The notes beneath the pieces are model-generated. The model made no database searches, was not told where the DNA came from, and was given only the letters and a program-made list of their open reading frames with translations. Shown in pieces: positions 1 to 44,195 of a stretch of 44,195 nucleotides of DNA. The stretch covers positions 1 through 44,195 of the forward strand of contig JAUSIP010000008.1 in NCBI GenBank assembly GCA_030648005.1, in the 5' to 3' direction. Source of the stretch: a bacterium. Its GTDB lineage: Bacteria; Patescibacteriota; Minisyncoccia; Phycocordibacterales; UBA12445. A program made the position numbers and the translations under genes. The stretch's first letter is position 1. Each line of letters begins with the position of its first letter.

Positions 1-469
1 TGATGCATGGCTGTCGTCAGTTCGTGGTTTGAACTGTTCCCTTAAGTGGGGTAACGAACGCAACCCTCGTCGTGTGTTATATATGTCACACGAGACTGCC
101 ACGTTTATCGTGGAGGAAGCGAGGATGACGCCAAGTCAGCATGTCCCTCTGATGTCCTGGGCTACACGCATGATACAATGGCCGACACAACGAGTTGCAA
201 CATCGAAAGGTGAAGCTAATCTTAATAAAGTCGGCCCCAGTTCGGATTGAGGTCTGCAACCCGACCTCATGAAGCCGGAATCGCTAGTAATCGCAGGTCA
301 GACATACTGCGGTGAATACGTTCTCAAGTCTTGTACTCACTGCCCGTCAAGTCAGGGGAGCCGGGAGTACCTGAAGCTCACATTTATGTGATCCAAGGTA
401 AGCTTGGTGACAAGGATTAAGTCGTAACAAGGCACGGGTAGCGGAAGCTGCTCGTGGATTATTTTAAAG
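1..469 (+). rRNA. rrs: 16S ribosomal RNA, 3' part (5' end outside window)
   Basis: The fragment begins near E. coli position 1045 and carries recognisable universal blocks: GGCTGTCGTCAG, ACGCAACCC, GGAGGAAG, the GCCCGTCA core of the decoding helix (342-349) and AAGTCGTAACAAGG (419-432). Helix 45 is intact (GTAGC-GGAA-GCTGC, 438-451) and keeps the two adenines methylated by KsgA. Gap-free alignment past helix 45 puts GGATTA (456-461) on E. coli GGATCA, then TTTTA (462-466) on the anti-Shine-Dalgarno CCTCC. The anti-SD is therefore absent. No CCTCC occurs downstream before the terminator, so a displaced 3' exon is not visible. Two bases in the decoding region also differ: T at 337 (E. coli A1396) and T at 341 (C1400). 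The 3' end at about 469 is inferred by alignment. Confidence 0.95.
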
Positions 470-679
470 GTAAAACGTTTCTCATCCTTCGGGGTGAGAG
501 ACTTACAAGGTTGATGGTCGCGCGGTCCGCAAGGACTTTGCGTGATTGAACTATGACTCTAACAGTTCCCAAAGGAGTTACCTGGTCAAAGGTATAAATT
601 GATATTAACTTGATCTACTTAGCGCTACTCCGGTGTCAAACCCGGAGAAAGAGCGGAACAAAAGAAAGAATGATATAAA
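470..679 (+). other. 16S 3' trailer without tRNA or 23S
   Basis: No tRNA, ORF or 23S start is visible. The stretch holds short hairpins (for example GTCC-GCAA-GGAC near 520-531 and CTCCGG/CCCGGAG near 630-650) that could guide 3' maturation of 16S. It runs straight into an intrinsic terminator. Confidence 0.6.
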
Positions 680-717
680 AAAAGAAAAGCTCTGCCCTAG
701 GCAGAGCTTTTCTTTTT
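680..717 (+). terminator. Intrinsic terminator of the 16S transcript
   Basis: An 18-bp perfect stem (AAGCTCTGCC / GGCAGAGCTT plus flanking A/T pairs) with a 3-nt CTA loop is followed by a T-rich run. It ends the rRNA transcript before any 23S gene. The A-run on the other side means it could work in both directions. Confidence 0.9.
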
Positions 718-752
718 AAGCTATAATATGATAAATATAAAGTTTTTATAAT

Positions 753-1316
753 ATGATCGCACACAAACATACAAATAATCTTTTTTTAGTAGATCTTGCG
801 ATTTTTATATTAAGCATCGCGGCGGCCGCTTTCTTGGTAAAGACCGGTATTTTGGTTAAAGTCCTAACTTCTACCAATGAGTTGGGGTGGGTCGGCAGCT
901 TTATTACCGGTATGTTCTTCACCTCCGTTTTTACGACAGCTCCGGCTATTGTTACCCTTGGTGCGATAGCTTCAGCCGGTTCAGTCATAAGTACGGCCCT
1001 CTTTGGATCAATGGGTGCCGTAATCGGAGACATGATCATTTTTAATTTTTTCCACGATAGTTTCTCCCCCCACCTGATGGAGTTTATTAACTACAAGGGG
1101 CTGGTCAAGAGGGCTAAGTTTATGGTGAGGTCGAGATTCTTCAGATGGTTGCCCGTTCTTGTTGGAGGGCTGATTATCGCTTCTCCGCTTCCCGACGAGA
1201 TGGGGATAGCCCTTATGAGCTTCTCGAAGGTTAAGCCTCGGTCGTTCGTTCTCCTCTCTTTCGCCTTCAACTTCATAGGCATACTATTAATAGGTCTGGT
1301 TGCTAAAACAATATAA
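753..1316 (+). CDS. Conserved-type integral membrane protein, possibly VTT/DedA-like
   Basis: 187 residues with about four to five hydrophobic segments (roughly 12-32, 48-75, 83-98, 130-150, 163-185). The C-terminal stretch SPLPDEMGIALMSFSKV followed by a last membrane segment loosely resembles the VTT/SNARE-associated (DedA) end of small membrane proteins, but I cannot confirm the family. A TATAAT lies at 722-727, giving an estimated leader of under 20 nt with no SD; another TATAAT abuts the ATG (747-752). The stop codon overlaps the start of the P-type ATPase by one base (TAATG), so the two genes are probably co-translated, and the protein may serve the same ion or membrane homeostasis role. 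Confidence 0.8.
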   Translation: MIAHKHTNNLFLVDLAIFILSIAAAAFLVKTGILVKVLTSTNELGWVGSFITGMFFTSVFTTAPAIVTLGAIASAGSVISTALFGSMGAVIGDMIIFNFFHDSFSPHLMEFINYKGLVKRAKFMVRSRFFRWLPVLVGGLIIASPLPDEMGIALMSFSKVKPRSFVLLSFAFNFIGILLIGLVAKTI

Positions 1317-3928
1317 TGGAGGGAGATTTTAAAAAAGAGATACAGCAGAGTTCGTTCTGGTCTTTAACTGCGGGAGAGACTATCAGGATACTCAAGACAG
1401 ATCCGAACAATGGCATTTCAGAGGATGAAGCGGAAAGGCGCCTTGAGGTCTTCGGGCCGAATGTTATTGAAAGTTCTAAGGGCACCGATGTTTTTTTTAT
1501 CTTCCTTAATCAGTTCAAAAGTCCGCTGATCCTGATACTGCTTTTTGCTGTTATTGTAACTATCTCTATCTCTCACTATCAAGACGCTATCTTCATTCTT
1601 GCCGCTGTGGTTATCAACTCGCTTCTGGGGTTTTATCAGGAGTACAAGGCAGAGAAAGCTCTGGCCGAGCTCAAGACCTATCTTAAGCTTCGGACGCGGG
1701 TTATACGAGGAGGTTTGGAGTATGAGATAGATGTTGCGAATCTGGTCCCGGGAGATATTATACGGCTTGCCCAAGGAGACCGTGTTCCTGCAGATGCGAG
1801 GTTGTTGTTCGTGAACGACTTACAGATCGAGGAGGCGATACTTACAGGGGAGTCCTTGCCTGTTTCTAAACAGGTCGGACCATCTCCGGCTGACGCGGTT
1901 ATCGGCGACCAGCTTTCAATGGTTTTTACCGGGACACTTATCATACAGGGAGTCGGTACCGCAGTTGTATGCAGGACAGATCTTTCAACAGAGCTGGGTA
2001 AGATTGCCGCGCTGGTCGCCAAATCCGAGAGAGAGGAGACTCCGTTGCAGGGTGCTATCCGGAAGTTTAGTGCCAATGCCGGGATTATATTGACCATCTT
2101 TACCCTGGCCATCTTTGGTATAGGGGTATATTCCGGTTACTCGCCTCTGGAGATGTTTCTGACCTCAGTAGCTATTGCCGTCTCTGCCGTTCCGGAAGGT
2201 TTGCCTATAGCGATGACCGTGATTTTAGCAATAGGCGTTCAGAGGATGGCCAGACGGAAAGGTGTTATCAGGAAGCTTGTTGCAGCAGAAGCGCTTGGGA
2301 GTACAACTGTCATTCTGACAGATAAGACCGGCACCTTAACCAAGGCGAAGATGGAGCTGGGTGAGATCTTGCCTATAGCGGGTGAGGAGGAGAGTCACCT
2401 GCTCGAGCTGGCTCTGCTGGGGACAAATGTATTGATAGAGAATAAGAATGATAACCCTCTTGACTGGAGGATGAACGGCCATATATTGGAGAAGTCGCTG
2501 GTGCAGTCTGCCGGGCTCCGGGGAATAACCCTCGATAAGGTTAAAAGCAAGATTTCTATTTTAAATGTCTCTTTCTTTAATGCGGTCAACAAATTCGCGG
2601 CCTCTTTTGTTCAGGAGGTGGGCAAGAGCATGATCGTATTTTTTGGCGCCCCCGACATTTTTATAGGGCATTCTGATCTCGATCCGATCCAACAGAAGGA
2701 GATGATGGAGAAGATAAACTCACTGGCAAGTTCGGGTAAACTGGTTCTTGGAGTAGCAACAAAAGAGGTCGAGCATCCGGGAGATTTTATTTTCCCTAAG
2801 GACTTGGAACTTAGCCGTCTTAACTTCAGAGGACTTATAACCTTGCGGGACCCGGTCAGACCTGGGGTTAAGGGCGCACTGGCCAGAGTAGAAGAGGCGG
2901 GTATAAAAACTGTTATTGTGACAGGGGATCACAGAGGGACTGCGGAAGCTGTTGCTCGGGAGGTCGGTATGCAGGTCGTAGGCAACTCTATTATTGATGC
3001 GGCGGAGCTTCGCGGCCTGTCGAACGCAGATCTAAAAAAGAGACTGACCGATATCCGGGTTATTGCCCGAGTATCTCCGCTAGATAAGATGATGATCGTG
3101 AAGGCTTACCAGGATATGGGAGAGGTGGTGGCTATGACAGGTGACGGGGTGAATGACTCCCCAAGTATTAAACAGGCGGATATCGGTATTGCAATGGGTT
3201 CAGGGACGGAAGTGGCTCGCGATGTGGCGGATCTTGTTCTTCTGGATGATAACTTCGAGACGATTGTCGCCGCCGTAGAAGAGGGCAGGCAGATAATGAA
3301 CAATATTCGCAAAGTGCTGGTCTACCTTATGTCCGACGTTGCGGACGAGCTCTTCTTGATTGGAGGTGCTCTTATCGCCGGTTTACCTCTTCCGCTCAGC
3401 GCCCTCCAGATATTGTGGGTGAATTTTTTCTCCGACAGTTTCCCGGCTATCGCTTTCGCTTTTGAGAAGAATATAGATGGTTTCTCTGGCGGTCCCAAAA
3501 GCATTAAGAACGGACTATTTGACCACTTGATGAAGTTCCTGATCTTATTTATAGGACTTTCTACAAGCGCATTCTTGTTTTTGATCTACTGGCTGTTGTT
3601 GCGTGCCGGTTACGCCGAGGATCTGGTTAGGACATTCATCTTCGCAAGTTTCGGAAGCTACTCCCTCTTCTTGGCGTTCTCGGTCAGGAGCTTAGAGAAA
3701 TCTATTTTTGAATACTCCCCGTTTTCAAACCCCTACTTGGTTGGAGGTACGATAATAGGACTGATCATGATGATATCCGGAGTCTATGTACCGTTCATGC
3801 AGTCTTTGCTAGGCACGGTGTCCCTGCCTTTCTACTGGCTTGTCGGCGTAGTCTCCATAGGAATGCTGAACATTGCCGGTGTAGAGTTTGGTAAGTTTAT
3901 CTACCGCAGAAACTATTTGGCTATTTAA
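1316..3928 (+). CDS. P-type cation-transporting ATPase, P2 (Ca2+-type)
   Basis: 870 residues with the full P2-ATPase layout. The N-terminal cation ATPase domain is followed by M1-M2, the actuator domain with TGES (about 176-179), M4 with PEGLP, the phosphorylation motif DKTGTLT (Asp336), the nucleotide-binding domain, the hinge motif GDGVND (near 609-614) and the C-terminal M5-M10. In M6 the sequence NFFSDSFPA matches the SERCA NLVTDGLPA segment, keeping the Asn and Asp ligands, and M5 keeps an acidic residue (SDVADE). This favours Ca2+ or a related cation exported at ATP cost; the ion itself is inference. It overlaps the upstream membrane gene by one base and carries no separate SD. Confidence 0.93.
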   Translation: MEGDFKKEIQQSSFWSLTAGETIRILKTDPNNGISEDEAERRLEVFGPNVIESSKGTDVFFIFLNQFKSPLILILLFAVIVTISISHYQDAIFILAAVVINSLLGFYQEYKAEKALAELKTYLKLRTRVIRGGLEYEIDVANLVPGDIIRLAQGDRVPADARLLFVNDLQIEEAILTGESLPVSKQVGPSPADAVIGDQLSMVFTGTLIIQGVGTAVVCRTDLSTELGKIAALVAKSEREETPLQGAIRKFSANAGIILTIFTLAIFGIGVYSGYSPLEMFLTSVAIAVSAVPEGLPIAMTVILAIGVQRMARRKGVIRKLVAAEALGSTTVILTDKTGTLTKAKMELGEILPIAGEEESHLLELALLGTNVLIENKNDNPLDWRMNGHILEKSLVQSAGLRGITLDKVKSKISILNVSFFNAVNKFAASFVQEVGKSMIVFFGAPDIFIGHSDLDPIQQKEMMEKINSLASSGKLVLGVATKEVEHPGDFIFPKDLELSRLNFRGLITLRDPVRPGVKGALARVEEAGIKTVIVTGDHRGTAEAVAREVGMQVVGNSIIDAAELRGLSNADLKKRLTDIRVIARVSPLDKMMIVKAYQDMGEVVAMTGDGVNDSPSIKQADIGIAMGSGTEVARDVADLVLLDDNFETIVAAVEEGRQIMNNIRKVLVYLMSDVADELFLIGGALIAGLPLPLSALQILWVNFFSDSFPAIAFAFEKNIDGFSGGPKSIKNGLFDHLMKFLILFIGLSTSAFLFLIYWLLLRAGYAEDLVRTFIFASFGSYSLFLAFSVRSLEKSIFEYSPFSNPYLVGGTIIGLIMMISGVYVPFMQSLLGTVSLPFYWLVGVVSIGMLNIAGVEFGKFIYRRNYLAI

Positions 3929-4011
3929 GGTATTGTCATTACTCGGTCTTGCTACCTTGTACTGCATTCGCTTTTTTGTTATAAATCTCTGATAGCCAGT
4001 TAAAACACAAT

Positions 4012-4023
4012 TAAAATAACAGT
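4012..4023 (+). promoter_or_regulatory. Leaderless-type -10 element of metK
   Basis: TAAAAT (4012-4017) ends 6 nt before the metK ATG, so transcription should start at or next to the start codon. No purine-rich SD is present. The rest of 3929-4011 shows no recognisable riboswitch. Confidence 0.65.
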
Positions 4024-5178
4024 ATGAAAATAGATTTTCTAGCATCAGAATCAGTGACAGAGGGGCATCCAGACAAAATTTGTGACCAGATTAGTGACGC
4101 TATACTCGATGCATACTTGCGGAAGGATCCATTATCACGAGTCGCTTGTGAATGTCTTATCGCTGGTGACAAGCTAGTGATCGCCGGAGAGATTACATCG
4201 AAAGCGAAGGTGGATGTGGAGAAGATTGCGAGGGGGGTTATAAAAAATATCGGATATGATGATGTGAAGAAGGGCCTCGACTATCGCACGGTTAAAATAC
4301 ACGTATTCCTAAACAGCCAGTCGCCGGATATTGCTATGGGGGTATCCAAGAACGATCCGCTTGACCAAGGAGCCGGAGATCAAGGTATGATGTACGGCTA
4401 TGCTACGAACGAGACGAAGACTCTGATGCCACTGCCGATTTTCCTCGCACATAATCTCGCCCGCAAACTGGCGGAAGTTAGAAAGAGTAAGAAGCTTAAA
4501 TTCTTGGGTCCTGACGGCAAGACTCAAGTCACGATGGAGTATCATGACGGCAAGCCGGTGAGGATCCAGAATATACTCATCTCTACTCAACACTCCGATG
4601 ATGTGACAACCGAGACAATCAGGAAGGCTTTAATTAAGGAGGTTATAATGCCGGTCATCCCTAAGAAGATGATGGACAAGAATACAGATATATTTATAAA
4701 CCCGACGGGCCGGTTTGTGATCGGCGGTCCGGCTGGAGATTCAGGTCTTACGGGTAGAAAGATTATCGTCGATACTTATGGGGGACTAGCGAAGCATGGA
4801 GGAGGAGCCTTCTCTGGCAAGGATCCGAGCAAGGTTGACCGCTCTGCTGCGTATGCGATGCGATGGGCCGCCAAGAACTTGGTGGCCTCAGGTCTAGCTG
4901 ACAAGGCGGAGGTGAAGGTGGCCTATGCCATAGGTATGGCTAAGCCACTTGCCTTCAATGTGAACACCTTCGGCACAGGCAAACTTCCCGATGATCAGAT
5001 CGCTAAAATAATGAATGAAGTTTTTGATTTCAGGCCGGCAAGCATTATAAAAGAATTAAAACTTTTGCAGCCAATCTACCTACCTACCGCTTCTTACGGT
5101 CACTTCGGTAGAACGGATATTAAGTTGCCATGGGAGGAGACAAATAGGGCAAAGAAGCTGGCATCATACCTTAAATAG
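4024..5178 (+). CDS. metK: S-adenosylmethionine synthetase
   Basis: 384 residues, normal for MetK. It makes SAM from methionine and ATP in the cytoplasm. Diagnostic motifs are all present: the N-terminal [17 protein letters not shown] block, [12 protein letters not shown] (about residues 116-127) and the P-loop-like [16 protein letters not shown] (about 258-273) that holds the phosphates. The start is fixed by the -10 element 6 nt upstream and by the usual N-terminus of the family. It is apparently a single-gene unit. SAM made here would feed methyltransferases such as RsmI (encoded at 10492). Confidence 0.97.
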
Positions 5179-5190
5179 CACTCCACTTTG

Positions 5191-5264
5191 TGCGCATGCC
5201 AAGACTCGAACTTGGGACCTCGTCATTATCAGTGACGCGCTCTAACCACCTGAGCTACACGCGC
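5191..5264 (-). tRNA. tRNA-Ile (GAT anticodon)
   Basis: On the minus strand the acceptor GCGCGTG pairs with CATGCGC, the D-arm (GCTC/GAGC), anticodon stem CGTCA/TGACG with loop CTGATAA, and T-arm CCAAG-TTCGAGT-CTTGG are all well formed. The discriminator is A. The next bases are CAA, so CCA must be added enzymatically. It is convergent with metK. Confidence 0.95.
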
Positions 5265-5313
5265 AAATTCGTAAGCAATACAATAACAAAAAACAGTCTA
5301 TATTTCAAGGCTG

Positions 5314-5341
5314 TTGACTTAAATCTAAATAAGCTTAATCT
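5314..5341 (+). promoter_or_regulatory. Sigma70-type promoter of the 5379 gene
   Basis: TTGACT (5314-5319), 16-nt spacer, TAATCT (5336-5341). A leader of about 30 nt ends in a perfect SD AAGGAGG (5366-5372), 6 nt before GTG 5379. Confidence 0.65.
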
Positions 5342-5378
5342 TAGGGTAGTTTTGGTGTTTGAAATAAGGAGGTGTAGG

Positions 5379-5681
5379 GTGGTGAAGAAAAATAAATATC
5401 TGATTCATCCCTCTGATTTCGCCGGAAGGTTTATAATGCATGCGGCTTGGTACATTCTTAATAATCCGAACAAGAAGGAAGAAGCGAAGATTCTCGAGAA
5501 GATGATTAAGAAGATAAGGAGTGGCAAACGTAAGCTTAAGAAGCCACTCACTGTTAATGAAGTTCTTAATTTCGGAATCTGTTCAGAATGCAAGAAGAGA
5601 AGGAAGGTAATACAATTTGAGGAAGGAAAGAAATTTTGCAAGCGTTGCGGAGATAAATTTTTCTGTAGTGGAGGTCTTTAA
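5379..5681 (+). CDS. Small basic zinc-ribbon protein, function unknown
   Basis: About 100 residues starting at GTG 5379 (or 5382). The start is chosen because of the AAGGAGG 6 nt upstream; the reading frame stays open further upstream only because it runs through the antisense of tRNA-Ile. The N-terminal half is Lys-rich and helical (residues 25-60). The C-terminal half holds a four-cysteine zinc ribbon (CSEC...CKRC). Zn-binding and perhaps nucleic-acid binding are inference; no known family is recognised. The 5702 gene follows after 20 nt, so the two are likely one transcript ending at the terminator near 6004. It belongs to the SD-led gene class of this window. Confidence 0.7.
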   Translation: MVKKNKYLIHPSDFAGRFIMHAAWYILNNPNKKEEAKILEKMIKKIRSGKRKLKKPLTVNEVLNFGICSECKKRRKVIQFEEGKKFCKRCGDKFFCSGGL

Positions 5682-5701
5682 TATAAAAAAAGGGGGGTCT
5701 T

Positions 5702-5992
5702 ATGCAGGTATCCATACAGATATGTCTTAGAGATCTCAGTAAAACGCCATGTGATTTTATTGTTGAGACCCAGCGAACTTTCGACGACGAAGTAGATCTT
5801 ACTGATCTCGAAAAAGAGCCCGGTGCCTTCGAAGAGTTCATTCGCGAAGTTTGTAGGGTTTATCCCAAACACTTAAACTTGGATGTCTATATCGGTTGGT
5901 GGGGAAATCAGGGCACTTTCAATATCCCATTAGACTTCTTCCGGATGATCACTGAGTATGGCTGGCCCGTCACTTTCGACATTAACGACTGA
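5702..5992 (+). CDS. Small acidic hypothetical protein
   Basis: 96 residues, rich in Asp and Glu, no signal peptide or membrane segment. The C-terminal half (LDVYIGWWGNQGTF followed by a helix and a short strand) faintly resembles DUF4279-like immunity folds, but the protein is short and the match is not firm. It starts 4 nt after a G-rich SD-like run (AAAGGGGGG), lies 20 nt behind the zinc-ribbon gene and is closed by an intrinsic terminator, forming a two-gene SD-led unit. Confidence 0.65.
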   Translation: MQVSIQICLRDLSKTPCDFIVETQRTFDDEVDLTDLEKEPGAFEEFIREVCRVYPKHLNLDVYIGWWGNQGTFNIPLDFFRMITEYGWPVTFDIND

Positions 5993-6003
5993 TCTGATTT
6001 CAC

Positions 6004-6030
6004 CCCGGCACTTGCCGGGTTTTTGTTTTT
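6004..6030 (+). terminator. Intrinsic terminator after the 5702 gene
   Basis: CCCGGC / GCCGGG stem with a 4-nt loop followed by a run of Ts (6020-6030). Confidence 0.9.
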
Positions 6031-6042
6031 TAGACCGTTGGG

Positions 6043-6057
6043 TATAATATAAGCATC
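6043..6057 (+). promoter_or_regulatory. -10 element close to the 6058 start
   Basis: TATAAT at 6043-6048 ends 9 nt before the ATG, leaving no room for an SD; a leaderless or nearly leaderless mRNA is predicted. Confidence 0.65.
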
Positions 6058-7221
6058 ATGAAATCCAAAATAATCATCGTTACATTAATATTTTTGGCTC
6101 TAGGGTTGCCTGGTGTGTTTACGGGTAAGAATAGTGGTAATGAAGATGGATTAGCTGCTTCAGCGACGGCCCCGCTTACAGCCGAGGATCTGATTGGACA
6201 GAGTGCTATGGAGGTCAAGAATCCGCAAGTAGGTAGATCGAACAATGCCGTCGTTGCGAGTCAGGCGAAAAAAATAAAATTGCCGGTCATATGCCAGGGG
6301 AGCGAGAGTCAGATTTTTAACTGTTACCAGAAGCACTATAAGAATTTAGTTAAGACAAAGGGCGTGCAGGCGGCCTTCGCTGATTTGCGACAAAGGTATA
6401 ACGAGAACAGTTATGTCGTCTCGCAATGTCACCCCATAACTCACGTGATAGGCGATACTGCTGTCGAGAAATACCCGACCGCTTCGGAGGCTTACTTGCA
6501 CGGCGACAGCTTTTGCTGGAGCGGGTATTACCACGGCGTGCTGGAGGGGATTCTCTCCAAGATCGGGATGGATAAGGCGATCTCGGAGATGAATAACATC
6601 TGCAAGGATATTCCTGGCAAGTCTGTATACTCTTTTGATTATTATAATTGCGTGCATGGTCTGGGCCATGGCCTGATGGCCATCACTGATACAGAACTGT
6701 TTAAGTCTTTGAATCTATGCGATGGCCTCTCAGGCAGTTGGGAGCAAACATCTTGTTATGGCGGGGTATTCATGGAGAACGTAATTGTAGATAATAAAAA
6801 CCACTTCACGAAATATCTGAAGCCCGCCGAGCCGTTATATCCGTGCAATACAGTAGATGAGAAGTATAAAAGTGCGTGCTATTTAATGCAGACTTCTTAT
6901 ATGCTTAAGGTGTCAGGACAGGATTTTGCTAAAGTCTTCGCTCTTTGCGAGAAGGCTGATAAAAACTATATTCCTACCTGCTATCAGAGTTTAGGCCGTG
7001 ATGCTTCGGGGCATAGTATAAGTAATGTTATAAGTACGAAAAACAGCTGTTACTTAGGCAAGGACTTTTATGCTAAGTCCAACTGTATAATCGGTGCGGT
7101 CAAGGACTTCATATCTTACTTCCATTCTGATGTCCAGGCGAAAACTTTGTGCAATAGTCTAACTGATGACTTAAGGGCTGTTTGTCTAAGCACAGCTACG
7201 GATTACTATAAAACTTTTTAA
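6058..7221 (+). CDS. Exported Cys/His-rich protein, function unknown
   Basis: 387 residues. Residues 1-22 form a signal peptide or N-terminal anchor (MKSK then IIIVTLIFLALGLPGV), followed by a low-complexity linker to about 70. The rest contains a repeated pattern of Cys next to His: CHPITH (124-129), C153 with H159, CVHGLGH (198-204), C233 with a Glu-Asn pair (240-241), and many further Cys (263, 274, 297, 308, 331, 343, 365, 376). No CxxCH heme motif occurs. A metal-binding or disulfide-stabilised extracytoplasmic protein is inferred. I do not recognise the family. It is monocistronic with a leaderless-type promoter. Confidence 0.85.
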   Translation: MKSKIIIVTLIFLALGLPGVFTGKNSGNEDGLAASATAPLTAEDLIGQSAMEVKNPQVGRSNNAVVASQAKKIKLPVICQGSESQIFNCYQKHYKNLVKTKGVQAAFADLRQRYNENSYVVSQCHPITHVIGDTAVEKYPTASEAYLHGDSFCWSGYYHGVLEGILSKIGMDKAISEMNNICKDIPGKSVYSFDYYNCVHGLGHGLMAITDTELFKSLNLCDGLSGSWEQTSCYGGVFMENVIVDNKNHFTKYLKPAEPLYPCNTVDEKYKSACYLMQTSYMLKVSGQDFAKVFALCEKADKNYIPTCYQSLGRDASGHSISNVISTKNSCYLGKDFYAKSNCIIGAVKDFISYFHSDVQAKTLCNSLTDDLRAVCLSTATDYYKTF

Positions 7222-7246
7222 AAAAAAGGCCACTACTGTAGTGGTC
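7218..7246 (-). terminator. Terminator of the 7261-7884 gene
   Basis: GCCACTAC / GTAGTGGT hairpin; on the minus strand it is followed by a run of Ts (7227-7218). It sits between two converging genes. Confidence 0.8.
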
Positions 7247-7260
7247 TTGAACTCCTCTCT

Positions 7261-7884
7261 CTACTTGCTGTAACGGATTATTTCTCTGATCGCTTTCTCG
7301 CCATACTGAAGCCAGAGGAGAGGCGACTCACGGCGGTTCTTCCAATCAGGTGCAGGGCTTGAGCTATTTGTTTTAGGTAGTCGACTCATTACGAGAGAGC
7401 ATTCGAAAATTCCTTTTGGAGTAAGAATGATAACAGATGCCTCATCCCAGAATTTGTTATCTCTAGAGAGAATGATGCCATTCATGGCAATAGCTTTAGC
7501 TGTCTTTGCAGAATCGTTCTGAATACCAAAGAGTATGGTTGGGAAATCTTTGAGCATTTTTACTTGAGGCATTACAAGATTTTTTACAGCTATTGCTGTG
7601 TTTGTAAGGATTAAGTTAATCTCCTCAGTATACTTTTTGATTATTTTCTCCATTTCTTGTGCTGTGTGCCCAGCGACCCTAAAAAACCCGGGTGATACTT
7701 CAAGTAGATGACCTTCTTTTAGAACATCATTGAATACATCTTGAATTTCTCCATATTCAAAATTCCCGAAGATCTCTTCAAGATCTATTTTTATCATGAT
7801 TCGTTCTGGAGATATTGCCTTCAATTTCTCAAGTCCGCCTTCATAAGATCTGGAATAAAGTCTATCGTTGTAATCCCTGCTCAT
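7261..7884 (-). CDS. Hypothetical soluble protein
   Basis: 207 residues, no membrane segment or signal peptide. Alternating helical and strand-like segments; a helical stretch (about 75-100) and an IILTPKGIFECSLV strand segment near 150 are the main visible features. I recognise no family. The start ATG follows AAAGGAG by 8 nt. A TTGACA/TAGACT promoter and a perfect 15-nt palindrome on the -10/+1 region suggest repression by a DNA-binding protein. Own promoter, leader, SD and terminator make it a self-contained cassette. Confidence 0.75.
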   Translation of the reverse strand: MSRDYNDRLYSRSYEGGLEKLKAISPERIMIKIDLEEIFGNFEYGEIQDVFNDVLKEGHLLEVSPGFFRVAGHTAQEMEKIIKKYTEEINLILTNTAIAVKNLVMPQVKMLKDFPTILFGIQNDSAKTAKAIAMNGIILSRDNKFWDEASVIILTPKGIFECSLVMSRLPKTNSSSPAPDWKNRRESPLLWLQYGEKAIREIIRYSK

Positions 7885-7915
7885 TGCAGTCTCCTTTTGT
7901 CGAAGAACGCGAAGT

Positions 7916-7954
7916 GACTAACAGTTAGTCTAGAGAATAGTGGCTATTTGTCAA
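7916..7954 (-). promoter_or_regulatory. Promoter with palindromic operator-like site
   Basis: Minus strand: TTGACA (7954-7949), 16-nt spacer, TAGACT (7932-7927). The palindrome GACTAACAGTTAGTC (7916-7930) covers the -10 and the start point. The leader is about 35-40 nt and carries AAAGGAG. Confidence 0.75.
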
Positions 7955-7992
7955 ACGATCGGCCTTAAGCCATTTTGTTTCTATGATTTGTT

Positions 7993-8007
7993 TGTTAGTA
8001 TGTTGAA
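7993..8007 (+). promoter_or_regulatory. Extended -10 of murC, leaderless type
   Basis: TGT-TAGTAT (7993-8001) is an extended -10 that ends 6 nt before ATG 8008. Confidence 0.6.
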
Positions 8008-9309
8008 ATGATCATGGATCTAAGTAACATAAAAAAAGTTCACTTTGTAGGTATCGGCGGGATAGGCATCTCAGCTGTTGCTAGAATGATGCTTCTCGAG
8101 GGTAAGAGGGTTACCGGTTCTGATAATAGTTCCTCACCCGTTACGGAAGAACTTTCTAAGATGGGAGCAGAAATTTTTGTCGGGCATGATGTAGACAATA
8201 TTACTTCCGATATAGATTTAGTGGCCTACACTATAGCTGTAGCTGACTCCAATCCTGAACTAATTCGGGCCAGAGAATTAGGAATTACGATGATGAGCTA
8301 TCCGGAGATACTTAATGAAGTTAGCAAGAACTACTTTACTATCGCCATTTGTGGGACTCACGGCAAGACGACAACAACTGCAATGCTTGCGAAGATCCTG
8401 ATGGATGCGGGCCTTGAGCCTACTGTTATTGTTGGTTCTTTCCTACACGAAGGCAAAACTAATTTTGTCGTCGGCAAAAGCAAGATACTTGTGCTCGAGG
8501 CTGACGAGTACAGAAGGACGTTCTTACAGATCACTCCTCGGATGATAGTTATAAATAATATTGATCTGGATCACCTGGACTATTACAAAGATATGGCTGA
8601 TATACAGTCGGCCTTCAGATCTTTCGGAGAGAAGCTTGGCGAGGAAGATTATATGATATGTAATACTGATGGCGAGAATATGCCAGAAGTTTATGTTGGT
8701 TTGAATTGCAAAGTTTTGAATTATAAAGGTCCGCCAGCTGGCGGAGAAGCTCCGAAGCTGATCGTTCCCGGTGAGCACAATCGCGACAACGCCAGAGCAG
8801 CGATCACCGCAGCTATAGCTCTTGGTGTCGAAGAAGATGTTGCCAGGAAGTCGCTTGAGACTTTTGCTGGTACGTGGCGCAGATTAGAAAAGAAGGGGAG
8901 TACGCCAAGCGGGGCTGTTATCTACGACGACTATGCACACAACCCAGGTAAGATAAGAAGTGCTATCGCCGGACTCCGTGAGCTTTATCCGGAGAAGAAG
9001 ATCAATGTTGTCTTCATGCCGCATCTCTACAGTCGCACCAAAATTCTACTTAAGGAATTAGCAGAAAGTTTATCTTCTGCTGATAAAGTTTTTGTCACCG
9101 ACATCTATGCCGCCCGTGAGGCGCTTGACCCAACTATTCATGCACGTCACTTGATAGAGGCTATAAATTCTAAGGGCGGAGCGGAGTATCTTGATGATTA
9201 CGAAGAAATATTAAATAGGCTCAAGCGGGAGCTCGGCCCCGCTGATCTTCTAGTCACAGTCGGCGCCGGCGACATCTATAAATTCGGGGAGAAGCTATTG
9301 ACTATGTAG
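8008..9309 (+). CDS. murC: UDP-N-acetylmuramate-L-alanine ligase
   Basis: 433 residues. MurC adds L-alanine to UDP-MurNAc in the cytoplasm, the first amino-acid step of peptidoglycan synthesis. The N-terminal Rossmann motif GIGGIGISA (about 15-23), the P-loop GTHGKTTTT (116-124), the central YDDYAHNP block with the conserved His/Asn, and the C-terminal ligase domain are in order. Length is a little below the usual 450-490, typical of the short form. ATG 8008 is set by an extended -10 six nt upstream; a second ATG is at 8014. A 16-nt palindrome (8730-8745) lies in frame in the linker before the HNRDNA motif. Confidence 0.93.
   Translation: MIMDLSNIKKVHFVGIGGIGISAVARMMLLEGKRVTGSDNSSSPVTEELSKMGAEIFVGHDVDNITSDIDLVAYTIAVADSNPELIRARELGITMMSYPEILNEVSKNYFTIAICGTHGKTTTTAMLAKILMDAGLEPTVIVGSFLHEGKTNFVVGKSKILVLEADEYRRTFLQITPRMIVINNIDLDHLDYYKDMADIQSAFRSFGEKLGEEDYMICNTDGENMPEVYVGLNCKVLNYKGPPAGGEAPKLIVPGEHNRDNARAAITAAIALGVEEDVARKSLETFAGTWRRLEKKGSTPSGAVIYDDYAHNPGKIRSAIAGLRELYPEKKINVVFMPHLYSRTKILLKELAESLSSADKVFVTDIYAAREALDPTIHARHLIEAINSKGGAEYLDDYEEILNRLKRELGPADLLVTVGAGDIYKFGEKLLTM
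8730..8745. repeat. In-frame 16-nt palindrome in murC
   Basis: TCCGCCAGCTGGCGGA is perfectly self-complementary and encodes part of GPPAGGE in a variable linker of MurC. Confidence 0.7.
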
Positions 9310-9409
9310 CTACTGTGTGCTAGTTTGCATCTGGGTTTGGACGTACTTTTACATAGCAACCCCGCCTACGCGTAAGCTTCAGCGGGGCGAGGAAGGAGAC
9401 ATAAGAATC
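9298..9409 (+). promoter_or_regulatory. Promoter and structured leader of the 9410 gene
   Basis: TTGACT (9298-9303, inside the end of murC), 17-nt spacer, TAGTTT (9321-9326). The leader of about 75 nt holds a hairpin CCCCGC...GCGGGG (about 9360-9387) followed by AAGGAG (9393-9398) 11 nt before ATG 9410. The hairpin may regulate access to the start. Confidence 0.65.
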
Positions 9410-10363
9410 ATGAAGAGTTCAGGCGATTTGCCGACCAATGAAGAGCTGGCCAAGAGTATGGCAGAGGCTAAGGGGTCGGATGAATACCCCTCATACAAGG
9501 TCGGTCTGCGTGAACATTTGTATGGGAAGTATTGCGAGTACAATGTTTGTTTTCTCTATAACTTCTGTATTGTTTCTGCTATTTCTGCTATTCTGTCTTT
9601 CTTTTTGTTCGCAGTAGGAGGAGTATTTCTGTTAATGGTTAAACAGTATGATGCCTTCAACGCTTATTCGTCTAATTCTGTTCTGCCCAGTATTTTTTTT
9701 TGGGTCGGCACGTTCTTGTTTTTGCCTTTGATTGTCTTGACCACCGTGACTGGCACCCGTATCTGGTGGAGGCGGCGGAAGACATACAAACAGTGTCTTA
9801 AGCTTATCAAGAAGAACGAGAATGAAAGATTGCGCTACCAGATAGTCTTACTAAGAGAAAAGATGATGGAGGTCTATCATCGCGATTGGCGAGAACTTCT
9901 GGACGTAAGAGACGCATGCGTTAAGGCTGGAAATGAATATAAGTCGCTAAAAGATAGAATATCTGACTGCAGTATAGGTCCTGCCAGCCGCGAAGCGCGA
10001 TTAGTGAGGCTTAACTCCAGTATAGAAACAAACAGGGCGCAGTACGAAAATATCATTTCGAATATGCTTGATATGGGAGTTGAGAAAGAAAAAGCGCTGG
10101 AGCATCTGCAGGAGATCGAAGATGCTATCTTCATCAGCGATAGAGAGGCTGGACTTCTCGCCTCGATGCCGTCTCGAAGCCAATGGCAGAGTGTGATCAA
10201 TATTGTTAATGGCATCAAGGGTCCTGCTGCCAGTTCACAACCCAGTTCGAGTAGTCCGCCTGTGCTGTTCACAGAACTTCCTGTCGTCGATCTGCCTGTT
10301 TCTCCGCCGTCTCTGGTCGATTCTAATGTTGTGACTAGTACGGATGTCTTAAACGAAGAGTGA
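9410..10363 (+). CDS. Membrane protein with two TM segments and coiled coil
   Basis: 317 residues from ATG 9410, the start placed by AAGGAG. An N-terminal soluble part (1-45), two long hydrophobic segments (about 50-80 and 90-115), a basic WWRRRKTYK turn, a long charged helical/coiled-coil region (about 125-255) and a Pro/Ser-rich tail. Topology suggests both ends in the cytoplasm. No family recognised. The frame is open further upstream but that part overlaps the promoter and leader. It is followed by its own terminator, as in the other SD-led genes. Confidence 0.75.
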   Translation: MKSSGDLPTNEELAKSMAEAKGSDEYPSYKVGLREHLYGKYCEYNVCFLYNFCIVSAISAILSFFLFAVGGVFLLMVKQYDAFNAYSSNSVLPSIFFWVGTFLFLPLIVLTTVTGTRIWWRRRKTYKQCLKLIKKNENERLRYQIVLLREKMMEVYHRDWRELLDVRDACVKAGNEYKSLKDRISDCSIGPASREARLVRLNSSIETNRAQYENIISNMLDMGVEKEKALEHLQEIEDAIFISDREAGLLASMPSRSQWQSVINIVNGIKGPAASSQPSSSSPPVLFTELPVVDLPVSPPSLVDSNVVTSTDVLNEE

Positions 10364-10372
10364 GATTTCCAG

Positions 10373-10397
10373 CCCCCGTTTTATCGGGGGATTTTTT
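10373..10397 (+). terminator. Intrinsic terminator after the 9410 gene
   Basis: CCCCCG / CGGGGG stem, 6-nt loop, then ATTTTTT. Confidence 0.92.
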
Positions 10398-10413
10398 ATG
10401 CCAAAAATAAACC

Positions 10414-10447
10414 TTGCCTAATTCGGACGGCTGTCGCGATTAGGCAA
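10414..10447. repeat. 9-bp perfect inverted repeat upstream of rsmI
   Basis: TTGCCTAAT (10414-10422) and ATTAGGCAA (10439-10447) are separated by 16 nt. It lacks a T-run and lies just before the rsmI -35, so it may be an operator or another palindromic insertion. Confidence 0.6.
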
Positions 10448-10456
10448 CATTTCAAA

Positions 10457-10491
10457 TTGACAGTATGATAATTTTGTAATAAAGTATGGAA
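10457..10491 (+). promoter_or_regulatory. Consensus promoter of rsmI giving a leaderless start
   Basis: TTGACA (10457-10462), 17-nt spacer, TAAAGT (10480-10485), then 6 nt to ATG 10492. This points to ATG 10492 rather than the ATG at 10486, which would sit inside the melted -10 region. Confidence 0.75.
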
Positions 10492-11172
10492 ATGTCAAAT
10501 CTGTACATCGTCGGTACTCCGATTGGGAATATGGAAGATATGAGCTTCAGGGCTGTTAAGACTCTGCAGAGTGTTGATGCTATTTTGTGTGAAGACACAA
10601 GAGTTACGAGAAAGCTTTTAGAGAGATATGAGATAAATAAACCCACTATTTCTTACCACTCGCAGAGCAAGATCAGCAAGATTGATCATATTATAGAAAT
10701 GCTTAGTGAAGGTAAGAGCCTTGCACTGGTATCTGATGCTGGTACGCCGACGATCTCTGATCCGGGATCATTTTTAATCTCTAAAATAAGGGAAGAATTG
10801 CCGGAGACTTTATTTGTACCGATTCCAGGACCGACGGCGTTGGCGACTGCTCTGTCTGCTTCCGGCTTTCCATCTTCAGATTTCTTATTCCTCGGATTCC
10901 TCCCACACAAGAAAGGGAGACAGACTATTTTTAAAGAGATTGGGGAGACAGAAAGAACTGTAGTTTTTTACGAATCACCCCACCGCTTCATAAAGACCCT
11001 TGAATCTTTAAAAGAAGTGATCGCACCTAAGAGGAAGATCGCTGTGGCTCGTGAACTGACCAAGATCTATGAGGAGATCAAGGTGGGGACTGTCCCGGAG
11101 ATTTTTAAATATTATGAAGAAAATCCAGATAAGATCAGAGGAGAATTCGTGATCATTGTTTCTGTGGCATAA
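10492..11172 (+). CDS. rsmI: 16S rRNA (cytidine1402-2'-O)-methyltransferase
   Basis: 226 residues from ATG 10492. RsmI, with SAM, methylates the ribose of C1402 in the decoding centre. The family N-terminus LYIVGTPIGNMEDMS, the CEDTR motif, the LVSDAGTPTISDPG loop, PIPGPTALATALSASG and the C-terminal ELTKIYEE block are all present. The target C1402 is preserved in the 16S fragment of this window (position 343). An ATG two codons earlier (10486) is possible but the promoter geometry favours 10492, which also matches the usual MSxLYIVGTPIGN start. Confidence 0.95.
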   Translation: MSNLYIVGTPIGNMEDMSFRAVKTLQSVDAILCEDTRVTRKLLERYEINKPTISYHSQSKISKIDHIIEMLSEGKSLALVSDAGTPTISDPGSFLISKIREELPETLFVPIPGPTALATALSASGFPSSDFLFLGFLPHKKGRQTIFKEIGETERTVVFYESPHRFIKTLESLKEVIAPKRKIAVARELTKIYEEIKVGTVPEIFKYYEENPDKIRGEFVIIVSVA

Positions 11173-11177
11173 AATAG

Positions 11178-11189
11178 TATAATAAAACC
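11178..11189 (+). promoter_or_regulatory. Leaderless-type -10 of the 11190 gene
   Basis: TATAAT (11178-11183) ends 6 nt before ATG 11190 and begins 6 nt after the rsmI stop. Confidence 0.7.
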
Positions 11190-11360
11190 ATGAGTAATAA
11201 ATGGAAAAGTTGGTTTGGCGTGCTTCTGTCGCTTGGAGTCGCATTGATGCCGTTTTTGGGTTTTCCGAGAGGTCTGAAAGATATTTTCTATACACTGGCC
11301 GGAATAGTTCTTGCGGCGGTCTTCTTCATGCTTTCATACGATAAGGCCGATAGCGATTAG
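11190..11360 (+). CDS. Small two-helix membrane protein (56 residues)
   Basis: Begins MSNKWKSWFGVLLSLGV and ends LSYDKADSD. Two hydrophobic segments (about 8-24 and 34-50) are joined by a short loop with FPRGLKD, predicting a hairpin in the membrane. Support for being real: a consensus TATAAT exactly 6 nt upstream, and the stop TAG directly abutting the ATG of the next gene (TAGATG), which implies coupling to the 11361 gene. Function unknown. Confidence 0.75.
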   Translation: MSNKWKSWFGVLLSLGVALMPFLGFPRGLKDIFYTLAGIVLAAVFFMLSYDKADSD

Positions 11361-12521
11361 ATGAAAAATTATAAATTTATTATTCTCACACTATTCTCGC
11401 TTATCTTGGCGATAACTTTGGGGTTGTTGATTAATACTCTGGCAGATAGTAGTTCTATCGATTCATCTTTATACACTAAGTCTAACACGGTCGTGGTCGT
11501 GAATATTCCCCCGAAGCCTGAACCACCAAGACACTTGCCGACACCTAAACCTCTTCGGGCGATCTATATGAGCAGCTGGGTTGCCGGATCACCAGATTTT
11601 CGCGACAAGGTTATAAAGATAGCGGATGAGACGGAGATCAACAGTATTGTTGTAGATGTGAAAGATTCCACTGGCGTTGTCTCATTCTTAATGGACGATC
11701 CACTAATCAAGAAGATCAATCCCTTTGAAGATCGTATTCCTGACATAGATAAGTTTATTACAAAACTACATGATAAAAATATTTATGTGATAGCCCGTGT
11801 TGCTGTTTTTGAAGATCCTATCTTGGCGAAAGCCAGGCCTGACTTAGCAGTTAAGAGAAGGAGCGACGGCAAGACTTGGAAGGATCGCAAGGGTCTATCC
11901 TGGACTGATATGGGCTCCAAAGAGGTGTGGGATTATAACATTGCTGTGGCGAAGGGTGCTTATGAAGCCGGTTTTGATGAAATCAATTTTGACTATATAA
12001 GATTTCCTTCAGATGGCGATATGAATGACATAGCTTACACATCGCTTGAAGGTAAGAAATTGAACCGGCCTGAAGAACTCCGGATCTTCTTTCATTATCT
12101 AAATGAGAAAATGAAAGAAAAAGATATACCAATTTCTGCCGACCTATTTGGAATGACAACTACAAATACGGATGATCTGAATATTGGTCAAGTGCTAGAG
12201 AACGCGATACCGTACTTTGATTATATCTCTCCGATGGTTTACCCGTCGCATTATCCGAACAATTTTAATGGTTACAAAAATCCAGCCGCGGTCCCTTATG
12301 AACTTATAAAATTTGTCATGGGCCAGGGGGTGAATAGGATGATTGCCGCCAGCTCATCTCCCGATAAGCTTCGTCCATGGTTGCAAGATTTCAATCTGGG
12401 TGCTGTGTACACAGCTGATCTGGTTAGAGCGCAGATTAAGGCAACATATGATGTAGGCCTCTCTTCCTGGATGCTTTGGAGTCCGTCGAATAAGTATACT
12501 GTCGGCGCCCTAGAGAAATAG
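11361..12521 (+). CDS. Putative glycoside hydrolase (DUF4015-like), anchored
   Basis: 386 residues. Residues 7-28 are an N-terminal membrane anchor or signal. After a Pro-rich linker, the TIM-barrel-like domain starts at LRAIYMSSW (about 65) and carries the family features: NSIVVDVKDSTG, WTDMGSKEVWDYN, EINFDYIRFPSDG with the acidic Asp and Glu, ISADLFGM, and YISPMVYPSHY. This matches the putative glycosyl hydrolase family DUF4015, expected to act on extracellular glycans; the substrate is unknown. It starts directly after the stop of the 56-residue membrane gene and is probably translated from the same mRNA. Confidence 0.88.
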   Translation: MKNYKFIILTLFSLILAITLGLLINTLADSSSIDSSLYTKSNTVVVVNIPPKPEPPRHLPTPKPLRAIYMSSWVAGSPDFRDKVIKIADETEINSIVVDVKDSTGVVSFLMDDPLIKKINPFEDRIPDIDKFITKLHDKNIYVIARVAVFEDPILAKARPDLAVKRRSDGKTWKDRKGLSWTDMGSKEVWDYNIAVAKGAYEAGFDEINFDYIRFPSDGDMNDIAYTSLEGKKLNRPEELRIFFHYLNEKMKEKDIPISADLFGMTTTNTDDLNIGQVLENAIPYFDYISPMVYPSHYPNNFNGYKNPAAVPYELIKFVMGQGVNRMIAASSSPDKLRPWLQDFNLGAVYTADLVRAQIKATYDVGLSSWMLWSPSNKYTVGALEK

Positions 12522-12548
12522 CTTCTTTATTTTTAATCAGTAGTAGAA

Positions 12549-12561
12549 TATAATTTAAGAA
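12549..12561 (+). promoter_or_regulatory. Leaderless-type -10 of the 12562 gene
   Basis: TATAAT (12549-12554) ends 7 nt before ATG 12562; no SD and only a weak -35. Confidence 0.7.
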
Positions 12562-14460
12562 ATGGCGGACGAACCTAAAAAAGATATAACCTATTTTGCT
12601 GAGACCGACTTTCGCAATAAGAAGGTTCCTTTTGGTATTAAGCCACTAGATAGACTAAGGCACTTCTATGTCGTGGGTAAGACAGGAATGGGTAAGTCCA
12701 CTCTGCTTGAGAGGATGACTATTCAGGATATAAACAATGGCAACGGTATCGGCTACATCGATCCGCACGGATCTTCTGCTGAGCTCTTTCTGGACTATAT
12801 ACCAGAGGATAGAATAAAAGATGTAATATACTTTGCTCCGCACGATTTGGAATTCCCGATCGCTTTCAACGTAATGGAAGATGTTGGCAAGGATCAACGC
12901 CACTTGGTGGCCAACGGCTTAATGGCCGCCTTCAAGAAGATCTGGCCGGATGTATGGTCAGCTCGCATGGAATACATCTCCACTAACATTATTCTGGCAC
13001 TTTTGGAATATCCGGACTCAACACTACTCGGCGTTAATCGTATGCTCTCGGATAAGGTGTATCGTAAGAAGGTGGTTGATAATGTCACAGATCCTGTCGT
13101 TAAATCTTTCTGGGTGGATGAGTTCGCAAAATACAGTGAGAAGCTGATGGTTGAAGCCGGCGCTTCCATCCAGAATAAATTTGGACAGTTTGTGTCGAAT
13201 CCATTGATCAGAAATATTGTCGGTCAGCCTAAGTCTACTTTCAATATTCGTGATGTGATGGATGGCAAGAAGATCTTAATCATGAATCTTTCTAAGGGAC
13301 GGATGGGGGAGCTGAACGCCAACCTGATCGGAGGCATGCTCATCACCAAGATCTATCTTGCGGCGATGTCGCGCGCTAGCGAGTCGGCTGATTCCATAAA
13401 GAAGCTGGCACCTTTCTACTTCGTTGTTGACGAGTTCCAGTCTTTCGTTAATGAATCTTTTAGGGACATCTTGTCTGAGGCTAGAAAGTATCAATTAAGC
13501 CTCACTCTGGCGCATCAGTATATAGAGCAGGTGCCGGAAGAGGTTCGAGATGCCGTCTTTGGTAACGTCGGCACGACTGTATCTTTCCGAGTTGGACCTT
13601 TCGATGCTGAGGTGCTGGAGAAAGTTTTTGGTCCGAAGTTTATAGCTGAAGATCTGGTCAATCTAGGCTTTGCTCAGATCTACCTTACACTAATGATTGA
13701 CGGAGTAGGTTCGGCGCCTTTCTCAGCTAAGACGCTTGGCCCTATCCCTAAACCTGCTATCTCATACAAAGAGCAGGTTATGGAACACTCAAGAAAGACT
13801 TACGGCAGGACTCGAGCCGATGTTGAGGAGGAGATAAAGAAGTGGCATGAAGTAGCGCCCCCAGAAGTTAAGGTAAATATACCGATATCACCTACAACTG
13901 TCGCCCTTAAGACTCCATATAAAACCCCTGCACCTGTAGCACAGAAAATTTTAACACCAACTACACCTATTAATACATATAAAACTCCCCCCACCGCACC
14001 TATTTTTGTGGCTAACAAACCTACAAATTCTTTACCTGCGGTGAGCCGTGTCGAACTGCCTGCGGTGAACAAGATTGAATTGCCCGTCGTGAGCAAACCT
14101 TCATTGCCCGCAGTGTCTTCTGTGGTGAGCCGTGTCGAACCACCACAGAAGATGTCGCTTTCTAGTCTCGCTAATAATGCTCCTAGTAACAGCATGAAGC
14201 CTAAATCGACAGGAGCTAACATTGGCGATCTTCGAAGTGCGATCGCAGAAGCAATGAAGTCAGCAAAATCTATTACTCCGACTTTAGCTAAAATTACTGA
14301 AGCACCCCACAAACCGCCAGTAGTCACAGGTGCTACAGAGGTTAAACCAGTTGAGAAGGTTGAGGTTAAGATGCCAGAGGTAGTTAAGACTGAGGTTAAA
14401 GAGGTACCAGAGAAGGTTCTTCGGCAGATACTGAATACTGAAACTAATGATAAGCAGTAG
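12562..14460 (+). CDS. TraG/VirD4-like conjugation-type ATPase
   Basis: 632 residues. Cytoplasmic RecA-like motor related to type IV secretion coupling/HerA-type ATPases. Walker A GKTGMGKST (about 38-46), the GYIDPHGSS block, a Walker B-like FYFVVDEFQSF (about 288-298) and the downstream TLAHQYIEQ motif are visible. There is no N-terminal membrane region, unlike classic VirD4. After about residue 430 comes a long Pro/Thr/Val-rich disordered tail with degenerate LPAV-type repeats (about 485-535). Likely role: DNA or protein translocation, perhaps linked to type IV pili; this is inference. An 11-bp inverted repeat lies in frame in the tail. Confidence 0.88.
   Translation: MADEPKKDITYFAETDFRNKKVPFGIKPLDRLRHFYVVGKTGMGKSTLLERMTIQDINNGNGIGYIDPHGSSAELFLDYIPEDRIKDVIYFAPHDLEFPIAFNVMEDVGKDQRHLVANGLMAAFKKIWPDVWSARMEYISTNIILALLEYPDSTLLGVNRMLSDKVYRKKVVDNVTDPVVKSFWVDEFAKYSEKLMVEAGASIQNKFGQFVSNPLIRNIVGQPKSTFNIRDVMDGKKILIMNLSKGRMGELNANLIGGMLITKIYLAAMSRASESADSIKKLAPFYFVVDEFQSFVNESFRDILSEARKYQLSLTLAHQYIEQVPEEVRDAVFGNVGTTVSFRVGPFDAEVLEKVFGPKFIAEDLVNLGFAQIYLTLMIDGVGSAPFSAKTLGPIPKPAISYKEQVMEHSRKTYGRTRADVEEEIKKWHEVAPPEVKVNIPISPTTVALKTPYKTPAPVAQKILTPTTPINTYKTPPTAPIFVANKPTNSLPAVSRVELPAVNKIELPVVSKPSLPAVSSVVSRVEPPQKMSLSSLANNAPSNSMKPKSTGANIGDLRSAIAEAMKSAKSITPTLAKITEAPHKPPVVTGATEVKPVEKVEVKMPEVVKTEVKEVPEKVLRQILNTETNDKQ
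14117..14151. repeat. In-frame inverted repeat in the TraG-like tail
   Basis: CTTCTGTGGTG (14117-14127) and CACCACAGAAG (14141-14151) flank a 13-nt loop. The loop sequence GTGAGCCGTGTCGAAC also occurs at about 14041. Confidence 0.65.
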
Positions 14461-14475
14461 TGGTTATAAGACTTT

Positions 14476-15435
14476 ATGTCAACAGATGCGTTAAAGAAAA
14501 AAAGGGTTTTGGTTACAGGTGGAGCCGGTTTCCTCGGCTCTAACCTATGCGAACATCTTTTAGGTTTAGGTTATGAAGTTATAGCTCTCGACAACTTTTT
14601 TACAGGCAGTAAGAGCAATATCGACCATCTTTCTTCTAATAAGAATTTCGAGCTGATCAGGCATGATGTCACTGCGCCTTTCTCGATCGAAGTTGATGAG
14701 ATTTACAATCTCGCCTGCCCAGCTTCCCCTCCGCACTACCAGCACGACCCCGTGCAGACGATAAGAACTTCTGTTTTGGGAGCCATCAATATGCTCGACC
14801 TGGCCAAACGTCTCAAGTGCCCGATACTACAGGCTTCGACGTCGGAAGTGTACGGCGATCCGGAGGTTCATCCACAAGTTGAGAGCTATTGGGGCAACGT
14901 CAACCCTATTGGTATCAGAGCTTGTTATGATGAAGGTAAGCGTGCTGCTGAGACTATCTTCTTTGATTATTACAGACAGTACAATGTGCCAATAAGGGTT
15001 ATAAGGATCTTTAATACCTATGGCCCAAAGATGGATCCTGATGATGGAAGGGTGGTGTCAAATTTTATCGTTCAAGCACTTAAGGGGGAGGACATAACAA
15101 TTTACGGAGATGGTTCTCAGACCAGATCATTTCAGTACGTCGACGACTTGATCAAGGGGATGGTGGCAATGATGGAAAATAAGTCAGACTTCACCGGCCC
15201 GGTCAACCTCGGCAATCCGGGTGAGTTCACGATTGGCGAATTGGCAAGGAAGATCATAGATCTAACAGGATCAAAAAGCAAAGTTGTAAATAAAGATCTG
15301 CCGAAAGATGATCCAAAGAAGAGGAAGCCAGATATAACTTTAGCTAAAGATAGGCTTGGCTGGGAGCCCCTTGTCTCACTCGAAGAGGGACTACCGAAGA
15401 CCATCTCCTACTTTAAATCTCTGCTCAGACTATAA
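14476..15435 (+). CDS. UDP-glucuronate decarboxylase-like SDR epimerase
   Basis: 319 residues of the extended short-chain dehydrogenase family. Rossmann motif GGAGFLGSN (about 16-24), DNFFTGSK, the UXS-type [15 protein letters not shown] segment, catalytic STSEVYGDP, the YDEGKR Tyr/Lys pair, and the [10 protein letters not shown] block are typical of UDP-glucuronate decarboxylase, which makes UDP-xylose. Substrate is inferred from these motifs. It opens a four-gene glycan operon. TATAAG (14465-14470) lies 5 nt before the ATG, so it may also have its own leaderless transcript. Confidence 0.92.
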
Positions 15436-15441
15436 AATATT

Positions 15442-16524
15442 ATGAATAAAAGAGTACTGATATTCTCTTTCGCATATTATCCTTATGTAGGCGGGGCGGA
15501 AGTTGCTATTAAGGAGATCACAGACAGGTTGCCGGGTATTGTTTTTGATCTGATCACTTTTAATTTAGGTGATGAGAAGGCAGAAGATCGGATTGGTAAT
15601 GTGAATGTTTACCGTATAAAAACCTTCACTAAATATCTATACCCAATTAAATCTTTCTTTAAGGGTATGTCGCTGCACCGGGCTAACAAATATGATGCTG
15701 TCTGGGCTATGATGGCTAATGCTGGTTTCCCAGCTCTGTTTTTAAAAATATTATTTCCCAAGATTAAATACGTTTTAAGTATCCAGGAGGGTGATCCTAT
15801 CCCGCAGATCAAGAGGAGGGTCTGGTTTGCCTATCCTATTTTTGTTTTAGTTTTTAAAACGGCAGACAAGGTGGCGGTTCTCTCTAACTATTTGGCTGAT
15901 TTTGCAAAAAGCATGGGATCTAAGATGGTGGAAGTAATTCCAAACGGGGTTGATCTGAATAAGTTTAGAGTTAAAAGTTTTAAAGTCATAAAGCCTGAAG
16001 ATAAAATTGTCCTTGTGACAACGAGTAGGCTAGTTAAGAAAAATGCCGTAGGTGATATAATAAGGGCACTCAAATTCCTGCCGGGTAATCTAATTTTTAA
16101 GTGCGTCGGTTCCGGGCCGGATGAGAGGGGACTTAAGAGTCTAGTTAAAGAACTAGATTTGGAGGCACGTGTTGAGTTCATTGGACATACCGAACATTCA
16201 ATAATGGCGGAGATCTTGAGAAATTCCGATATTTTCATCCGACCTTCTCTGTCCGAAGGGCTTGGTAGCTCCTTTCTTGAAGCGATGGCGGTAGGTTTGC
16301 CTATAATAGCCACGAATGTCGGCGGGATACCTGATTTCTTAACAGATGGTGAGACCGGACTTTTCTGTAAGGTTGGTGATTCAGAGGATGTTGCCAGGAA
16401 GGTCATGAGGCTGGTCCAAGACAGCGTATTATACAGTAACATTTCAGGCAATAGTATCAGGCTTATAAAAGAGAGATATAACTGGGATGATATAGCAAAG
16501 AAATATGAACAGTTTTTTACGTAA
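15442..16524 (+). CDS. GT4-family glycosyltransferase
   Basis: 360 residues with a GT-B fold. The N-terminal glycine-rich YYPYVGGAEVAI (about 12-23) binds the acceptor/donor phosphates; the C-terminal donor domain has the E-x7-E motif EGLGSSFLE followed by AMAVGLPIIATNVGG. It transfers a sugar from a nucleotide donor, probably to a lipid-linked glycan at the cytoplasmic membrane face. It starts 6 nt after the decarboxylase stop; TAAAAT lies 3 nt before the ATG. Specificity is unknown. Confidence 0.92.
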   Translation: MNKRVLIFSFAYYPYVGGAEVAIKEITDRLPGIVFDLITFNLGDEKAEDRIGNVNVYRIKTFTKYLYPIKSFFKGMSLHRANKYDAVWAMMANAGFPALFLKILFPKIKYVLSIQEGDPIPQIKRRVWFAYPIFVLVFKTADKVAVLSNYLADFAKSMGSKMVEVIPNGVDLNKFRVKSFKVIKPEDKIVLVTTSRLVKKNAVGDIIRALKFLPGNLIFKCVGSGPDERGLKSLVKELDLEARVEFIGHTEHSIMAEILRNSDIFIRPSLSEGLGSSFLEAMAVGLPIIATNVGGIPDFLTDGETGLFCKVGDSEDVARKVMRLVQDSVLYSNISGNSIRLIKERYNWDDIAKKYEQFFT

Positions 16525-18058
16525 ACATAAGTTTATAATAAAATATATTTTTACCGGAGTCTCGGTCTCTTCTTTGGATGTGGTACTTCTCTATGTGTTT
16601 AGAGAATATTATAGTCTGTGGTATCTCTACTCCGCGATCTTATCTCTGGTTGTTTCATATACCGTTGCCTTTATAGTGCAGAAGTATTGGACCTTTAGCG
16701 ATTATTCCAGTCATGATTTACATGGCCAGTTTCTTTGGTATGTTTTTAGTGTACTCACCTCAATATTTTTAAATTTGGCTCTTTTTGCAACTCTACTCGA
16801 ACTTACAAACATAAACTATCTTTTGGCTCAGCTTCTCGCTCTTATGCTTGGCGGAATAACGGGCTTCATTATGAACGTTAGAAATGTCTTCGGTCATCTA
16901 GATGAAGATAATGGGGTAGTCATAGCCGCCGGTATCTATCCGCCGGAGATCGGCGGGCCGGCGACTCAGATACAGAATCTAGCAAGAGGGTTTAACTCTG
17001 GAGGAGTTAAGGTTGCTGTTGTAACTTATGCCAAACAAAGAGCTTCTGATCCAGGTGATAGCTTCGATGTCCATAGGATTCCATCCGGCTGGCCGACTAT
17101 TATTCGAGGGCTTTCTTATCTGACTCTTCTCTTTACTTCATCCATTAAACATCACAATATATTCGCACAAGACATTACCGGCACAGGCTTACCGGCCATG
17201 CTAGTTAAGAAGATGTTGCCTGATAAGAGGTTCATAATCCGAATCGGCGGGGATTTGTTGTGGGAGAGAAAGGTGGAAGCTGGAGAGACTGGCCTATCTT
17301 TGCCGGAATATTACAGAACTGGTGCGCATAATGGTCAACGTTTGTTTAAGATCGGCAGATACGTTATGTCATCAGCCGATCAGATAGTTGTGCCGGCGGA
17401 ATTTCTGAAGGAGATATATGTAAAATATTATGATGTTCCGACTGACAAAATCACAGTAATTAAGAACCCTATCCCGGCAATAGAAGATGTTTGGAGATCC
17501 AACCTCCAAAATTTGGAGGTTGGATCTCCAAAAAAAGATAAGACTATCCTTTTTGCCGGTAGATTTCTTAAATTAAAAAATATAGACACTCTTATAAATG
17601 CATTCTTGTCGGTATATGAAGAGATAAAACCTGCGAAGCTGGTGTTAATAGGTGATGGGCCTGAACGAAAAAACTATGAAGAAAGAATCAAGAACGAAGA
17701 ATTAAAAGATCGGGTAGAAATAGTCAGTACCCTACCTAGAGCCGAGTTGATGTCTCACATTACCAAAGCAGATCTATGTGTCTGCCCATCGATTAGCGAA
17801 GTTAATTCCAATTTTATTTTGGAGTGTTTAGCTTTAGGTAAGCCGGTCTTGCTGACCAAGAACAACGGATTAAGCATAAAATTGCCGACGGAGATGCTGG
17901 TCTCGCCGGAGGATCAAGTTGAAATGCAGAACAAGATCAAGTCTCTACTTGCTGGTGGATATAATAGTTCCGAACTAGAAAGGCAGGTAAGAGAGGAGTC
18001 TGCGTCGAACACCCGAGAGCATGTATTAAAAGAGTACTCAAAGATATTTAAGGCATGA
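16505..18058 (+). CDS. GtrA-like membrane domain fused to GT4 glycosyltransferase
   Basis: 517 residues. Residues 1-130 are a GtrA-like four-helix membrane domain (motifs VSSLDVVLLYVF, VQKYWTFSD, GFIMNVRNVFG), known to help move lipid-linked sugars or recruit transferases. From about residue 137 a GT-B glycosyltransferase begins (GIYPPEIGGPATQ), with the donor domain motif EVNSNFILE near 440. The start overlaps the preceding gene by 20 nt and the end overlaps the next start by 4 nt. A 43-nt perfect palindrome is inserted in frame between the two Rossmann domains (17490-17532), encoding residues about 329-343. Confidence 0.92.
   Translation: MNSFLRKHKFIIKYIFTGVSVSSLDVVLLYVFREYYSLWYLYSAILSLVVSYTVAFIVQKYWTFSDYSSHDLHGQFLWYVFSVLTSIFLNLALFATLLELTNINYLLAQLLALMLGGITGFIMNVRNVFGHLDEDNGVVIAAGIYPPEIGGPATQIQNLARGFNSGGVKVAVVTYAKQRASDPGDSFDVHRIPSGWPTIIRGLSYLTLLFTSSIKHHNIFAQDITGTGLPAMLVKKMLPDKRFIIRIGGDLLWERKVEAGETGLSLPEYYRTGAHNGQRLFKIGRYVMSSADQIVVPAEFLKEIYVKYYDVPTDKITVIKNPIPAIEDVWRSNLQNLEVGSPKKDKTILFAGRFLKLKNIDTLINAFLSVYEEIKPAKLVLIGDGPERKNYEERIKNEELKDRVEIVSTLPRAELMSHITKADLCVCPSISEVNSNFILECLALGKPVLLTKNNGLSIKLPTEMLVSPEDQVEMQNKIKSLLAGGYNSSELERQVREESASNTREHVLKEYSKIFKA
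17490..17532. repeat. 43-nt perfect palindrome inside a glycosyltransferase gene
   Basis: Two 21-nt arms (17490-17510 and 17512-17532) are exact reverse complements around one A. The arms read TTTGGAGATCC...CCTCCAAA. It lies in frame at the interdomain linker. Confidence 0.95.
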
Positions 18059-19119
18059 AGATTTTAACCGTAGGCAGTGATAGAAAGCTATTTGAAGAGG
18101 GAAGTGCTGTTTTAGCACGTCAGATGAAGAATGCAGAGTCGCTTGAGCGTCTGGATATTATTGTATATTCTCTAAAAGATCTAAATTTAAAAGCAAAAAG
18201 CTATCCCGATGTTTCAATCGAGGATCCTCGACTTGGTAAACCAAGTCGGGATAACCTGAAAGCCAATCTAAGTATTTACCCGACTAACTCCCTAAGTAGG
18301 TTTCTGTATTCCGTAGATGCTGTCAGAATTGCTAAAAATTTAGACAAACCTGACCTGGTATCAGCCCAAGATCCTTTCGAATCCGGTGTCGCCGCGTATC
18401 TGATCGCACGCTATTTTAATGTACCACTTCATCTACAGCTACACACAGATTTCCTATCGCCGTATTTCTATCAGGAGTCAGTTCTTAATAAGATCAGGTA
18501 TTACATCGCCAAATTTCTTATAAGAAGAGCAGACAATCTGCGCGTCGTGACAGAGAGAACTAAGCGATCTGTCGTTGAGGCGGGTCTTCAGAGTGCGGAT
18601 AAGATACAAGTCCAGCCGATCTTTGTGGATACGGAAAAGATAAAAAACTCCCCGATTAAAGTTAATCTGCATCAGAAATATCCGCAGTTTGAATTCATAA
18701 TCTTGATGGCTTCACGTATAACGAAGGAGAAGAATATCGGCCTTGCCATAGAGGCCATGAAAGAGGTGATTACCAAGCACCCTAAGACTGGTCTGATCAT
18801 CGTTGGCGATGGGCCAGAAAAGGAAGGTTTGGAACTAAAAGCTAAAACCTATAACCTAACACCTAACATAGTTTTTGAGAACTGGAGCGACGATCTGCCA
18901 TCATATTACAAAACCGCTAATCTTTTCCTTTTAACTTCCAACTATGAGGGTTATGGCATGACAGTTATCGAGGCGCTCTCAGCCGGAACGCCGGTTGTTA
19001 TGAGCGATGTTGGCTGTGCTGGTGAGGTATTGATCCATGGGAAGAATGGCCTAGTTTTTCCAGTCGGCGATCTTGCCGGACTAACAGCTTTGCTGGAAAG
19101 GGTTATATCAACACACTAG
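18055..19119 (+). CDS. GT4-family glycosyltransferase
   Basis: 354 residues, GT-B fold. The N-terminal domain spans about 1-185 with AQDPFESGVAAYL and LHTDFLSPYF; the C-terminal donor domain has ASRITKEKNIGLAIEA and the E-x7-E motif EGYGMTVIE with ALSAGTPVVMSDVG. The ATG overlaps the previous stop (ATGA), the last gene of the glycan operon. A two-hairpin repeat (18217-18251) is embedded in frame near residues 55-66, where the family is variable. Confidence 0.92.
   Translation: MKILTVGSDRKLFEEGSAVLARQMKNAESLERLDIIVYSLKDLNLKAKSYPDVSIEDPRLGKPSRDNLKANLSIYPTNSLSRFLYSVDAVRIAKNLDKPDLVSAQDPFESGVAAYLIARYFNVPLHLQLHTDFLSPYFYQESVLNKIRYYIAKFLIRRADNLRVVTERTKRSVVEAGLQSADKIQVQPIFVDTEKIKNSPIKVNLHQKYPQFEFIILMASRITKEKNIGLAIEAMKEVITKHPKTGLIIVGDGPEKEGLELKAKTYNLTPNIVFENWSDDLPSYYKTANLFLLTSNYEGYGMTVIEALSAGTPVVMSDVGCAGEVLIHGKNGLVFPVGDLAGLTALLERVISTH
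18217..18251. repeat. Palindromic element, copy 1, in frame in a GT gene
   Basis: ATCGAGGATCCTCGA followed by CGACTTGGT-AA-ACCAAGTCG and GGGA. The same ATCGAGGATCCTCGA plus stem plus TCGGGA design occurs at 43090-43119. Confidence 0.85.
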
Positions 19120-19136
19120 AGTATGTTAAGTCAATA

Positions 19137-19239
19137 TTGCAGAGCGTACCTAAGAACGATATTATGATAATCGGTAATGTGGGGCTATATCTAGTACCAC
19201 ATCGGTTCTTTGGAACAAAATTAAAGGGGGTGAATAGAA
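19137..19239 (+). promoter_or_regulatory. Promoter and leader of the 19240 gene
   Basis: TTGCAG (19137-19142), 17-nt spacer, TATTAT (19160-19165). A leader of about 65-70 nt holds a hairpin (ATGTGG / CCACAT, about 19177-19202) and the SD-like AAAGGGGG shortly before ATG 19240. Confidence 0.6.
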
Positions 19240-19467
19240 ATGGATGCTCTCAACGCGCTCGTCAAGTTCCTCGGTGACCTCTCTGGTTATGCCAAGGGCG
19301 CTGTGGTTGCCGCGGCTCTGCTCGCGATGGTCAGTCTGCTCTGGGGCCCCGCCCTCGCTGTCGGCCAGGCCCTGCTCGCGGCTGGTGCTGGTGTCATGTC
19401 CTCTAGTGGGCATCAGCTCCTCGCCTGTCTCGGTGTTCTCTGGCTTTGTGCTGACAAGAAGGCCTAA
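19240..19467 (+). CDS. Small Ala-rich hydrophobic membrane protein
   Basis: 75 residues with two hydrophobic helices (about 18-36 and 38-70), rich in Ala, Gly and Leu, few charges. Codons are clearly richer in G and C (CTC, GCC, GGC) than in flanking genes, suggesting separate origin or strong expression selection. It could be a holin-like, pilin-like or bacteriocin-like peptide; no diagnostic motif decides. It has its own promoter, leader, SD-like AAAGGGGG and a strong terminator (19493-19525). The overlapping alternative frame 19244-19546 lacks such support. Confidence 0.7.
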   Translation: MDALNALVKFLGDLSGYAKGAVVAAALLAMVSLLWGPALAVGQALLAAGAGVMSSSGHQLLACLGVLWLCADKKA

Positions 19468-19492
19468 CCTTTCCCGTTGCTCTCCGGTTCGT

Positions 19493-19525
19493 GGACTGCT
19501 CTCTCCTAGAGCAGTCCTTTTTTTT
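19493..19525 (+). terminator. Intrinsic terminator after the 19240 gene
   Basis: GGACTGCTCT / AGAGCAGTCC stem with a 5-nt loop and a run of eight Ts. Confidence 0.95.
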
Positions 19526-19529
19526 ATTT

Positions 19530-19786
19530 TTCTGAAAGAAAAATAATCCCGCGTAGCCTTGCTTGCAATGCGTAGCTTTAGCGAAGTATTGGCGAAGTGG
19601 AATATTTATGTTAAATTTTATCGCATATCACATATTTATTGGAGGGTTCGCATAGTGGTCTGGTGTTGAGATGCGAGTAAGCGCAGCATCTCAAAGCCGG
19701 AAGCCAGCAGGCTGAGGCGGGGTCGCGTAAATTTTTATCAAAAAATTATATGTGACCACGCTTGGAAAGTTTGTTCAATTTATAAC
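19530..19786 (+). other. Gene-free region with structured element (copy A)
   Basis: No supported ORF. It contains GCGTAGC-type short repeats (19550-19600), a hairpin GAGATGC/GCATCTC (about 19669-19695), a hairpin around AGCC...GGCT, and the core GAGGCGGGGTCGCG (19714-19727), A/T hairpin, TGTGACCAC (19751-19759). The outer GGTCGC and GTGACC pair with each other. The same core occurs inverted near 43879-43926. The first 25 nt resemble the 5' part of a tRNA but no T-arm or acceptor match exists. Confidence 0.6.
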
Positions 19787-19873
19787 GGAGAGATGCCAGA
19801 GCGGTCGAATGGGCTACCCTGGAAAGGTAGTATATCCGAAAGGGTATCGAGGGTTCGAATCCCTCTCTCTCCG
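19787..19873 (+). tRNA. tRNA-Ser (GGA anticodon)
   Basis: Acceptor GGAGAGA / TCTCTCC, anticodon stem CTACC/GGTAG with loop CTGGAAA, a long variable arm (class II tRNA) and T-arm GAGGG-TTCGAAT-CCCTC. Discriminator G as expected for serine. The next bases are CCT, so CCA is not encoded. Confidence 0.96.
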
Positions 19874-19971
19874 CCTTTAAAAGATTAGAGATACTATGTA
19901 TAAATAAAAACAACCCTGACAGCTAGCAGAGTTGTTCTTATGATAAGTATCGAATGAGACCTACAGACTTA

Positions 19972-20226
19972 TTACATCTTCTGTCCGTTCATGCAGGTGT
20001 TGCACTTGCAACCCACAATGAGCGCTACAGCAGAGAGGCCAACGAGAACGTAGACACCCCATTCTGCCATTGGCCATGATCCCAAGAGCATACCAACTAC
20101 GTTATAGTCAGCACCCATGAATCCGCCGAGGCCGATAAGACCCCAGTTAAGACCGCCAACCAAGAGAAGTGTCCAAGAGAGCCAGTGGACTCCGCAGCAC
20201 TTCTTACCTCCTTCGCATGTCATCAT
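19972..20226 (-). CDS. DUF378-family small membrane protein
   Basis: 84 residues. After a Cys-rich head (TCEGGKKCCG) come two membrane helices with the family signature LLLVGGLNWGLIGL (about 16-31) and a second helix ending in ALIVGCKC; the tail has two more Cys (CNTC). DUF378 proteins are small, uncharacterised two-helix membrane proteins. The six Cys could bind metal, an inference. Two ATGs abut (20226 and 20223); CATAAT ends 3 nt before the first and 6 nt before the second, so the second may be the leaderless start. Confidence 0.88.
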   Translation of the reverse strand: MMTCEGGKKCCGVHWLSWTLLLVGGLNWGLIGLGGFMGADYNVVGMLLGSWPMAEWGVYVLVGLSAVALIVGCKCNTCMNGQKM

Positions 20227-20304
20227 AAAATTATGTTAGCTAATAATATGCCTATAAATTATAGCAATATAACAGGGTTGGGGATAGTCAACCTGGGGAT
20301 AGCC

Positions 20305-20320
20305 GTGATATTATATGGGA
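20305..20320 (+). promoter_or_regulatory. Extended -10 of the PAP2 gene
   Basis: TGA-TATTAT (20306-20314) ends 6 nt before ATG 20321 and directly abuts ATG 20315, so 20321 is favoured as leaderless start. Confidence 0.6.
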
Positions 20321-20812
20321 ATGTTGAATCAGGCGTCTCTCGATAGTTTTTTTTACTTCATAACTCAATTTGGCGGTTTTTTTATCGTCGGGCTAGCCTG
20401 CTTTCTTGTAATCCTGTTTCTCTGGTGGAGAAATAGTGACCTGATCAAATACTTCATAATCGCAGTTGCTTCCAATGAGGTCTTGGTTTATTTTTTTAAA
20501 AAAATTATTGATAAGCCACGTCCCTTCGGAGCTGTTGTTTATGGCGAACATGGCGGATCAATGCCGTCTGGGCACGCTGCTATATCTATCTTGTTGTACG
20601 GCTACGTTTGCTATCTGATCGTTAAATTCTATCCAAAGACAGAGTGGCGCAGTCTGCTGGGCAGCTTGCTTCTTGTGCTGATACTACTGATTGGATTCAG
20701 TCGGCTATATCTAAATGTGCACTACTTCTCTGATGTTATCGCTGGCTACCTCTTAGGCGGTAGTACACTTTTTTACTTAGTGAGGATATCCGAGAGAAAA
20801 GGGAGAAAATAG
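20321..20812 (+). CDS. PAP2-family membrane phosphatase
   Basis: 163 residues (165 if ATG 20315 is used). Membrane-embedded acid phosphatase of the PAP2 superfamily with the three signature motifs in order: KKIIDKPRP, PSGHA, and SRLYLNVHYFSDV (the catalytic His). Five to six hydrophobic segments. It probably dephosphorylates a lipid phosphate such as undecaprenyl pyrophosphate or phosphatidic acid on the outer membrane face; substrate is inferred. It has its own extended -10 and is followed by two hairpins, the second a terminator. Confidence 0.92.
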   Translation: MLNQASLDSFFYFITQFGGFFIVGLACFLVILFLWWRNSDLIKYFIIAVASNEVLVYFFKKIIDKPRPFGAVVYGEHGGSMPSGHAAISILLYGYVCYLIVKFYPKTEWRSLLGSLLLVLILLIGFSRLYLNVHYFSDVIAGYLLGGSTLFYLVRISERKGRK

Positions 20813-20866
20813 CTATTAAGTTATAGCTATTTTAAGTGGGACTGATTTACACAGTCTCTTTTTTAT
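20806..20866 (+). terminator. Hairpin pair at the end of the PAP2 gene
   Basis: A perfect 11-bp repeat AAAATAGCTAT / ATAGCTATTTT (20806-20833) overlaps the stop codon. A second hairpin GACTG/CAGTC (20840-20856) is followed by TCTTTTTT and is the likely terminator. Confidence 0.8.
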
Positions 20867-20888
20867 TCCTGTATATGTCGTTTTACAG

Positions 20889-20897
20889 TTATCCACA
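20889..20897 (+). promoter_or_regulatory. Consensus DnaA box upstream of nrdJ
   Basis: TTATCCACA matches the DnaA box exactly, about 60 nt before the ribonucleotide reductase start. Single copy, so chance is not excluded. Confidence 0.4.
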
Positions 20898-20959
20898 CGC
20901 AGGGCATGACTATTTTAATCTAAAATAGAGGTATAGATTATTAATTAACCAGCAACACT

Positions 20960-23269
20960 ATGGGCGAGGAAAGAAAAGTTACAAAGAAAGAGCCGGCCAA
21001 AATGCCGAAGAAGCTTTTAAAGAGAGATGGTACCGTTATCGATTTTGATATCAGCAAGGTTGCTAGTGCTGTTGAAAGGGCCATGAAGGCTGCCGGAGAG
21101 GGCAAGGCTGACGACCCACGTTTTGTTGCGTACAATGTTGTTAAGGAGATCATCCGCATTGCTGACGGCAATAAGGAGTATATTCCGAACGTTGAGGAGA
21201 TCCAGGATATTGTTGAGAATGAATTGATCATGATGGACTTCGTTAAGACTGCTAAGGCTTACATTTTATATCGAGAGAAGAGGGCGGAGGCTAGAAGGTC
21301 TAGGGTTGGACTAGTTCCTGCAGGCATTAGAGATGCGGTAGTTGATAGCCAGAAATATTTTCAAAATCAGCTTTCAGAGTACGTATTTTATAGTTCCTAT
21401 TCTAAGTGGCTTGATCAGAAGGGTCGGCGGGAAACTTGGGTTGAGACGATCGATCGCTATGGAGATTATATGAAGGGAAAGATTGGTAAGAAGCTATCAG
21501 ACGCAGAGTATAAAGAGATTCGAGAGCATATGCTTAACATGAAGACCCTTGGCTCGATGAGGCTTTTATGGGCTGCCGGTCCTGCTGCTGATGCTACTAA
21601 TGTCGCTGCTTACAATTGTGCCTTCATCGCTCCGACCAAGTGGCAAGATTTAGGAGAGATCATGTATGTCTCAATGTGTGGGACAGGTATCGGATTTTCT
21701 GTGGAGAGGCAGAATGTAGAGCTACTTCCAATAGTAAAAAGACAGAGTAAGAAGAAGCCTTCAACACACGTTATTGCAGACAGTAAGGAGGGTTGGGCTG
21801 ACGCCTTCGTGCTCGGTCTTACCACTTGGTCAAATGGCGAAGATGTAACTTTTGACTATTCTAAGATCAGGCCTCAAGGCGCAAGGTTGAAGACAATGGG
21901 TGGACGTGCTTCCGGACCAGAACCACTCAAGGCTCTTCTGGAATTCGCAAGGGGTAAGATGCTAGCCAGGCAGGGGAGGCATTTAACAACGCTTGATGTG
22001 CACGATATTATCTGCAAGGTTGGTGAGGTTGTTGTTGCTGGTGGCGTTAGAAGAAGCGCTATGATCTCTTTCTCCGAGCTCGATGATGCCGAGATGAGAG
22101 ATGCTAAGAATGGGCAGTTCTACCTCTCTCATCCGGAGCGAAGTATGGCCAATAATTCCGTAGCTTATAATGAGAAGCCGACCGTGTCGCAGTTTATGGA
22201 AGAGTGGATAAATTTGGTCAAGTCTGGTTCAGGTGAGCGAGGTATATTCAACAGGGGTAGTCTAGAGAAGCAGTTGCCAGTCAGGAGGTGGAAGTTGTTC
22301 GCCGATCATGCTGAATCATCCGGACTTAATCCCTGCGGAGAGATTGTTCTACGTTCTAAGCAGTTTTGTAATCTCACTCAGGTTGTAGCTCGCGCTAATG
22401 ACACAGAAGCAACTCTGCTGGAGAAGGTCAGGATCGCCACAATACTCGGGACTTACCAAGCTTCATTGACTCACTTTCCTTATTTATCTAAGGAGTGGAA
22501 GAAGAACTGTGAGGAGGAGGCTCTGCTTGGTGTCTCGATTGATGGACATTGGGACTGTAAGGCTATGCGTAATCCGGAGACCATGAAGAAGCTTCGCGAA
22601 ATGGCCATAGAGACCAACAAGAAGTATGCCAAGAAGTTTGGAATTAATCCTTCCACTGCCATAACTTGCGTTAAGCCTTCAGGTCAGGGCTCACAGCTCT
22701 TCAACTGCGCTTCCGGTTGTCATCCGCGCCACGCCAAATTTTATATCAGACGAGTCAGAGTTGAGAGTCACAACCCACTCTTCATGATGCTCAAAGATGT
22801 GGGTGTACCTTATCAGCCAGAGGTTGGACAAGATGAGAAGAATGCTACGACCTATGTGTTGGAGTTTCCAATAGCCGCCCCGAAGGGTGCAATAGTTAAG
22901 AATGATCTGTCGGCACTTGATCAACTAGAATATTGGAAAATGTTGAAGGAGAACTACACAGAACACAATCCTTCTGTAACTATTTCAGTCGGCAATGATG
23001 AATGGCTTAAGTCTGGTAGCTGGGTTTATGAGAACTGGGATATGGTGGGTGGACTATCTTTTTTGCCAAGAAATGACCACATTTACAGACTTGCTCCATA
23101 TGAAGAGATCACAGAGGAGAAGTACAACGAGTTGGCGGGTAAATTCCCAAAGATCGACTTCTCCAAGCTGGCGCTCTATGAGTATGATGATCAGACTCAG
23201 GGGGCAAAAGAGTTGGCGTGTGTGGCGGGGCTTTGTGAGGTAGATATTTTAACAGGAGAGAAAAAGTAG
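20960..23269 (+). CDS. nrdJ: Adenosylcobalamin-dependent ribonucleotide reductase (class II)
   Basis: 769 residues. It reduces ribonucleotides to deoxyribonucleotides using a B12-derived radical. Residues about 15-105 form an ATP-cone regulatory domain. The catalytic domain resembles the monomeric RTPR type: NCAFI (Cys220), CGTGIGFSVE, ADSKEGWADAF, then NPCGEIVLRSKQFCNLTQV with Cys459, Glu461 and Cys470 (the same 11-residue spacing as in the known enzyme), KPSGQGSQLF, and a C-terminal redox pair CVAGLC. No nrdB is needed. No SD is present; the leader between possible -10 sites and ATG is longer than in the leaderless genes. A DnaA box lies upstream. Confidence 0.94.
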   Translation: MGEERKVTKKEPAKMPKKLLKRDGTVIDFDISKVASAVERAMKAAGEGKADDPRFVAYNVVKEIIRIADGNKEYIPNVEEIQDIVENELIMMDFVKTAKAYILYREKRAEARRSRVGLVPAGIRDAVVDSQKYFQNQLSEYVFYSSYSKWLDQKGRRETWVETIDRYGDYMKGKIGKKLSDAEYKEIREHMLNMKTLGSMRLLWAAGPAADATNVAAYNCAFIAPTKWQDLGEIMYVSMCGTGIGFSVERQNVELLPIVKRQSKKKPSTHVIADSKEGWADAFVLGLTTWSNGEDVTFDYSKIRPQGARLKTMGGRASGPEPLKALLEFARGKMLARQGRHLTTLDVHDIICKVGEVVVAGGVRRSAMISFSELDDAEMRDAKNGQFYLSHPERSMANNSVAYNEKPTVSQFMEEWINLVKSGSGERGIFNRGSLEKQLPVRRWKLFADHAESSGLNPCGEIVLRSKQFCNLTQVVARANDTEATLLEKVRIATILGTYQASLTHFPYLSKEWKKNCEEEALLGVSIDGHWDCKAMRNPETMKKLREMAIETNKKYAKKFGINPSTAITCVKPSGQGSQLFNCASGCHPRHAKFYIRRVRVESHNPLFMMLKDVGVPYQPEVGQDEKNATTYVLEFPIAAPKGAIVKNDLSALDQLEYWKMLKENYTEHNPSVTISVGNDEWLKSGSWVYENWDMVGGLSFLPRNDHIYRLAPYEEITEEKYNELAGKFPKIDFSKLALYEYDDQTQGAKELACVAGLCEVDILTGEKK

Positions 23270-23288
23270 ACAAAAAGTATATTTGTGA

Positions 23289-23294
23289 TATAAT
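23289..23294 (+). promoter_or_regulatory. -10 box of rnpB
   Basis: TATAAT with the expected start point at about 23301, where helix P1 begins. Confidence 0.75.
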
Positions 23295-23300
23295 TGACGA

Positions 23301-23657
23301 GTCTTGTGTTAGATGATTGCGCTTCGCCTTCGGGCGTAGTGAGGAAAGTCCGAACACTTACTTCGGCTTAGGCTGAGGTTAAAATGGTAGCGGGTAACGC
23401 CCGCCTGTCCCGCTTAGCGGGACACGAGGTGAGAACAGACACGACCCGGTTAAGTCCGGCTGAAACGGCAAAATCCTTACCCAAGTGCAAGGCCGTATCG
23501 GTGCGTAGCACCGGACATATCGATATATCGACATTTCGATATTTCCGTTGCTGCGCAACGGGGTGCCGCTTGAGCTTAATGGCAACATTAAGCCTAGATA
23601 AATAGTCATCGTCTTGGCGTAAGTCAAGATACAGAATTCGGCTTATAGACATAAGAC
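23301..23657 (+). ncRNA. rnpB: RNase P RNA
   Basis: Catalytic RNA that removes 5' leaders of pre-tRNAs. The conserved core is clear: GAGGAAAGTCCGAACAC (23340-23356) at the 5' side, and AGATAAATAGTCATCG with ACAGAATTCGGCTTATAG near the 3' end. P1 is closed by GTCTTGTG (23301-23308) with CATAAGAC (23650-23657). The RNA contains a palindromic stem with the GCTTAGC centre (23406-23424) and an A/T-rich ATATCGATATATCGA-type stem near 23515-23545 that look like insertions or expanded helices. Boundaries come from P1 pairing, the TATAAT upstream and the terminator downstream. Confidence 0.95.
23406..23424. repeat. GCTTAGC-centred palindrome inside rnpB
   Basis: TGTCCCGCT-T-AGCGGGACA is a perfect 19-nt palindrome with the same centre as the repeats around the RAYT gene. 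Confidence 0.75.
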
Positions 23658-23659
23658 AA

Positions 23660-23699
23660 AAAATGAAAAATCCCGGCGTAAGTCGGGATTTTTCATTTT
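23660..23699. terminator. Bidirectional terminator, rnpB and response regulator
   Basis: A 16-bp perfect stem with CCCG/CGGG core and A/T flanks around an 8-nt loop. It ends rnpB on the plus strand and the converging response regulator gene. Confidence 0.93.
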
Positions 23700-23702
23700 A
23701 TT

Positions 23703-24086
23703 TTAGTTTTGTCCAATTACTTCCAGAACCTTGCCCACAAGCTCCTTAAGAGATGTTTCTGATTTAATCATATAGTCGTTGGCTCCAAGCTGCATAGCCG
23801 TTTTCGCTTCTTCTGTATTACGAGCCATGTTGGTCAATATAATTACTCGCATATTGCTTTTCTTGGGATCTTCTTTTATTTTTTTCAATAGCTCAATGCC
23901 GTTCATTTTAGGCATCATTATATCAAGTAAGGCTAAATCGGGCTTGCTTTTGTCTATTTCAGCCAGAGCCGTCTCGCCGTTGGATACAGTAGTTACATTA
24001 TAATTAGCCGCCTTGAGCGTTGTCTCGTAAAGTCTTGATAGTAGAGGATCATCGTCCACCAGAAGAATATTTTTTTTAGGATTCAT
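23703..24086 (-). CDS. Single-domain response regulator (CheY-like)
   Basis: 127 residues, one receiver domain and no output domain. The acidic triad Asp11-13, phosphoacceptor Asp55 (LLDIMMP), Thr85 (VIILTN) and Lys108 (YMIKS) are in the correct places. It would take phosphate from a histidine kinase, perhaps the one at 30457, and signal by protein contact. TATAAT lies 18 nt upstream of the ATG, leaving a short A-rich leader (about 10 nt) with no clear SD. Confidence 0.95.
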   Translation of the reverse strand: MNPKKNILLVDDDPLLSRLYETTLKAANYNVTTVSNGETALAEIDKSKPDLALLDIMMPKMNGIELLKKIKEDPKKSNMRVIILTNMARNTEEAKTAMQLGANDYMIKSETSLKELVGKVLEVIGQN

Positions 24087-24157
24087 ATATTTTTTCTTTT
24101 TTCTATTATACGCTAATAATAAAACAGTATCAAGAGTGATAAAAAAGGATATTAGAG

Positions 24158-24170
24158 TAAAATAGGTGCC
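24158..24170 (+). promoter_or_regulatory. Leaderless-type -10 of the 24171 operon
   Basis: TAAAAT (24158-24163) ends 7 nt before ATG 24171. Confidence 0.65.
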
Positions 24171-25202
24171 ATGCAGGATAATTATAAACCTTGGGCTGTC
24201 GATTACAAGGATTTCTATAATTTAACCGAGAAAGAAGATAGGCTGAAGTTTCTATTACGCTTTGCTTTACTTGCGCCTTCCAGCCACAATAGCCAGCCGT
24301 GGAGGTTTAAGATTAGTGACAATAAAATATTTGTCTATCCGGAAGAGAAAAGGGCCTTGCCTAAAAGCGATAAGAACGGCCGACAGCTTCACTTGAGCCT
24401 CGGCACGGCGCTTGAGAATCTCTTAGTGGCGGCAGACTTTTATGGTTACAAGACGGGAGTTAACTATTTCCCGTCGGAATCTCCCGATGCGGTCATGACC
24501 GTTGAATTTCAGGAAACAGAAAGTGTAAAGCACGGAGATGATGCGATTGTTAAGTCCATATTATCCAGACATGCGAATCGCAATAAATATTCAAACAAGA
24601 AACTGCCTGAAGAATTTTTGGTTCGGGTTAAGTCACTTTCTAGGGATGGCTTTAGAGTTTATGTAATTCAGGATAAAAAGTTAAAAGACAAGATTTCCGA
24701 TGTCGTCTCCGACGCTTTGATCGAAGCGATGGACGATCGTGACTTTCGTTCAGAGCTCTCAGGATATATTAAGTCGAATACCACCAAGGCTAAGACGGGC
24801 ATGCCGATGTTTGGATTCGGTATGCCGACAATTTTGTCGTATTTAGCGCCGGCTGTTCTTAAAAGATTTAATATGAACAAATTGAGCCGTAGCCAGGATG
24901 AGGCTTTGCTTAAAGATCATACTCCATATTTTGTGATTATCACTTCGGAGGCCGACAACAGAGAGAGTTGGATTAAGACCGGTCAGATATTCGAGTCTAT
25001 CGCGTTGATGGTTGGTCGAGAGGGTGCCAACACAGCACCGATGGCGGCTGCTATTCAGATTGGCGAGCATTATAAACGACTCCAGAAGATCTTGGGAACC
25101 GGTTTACGTCCGCAATTCTTCTTCAGGATGGGGTTTGCTGATTTGCCGGTTCACCATTCTCCAAGGCTCGGACTGGATGATGTACTGGAGAAGGAATATT
25201 AG
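24171..25202 (+). CDS. Nitroreductase-like flavoprotein (Acg type)
   Basis: 343 residues, longer than simple nitroreductases and consistent with the Acg-type double-half form. The N-terminal LAPSSHNSQPWRF motif (about 42-54) is the FMN-binding signature; LHLSLGTALENLLVAA and the C-terminal FESIALMVGREGANTAPM block fit the fold. It probably binds FMN and either reduces or stores flavin; the reaction is unknown. It opens a three-gene operon, with the next ATG two bases after its stop codon. Confidence 0.85.
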   Translation: MQDNYKPWAVDYKDFYNLTEKEDRLKFLLRFALLAPSSHNSQPWRFKISDNKIFVYPEEKRALPKSDKNGRQLHLSLGTALENLLVAADFYGYKTGVNYFPSESPDAVMTVEFQETESVKHGDDAIVKSILSRHANRNKYSNKKLPEEFLVRVKSLSRDGFRVYVIQDKKLKDKISDVVSDALIEAMDDRDFRSELSGYIKSNTTKAKTGMPMFGFGMPTILSYLAPAVLKRFNMNKLSRSQDEALLKDHTPYFVIITSEADNRESWIKTGQIFESIALMVGREGANTAPMAAAIQIGEHYKRLQKILGTGLRPQFFFRMGFADLPVHHSPRLGLDDVLEKEY

Positions 25203-25203
25203 A

Positions 25204-26238
25204 ATGATAAAAGATATTCCAACAGATACACACAAGAGACTCATAAAATTCCAAGACGCGGGAGTCGGCTTGAAAGGTTTTATCGCTATTCACAATACTA
25301 ACTTGGGCCCGGCGGCAGGCGGAACTAGATTCAAGACCTATAGTAATGATAACGAAGCTATTCAAGATGCCCTGAGTTTATCTAAGGCCATGACTTACAA
25401 ATGTGCATTAGCTGGCGTGCCTTATGGTGGAGGAAAGGCGGTTATAATCGATAGTGGTAAAAAGGATAAAGAGTTGTTTGAATCATATGCCAGGGTGGTG
25501 AATTACATTAAGGGACAGTTTATGACAGGTAAGGATGCTGGAATTGGAGATAGGGAAATTAATTATATGTCCGATATTTGCCCATATATTAGTAGTTATG
25601 TTGGATCTGAAGATCCCAGCGTCTATGCTTCGCTCGGGGTTTTTTCTGCCATGAAATCTGTCTTGAAAAAAGTTTATGGCGGAACCAGCATGGATAAGAT
25701 CAAGGTCTCTATAAAAGGACTCGGCAAGGTCGGGTTTGAGCTGGCGAGGATTGTTTATGAAGCCGGTGGTCGACTTGTTGTCGCCGATGTGGATGAAGAA
25801 AGATTGAAGATGGCGGAGGAAAAGTTCAAGGGTATAAAAATAGTGTCTCCCGACGAGATTCATAAAATTAAAAGCAACATCTATGCGCCCTGCGCCCTCG
25901 GTAATGAGTTTAGTGAACAAAATATTAAAGAGATAAACGCTCTGGTTATTTGTGGGGGCGCCAATAATCAATTATCTTCGCCCTCGATAGGACGAAAGCT
26001 TATGGATAGAGGCATTGTGTATGTTCCGGATTACGTGGCCAACGCCGGGGGATTGATCGCGGTTGTAGACGGGTTTCAGCATAAGAAATTCAGTAGCGAT
26101 CGAGTCAAGATGAACCTTAGGGTGATAGAAGACAATGTGTCGAAGGTGCTTGAGATCTCTTCTCTGCAAAATCGACCAACTCATGAAATTGCTGATGAAT
26201 TGGCGGAAAATAGATTTAATATAAAAATAAACAGATGA
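25204..26238 (+). CDS. Glu/Leu/Phe/Val dehydrogenase family protein
   Basis: 344 residues from ATG 25204. It resembles leucine/phenylalanine dehydrogenases: GGTRFKTYSNDNEAI, the catalytic Lys in the GGGKAVI block, TGKDAGIGDREINYM, the NAD-binding GLGKVGFELAR (about 188-198), PCALGNEFSE and VPDYVANAGGLI. It should interconvert a branched or aromatic amino acid and its 2-oxo acid with NAD+ and ammonia; the exact substrate is not determinable here. The frame is open upstream but that part overlaps the nitroreductase gene. Confidence 0.92.
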   Translation: MIKDIPTDTHKRLIKFQDAGVGLKGFIAIHNTNLGPAAGGTRFKTYSNDNEAIQDALSLSKAMTYKCALAGVPYGGGKAVIIDSGKKDKELFESYARVVNYIKGQFMTGKDAGIGDREINYMSDICPYISSYVGSEDPSVYASLGVFSAMKSVLKKVYGGTSMDKIKVSIKGLGKVGFELARIVYEAGGRLVVADVDEERLKMAEEKFKGIKIVSPDEIHKIKSNIYAPCALGNEFSEQNIKEINALVICGGANNQLSSPSIGRKLMDRGIVYVPDYVANAGGLIAVVDGFQHKKFSSDRVKMNLRVIEDNVSKVLEISSLQNRPTHEIADELAENRFNIKINR

Positions 26239-27647
26239 GTGTTAAGTTAGAATTATTTCGCCAGATGGTTAAGAGTGTACCGGCCTATGCAGATTTTTTG
26301 AAGCGTAATAAAATTTATCCTAAAAATATTGGAAGCGACGTCGATTTGAAGAATGTCCCGGCTATGAGTAAAAAGAATTATTTGAGACTTTATCCGCTTG
26401 AGAAGCTTTGTCTCGGTGGGGCACTGAAAGATAAGGGGGTGGTATATACCGCCACTTCCGGTTCGACTGGCAAGCCCTTCTACTTTCCTCGGGACAAATT
26501 GTTGGAAAATCAGTACGCTGTTTGGGGTGAACGATTTCTTGAGAATATTTCAGGAAATAAAAAGCCATCAATTTTGTTAATAGACTGTCTGGGTATGGGG
26601 GTTTGGATCGGCGGACTTATAACCTATCAAGCGTTTAAGATCCTGGCCGAGAATGGACGACCTCTTTCAATAATTACCCCCGGCACTAACAAACAGGAGG
26701 TTTTTCAATCTCTTAGGAATATTTCTCATAAATATGAGATGACAATCCTCTGCGGATATCCGCCGTTTATAAAAGATATTTTAGATGAATCGCAGAGCGA
26801 AGGCATAAATTTGAAAAAGTTGAATCTAAAACTTCTATTTGCTGCCGAAGCATTCAGCGAGAAATTTCGCGATTATGTTGCGGCTAAGGCCGGTATAAAA
26901 AATGTTTTGATAGAGACGGCTAATATTTACGGCAGTGCCGATCTGGGAGCTATGGCTATTGAAACCCCAATCTCAATATTTATTCGGCGACAGGCGCTCA
27001 AAAATAAAAAACTTTTTCAAGCTTTATTTGGCGGCATAGACAAGGTTCCGACGTTGGCACAGTTCAATCCGCTGTTTACCGATTTTGAATCAGAGGACGG
27101 GAATATCTTGTGCACCGGCCGGAGCGTTCTGCCATTGTTTAAGTACGCGATCGGTGATCATGGCGGGGTGATCAAACTTAAGGAGATGGTCGAAATTTTT
27201 AAGAGAGAGGGGATGGATCTGAGTAAGTTAGCCGTTCGTGTAGGGATCAAGAATAGCTTAAAGCTACCATTTGTCTATGTCTATGAGCGTGCTGATTTCT
27301 CGGTCAAGCTTTACGGCGCTATAATCTATCCCGAGCATATTAAGCCGGCGCTTCTGCATGGTTCTGTCAGTGAAGCACTGACAGGGAAGTTCACACTGGA
27401 AACAGTCCATGACGAAAAGCACAATGAAGGTCTACAGATCCACATAGAGTTAAGGACAGATAAGCAGGTCGATAGCAAGTTATCAGAAAAGATATGTAAC
27501 TTGATCGTCGATTCGCTACTTTCTAAGAACGCCGAGTATGCCGACATGGCAGGAAAGCGGGCTGGTCACATTCCCAAGTTAAAATTTTGGCCATATGAAC
27601 ACCCGGATTATTTTAAAAAGGGAGGTAAGCAAAAGTGGGTTAAGTAA
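26235..27647 (+). CDS. Phenylacetate-CoA ligase-like adenylate-forming enzyme
   Basis: 470 residues of the PaaK / coenzyme F390 synthetase-like branch of adenylate-forming enzymes. Visible: the ATP-binding P-loop-like TATSGSTGKPFYFP (about 71-84), LCGYPPF, IYGSADLG (about 232-239) and the YAIGDHGG segment. It should activate a carboxylate as an acyl-AMP. Its ATG overlaps the dehydrogenase stop by 4 nt, so the products probably work on linked substrates such as an amino or 2-oxo acid. A 9-bp inverted repeat (27364-27384) lies in frame near the C-terminal domain. Confidence 0.86.
   Translation: MSVKLELFRQMVKSVPAYADFLKRNKIYPKNIGSDVDLKNVPAMSKKNYLRLYPLEKLCLGGALKDKGVVYTATSGSTGKPFYFPRDKLLENQYAVWGERFLENISGNKKPSILLIDCLGMGVWIGGLITYQAFKILAENGRPLSIITPGTNKQEVFQSLRNISHKYEMTILCGYPPFIKDILDESQSEGINLKKLNLKLLFAAEAFSEKFRDYVAAKAGIKNVLIETANIYGSADLGAMAIETPISIFIRRQALKNKKLFQALFGGIDKVPTLAQFNPLFTDFESEDGNILCTGRSVLPLFKYAIGDHGGVIKLKEMVEIFKREGMDLSKLAVRVGIKNSLKLPFVYVYERADFSVKLYGAIIYPEHIKPALLHGSVSEALTGKFTLETVHDEKHNEGLQIHIELRTDKQVDSKLSEKICNLIVDSLLSKNAEYADMAGKRAGHIPKLKFWPYEHPDYFKKGGKQKWVK
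27364..27384. repeat. In-frame inverted repeat in the ligase-like gene
   Basis: CTGTCAGTG-AAG-CACTGACAG, perfect 9-bp arms with a 3-nt loop. Confidence 0.55.
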
Positions 27648-27684
27648 GACTGACAAATAAGGTGATTTTACGTGTTTACAGTAC

Positions 27685-27713
27685 TTGCCTTCCTTATACA
27701 TAAATGTTAGTTT
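27685..27713 (+). promoter_or_regulatory. Promoter of the 27752 gene
   Basis: TTGCCT (27685-27690), 17-nt spacer, TAGTTT (27708-27713). The leader of about 32 nt carries AAGGGGGAG just before GTG 27752. Confidence 0.55.
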
Positions 27714-27751
27714 GAGGACGGACAAATATTGAAAACCACCAAGGGGGAGTC

Positions 27752-28396
27752 GTGAAGAAGAAAGACTTCATTCCATTCGACGTGCCGATAATCTGCGCTG
27801 CCTGCAAGGAAATAGGAGACATCTTCCAAATCAATCTGAGAACTCTTGGGTTTGTTATTTTCCCGAATGAAGATCGGCAGGCACACCATAAAGGGTCATT
27901 CTTCCATGCCAAGCTGCATCACATCGGCGTAGATCACGCCAACGAAAAAATATCTCGTTTCCCATGGACAATTAAGGTCGAGCAGACACCTGTCTCGCAC
28001 ATGCCCAGAATGTTCCTCAAGGACAAGGGCTGGGATCAGTGGCGGGGCAAAAAGTTTGATTTCTCGCAGCAACCCATAGCTTACGTTAATGGGACAAGAG
28101 TGGATAGGATGGGTCAGAAATTTTCAAGAGGCTTTGAAACCGGCTTCGTGACCTACCTCTGCTTGCTTTGCGCCTCCGATCCGCCATTAGTTCGCCGCTT
28201 TCGCCTGGCCCTGTATAGAAAGCTTTTTCCAGAATATCTTAAGACGCTCACTAAATTCGTTGAATCGGAAACCCGCATCCTTGTCGCACAGCGGGGCCAT
28301 CTGGAGAAACGACGACTGGAGCTGGATAAACAGGAACGAGAGATCCTACGGGAGAAGCGAAAGCTCAAGATTGTTCTGCTCCGCCGAAGGTCTTAG
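27752..28396 (+). CDS. Hypothetical basic protein with CxxC pairs
   Basis: 214 residues from a GTG start supported by AAGGGGGAG. An N-terminal CAAC pair (about residues 15-18) and CLLC (about 136-139) could form one zinc site. There are several His residues (HHKGSFFHAKLHH) in the first third. The C-terminal 60 residues are a highly charged helix (LEKRRLELDKQEREI). No family recognised; a nucleic-acid-associated zinc protein is a guess. It has its own promoter, leader and terminator, an SD-led cassette between the amino-acid operon and the RAYT gene. Confidence 0.7.
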   Translation: MKKKDFIPFDVPIICAACKEIGDIFQINLRTLGFVIFPNEDRQAHHKGSFFHAKLHHIGVDHANEKISRFPWTIKVEQTPVSHMPRMFLKDKGWDQWRGKKFDFSQQPIAYVNGTRVDRMGQKFSRGFETGFVTYLCLLCASDPPLVRRFRLALYRKLFPEYLKTLTKFVESETRILVAQRGHLEKRRLELDKQEREILREKRKLKIVLLRRRS

Positions 28397-28411
28397 CTGA
28401 CAAAAGATGCC

Positions 28412-28438
28412 TAACCGCCTCATCCCGAGGCGGTTTTT
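28412..28438 (+). terminator. Intrinsic terminator after the 27752 gene
   Basis: CCGCCTC-ATCCC-GAGGCGG followed by TTTTT. Confidence 0.93.
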
Positions 28439-28478
28439 ATTTCCTTTCTCACCTCACCCGGTTAAATAAAAAGACCTA

Positions 28479-28507
28479 ACTACTTGGAAGCTAAGCGTCC
28501 AAGTAGT
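28479..28507. repeat. REP-like palindrome, upstream copy
   Basis: ACTACTTGGA (28479-28488) and TCCAAGTAGT (28498-28507) around AGCTAAGCG, the reverse of the GCTTAGC centre. Its last base is the first base of the TATAAT promoter. Confidence 0.85.
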
Positions 28508-28518
28508 ATAATCTCACA
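28507..28518 (+). promoter_or_regulatory. Leaderless-type -10 of the RAYT gene
   Basis: TATAAT (28507-28512) ends 6 nt before ATG 28519; it touches the upstream palindrome, which could affect expression. Confidence 0.7.
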
Positions 28519-29175
28519 ATGAGAAAAATTACGTTTGAAGTAGGTGAGTATTATCATGCCTATAATAGGGGAGTTGATAAGCGGAATATAGTACAGGAAG
28601 AATATGACAGCGAACGTTTTTTACAAGCTCTAATAGAATTCAATGTGGTCGAACCAATCGGCAGTATATATGAAAACTCATTTAGAAAGGATCAACTTGG
28701 AAGCTTAGCTTCCAAGTCAGAGAAATTGGTGAATGTAGTCTGTTATTGTTTAAATCCGAACCATTTTCACTTACTGCTTGAGCAGATTGTTGAAAAGGGA
28801 ATTGAGAGATTTTTGCATAAACTAAGTACTGGGCATGCAAAATATTTTAATAAAAAATATAAGAGATCCGGGTCATTATTTGAAGGAACTTTCAAGGCCA
28901 AACATGTCTCTAGTAACGACTATCTTCAGTATCTTAGTGCTTATATAAATTTGAATAATAGAGTCCATCAGATAGAAGGGGAGGTGTCGAAACTAGTTCG
29001 ATCAAGCTGGGAGGAATATTTAGGAAATAAAGAACCAATTTGTCATAAAGATATAGTTCTGGATCAGTTTAGCAGTGCCAAAGAATACGCAAGATACTGT
29101 ATGGAAACATTGCCAATTCTGATAGAGAACAAAGCCCTCGCTAAGGAGCTACAGAATCTCGGCTTCGAAGAATAA
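28519..29175 (+). CDS. REP-associated tyrosine transposase (Y1/HUH, IS200-like)
   Basis: 218 residues, the usual size of RAYT proteins. It nicks and joins single-stranded DNA. The HUH metal motif is His82-Phe-His84 (NPNHFHLLLEQ); the motif GSLFEGTFKAKHV (about 118-130) and the tyrosine-bearing helix YLQYLSAYINLN (about 135-146) with the candidate nucleophile are typical of TnpA_REP. The N-terminal YYHAYNRGVDKRNI matches the family start. A perfect palindrome (28695-28717) lies in frame and encodes LGSLASK, so the transposase gene itself carries the repeat it may mobilise. Confidence 0.9.
   Translation: MRKITFEVGEYYHAYNRGVDKRNIVQEEYDSERFLQALIEFNVVEPIGSIYENSFRKDQLGSLASKSEKLVNVVCYCLNPNHFHLLLEQIVEKGIERFLHKLSTGHAKYFNKKYKRSGSLFEGTFKAKHVSSNDYLQYLSAYINLNNRVHQIEGEVSKLVRSSWEEYLGNKEPICHKDIVLDQFSSAKEYARYCMETLPILIENKALAKELQNLGFEE
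28695..28717. repeat. REP-like palindrome inside the transposase gene
   Basis: Arms of 11 nt (ACTTGGAAGCT / AGCTTCCAAGT) around a single T; perfect, centre GCTTAGC. Confidence 0.9.
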
Positions 29176-29182
29176 TTTATAT

Positions 29183-29205
29183 ACTTGGACGCTTAGCGTC
29201 CAAGT
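29183..29205. repeat. REP-like palindrome, downstream copy
   Basis: Arms of 11 nt (ACTTGGACGCT / AGCGTCCAAGT) around a single T; differs from the internal copy by a compensated A-T to C-G pair on each arm. Confidence 0.9.
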
Positions 29206-29255
29206 GAGATAGTTTAGTTTAAAAGTTTATGAAAATCTGTTAAGGTGTAAGCATT

Positions 29256-30431
29256 ATGGAAAAGATATTAAAGAATAGGCAGAAGGGAGGGGAGATTTAT
29301 AAGCCGGAGATCTATGATCTGTCGAAGAAGGATGAGGCTAAGAAGTTTGAGAAGTTATTGAAGAATGGAGTGATTGATCATGTATCCGACGACTATGTGG
29401 AGCAGTTGCGGGAATATTTTGGGGTAATGAACCCGTCGGAAGTTTATAAGCCGACTTTTGCCGAGAAGTTTTCGGAGTATATAGCAAGCATACAGGTTAA
29501 GCAAACCCTGCAATCTCACGGCGTGTGGGTTTTCTATCCATGGCTATCTACTGCAGTGCATGTCTTGGAGCCGAGTGCCTTCCAACAGGTCAGAACGGCC
29601 AGAAATATGAATCTTATAAACAAAGAGGAGCAGGATAAATTTTATAATTCTACGATCGGCATAGCTGGGCTATCTGTTGGCAACAGTGTCGCCTTGGCCA
29701 TCGCTCTTCAGGGCGGGGGAAAGCATGTCAAGCTTGCTGATCAAGATACACTTGCTTTAACAAATACCAACAGAGTTCGCGCTGGTATCCAGAATCTTGG
29801 ATTATTGAAAGTTGTCGTTACTGCCAGGCAGATATATGAGATGAACCCATACGCTCATGTGGAGATCTTTCCTGAAGGGATTACTGAAAAGAACATCGGC
29901 AAGTTTTTCGAAGGTTTAGATTTAATAATAGATGAGCTGGATAATTTGGCGGTAAAATTTCTTCTTCGCGAACATGCCAAGAAAAATAAGATCGCGCTTC
30001 TGATGGCGGCCGATAACGGCGATAATGCTGTGGTGGATATAGAGCGATACGACCTTCGTCCGGAGATGAAATTCTTCCACGGCCGAATGGGCAAAGTTAC
30101 ATATGAAGGTTTGAAATCTTTGGATAAGTTTGGAATTGGTAAGATGATCACTAAACATATCGGTGCGGAGAATGTGACAGAGCGGATGAAAGGTTCACTC
30201 CTTGAGATGGGTAAGACGATCGTCTCTTGGCCACAGCTTGGCGGGGCGGCGCTTTTAAATGGCTCCGCTGTCGCTTACTGCGCCAGGAAAGTTTTAAATA
30301 GCGAACCACTCGAAGGTAACCGTTCTCTCTTATCATTAGACGAAAAGTTGATTCCGAACTACAATTCCAAGAGGGAAGTATTAAAAAGGAAGAAATCAGC
30401 AGAACAGTTCAAGAAGATTTTTGGTTTATAG
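29256..30431 (+). CDS. ThiF/E1-like adenylyltransferase family protein
   Basis: 391 residues. Residues 1-125 are an extra helical N-terminal region. The E1-like Rossmann domain begins at IGIAGLSVGNSVA (about 134-146), with the ATP/Mg residues D162 and D164 (LADQDTL) and TNTNRVRAG (about 169-177), where the Asn and Arg of the E1 family are kept. Such enzymes adenylate a carboxyl end or a small substrate. No zinc CxxC pair typical of ThiF/MoeB is seen, and no ubiquitin-like partner is recognised next to it, so substrate is unknown. The start has only a weak -10-like sequence upstream. Confidence 0.88.
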   Translation: MEKILKNRQKGGEIYKPEIYDLSKKDEAKKFEKLLKNGVIDHVSDDYVEQLREYFGVMNPSEVYKPTFAEKFSEYIASIQVKQTLQSHGVWVFYPWLSTAVHVLEPSAFQQVRTARNMNLINKEEQDKFYNSTIGIAGLSVGNSVALAIALQGGGKHVKLADQDTLALTNTNRVRAGIQNLGLLKVVVTARQIYEMNPYAHVEIFPEGITEKNIGKFFEGLDLIIDELDNLAVKFLLREHAKKNKIALLMAADNGDNAVVDIERYDLRPEMKFFHGRMGKVTYEGLKSLDKFGIGKMITKHIGAENVTERMKGSLLEMGKTIVSWPQLGGAALLNGSAVAYCARKVLNSEPLEGNRSLLSLDEKLIPNYNSKREVLKRKKSAEQFKKIFGL

Positions 30432-30444
30432 TTCAATACTGTAG

Positions 30445-30456
30445 TAGAATATATCT
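30445..30456 (+). promoter_or_regulatory. Leaderless-type promoter of the histidine kinase
   Basis: TTGGTT (30421-30426), 18-nt spacer, TAGAAT (30445-30450), 6 nt to ATG 30457. Confidence 0.65.
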
Positions 30457-32613
30457 ATGCTCGCTTCGATACAGCTAAGTATATTAATTTTCGCGATTGC
30501 ATTTAATATCATACTTGCTCTTTTTGTCTACAAAAACAATCCCAAGAGTGCAACCAACATACTATTTGGTATTTTAAGCGTCCTTCTCTCGTTTTGGATC
30601 CTTACTTTTTATCCGGCTATCAATAGATATTTTTCAATAGACTTTTTATTTTGGGCGAGGATGAGTATTTTTATAGGTGCTCCGCTGATGTTGGCATTAT
30701 TTCTTTTTGTCCACACTATGCCGAAAAATAGATTAACAATCGGAAAGAACCGATTGCACGTTCTTTGCCTATTGACCTTTTCGATCATGCTTATAAATAT
30801 TTCTCCGTTCGCCTTCACTGGAGTTTCTTATACCAACGGTGAACCAGTTATTTCCGCAGGGACAGGGATCATGCCGTTTGCTATCTACACTTCGCTTCTA
30901 GTATTGCTGACTGTTTCCACAATCTATCGCAAGATGCGATCATCTTTGGGTCGGGAGAAAGAACAGGCAAGGCTAATCATGATCGGCACAACAACTCTCC
31001 TGATATCGGCAGTCCTGACGATCCTTATTCCTGTTGTAATATTCAACAACAACACACCTGTACCGTTTGCTCCGATCTACGTACTCATTTTTCTTGCTAT
31101 AACAGCTTATGCCATCATTCATGAGGGTCTCCTGGACGTTAAGCTGATCGTGGCGCGGACCGTATCCTTCCTTTTTGCGAACGTCCTGCTGGCATTCGTT
31201 TATGGATCTGCCGTTTATTTTTTTCTGGGCGCCACTCCGAATTATTTTCTGGGGACATCTCTATATATTCTTAATCTATTAATAATATCTGTTGCGCTTC
31301 TTTCTTTCGAATATTTAGAGAAGCTGATGACGGTCCTGAGTAATAAGATATTTTTTAAAAAAGATTATGATCCGGAACGTCTTCTGGATGAGTTGACTCG
31401 TATAATGGCAAGCACTATCGATCTCGATACGCTGACACAGAGAATGTTGAAGAGGCTGACGGATGATATGAATATCACGAAGGGGGTTTTCGTTGTTTTT
31501 GATAATCATAAGATTTCCGATATTAAGGGAGTTGGGTACTCTGAAGATAAGCTTCGGTTGATGGACCTCGATATCCTTTTTCATTCAGAACTCGGCACTA
31601 CGCACTTGATGTTTGAAGAGATGGAAGAGTCTCCGCTGAAGAAACTTTTTCGTGAGATGGATGTCTCGCTCGCCTTTCCGGTCTCGGTTGACGGTAAAGA
31701 TATCGCCCTGCTCCTTTTGGGTAACAAACTTTCCGGAGATGTATATTTCGACCGTGATGCCCAGTTCCTAGAGGTCTTCGCTAGAGAGGCAGGTATTGCA
31801 ATTGAGAATTCGAAGACTTATAACGAGATCAAAATTCTCAACAAGGAGCTTGAGCAGAGAGTTGAAGCTAGGACGAAAGATCTTAAGGAGTCGCAGGAGC
31901 GTGAATTGGAAAAGGCCAAGTCTGTGGCGAAGTTAAAAGATGAATTCGTTTTCGTCGCCGCTCACGAACTTCGTGCGCCGATCACGGCCATCAGAGGTTT
32001 CCTTGAGTTAGCCTCTTCAGATAATAAAAAAATTCCGAAGGGTATGGCAGAGAATCTTGAACAAGTTCACTACGCCAGCGACCACTTGAATCACCTGGTT
32101 AATGATCTTCTTGAGGTTGCGCGTTCGGAAGCTGATGCGATGGAGATAAAGATCGCCCCCGTCGATATCTATAGTCTTGTGAGAGATATTATAAAAGAGC
32201 TTTCTCCTACAGCGAAGAAGAGCAAGGTTAAGTTGCAGTGTGACATCAAGGCTTCGTGTGTGGCCCTGGCTGATGCTGATAAGATAAAAGAGGTCCTGGT
32301 TAATTTGATCAGTAATGCCATAAAATATAATAGGGAAGGAGGATCAGTTTTTGTTCAGTCCGTATTTATACCCGAGACGGACAGGGTGTTTATAGAAGTT
32401 ATGGATACCGGCTACGGCATACCACAAGCGGAACAGGACAAGATCTTCGGCAAGTTCTTCCGCGCTTCCAGTGCCAACAACAGTCAGATATTGGGCACCG
32501 GTTTGGGCCTATTTATAACCAAAATGTTGGTTCAGAAGATGGGTGGGGATATTACCTTCACTTCTGTGCCTGAAGCCGGAACTACTTTCTCTTTTTATTT
32601 AAAAAAGGCGTAA
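30457..32613 (+). CDS. Membrane sensor histidine kinase with GAF domain
   Basis: 718 residues. The N-terminal about 295 residues contain eight or so membrane helices of the 7TM histidine-kinase sensor type. A GAF-like domain follows (about 310-455), then a coiled coil (LNKELEQRVEARTKDLKESQ). HisKA has the phospho-acceptor His503 in AAHELRAPITAIRGF; the HATPase_c domain has N-box NLISNAIKYN, DTGYGIP (G1), and GTGLGLFI (G2). It senses an unknown membrane or internal signal and should phosphorylate a response regulator; the only one in the window is at 23703, unlinked. No SD. Confidence 0.95.
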   Translation: MLASIQLSILIFAIAFNIILALFVYKNNPKSATNILFGILSVLLSFWILTFYPAINRYFSIDFLFWARMSIFIGAPLMLALFLFVHTMPKNRLTIGKNRLHVLCLLTFSIMLINISPFAFTGVSYTNGEPVISAGTGIMPFAIYTSLLVLLTVSTIYRKMRSSLGREKEQARLIMIGTTTLLISAVLTILIPVVIFNNNTPVPFAPIYVLIFLAITAYAIIHEGLLDVKLIVARTVSFLFANVLLAFVYGSAVYFFLGATPNYFLGTSLYILNLLIISVALLSFEYLEKLMTVLSNKIFFKKDYDPERLLDELTRIMASTIDLDTLTQRMLKRLTDDMNITKGVFVVFDNHKISDIKGVGYSEDKLRLMDLDILFHSELGTTHLMFEEMEESPLKKLFREMDVSLAFPVSVDGKDIALLLLGNKLSGDVYFDRDAQFLEVFAREAGIAIENSKTYNEIKILNKELEQRVEARTKDLKESQERELEKAKSVAKLKDEFVFVAAHELRAPITAIRGFLELASSDNKKIPKGMAENLEQVHYASDHLNHLVNDLLEVARSEADAMEIKIAPVDIYSLVRDIIKELSPTAKKSKVKLQCDIKASCVALADADKIKEVLVNLISNAIKYNREGGSVFVQSVFIPETDRVFIEVMDTGYGIPQAEQDKIFGKFFRASSANNSQILGTGLGLFITKMLVQKMGGDITFTSVPEAGTTFSFYLKKA

Positions 32614-32628
32614 GATCTGAAAAGCCAA

Positions 32629-32660
32629 TAAAAAAAGACCCCGACACGGTTGTGTCGGGG
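32629..32660 (-). terminator. Terminator of the 32689-33050 minus-strand gene
   Basis: CCCCGACAC-GGTT-GTGTCGGGG; on the minus strand the stem is followed by a T-run (32636-32630). Confidence 0.9.
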
Positions 32661-32688
32661 CGACAAGGCTTTTAGCTCTGTCTCTAGA

Positions 32689-33050
32689 CTAGAGGCGGTT
32701 GACGAGGTAGTCGATCAGGGCGCGACGCTTGGCGGAACCACCATTGAACTGGTGGATGGCCTGCTTCACGATCCGCGCTTCCTGGCCACCTGCGAGCAGA
32801 GCGGAGTTGATCTTCTTGATCGTCTGGCGGACGATGGCCGTCATGTGGACCTGCGCGATGTCTCGGCGGAACATTTCGAACTTCTGCTCGAACTTCCGCT
32901 GGGCGATGGTGTCCACGGACTCGTTCTTTGCTTCCCCGGGCATCGGCTTGCCGGCTTCCATCCAGCTGTTGTAGGAGGTCTGGTTCGCGAGGCGCTCGAA
33001 GCTCTGGGGTTCGCGAGGCGCTCGAAGCTCTGGGGCAGGATGTAGAACAT
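32689..33050 (-). pseudogene. Small helical protein gene, frameshifted by a 26-bp duplication
   Basis: From ATG 33050 (AAGGAG about 11 nt upstream, TTGACT/TATCAT promoter) the frame reads MFYILPQSFERLANP and is then thrown out of frame. Removing one of two exact 26-bp copies (32984-33009, 33010-33035) restores a 111-residue protein: MFYILPQSFERLANQTSYNSW continuing into a charged helical region to LIDYLVNRL. The downstream part lies in the 32689-33081 frame. The protein shares a pattern with the neighbour at 33190 (F-x3-A-x4-Y-N-x-W, then a Lys and Pro). Codons are GC-rich compared with flanking genes. Function unknown. The duplication may be real, phase-variable, or an assembly error. Confidence 0.75.
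32984..33035. repeat. 26-bp exact tandem duplication
   Basis: Two consecutive identical 26-bp units starting TTCGCGAGGCG on the plus strand; 26 is not a multiple of 3, so it breaks the minus-strand gene. Confidence 0.95.
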
Positions 33051-33093
33051 GTGCCTGTCTTCTCCTTAATCGATTGTTCAAGGTACTACTAAT

Positions 33094-33122
33094 ATGATAG
33101 CACCTTTCGATAAAAAAGTCAA
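33094..33122 (-). promoter_or_regulatory. Promoter of the 33050 gene
   Basis: Minus strand TTGACT (33122-33117), 17-nt spacer, TATCAT (33099-33094), leader of about 40 nt with AAGGAG. Confidence 0.75.
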
Positions 33123-33189
33123 GTTTTAGTCATTTCAGCCTTATTTATCAAGGATTATAGGAAATTCCCATAGGTATTGCCCATGGGAG

Positions 33190-33399
33190 TTAATTGATAG
33201 TCTTCTTTCCGGTCATATCTTGTTCTTCCGGCATCTTTATGAGATCTTCTTCTTTGATTTTTGCCGGAGATTCCTTTTCAGTACGAACCCAATCGTTATA
33301 GGCCACTTCATCGGCGATCTCTTTAAAAGGCTTCTTTCTTCTAATCTTCGTTCTGTTGTGCTTTTTCGTGATCGAACACCTCCTTCCATATGCTAGCAT
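33190..33399 (-). CDS. Small charged protein related to the 33050 gene
   Basis: Up to 69 residues from ATG 33399. The strong SD AAGGAGG (about 33386-33380) lies inside that frame and points instead to an in-frame ATC at 33372, 6 nt downstream, with no ATG/GTG/TTG at that place. The C-terminal part PFKEIADEVAYNDWVRTEKESP parallels QSFERLANQTSYNSWMEAGKP of the neighbouring gene, indicating a shared domain. The product is very basic at the N-terminus and acidic at the end. Function unknown; the start is uncertain. Confidence 0.55.
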   Translation of the reverse strand: MLAYGRRCSITKKHNRTKIRRKKPFKEIADEVAYNDWVRTEKESPAKIKEEDLIKMPEEQDMTGKKTIN

Positions 33400-33428
33400 T
33401 AAAGGGTGCAAAAATAAAGCCCATATGA

Positions 33429-33441
33429 TATAATTGAGATC
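33429..33441 (+). promoter_or_regulatory. Leaderless-type -10 of lemA
   Basis: TATAAT (33429-33434) ends 7 nt before ATG 33442. Confidence 0.7.
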
Positions 33442-33999
33442 ATGAAAAAATATATCATATGGGGGTTAGTTGTTGTGGCTGTGCTCGCTGCCTTCTATCT
33501 TTTTGGAGCTTATAATAATCTTATTAGTAACAGCGAGGCTGTAGACAATAAGTGGGCCCAAGTTGAGACGCAGTATCAGAGAAGATTCGATTTAATCCCA
33601 AACGTTGTTAAAACAGTTAAGGGTTTTGCAAGCCAAGAACAGACAATCTTCGCTGATATTGCCGACGCGCGCACTAGATATTCCGGCGCATCCAACACAG
33701 AAGATAAGGTGAAGGCCGCTAATCAGGTTGAATCCGCACTCGGTAGACTTCTGGTTATTGCAGAGAACTATCCTGATCTTAAGTCGTCTCAGCTTTTTAC
33801 TGATCTTAATGTAGAGCTTGAGGGCGCGGAGAATAGAATAAGCGTCGAGAGGAGTAGGTTTAACGATGCTGTTACAAAATATAATCTTGCAACCAAGCGC
33901 TTCCCGTCTTCTCTGGTCGCTTCGTATTTCGGATTTGAAGAGAAGGATTACTTTCAATCGGTTGACGGATCCGAAAATGCTGTCCCTGTTAATTTCTAA
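33442..33999 (+). CDS. lemA: LemA family protein
   Basis: 185 residues. One N-terminal membrane helix (about 4-24), then the LemA helical bundle: YNNLISNSEAVDNKWAQVETQYQRRFDLIPNVV (about 28-60) is the family hallmark, and LNVELEGAENRISVERSRFNDAVTKYN follows near 118-144. LemA proteins are short membrane-anchored proteins of unclear role, often beside TPM-domain genes, as here (the TPM gene starts 8 nt after the stop). Confidence 0.95.
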   Translation: MKKYIIWGLVVVAVLAAFYLFGAYNNLISNSEAVDNKWAQVETQYQRRFDLIPNVVKTVKGFASQEQTIFADIADARTRYSGASNTEDKVKAANQVESALGRLLVIAENYPDLKSSQLFTDLNVELEGAENRISVERSRFNDAVTKYNLATKRFPSSLVASYFGFEEKDYFQSVDGSENAVPVNF

Positions 34000-34007
34000 A
34001 ATTCAGC

Positions 34008-34874
34008 ATGCTTAAAAGAATAGTTTTACTTTTACTATTTTTTCCTGTTTTACTTTTCGCCTACGCTTCGCCGGGTAAACCTGCTGGGTTCGTGAACGAT
34101 TTCGCGAGTGTATTAAGTGGTCAAGACAAGACGGATATTGAGGCGAAATTGTCTCAATTTGAGAAAGATTCTAGTAACGAGTTATCTGTTGTCATCATCA
34201 AGAGTTTGAACGGTGACACGATAGAGAACTACGCAGTCAATCTTTTTTCAGAATGGGGGATAGGAAAGGAGGGTAAGGATAATGGAATTTTGCTTTTGAT
34301 CGCAATAGACGATAGGAAGATGAGGATAGAGGTCGGTTATGGACTTGAAGGCGCGCTGACGGATATTCAGAGTGACCTTATCATCAATAATACTCTCAAA
34401 CCGGCCTTCCAGCAGGCTGACTTCTATGGCGGTATAAACAGGGCGACAGCTGATATTATTTCTGCTACTAAGGGAGAGTATGCTGCTCCGACAGACATTG
34501 GTACCCGGGCTCTATATGGTATGGATCTGCCGAATATTTTATTTTACGGCTTTTTTATAGTGATCTGGCTGACATCTATACTCGCTCGTTCTAAGTCGTG
34601 GTGGGCGGGTGGTGTTATTGGAGGCTTAATCGGAGTTGTAGCATCTTTGCTACTCGGTTTCTTTTATACCGGATTGATCAGTTTGATCTTGTTCATCCCA
34701 TTCGGTTTACTATTGGACTTCTTGGTTTCCAGAGCATACCAAAAGGGAGTCGCAACGGGGTATTATCCCTGGTGGATTGGTGGAGGGCCTCATGATGGCG
34801 GATGGGGTGGCGGAGGCTTCGGTGGTTTTGGTGGTGGTCATTCCGGTGGCGGCGGCTCGAGCGGGGATTGGTAA
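34008..34874 (+). CDS. TPM-domain membrane protein
   Basis: 288 residues. Signal peptide 1-20; TPM domain about 25-155 with GFVNDFASVLSGQ, ELSVVIIKSLNGDTIENYAVNLFSEWGIG, DNGILLLIAIDDRKMRIEVGYGLEG. Two membrane helices (about 178-195 and 200-245) are followed by a Gly-rich tail ending in SGGGGSSGDW. TPM proteins are linked to acid-phosphatase-like activity and photosystem/membrane repair in other organisms; its role here is unknown. It forms an operon with lemA. Confidence 0.93.
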   Translation: MLKRIVLLLLFFPVLLFAYASPGKPAGFVNDFASVLSGQDKTDIEAKLSQFEKDSSNELSVVIIKSLNGDTIENYAVNLFSEWGIGKEGKDNGILLLIAIDDRKMRIEVGYGLEGALTDIQSDLIINNTLKPAFQQADFYGGINRATADIISATKGEYAAPTDIGTRALYGMDLPNILFYGFFIVIWLTSILARSKSWWAGGVIGGLIGVVASLLLGFFYTGLISLILFIPFGLLLDFLVSRAYQKGVATGYYPWWIGGGPHDGGWGGGGFGGFGGGHSGGGGSSGDW

Positions 34875-34878
34875 GGAT

Positions 34879-35451
34879 TTACAAAAAGAATACACTGGCG
34901 ATCAATCCGAAGATAAGAATGCTTAATGAATCTTGGATGACTGTGGCAATAGGCCCGGAACCAACTGCCGGGTCTGTGTGTTCCAGTTCAAGAATTTCTA
35001 CTACGGTCAGAGCAACTATGGGGGCGACAACGATAGCCCCGAGCATTCCAAAGGCAACAGTGTAGGCGAGCGGCATGGATTTAAACCACAGAAACGCCAC
35101 AATACCTCCTATTACACCTGAGACAAGACCTAAAATCAAACCCACAAAGCTTTCTTTTAAGAGGTACTTCTTGAAGCTGGCCTTTCCTGTTTTTAAATCT
35201 CTAATATATATGCTCTCAGTCTGAGTAGCGACGGCATCTGCCATATATATAATGAATGGTATGAAAAAGGCGATCCTTATATCACGAGTAAGAAGTTCTT
35301 CGAACCGAGAGATGATAAATGGTAATAATATTCCCAAAACGAAACCAATAGCAAGAGGGGGTAGGCGCATCCCAATGAGACGCGGAAGAGAAGTGTGTTC
35401 ATCGTCTGCGTATTCGATCGTTCCTAATTTAACTTCGTTATTTTCATTCAT
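34879..35451 (-). CDS. MgtE-like magnesium transporter membrane domain
   Basis: 190 residues, about five membrane helices. The segments LPPLAIGFVLGILLPF, FFIPFIIYMADAVATQTESIYIRDL and DPAVGSGPIATVIQDSLSI match the transmembrane domain of MgtE/SLC41 Mg2+ channels, including the Asp-Pro-Ala-V/S-x-Gly-Pro motif. The cytoplasmic N-domain and CBS pair are missing, so gating by Mg2+ must differ and a dimer of this half is expected. TATAAT (35465-35460, minus) ends 8 nt before the ATG. Confidence 0.82.
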   Translation of the reverse strand: MNENNEVKLGTIEYADDEHTSLPRLIGMRLPPLAIGFVLGILLPFIISRFEELLTRDIRIAFFIPFIIYMADAVATQTESIYIRDLKTGKASFKKYLLKESFVGLILGLVSGVIGGIVAFLWFKSMPLAYTVAFGMLGAIVVAPIVALTVVEILELEHTDPAVGSGPIATVIQDSLSILIFGLIASVFFL

Positions 35452-35465
35452 ATGAGGTAATTATA
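35452..35465 (-). promoter_or_regulatory. Leaderless-type -10 of the MgtE-like gene
   Basis: On the minus strand TATAAT ends 8 nt before ATG 35451. Confidence 0.6.
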
Positions 35466-35483
35466 CCTCTTAAATTGTATAAT

Positions 35484-35515
35484 AAAAATCCCCCTGCCTG
35501 AGCCGAGGGATTTTT
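35484..35515. terminator. Terminator between the 35526 and 35451 genes
   Basis: AAAAATCCC / GGGATTTTT arms with a GC-rich loop; T-run on both strands. Mainly ends the 35526-35708 gene. Confidence 0.8.
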
Positions 35516-35525
35516 GTCTTCAATC

Positions 35526-35708
35526 TTACTTATAGGATTGCTTGTTCTTGTGGCAGTCTCTACAGAGGAGAGTGCCTAACCTTGATGGGTCTGGTTCAAA
35601 TGGCAGTTGAGTGATTTCTCCGTTGCAGGTTCCGCACTTCCAGTTGCCCTGGAACATCTGTCGCTGTGGCTTAGGGCTATAGCCTCCGCCGTTGTTGTCT
35701 TGAAACAT
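35526..35708 (-). CDS. Small zinc-ribbon protein
   Basis: 60 residues. A Gly/Pro/Gln-rich head is followed by a zinc ribbon: WKCGTCNGEITQLPFEPDP and LLCRDCHKNK, two CxxC pairs 22 residues apart. Such short ribbons with a PFxPDP insert are frequent in CPR-type genomes and may bind nucleic acid or ribosomes; that is inference. It is divergent from the CAP gene, sharing the 35709-35770 promoter region. Confidence 0.82.
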   Translation of the reverse strand: MFQDNNGGGYSPKPQRQMFQGNWKCGTCNGEITQLPFEPDPSRLGTLLCRDCHKNKQSYK

Positions 35709-35758
35709 CGTTTATTTTTTTAAAATTTTACTAATTACCGACCCGAATTACAGTATGC

Positions 35759-35770
35759 TATCATAATCTT
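35759..35770 (+). promoter_or_regulatory. -10 element of the CAP gene
   Basis: TATCAT (35759-35764) ends 6 nt before ATG 35771. Confidence 0.5.
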
Positions 35771-36859
35771 ATGAAAAAAAGAAATATCATCACCACACTG
35801 TTGTTGTCGATATTTTTTTCTTTTACTGCATATGCCGCACCTATAGAAACGCCTTTCTATAATTCAAAACAGTCTATAAAGATAGGTATGCAGAGTGATT
35901 CCGTCTACTTCTTACAGATATTCCTGGCTGATCAGGGGCTCTTTGTCAGGAATAATATATCTGGTTACTTTGGCCCGTTGACCCTAAAGGCTGTTAAAAC
36001 TTTCCAGACTAAAAGTAGTATTGAGTCGACTGGTCTGGTGGGTCCGAAGACGAAAGAGAAGATCGCTGGCCTAATTGCAACTTCTAAGATTATTGTTCCT
36101 CCGGCTTCCATTACATTGCCACAACCTGCGCCATTGGTTGCGACAACTACTGAGATCGGGCACGCTTTAATTGTCACTGCCACCAGTTCACCGGCTGTAA
36201 AATATGTTTTGCAGCCACGCCCTAATTATGATTTAAAAAAACTGGCGAAAGATATTCAGATTTTGATAAATGATAAAAGGGAGGAGTTTCATCTTAATCC
36301 GATCTACTGGGACGAAGAACTAGCTGGAGTAGCGGAAGAACACAGTCAAGATCAGGCAAGAGATAATATAGAGATAACTGATCCGGATGTAGCTTGTCAT
36401 TATCCAATGATCCGGCATGAGGGGTTCACACTCCGCGGCTATTTCTTGAAAGATAGATATTCATCCAGAAATATTAAATACAGATATGGAGGTGAGAATA
36501 TCGCCATGATTCCGATAGTCAAAGAACTGCTTTATGTGCAAATGTCTAACGAGCCTGTAACGGTATGCAAGGATGTTGATAAATATGATTTTGAGTCCGG
36601 CCCGGAAGTGGAGAAGACTGCAATGTTTCGAACTATTTTAGCGCAAAGTAGGGCTGCGGTGAAAGATCTTATTCCGGTCCAATGGGTCAATAAAGAGTGG
36701 CGTACAGATAAGGAGATCGTGGACATGACTGTCGACGGCTGGATGAATTCACTGGGGCACAGGGCTAATATCTTGACGAAAGAGTTCACCTCCGCCGGCA
36801 TCGGCATCGCCGTCGTGAATGATGACATAATCGTAACCCATAATTTTGTGGGAAGATAA
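35771..36859 (+). CDS. Secreted CAP/SCP-domain protein with peptidoglycan-binding domain
   Basis: 362 residues. Signal peptide 1-22 (ending AYA). A PG_binding_1 domain (about 34-100; VYFLQIFLADQGLF, GYFGPLTLKAVKTFQ, GLVGPKTKEKI) is followed by a Pro/Thr linker and a CAP domain (about 158-361) with INDKREEFHLNPIYWDEEL, GGENIA, and GWMNSLGHRANILTKEFTSAGIGIAV. It should sit at the cell wall. The insertion of about 50 residues between GGENIA and the C-terminal motifs is longer than in simple CAP proteins. Confidence 0.93.
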   Translation: MKKRNIITTLLLSIFFSFTAYAAPIETPFYNSKQSIKIGMQSDSVYFLQIFLADQGLFVRNNISGYFGPLTLKAVKTFQTKSSIESTGLVGPKTKEKIAGLIATSKIIVPPASITLPQPAPLVATTTEIGHALIVTATSSPAVKYVLQPRPNYDLKKLAKDIQILINDKREEFHLNPIYWDEELAGVAEEHSQDQARDNIEITDPDVACHYPMIRHEGFTLRGYFLKDRYSSRNIKYRYGGENIAMIPIVKELLYVQMSNEPVTVCKDVDKYDFESGPEVEKTAMFRTILAQSRAAVKDLIPVQWVNKEWRTDKEIVDMTVDGWMNSLGHRANILTKEFTSAGIGIAVVNDDIIVTHNFVGR

Positions 36860-36889
36860 TTTAATTTGGTGTAAAATATATCTATCGTG

Positions 36890-39025
36890 ATGTACTTAAA
36901 ACGTATCGAAGTTTTGGGATTCAAATCTTTCGCCAAGAAGACGGAGCTTGTTTTTAATGTGCCGATAACTTCTATCGTCGGGCCGAATGGTTCGGGCAAA
37001 AGTAACGTCGCAGAAGCCTTCCGCTGGGTGCTCGGTGAGCAGTCTATGAAATCGCTTCGTGGCAAGAGGGGGGAGGATCTTATCTTCAATGGTTCGGCCG
37101 GATCGCCTCGACAGAATCATGCTTATGTCACTCTTGTTTTCGATAACAAAGATAAGAAGTTCAACATCGATTTTGATGAGGTTGCTATCTCTCGCCACAT
37201 TTATCGCGACGGCTCTAATCAATATTTTATAAACAACAGCCAGGTTCGTCTTAAAGATATTATTGAGTTGCTATCTGTCGTTTCGCTCGGCGTTTCGAGT
37301 CACCACATCATCAGTCAGGGTGAGGCTGACAGAATTCTTAATGCTAATATTTATGAGCGTCGGGAGATGATTGAAGATGCGCTAGGTCTTCGAATGTATC
37401 AATACAAAAAGCATGAAAGTGAAAAGAAGCTCGACAAGACCGCAGAGAATATTAAGCAGGTTGAATCGCTTCGGCGTGAGCTTGCTCCACATCTTAAGTT
37501 CCTGAAAAAACAGGTTGAGCAGATACAGAAAGCTGTGGAGATGAAGCAGGGCCTCTTCGATCTATATATAGAATATCTCTGGCGAGAAGAATTTTATCTT
37601 AAGAACTTCAGATTGGAGATCGAGAGGGAGAAGTCCGCACCGCATGAGGAGCTTCGAGCAACCGACGTTGAGATCACAAGACTGTCGGCATTGCTCTCAT
37701 CTTCAAATGCAGAGGATACTGACAAGTGGAACAAGCTTCGTGAGGTAGAGAATCAGCTTCAGGATATCAGACGCAAGCGCGACGAACTTGGCAGGAAGAT
37801 TGGTCGCTTGGAAGGCATGATTGAAGCGAATCCAATGAATGAGATAATGGTTGAGAGGACTCAGGCTGTGGCTAAGGATTGTCCATATTGTGGACAGGTT
37901 ATTCCGGTGAAGATAGAAGGAGAAACTTCTAATACTGCCTTTACACAAAGAATAGAGGAGGAGATCAAAAAGCATAAAGGGGAGAAGTTGGTGGCTGAGG
38001 CGGAGATGAAGAGTTTACAGAATCAAGAGGCGGATCTTTCGGTTGTGTATGCGAATATAAAAAGTGAGATTGATCAGCATAAGGACTCTCTACGCGACTC
38101 TGAGCGTGCTGTGTACGAGCTCCGGGCGAAGAAGAGCGAGTTGCTTTCTGCTTTGGGTGCAATTCGAGCCAAGGAGGATAAATATAATTACGAAGCGGGG
38201 GCTTTCAAAATGGAGCTGACAGAGGCGGCCGTTCTAGTGGGAAGAAGAGTGCTGGAAGAGTATAAAAATTTTGTACCACAGACAACTGAAGTTGAAGATC
38301 GCATTGTTCAAGAAGAACGAAGAAGAAAGATCGAGAGGATTAAGATTCGTCTGGAAGATATGGGGGGAACAGGAGAGGATGTGATGAAGGAGTTTCAGGA
38401 TACCGAGGAGCGCGATAAGTTCTTGGAGCGGGAGATCAGCGATCTACAGATGAGTGCCGAATCATTACGCCAGATAATGGCTGAGCTAAGTGAGAAGATC
38501 GACACGGAATTTAAGGAGGGGATCAAGAAGATTAATGGCCAATTCCAGGAGTTTTTCTCGCTCATGTTCGGGGGCGGTAATGCTTCACTTGAAGTGATAG
38601 CTCCGGTTAAAAAACAGACGGGTGAAGAGGATCTTTCTATTGCAGTCTTGGAGGAGGGGGAGAAAAAGATGGACGGCATAGATATCTCTGTCGGTCTACC
38701 AAAGAAGAGGGTCAAGGGTCTGCAGATGTTGTCTGGTGGCGAACGTGCGTTGACGTCAATTGCACTTCTTTTTGCTGTGTCCCAAGTTAATCCGCCACCA
38801 TTCTTAATTCTTGATGAGACAGATGCCGCTCTGGATGAATCTAACTCCAGGAAGTATGGCGATATGATCGAAAATTTGTCTAAATATTCTCAACTTATAG
38901 TCGTGACCCACAACCGCGAGACCATGAGCCGGGCTAATGTGCTCTATGGTGTTACCATGGGCGCCGATGGTGTCTCTCGTCTGATCTCTATCAAATTCGA
39001 CGAAGCAGTTGCTGTAGCGAAATAA
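36890..39025 (+). CDS. SMC-like ATPase with zinc-hook-like CxxC in place of hinge
   Basis: 711 residues (713 if the GTG at 36887 is used), far shorter than bacterial SMC (about 1150-1200). The N-terminal head is SMC-like: LKRIEVLGFKSFAKK, Walker A GPNGSGKSN (about 30-38), LGEQSMKSLRGKRGEDLIFNGS, SQGEADRIL. The C-terminal head has the signature LSGGERALTSIALLFA and Walker B PFLILDETDAALDE, with the D-loop. Between them are two coiled-coil arms of about 160-200 residues meeting at KDCPYCGQVIPV (Cys331 and Cys334), where a folded SMC hinge domain is expected but not seen. The centre resembles the Rad50 zinc hook. Likely roles: chromosome organisation or DNA end/repair work. No ScpA/ScpB or Mre11 gene is adjacent. 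Confidence 0.9.
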   Translation: MYLKRIEVLGFKSFAKKTELVFNVPITSIVGPNGSGKSNVAEAFRWVLGEQSMKSLRGKRGEDLIFNGSAGSPRQNHAYVTLVFDNKDKKFNIDFDEVAISRHIYRDGSNQYFINNSQVRLKDIIELLSVVSLGVSSHHIISQGEADRILNANIYERREMIEDALGLRMYQYKKHESEKKLDKTAENIKQVESLRRELAPHLKFLKKQVEQIQKAVEMKQGLFDLYIEYLWREEFYLKNFRLEIEREKSAPHEELRATDVEITRLSALLSSSNAEDTDKWNKLREVENQLQDIRRKRDELGRKIGRLEGMIEANPMNEIMVERTQAVAKDCPYCGQVIPVKIEGETSNTAFTQRIEEEIKKHKGEKLVAEAEMKSLQNQEADLSVVYANIKSEIDQHKDSLRDSERAVYELRAKKSELLSALGAIRAKEDKYNYEAGAFKMELTEAAVLVGRRVLEEYKNFVPQTTEVEDRIVQEERRRKIERIKIRLEDMGGTGEDVMKEFQDTEERDKFLEREISDLQMSAESLRQIMAELSEKIDTEFKEGIKKINGQFQEFFSLMFGGGNASLEVIAPVKKQTGEEDLSIAVLEEGEKKMDGIDISVGLPKKRVKGLQMLSGGERALTSIALLFAVSQVNPPPFLILDETDAALDESNSRKYGDMIENLSKYSQLIVVTHNRETMSRANVLYGVTMGADGVSRLISIKFDEAVAVAK

Positions 39026-39027
39026 AT

Positions 39028-40950
39028 TTACGCCAGCACGAAGTCAATAGTTCGCCTGTCGAGGTTGACCTCGTGGATTTTGACTTTAACTTCATCGCCG
39101 AGGCGGTAGCGTTTTTTAGTTCTCTTCCCAATGAGAGCGAAAGCTTGCTTGTCGAAAACATAGTAGTCGTCTTTTAGATTTCTAAGTGAGACCATACCTT
39201 CCGATATTGTCTCTTTAGCCTCGACGAAGAAGCCCCATTCTGTCACGCCGGTTATGACGCCATCGTAGACTTGTCCGATTTTATCCATATTGTATTCAAC
39301 CTGTTTGTATTTTATCGAAGCCCACTCTGCTTCCATTGCCTTGCGTTCCATCGCTGAGGAGTGCATGCAAAGCTTCTCAAAGCCGGCGATGTCTGGCGAC
39401 TTGCCCCCTTCGAGATAACCTTGGAGAAGGCGATGAACCATGATGTCGGGGTATCTTCGTATTGGCGAGGTGAAGGTGGTGTAGCAGGCGAAAGCTAAGC
39501 CGAAGTGACCGATATTTTTGGTCGTATAAATCGCCTTAGCCATTGACCGCAGGATCGTAGTCTTGACCAACTTCTCTTCCGGCTTGGCCTCGGCTTCCAT
39601 GATCAGCTCGTTAAGCTTCTTTGATGTCAGGTGCTGTTCTTTGGGATTGAATTTGTAGTTGAAATTTTTTAAGAAGCTCTTTAGATTACTTATCTTCTCC
39701 TGATTCGGCTTGTCGTGAATACGGTAGACGAAAGTGTGAGAGCCGGGCTTACCCTTCTCATGTGAGGTTTTATAGAAGATGAATTCGGCCACACTTCTGT
39801 TGGCTAGAAGCATATATTCTTCTATTAGTCGGTGCGAGTCTGTCGACACTACCTTGATGATCTCTATCGGCTTACCGTTCACATCTAAGCGGAACTTGAC
39901 ATCGTCGCTGTCGAGCGAAATAGAGCCTTTGGCGAATCTCTCCGCCCGCATCTCTTTGGCTATTTTATTGATCTCAATAAGTTCCTCGGACAGTTCTCCC
40001 TTTCCAGCTTCCAAGATCACGTCGACATCCTCGTATGTGAATCTTTTATTTGAATGAATTATAGTTTTACCAAACCATTTATCAAGAACTTTGCCATGTT
40101 TGTCTAATGTGAACACAGCCCCGAACGTGAGTCGATCGACGTCAGGTAAAAGACTACAAAGTCCGTTAGACAAAACTTCCGGAAGCATCGGTATGGTTCT
40201 GTCGACGAGATAGACGGAAGTGGCTCTCTCAACAGCCTCTTTATCAAGCGCTCCGCCAAGGCGCACAAAGTAAGAGACATCTGCGATATGTATACCGATC
40301 TCATAATTGCCGTCTGGTAGCTTCTTGTAAGATATCGCGTCGTCGAAGTCGCGCGCGTCGTGAGGATCTATGGTGAAGGTGAGTGTGTCACGGAAATCCT
40401 TTCTTTTTGCAACTTCGCTCTCTGGTATTCCTTCTTTGGCTATCATCTCCGCCTCTTTCTGTGCCGCCTCGCCGAAGTCGTAGTTTATCTTGTGTTCGAA
40501 GAGGATGGTGTTCATCTCGGCGTTGTTGTCGCCGGCTTTGCCCAAGCGTTGTACTACATTGCCTGTTAAGTTTTGCCAATTGGTAATCTCTACCACGACA
40601 CGGTCGCCATCGGAAACCGGTGGCTCGGGTGTCTCACCGATGAGAATATCAGAATAAATTTTCGTATCGTAAGGCTTAAGTCGAGGCTGTCCGGCCCCTG
40701 TTTTAATAGTGCCAGTGAACTGAGTCTTCGCTCGCACTAGCACCTCTACAACCTTGGCTCCATCTATGGCGACCGTATCGCCGTTCATAGCAGTGTTAAG
40801 GTTGTCTACTTCGATGAAGATCTCCTTAGTTCGGTCAGCTTCGCCCTCTTGTAAAAAATACCCACCTTTTTTTGAGGCGAGGCTTAAGCGACCTGTTAAA
40901 CTATGTAAATTTTGATTTTTATTCTCTTCCACAGTATAATGCCTGTACAA
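39028..40950 (-). CDS. rnr: Ribonuclease R family exoribonuclease
   Basis: 640 residues, shorter than E. coli RNase R because the N-terminal helix-turn-helix region is lacking. Order: cold-shock/OB domains, RNB catalytic domain with the four-Asp motif [13 protein letters not shown] (about 195-207), the RNB core [27 protein letters not shown], and a C-terminal S1 domain (about 560-640). It degrades RNA 3' to 5', including structured RNA. The furthest upstream start is TTG 40950; no in-frame ATG lies near, so the start is uncertain. Its promoter region overlaps that of the divergent cyclophilin gene. Confidence 0.93.
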
Positions 40951-40983
40951 TTACGATTTTTTAATAGTAACATAGTTAAGAAC

Positions 40984-41685
40984 ATGAAACAAGATATGGG
41001 ATTCTCATTCTGGATAATAGCTGTAGTTATCGTGGGATTTATCGCCTTATCAGGTACAGTTTTATATAAAATATTTAATATGACAAATGATAACAATAAC
41101 GTTTCTATTAACGAGGTGCCCGAGCTTAAGGTAAACAGCAATACTTTGACCATTACAGATGCTGATAGTGAGCCGGCCAAGCCTGCTACGCAAGATGCAA
41201 GCAAGGTGTCGGTTGTTATGAAAACAAGTATGGGAGATATTTCTGTAGAACTCTTCAGAGACAAAGCACCTCTGACAGTTGAGAATTTCGTGAAGCTGGC
41301 TAAGTCAGGTTTCTACGACGGTACAAAATTTCACAGAGTTATAAAAGATTTCATGATCCAAGCCGGAGATCCGAATAGTAAGAATTCTGACTGGTCTACA
41401 CACGGCATGGGTGGCCCGGGTTACGCTTTCAAGGATGAGTTTAATGATGTGAAGCTGGTCGCTGGTGTACTTGCTATGGCCAATTCTGGTCCGAATACTA
41501 ACGGCAGCCAGTTCTTCATAGTTACCTCTCCCGCTACTCCATGGCTCGACGGTAAGCACACTGCTTTTGGGCGTGTTACCACCGGAATGGATATAGTTCG
41601 CGCAATCGAGAATGTTGCCGTAGATAAGGCAAGAGGTGATCATCCATTGACAGACGTGGTGGTACAGAAGGTGGTTATTGAATAG
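40984..41685 (+). CDS. Membrane-anchored cyclophilin-type peptidyl-prolyl isomerase
   Basis: 233 residues from ATG 40984. One N-terminal membrane helix (about 8-30), a linker, then a cyclophilin domain (about 78-233): [15 protein letters not shown] (with the catalytic Arg), [46 protein letters not shown]. It should aid folding of exported proteins outside the membrane. The frame extends upstream to 40912 but that part overlaps the RNase R start and has no family match. It converges on fmt. Confidence 0.93.
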
Positions 41686-41687
41686 TT

Positions 41688-42524
41688 TTAAATTTTATTT
41701 CCTTTTTTGAAATCTTCCCACGCCATCTCCTTCTTGCCTTCTGGAATAATGCGCTCGGGCATGTAGGAATCGCCTTCGATGTGGCCTGATAAAATCTTGA
41801 CTCGCTTGCCCCCGAGCATCATATAGGCTCCCGGGTCGGGGTTGAGTGCGCGGACGACGCGGTCTGACTTTATAGGATCAGAAAGATCTATAAGCCCCTC
41901 GGTGGTCGTGATCTTCTTGCAAAATGTCGCTTTGGAGTGGTCTTGAGGAGTAGCCCTAACTTTACCCACTATCCAGTCTGGAATTATCTTGATTAGCATC
42001 TGTCCGGCAACTTTGGCCAGAGCCTCTTTGAGTTCCGGCAGATAGAGCTGATTCAATAAGGCGAACTTCTCCTGTGCAATGATCGGCCCGTGATCCATCT
42101 CTTTATCGAGAAGCATTATTGAAACGCCGGTCTCTGTGTCGCCATTTAATATAGCAGACTGTAACGGCGAAGGCCCACGGTATTTTGGTAACAACGACGG
42201 ATGCACGTTTAGTGTGCCATGTTTTGGTAGGTTAAGTATCTCTTCCGGAATTATTTTACCGTAAGCGGCGACGATAGATAGGTCAAAGGTTTTTAAGCTT
42301 ACAAAGTCAGAGACTGAAAGCTTTTCTGGTTGTATGACGGGGATGTTATTTTTAATAGCCCAGATCTTGACTGGTGGGGGAGTGATAATTAATTTCCTGC
42401 CTTTTGGTTCGTCGGGGTTGGTAACTATTAGATCTGGTTTTATCCCACTCTTATCTAGTTCGTCTAGTATGGAAACAGCGAACCCCGGGGTGCCGAAGAA
42501 GGCAATTTTTAGGTCATTTAACAT
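41688..42524 (-). CDS. fmt: Methionyl-tRNA formyltransferase
   Basis: 278 residues, slightly short at the C-terminus compared with E. coli Fmt. It formylates Met-tRNA(fMet) with 10-formyl-THF. Visible: FFGTPGFAVSIL (about 9-20), GKIIPEEIL, the catalytic NVHPSLLPKYRGPSP (Asn, His), TGVSIMLLDKEMDHGPI (catalytic Asp). The gene overlaps def by 11 nt, so the pair is co-translated. Formylated initiator tRNA is especially important for leaderless mRNA translation by 70S ribosomes in other bacteria. Confidence 0.95.
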   Translation of the reverse strand: MLNDLKIAFFGTPGFAVSILDELDKSGIKPDLIVTNPDEPKGRKLIITPPPVKIWAIKNNIPVIQPEKLSVSDFVSLKTFDLSIVAAYGKIIPEEILNLPKHGTLNVHPSLLPKYRGPSPLQSAILNGDTETGVSIMLLDKEMDHGPIIAQEKFALLNQLYLPELKEALAKVAGQMLIKIIPDWIVGKVRATPQDHSKATFCKKITTTEGLIDLSDPIKSDRVVRALNPDPGAYMMLGGKRVKILSGHIEGDSYMPERIIPEGKKEMAWEDFKKGNKI

Positions 42525-43053
42525 GTTCAGTTTTCTTCTCCATCATTTTTATCAGGTCTTCCGCCGAATCAATGAATAATATGCCGTTGAGATGGTCTGT
42601 CTCATGCTGGAAGATCTCTGCCAGTAGACCGGAAGCTCCGCGGATGAACTTCTGTCCATTCTCGTCGTATGCTTCGATCGTGACCTTCTGATGTCTTTTG
42701 ATCTTACCAAAGATGTGTCGGACAGAGAGACATCCTTCATCTAGGGTGACCTTTCGAACTGACCTCTTAGTGATCACCGGATTTATGTAAATTAATTTAT
42801 CGGCTTCTTTTTTTAGGCCATCTTTTACCTCTTCGTTTCTGGATATTTGGAATGCTCTTGGTGACACCACAAATACCCTGATCGATTCACCGATCTGAGG
42901 TGCAGCTAAGGCGACACCATCTTCGCAAGATTCTAGTGTTCCTGTCATTTCGGCCAGGATTTTATCGATCTTCTTGGAGCCAATATCTTCTAAAGAGACC
43001 TCTTTGGCCGTCTTTCTAAGTACTGGATCTTCTTTTTGTAATATTTCCGCCAT
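42514..43053 (-). CDS. def: Peptide deformylase
   Basis: 179 residues from ATG 43053. It removes formyl from new proteins. Motifs: GVALAAPQIGE (motif I), EGCLSV with the metal Cys (motif II), and the QHETDH HExxH metal site (motif III, about 154-159). The start is fixed by TATAAT 7 nt upstream and by the family N-terminus MAEILQKEDPVLR. An upstream extension to 43122 would translate through two palindromes and is rejected. Confidence 0.96.
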   Translation of the reverse strand: MAEILQKEDPVLRKTAKEVSLEDIGSKKIDKILAEMTGTLESCEDGVALAAPQIGESIRVFVVSPRAFQISRNEEVKDGLKKEADKLIYINPVITKRSVRKVTLDEGCLSVRHIFGKIKRHQKVTIEAYDENGQKFIRGASGLLAEIFQHETDHLNGILFIDSAEDLIKMMEKKTEHVK

Positions 43054-43066
43054 TAAGGGTATTATA
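43054..43066 (-). promoter_or_regulatory. Leaderless-type -10 of def-fmt
   Basis: On the minus strand TATAAT (43066-43061) ends 7 nt before ATG 43053. Confidence 0.75.
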
Positions 43067-43070
43067 ATCC

Positions 43071-43119
43071 CGATTTTGTTTAAACCAAAATCGAGGATCC
43101 TCGATCGGAACGATCGGGA
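43071..43119. repeat. Two adjacent palindromes upstream of def (copy 2)
   Basis: CGATTTTG / CAAAATCG (about 43071-43093) is followed by the element ATCGAGGATCCTCGA, stem CGATCG-GAA-CGATCG and GGGA (43090-43119), the counterpart of 18217-18251. It lies at the -35 to upstream region of the def promoter. Confidence 0.85.
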
Positions 43120-43179
43120 CATAAAAAAGGGCCATGCGTAAGTGCGGGTCGGTATTCTGCATGGGATTCTTCGAATGCC

Positions 43180-43209
43180 TTGACTTTTTTATAAAATAAT
43201 ACATACTAT
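43180..43209 (+). promoter_or_regulatory. Promoter of the 43268 gene
   Basis: TTGACT (43180-43185), 18-nt spacer, TACTAT (43204-43209). The leader of about 50 nt carries AGGGAGGG just before ATG 43268. Confidence 0.65.
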
Positions 43210-43267
43210 CTTCCGGGTTCGGGAACTTTGCAATACAGTTCCACAGTAGAGGAGCAGGGAGGGAAAT

Positions 43268-43789
43268 ATGACAGAGGAAAAGTTGGGGCAGGTAGTCATT
43301 AGGGCTCGGAAGTTTCTTATCGCTCGAAGGGCTGTCTTTCTGGCGACTGTGAACGACATCAGGATTCCAATGGCTAGCCATGCACCTTTCGTTCGTGATG
43401 ATGAGGGAGATCTGTTTGTTTATACTAGCGCCCTGTCTCAGCATACGAAGAATATGAATGACACGCATAGAGCCTCGGCGATCGCCGCTGACGACGAGTC
43501 GTCTTCGGAGGACAATCTTTTCGCTCGGGTCCGTATCACTTTCTCGTGCACGGCTGAGGTCGTTGAAAGGAGTAATCCTGAATGGCTGAGGAAGATGAGG
43601 CTTTTCAGTGCTGCATTCGGCGAGCCCTTCGAAGAGATCAGACAGCTTGGGGACTTTACCCTTTTCCGTCTCCGGCCGATTGAGGTTGTCTATGTTGAAG
43701 GTTTTGGTCAGGCTTATCGCCTAGATAAGAAACTGACTAAGTCGATACATGTGCGCGGTACTCAACCAGGCGCCGAAGCTCATCGATAG
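43268..43789 (+). CDS. Pyridoxamine-phosphate-oxidase-like (HugZ-type) protein
   Basis: 173 residues, split-barrel flavin/heme fold. AVFLATVNDIRIPMASHAPFVRDDEGDLFVYTSALSQHTKNM matches the PNPOx-like N-terminal strand set, ARVRITFSCTAEVVER follows, and the C-terminal DFTLFRLRPIEVVYVEGFGQAYRL resembles the GFG-A-L end of HugZ/HutZ heme-utilisation proteins. FMN or heme binding is inferred. It belongs to the SD-led class, with its own promoter, leader, SD and terminator. Confidence 0.82.
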   Translation: MTEEKLGQVVIRARKFLIARRAVFLATVNDIRIPMASHAPFVRDDEGDLFVYTSALSQHTKNMNDTHRASAIAADDESSSEDNLFARVRITFSCTAEVVERSNPEWLRKMRLFSAAFGEPFEEIRQLGDFTLFRLRPIEVVYVEGFGQAYRLDKKLTKSIHVRGTQPGAEAHR

Positions 43790-43812
43790 TCGTTAATATA
43801 TAGTGATCGATC

Positions 43813-43837
43813 ATCCCCCGAATGGGGGATTTTTTTA
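43813..43837 (+). terminator. Intrinsic terminator after the 43268 gene
   Basis: ATCCCCC-GAAT-GGGGGAT followed by a T-run. Confidence 0.93.
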
Positions 43838-43850
43838 CGCCCGTTGCTTT

Positions 43851-44030
43851 GTGGTCACAAGTATTTTCTCTGACATTGGTGGTCACAAGTAAATTTCCTG
43901 ACGGAAATTTCTCGCGACCCCGGCTCGGTATTTTTGCCTTTGCTCCGCAAAACAAAAATATACCTGCGCCTTCCACAAGCTAAAAACCGCCATAAATGGC
44001 GATTTTCTTAACGCTTGTGGTGTCATTATA
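43851..44030 (-). ncRNA. Candidate structured RNA / repeated element (copy B)
   Basis: No ORF is supported. On the minus strand TATAAT (44030-44025) with TTCAAA 18 nt upstream precedes nested stems: CCACAAGC/GCTTGTGG (44020-43973) enclosing CGCCAT/ATGGCG; a GGTATATTTTTG/CAAAAATACC stem; then GAGCCGGGGTCGCG (43926-43913), an AAATTTCC/GGAAATTT hairpin and TGTGACCAC (43887-43879), repeated at 43859-43851. The core matches copy A at 19714-19759. That it is transcribed is inference. Confidence 0.5.
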
Positions 44031-44092
44031 TCATTTGCTCGAACTTTTTTTGAACGAGAATGAATCGTTCCGCCACTGCCTCGCAGAGCCTC

Positions 44093-44192
44093 GGCAACCC
44101 CGAAAGAAAAAACACTCCTTGCATTTCTGATTTGGCGGGGGTGAAATTTCTTTTGAAAAAGGAAAGGGTGTTTTTCTTTCGGGGTTCTGCCC
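44093..44192. repeat. Long imperfect inverted repeat at the window end
   Basis: GGCAACCCCGAAAG... (44093-44118) pairs with ...CTTTCGGGGTTCTGCC (44166-44192) over about 24 bp with few mismatches; the loop is about 47 nt. It could be an element end or a structured RNA; it is cut close to the window edge. Confidence 0.75.
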
Positions 44193-44195
44193 TCC

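Follow-up and report, generated by a model that had tools for sequence, protein, structure and literature searches.

Loss of the anti-Shine-Dalgarno sequence from the 16S rRNA tail throughout the sampled members of a CPR order

Few stretches of bacterial DNA are as conserved as the anti-Shine-Dalgarno (anti-SD) sequence, through which 16S rRNA normally pairs with mRNAs at the start of protein synthesis; its CCUCC is kept in Deinococcus and the Actinobacteria, which are rich in leaderless mRNAs. Losses are known in few lineages, most of them genome-reduced, as the preliminary description of this locus stated; the published cases include two CPR genomes near the present group (PMC10783764, PMC6107228). 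Lim, Furuta and Kobayashi (2012; PMC3522020) described 15 non-anti-SD genomes, belonging to insect symbionts, hemotropic mycoplasmas and Flavobacteria, in which CCUCC is absent from every 16S copy and genes are not preceded by SD-like sequences. Amin et al. (2018; PMC6107228) found 128 taxa without a consensus anti-SD, concentrated in Bacteroidetes, Mycoplasma and Carsonella, which have an intact helix 45, no CCUCCU in the tail and no recognisable SD; CPR bacteria are not named in the available part of that paper. A survey published in 2024 defines a category iv, 'SD-scarce organisms lacking CCUCC', that includes one Campbellbacteria and one Wolfebacteria genome (PMC10783764). In the ribosomes of Bacteroidia, the anti-SD is sequestered by bS21, bS18 and bS6 (PMC9976891).

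The 16S rRNA described here shares the missing CCUCC, and its genome in large part the scarcity of upstream SD-like sequences, with the genomes of Lim et al., but the loss extends through an order and into several families of Paceibacteria, with intermediates, whereas theirs are few tips, mostly eukaryote-hosted. Helix 45 is intact and the SD largely unrecognisable, much as in the taxa of Amin et al. As in the Bacteroidia, SD pairing is apparently unused; however, the anti-SD that is present but hidden there is gone here. The -10 box directly 5' of the start codon is a likeness to Deinococcus and the Actinobacteria, yet the CCUCC kept in those groups is lost in this one. The state is also that of category iv in the 2024 survey, where it appears as single table entries; the surveyed Campbellbacteria and Wolfebacteria are presumably CPR bacteria close to the class of the present genome. 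In the available part of that survey we found no mention of fixation across an order, of graded erosion, of leaderless promoters or of pairing in the precursor. No paper was found, within an incomplete coverage of journals, on order-wide anti-SD loss or leaderless mRNAs in these bacteria, and a loss fixed throughout an order, with intermediates among sister families and with a tail that can often still pair with its own precursor, appears to be undescribed in the literature searched. The kind of loss is known; its scale, intermediates and setting look new. Known losses are scattered tips, mostly decaying symbionts, whereas the present loss affects an entire order, made up of tiny groundwater-type bacteria, within a major CPR class, and comparison can now address what holds the anti-SD once SD pairing is unused.

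The window, by which is meant the whole stretch of 44,195 bases analysed, is contig C4, one of 20 contigs in a 757-kb genome bin that is 97% complete and unclosed. It opens with the 3' part of the sole 16S rRNA gene (Table 1). The absence of the anti-SD from this gene, which the preliminary description had noticed from the letters alone, is confirmed, and the interpretation given there is supported: helix 45 was recovered intact, and both the coordinates and the letters reported for the replacement of CCUCC were correct. Following helix 45, the gene reads GAUUAUUUUAAAGG instead of GAUCACCUCCUU, where the Rfam model has GAUCACCUCCUUU; the letters of the tail are GATTATTTTAAAG, and in the covariance-model alignment the ACCUCCU positions of the model correspond to ATTTTAA. 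The tail had also been said to align base for base with that of E. coli, which holds with respect to register, but not identity, as GAU.A alone is common to both.

Table 1. Features of the window relevant to the 16S rRNA 3' end and to leaderless-type promoters.
Feature	Position	Strand	Basis or remark
3' part of the sole 16S rRNA gene	1..469	+	Rfam SSU_rRNA_bacteria RF00177, 391 bits, model 1039-1533 (model end)
Helix 45, intact: CACGGGTAGC-GGAA-GCTGCTCGTG, GGAA loop	433..456	+	Covariance-model alignment and fold
16S 3' tail, anti-SD missing; GAUUAUUUUAAAG where GAUCACCUCCUUA expected; 462-466 = UUUUA	457..469	+	Sequence and covariance model
Weak candidate hairpin UUUUA-AAGG-UAAAA	462..475	+	Same place as the anti-SD/trailer hairpin CUCC-UUUCUA-GGGAG of relatives keeping the anti-SD
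Trailer hairpin GUUUCUCAUCC-UUCG-GGGUGAGAGAC	477..502	+	Fold, z -6.3 for 424-510
Perfect trailer hairpin CUCCGG/CCGGAG, base-pairing the one CUCC of the trailer (CTCC 628-631)	628..647	+	Sequence, motif scan
16S closing (processing) stem, trailer strand AGCGGAACAAAAGAAA	652..667	+	Complementary to the C18 leader, 70-85 nt ahead of AGAGTTTGATC
Likely terminator of the 16S transcript: palindrome and T-run	679..717	+	Self-complementary match, sequence
-10 box TATAAT, 15 nt before ATG at 6058	6043..6048	+	Example of leaderless-type promoter
-10 box TAAAAT, 13 nt before ATG at 24171	24158..24163	+	Example
-10 box TATAAT, 13 nt before ATG at 33442	33429..33434	+	Example
-10 box TATAAT, 13 nt before peptide deformylase gene 42514-43053	43061..43066	-	Example

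Comparison with the 16S 3' ends of close relatives, which had been proposed as a check, found CCUCC to be absent in 27/27 members of the same order with tails that were read; as these come from independent assemblies and many families, the absence reflects neither chance nor assembly error. The tails of the order mostly contain AUWWUUCAA(n)UUGAA, the usual form being GGA-WUA-W-UUCAA-n-UUGAA, and UUCAA/UUCCA is highly conserved. The wider class is placed as Paceibacteria by the names of relatives. A pattern for tails without the anti-SD matched at least 120 contigs, including Nomura-, Kaiser-, Zambryski-, Taylor-, Adler-, Yonath- and Harrisonbacteria. In a sample of 286 genomes from the class, 165 contained the strict helix-45 pattern, which was followed by CCTCC in 54. 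Within the order, helix 45 was matched in 18 of the 22 sampled genomes and CCTCC was found in none, except at a second 16S in G169; elsewhere in the class it was kept in 53/147. This second 3' end (G169:C6:263-315, L211) has a foreign-looking helix 45, the other 16S of the same genome is without CCTCC, and the extra copy is probably contamination. In the phylum sample outside the class, CCTCC was present in all but G347 (ACUUCC) and G530 (AUCUCC) among the matches listed.

Beyond the order, the class shows a patchy loss that comes in grades, passing through CCUCC, UCUCC, UUUCC and UUUCU, with stepwise tails in sister families exemplified by UCACCUCCUUUCUAGGGAG, UCAUCUCCUUUCUAGGGAG, ACAUUUCCUACUAGGGAA, ACAUUUCUUUACUAGAAA and ACAAUUCUUUUAGGAAUU. 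When the lost or kept state was placed on a 149-sequence 16S tree, 11 changes were counted, compared to around 30 under shuffled labels, the number of losses being inexact because the tree represents a single gene with rough rooting. As judged from these sequences, the loss is clearly clade-bound and has probably occurred more than once. It is no quirk of one genome, being fixed across the order as sampled and recurring in sister families.

The preliminary description had further linked the loss to genes lacking SD motifs. Gene starts were taken from a simple in-house caller blind to such motifs, covering around 307 kb of the window genome and, for each relative, 200 kb; in a small E. coli control of 36 genes, the same caller recovered operon-internal SDs in 6/8 cases. 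SD motifs are near background in the window genome and depleted for operon-internal genes, at which the energy of pairing to CCUCC is weaker than in control windows. The claim is therefore largely upheld, but SD-like motifs do precede 9/143 operon-first genes, relative to 1-2 in control windows, and the SD-less state extends beyond the genomes that have no anti-SD. These SD-like first genes, carrying AGGAG or GGAGG at the usual distance (window 43268-43786, and others on L212, L214, L215, L216, L223 and L225), may be old relics or imports.

A -10 box (TATAAT, with one mismatch allowed) is found 11-15 nt before the start codon of 37/143 operon-first genes, against 5.2 expected, and 19 of these 37 also have a -35-like hexamer (at least four matches), compared to five in shifted controls; the commonest spacing between the two is 17, in 11 cases. 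Transcripts with such a -10 box are predicted to start at the AUG or within approximately 3 nt of it and, given the position of these boxes relative to the start codons of first genes, leaderless mRNAs are likely to be common in the window genome. The same combination of few SD motifs and -10 boxes characterises G006, a member of the order that has lost the anti-SD, and G163 and G240, members of the class that keep CCUCC. As the leaderless signal is present in these keepers, and is weak in G175, it does not alone explain which genomes have lost the anti-SD. However, since SD use is near background in sister clades still possessing CCUCC, it seems to have faded before the anti-SD was lost, and the sequence of events suggested by these data is one in which SD use faded first, leaderless promoters were already common and erosion of the tail came later.

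One of these promoters belongs to a dispersed element, GAGGATCCYCGATTTTG(n)CAAAATCGGGACTATAAT, which lies on the reverse strand at around 43060-43115 of the window, upstream of the peptide deformylase gene, and recurs at L216 (~15841), L223 (~10224), L224 (~9390), L225 (~8117) and L226 (~7433). It contains an inverted repeat between the -35 and -10 sequences, with the start codon 6-9 nt past the box in the copies read. The genes behind it include those for peptide deformylase, SecA and SmpB, and it may be the operator of a single regulon.

We consider these observations to be best explained jointly, with a probability of about 0.78, by an order-wide loss of the anti-SD in bacteria that do not use SD pairing and have leaderless mRNAs, the 16S tail drifting whilst its pairing within the precursor is partly kept. 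The mRNAs of boxed first genes would begin 0-3 nt from the AUG and be read as leaderless, whereas operon-internal genes would start through coupling and an A-rich, SD-depleted upstream region, perhaps with the aid of a protein with several S1 domains; a 399-residue frame with such domains is present. Era reads GAUCA and CCUCC (PMC10582724) and is reported to be missing from most Paceibacteria (PMC12641178), and a profile search of the window genome gave matches to it below the cut-off only. With SD pairing unused and Era, the reader of both motifs, not found, the sequence of the tail would be free to drift. The ribosomal protein bS21 was considered as a partner lost together with the anti-SD, and dropped as high and low scorers are found among genomes with and without the anti-SD alike. 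PF01165 scores above the Pfam cut-off in 1/22 genomes of the order, against 90/264 other members of the class, and its search gave no match in the window genome.

The part of this explanation concerning the precursor depends on the trailer. In genomes keeping the anti-SD, the bases that follow it, UUUCUARGGA, hardly vary across the phylum and complement it, such that CUCC can pair with GGAG. In the order the corresponding arms of tail and trailer often still match, as UUCA/UGAA, UCC/GGA or GUC/GAC, and those of the window are UUUUA/UAAAA; hence pairing with the trailer of the same precursor seems to be partly kept. Stems between tail and trailer were found in the order at a frequency of 0.77, relative to 0.28 in shuffled tails, and each tail class has an excess of the hairpin relative to shuffles. 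Across all tails, a genome's own two arms pair better than arms exchanged between genomes (z 9.7, a value inflated by shared descent). Tree-independent contrasts for covariation of the arms gave p values between 0.05 and 0.7 according to the settings, with no signal over all contrasts and a weak one where the core of the arm differs, and the claim of covariation was downgraded as a consequence. RNAalifold and pair counts on a MAFFT alignment were not used, as ungapped tails put the 3' arm out of register. By fold prediction, the 462-475 stem is not part of the minimum-energy fold in the window, and the hairpin energies are weak. A kept pairing of tail and trailer is nevertheless plausible on the pattern of matching arms.

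It is possible, though in our view doubtful, that neutral drift suffices, SD pairing having been dropped earlier and the tail left unconstrained, such that the hairpin is chance or plain conservation. The weak hairpin energies, the weakness of covariation after correction for the tree and the SD use that was already low in sister clades keeping the anti-SD would all fit such a history; by contrast, a hairpin above shuffles in every tail class, and the strong conservation of UUCAA/UUCCA in the order, would be unexpected under drift. A converse and similarly tentative suggestion is that the tail has changed jobs, no longer reading mRNA and being kept only as an arm of the precursor hairpin, which is perhaps retained or serves in 30S maturation, with initiation being leaderless. 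If true, the class would record the stepwise dismantling of mRNA reading, with precursor pairing mended by paired changes.

A rival to the joint explanation is that the tail contains a new anti-SD, either UUUCAA or AUUAUUUU, pairing with a new type of SD such as TATAAT or TTGAAA upstream of genes. The enrichment upstream of starts of ATAAT, the complement of the AUUAU in the window tail, could be read in this manner. However, the same box is enriched in G163 and G240, despite their CCUCC, and in G006, the tail of which has no AUUAU; it is accompanied by a -35 sequence at promoter spacing; and predicted pairing of the window tail with positions -20 to -4 of mRNAs is not above controls. We therefore regard a replacement anti-SD as quite unlikely.

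The single 16S gene of the bin is split over two contigs, with the 5' part (model 9-902) at the end of C18, the 3' part on C4 and the middle (model ~903-1038) missing from the assembly; no second, canonical copy was found in the 97% complete, unclosed bin. A 16-bp perfect complement links the leader on C18 to the trailer on C4, where shuffled trailers averaged 7.9 and reached 14 at most. In most members of the order checked, the motif GAACGGAACAAAA of the trailer is conserved along with its pairing to the leader. This complementarity argues that the halves are joined into a working gene, and it bounds the stretch in which an anti-SD could be situated. A motif scan of 459-720, which covers the region from helix 45 to the trailer strand of the closing stem, detected no CCTCC, and no hidden exon carrying CCUCC was found before the transcript end; hence the assertion that no CCUCC precedes the terminator, and no intron is visible, was accurate, the only CTCC being paired in a hairpin.

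An rRNA intron, or a 3' piece joined in trans, might in principle still provide the mature 16S rRNA with CCUCC, as insertions inside 16S are common in relatives and the 23S of the window genome takes up 3,647 nt to cover 2,925 model positions. Yet the stretch from helix 45 to the closing stem is free of CCTCC, downstream CCTCC is rare in relatives and at varying distances, and the trailer is short, with a conserved leader-paired stem at its end and no conserved second exon, making a concealed anti-SD highly improbable. That an assembly error, chimera or pseudogene obscures a true 16S with CCUCC, as the break at a contig end might imply, is scarcely credible given the intact helix 45 and the leader and trailer complementing one another across contigs, and is refuted for the order by the loss in independent assemblies.

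The 23S gene is located at G000:C8:5401-9047 (L361), on a different contig and not downstream of the 16S, which has its own terminator; its excess of around 720 nt suggests an insertion. In many relatives within the order (L006, L027, L030 and others), inserts several hundred bases long split the 16S matches at sites that recur, such as the equivalents of window 425/426 and 376/377. Gene callers that score SD motifs will misjudge starts in these genomes, and 16S annotations ending at CCUCC will misplace the ends of their rRNAs. The 1391-1407 primer region, at 331-352 of the window, reads TTGTACTCACTGCCCGTCA rather than the usual TGTACACACCGCCCGTCA, hence a mismatch to common 16S primers is to be expected.

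Follow-up and report, generated by a model that had tools for sequence, protein, structure and literature searches.

A RAYT-like nuclease gene of Patescibacteria with matched palindromes in its promoter, within its coding sequence and past its stop codon

Results

The gene and the palindromes at the locus

The window analysed here is a whole stretch of 44,195 nucleotides (contig JAUSIP010000008.1 of GenBank assembly GCA_030648005.1, positions 1 to 44,195 of the forward strand) from a bacterium of the GTDB lineage Patescibacteriota; Minisyncoccia; Phycocordibacterales; UBA12445, and it carries a RAYT-like gene together with the palindromes and promoter elements collected in Table 1. The initial annotation had called this gene a RAYT transposase, and both domain and fold bear the name out. 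The protein scores 32.1 bits against PF01797 (Y1_Tnp), above the cut-off of 23; its predicted structure has a mean pLDDT of 93.6, Foldseek ranked 4er8, the E. coli RAYT-REP complex, first among solved folds, and VIA-align with 4er8 gave Z 14.0 over 152 aligned residues at 2.9 A, the runner-up reaching Z 9.5. H82 and H84 of the HUH motif are without variation in an alignment of 89 sequences, as is Y142, which we take to be the catalytic tyrosine. Against the NCBIfam RAYT model NF047646, by contrast, the protein scores 17.4 bits and three of its relatives 20.9-26.1 bits, far under the curated cut-off of 80, and it is remote from canonical RAYTs. Its named relatives, among the best 80 of 533, are Patescibacteria, chiefly Parcubacteria (Vogel-, Giovannoni-, Yonath- and Moranbacteria). 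The same genome holds three homologues in total, the other two (L008 at C8:817-1464 and L009 at C17:22772-23401) sharing 53% and 40% identity with the window gene and each having a palindrome type of its own.

Table 1. Features of the RAYT-like locus, in window coordinates
Feature	Position	Strand	Remarks
Upstream palindrome	28479..28507 (23-bp core 28482-28504)		a single A.G mismatch; situated between the -35-like and -10 boxes and overlapping them
-35-like hexamer TTGGAA	28484..28489	+	made by the left arm of the upstream palindrome
-10-like box TATAAT	28507..28512	+	17 bp past the -35-like hexamer, 6 bp before the ATG
RAYT-like Y1/HUH nuclease gene	28519..29175	+	218 aa, intact
Internal palindrome, site 63	28695..28717	+	in frame, with its centre at the second base of a codon
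Second internal site, residue 155	28971..28993	+	palindrome in 70 of 154 relatives
Downstream palindrome	29183..29205		begins 8 bp past the stop codon

All three palindromes that had been noted upstream of, inside and downstream of the gene were located, and a search of the window for CTTGGANGCTWAGCNTCCAAG with at most 3 mismatches returned 3 matches where shuffles led us to expect 0.02. The internal copy is read in frame, as had been proposed, and codes for QLGSLASKS, which in the predicted structure forms a loop between the helix at 50-59 and the strand at 71-78; at the residue-155 site the window gene has no recognisable palindrome. The suggestion that the arms vary in a compensated way held for the internal copy (A-T) and the downstream copy (C-G) and failed for the upstream copy, which is a hybrid of the two with its single A.G mismatch. 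Further copies exist in the genome, with CTTGGANGCTWAGCNTCCAAG found at 6 places, 3 of them away from the window gene, and a wider pattern found at 11 places, again with 3 at the gene.

Palindromes at the gene across the clade

Homologous loci were assembled from 80 places hand-picked among the order-wide matches listed, from loci returned by searches and from the best 80 of 533 named relatives. The resulting 214 loci gave 194 unique coding sequences, of which 154 at >=160 bits were counted and 40 set aside. A palindrome copy of some kind accompanies 139 of these 154 Patescibacteria genes and at least one internal copy is found in 112, with upstream copies at 115, downstream copies at 107, and internal copies at site 63 in 83 and at residue 155 in 70. 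Within the coding sequences we counted 166 palindromes against a mean of 7.3 and a maximum of 14 in 20 codon shuffles, and only 11 of the 166 lie away from residues 63 and 155. Chance palindromes were ruled out by these codon-shuffled relatives and by the window shuffles, and the pattern at this RAYT-like gene is real, strong and widespread. Some of the 40 distant homologues set aside also have palindromes, at residues 58-66 and with other arm sequences.

The internal copies keep one reading phase, with the centre on the middle base of a codon in 82 of 85 cases at site 63 and 68 of 70 at site 155 (150 of 155 together). Centres of the form T..A read TTA or TCA in 48 internal copies and TAA or TGA in only 3, all of them out of that phase, whereas flanking copies show 36 and 37; since the internal centres avoid the stop orientation and the flanks do not, the internal copies are translated. 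They are not essential, as 42 of 154 genes show none at our threshold. Genes with and without a palindrome hardly differ in the length of the segment that holds it (median 17 versus 16 residues at site 63, p 0.013; 16 versus 16 at site 155, p 0.10), and this near length-neutrality would also follow from an old insertion that had decayed without deletion.

As most relatives of the gene are flanked by palindromes (both flanking copies in 96 of 154 genes, with a same-gene identity of 0.957), one could suppose an IS200-like mobile unit bounded by the two flanking palindromes, upstream and downstream, in which the internal copies are accidental. The catalytic fold is indeed shared with the IS608 and ISDra2 transposases, and IS200/IS605 elements likewise have palindromes near both ends. 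We nevertheless regard such a unit as very improbable, given that the two ends have no outer sequence in common, that the homologues in the genome, at 53% and 40% identity, give no sign of a fresh or recent whole-unit copy, and that the internal palindromes, whose two sites set the locus apart from IS200/IS605, are too regular for accidents.

Copies within one gene match and change together

Comparison of the copies revealed that those of one gene resemble each other (identity 0.93-0.96) far more than those of different genes (0.57-0.64), for all six pairs of sites, with a same-gene identity that none of 5000 permutations reached. From one site to another, identity drops from 0.78-0.92 at positions +-10-11 to 0.34-0.57 at +-12-13, and because it thus ends 11 bases from the centre we take the unit to be 23 bp long. 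We infer that the outer CTTGG/CCAAG is the clade-wide part and that the inner bases are the gene-specific part. Beyond the unit, the arms at +-12-13 are often complementary (0.5-0.8), yet locus-specific and unshared across sites.

Among genes with at least 3 copies, 64 of 84 are uniform in the type of their inner arms. This type has changed at least 88 times on the tree of 139 genes, compared with a mean of 112 after shuffling, which indicates that types are partly inherited. Related pairs illustrate the change: L058 and L161 share 75% identity outside the sites, and at each of their four palindromes a change in one arm is matched by a change in the other, with the internal copies aligning without gaps; in L094 and L116, 84% identical, the palindromes are entirely different. 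The internal palindrome had been open to dismissal as normal coding sequence of all orthologues, and it is not that, for orthologues have at the same place a different sequence that matches their own flanks. Conserved coding sequence was ruled out on these grounds, the arms varying among orthologues and agreeing with each gene's own flanks.

The upstream copy as part of the promoter

In the window the last base of the upstream palindrome is the first base of TATAAT. The initial annotation had remarked on this contact with the -10 box, and it is no accident of the window, as a TATAAT (5/6 or better) recurs at a distance of exactly 14 bp from the upstream copy's centre in 37 of the 113 relatives with full flanks, against a mean of 2.9 and a maximum of 10 in shuffles and only 2 and 6 genes at offsets 13 and 15. 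A -35-like hexamer with TTGG lies inside the upstream palindrome at a 17-bp spacing to TATAAT, and the start codon follows the box by 6-7 bases in 28 of these 37 genes. Dispersed copies have TATAAT at the same offset in just 1 of 138 strand-wise windows. Downstream copies have it in 10 of 107 cases, some of which may be promoters of the next gene. Judging from this layout, the upstream copy is an operator-like dyad in a probably leaderless promoter, and is itself probably not transcribed. Self-repression by the gene's own product through this copy is our inference, and there are no repression data.

Such a layout bears on whether the palindromes could instead be RNA stem-loops that steer how the RAYT message is translated or how stable it is. 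Each of the four sites is at the transcript or close to it, and translation effects on mRNA are cited for IS200 transposases (PMC3733652, in the part available). With the -10 box 3' of that upstream copy, however, and with the start codon 6-7 bp beyond the box in 28 of 37 such genes, the copy should lie outside the transcript. Stem mismatches on the sense strand, moreover, number 13 GT and 18 AC, and because G.U-type mismatches are thus not in excess, a role in DNA rather than RNA is favoured. With mismatch types and promoter layout both against them, RNA hairpins are not favoured, and we think them quite unlikely.

Dispersed copies and their host genes

We evaluated the clade pattern across genomes, and the palindromes behave as repeats of the RAYT, as had been expected from copies elsewhere in its own genome. 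Of 40 RAYT-bearing genomes, 37 were positive, with 351 copies including those at the RAYT genes, and the reversed-pattern control gave 0 copies in the same 40; of 20 genomes without a detected homologue, 2 were positive, with 3 copies. In G118, dispersed copies far from the gene share the type of that genome's RAYT.

Gene contexts were read for only some of the copies in 6 genomes, together with a single locus from each genome, and 31 of the 70 dispersed copies so examined sit in open reading frames of >=190 codons, in phases 15/8/8. In the window's own genome this holds for 7 of 8 dispersed copies, with hosts GlmS, ComEC, RsmA, RsmE, a lamin-tail-domain protein and FemAB (two copies), and 1 of the 8 has the exact arms of the window gene's internal copy. 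Hosts elsewhere include UvrA, UvrC, uracil-DNA glycosylase (UDG), RNase HII, the DNA polymerase III alpha subunit and a XerD-like integrase, a set in line with the published bias of intragenic REPs to repair genes (PMC3733652, as far as its accessible text goes). Palindrome pairs about 31-35 bp apart, with the frame reading through both, were seen in a FemAB-like gene (L253, 1501-1556) and in a TsaD-like gene (L243, 1501-1552), the latter pair being of different types and located in a region without alignment to solved TsaD.

Since the dispersed copies use all phases and the RAYT copies one, each internal site of the RAYT looks ancestral. This contrast also weighs on the reading that the palindromes are tolerated selfish insertions, REP-like repeats that landed by chance in two permissive loops of the RAYT, have no function there, and match through repeated copying from one active source. 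Intragenic REPs are already known (PMC3733652, available in part), the dispersed copies are in frame in many unrelated host genes, and the site-63 loop is of lower confidence in the predicted model, as a free loop would be. Occupation of the same two positions in one phase would be unexpected, however, and chance landing predicts neither the near absence of length change nor the joint change of arms at four places, so we hold this reading to be unlikely, if still worth keeping in view.

Replacement and insertion in host genes

Within one bacterial family, the UDG gene (L296-L299) lacks the palindrome in G118 and G165 and has it as one type in G047 and as another in G201, both types occupying the same codons and the length being unchanged across all four genomes; at this place G118 has CTTGGATTATCAATTCCAAA, a quasi-palindrome CTTGGA...TCCAAA. 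With sister species that differ in type and two relatives without the palindrome, UDG is a natural test site for REP replacement. The RsmE genes of three genomes from two genera have, at a shared position, palindromes or near-palindromes that differ in type, and RsmA has different palindromes at the same spot in G000 and G002 and none in G003 and G004. A similar precedent is recB, in which two Xanthomonas species have different REPs at about the same site (PMC3733652, available text). For GlmS, no orthologue for an empty-site comparison was found at E 1e-30 in 4 other genomes of the family.

Lengths were compared with the nearest solved homologues, or within the family for UDG, and the alignments were judged by eye. 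Half of the 10 host loci differ by 0-3 residues (UDG, copper ATPase, RsmA, RsmE and GlmS) and half by at least 5 (XerD, RsmA of G018, pseudouridine synthase, RNase HII and TsaD), and replacement and insertion therefore both seem to occur. At the DNA level, length-neutral overwriting is shown for one host gene only, UDG. Pure insertion into empty sites was rejected as the general mode on the unchanged length of UDG, and is still not excluded at loci with extra residues.

These host genes also bear on a concerted evolution in which the RAYT takes no active part, near-identical palindromes a few hundred bases apart being homogenised by template switching or gene conversion at the replication fork, with the nuclease following by selection. 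The outer arms at +-12-13, complementary yet unshared, are as local self-templated extension of a palindrome would leave them, and the title of a 1988 REP review includes "Evolution by gene conversion?". Set against this are the G118 copies that carry the RAYT's type far from the gene and the two UDG genes of one genus with two REP types at the same place, and we consider it doubtful that homogenisation proceeds without the RAYT.

Discussion

In vitro, RAYTs are reported to cleave REP hairpins and to join them, nuclease and REP are reported to co-evolve (both PMC8266576, in the portion available), and a RAYT flanked by two REPs is part of the founding description (PMC2817692, likewise in part). 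The system described here resembles such REPtrons, or TnpA_REP systems (E. coli; group 3 of Stenotrophomonas and Marinomonas), in its palindrome-flanked Y1/HUH gene, its dispersed cognate repeats and its co-evolution, and resembles the group 3 REPtrons in its perfect palindromes, as these systems are portrayed in the available sections of PMC8266576. Its fold is that of the E. coli RAYT in 4er8. Unlike a REPtron, it has palindromes at two fixed in-frame coding sites and one built into the promoter, lacks both a GTAG tag and a fixed (inverted) flank orientation, and is low in copy number. Short in-frame palindromes in many genes, repair and replication genes included, also recall intragenic REPs and the Rickettsia palindromic elements (PMC3733652, partial text); here, however, the cognate nuclease is its own host gene in most of the clade, and the copies change with its flanks, and there is no conserved tag at or beyond +-12 like the CGTC end tag that the accessible part of that paper gives for the Rickettsia elements. 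Within the open-licence literature, preprints excluded, no description came to light of a RAYT whose coding sequence contains its cognate palindromes, or of a REP serving as a RAYT promoter.

The explanation towards which we lean, with modest confidence, is a variant REPtron, in which the palindromes are cognate REP-like targets kept matched by REP-for-REP rewriting and the promoter copy mediates self-repression. A RAYT-like HUH nuclease would be paired with a cognate 23-bp palindrome, RCTTGG-N11-CCAAGY, held at up to four fixed places (the promoter, two stretches of the open reading frame that encode surface loops, and past the stop codon), and would recognise it as a hairpin or a dyad. With drift in the type recognised, the new type would overwrite resident palindromes, among them the two in the nuclease's own coding sequence, whether through nuclease-assisted strand exchange or through template switching at the replication fork; in its simplest form the model has one REP swapped for another, either by the nuclease or by fork template switching at the nuclease's targets. 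Copies at the gene itself would stay matched because unmatched ones would be lost as targets and as operator, and binding of the nuclease at the promoter copy would repress the gene. That the RAYT is the agent of the matching is inferred, in the absence of binding or cutting data for the protein.

How the palindrome might be recognised is suggested by two null results. Upstream and downstream copies show no preference in relative orientation (same in 46, opposite in 45, tie in 2), and no GTAG-like tag was seen in 222 flanking copies oriented by their centre, where information at or beyond +-12 is at most about 0.3 bit. Without strand polarity or a guide tag, recognition may be of a symmetric dyad and not of a one-strand hairpin as in E. 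coli, and E. coli-style strand-specific cleavage is unsupported. Because tag, orientation and NCBI cut-off all fail, we do not file the system as a canonical RAYT/GTAG-REP pair; it is REPtron-like in its working, yet not such a pair.

A bolder possibility, to which we give little credence, is that specificity is self-encoded: as the target palindrome both codes for two loops of the nuclease and makes up its promoter, one overwriting event would alter target, operator and two protein loops at once. If true, recognition, expression and target population would switch as a unit, which would amount to a self-rewriting recognition code.

How REPs spread, and how RAYT and REP come to match, is an open question according to PMC8266576 (in the part available). 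The clade described here offers many natural replicates of joint change in nuclease and target, with positional controls within one 0.8-kb locus, and these replicates and built-in controls make the recognition determinants and the copying mechanism directly testable. Across this large group of uncultured bacteria one short DNA word is at once part of a promoter, coding sequence and a probable target of the nuclease, and these roles are kept in step. That all copies change together suggests a joint rewriting of the enzyme's target, its switch and its protein code.
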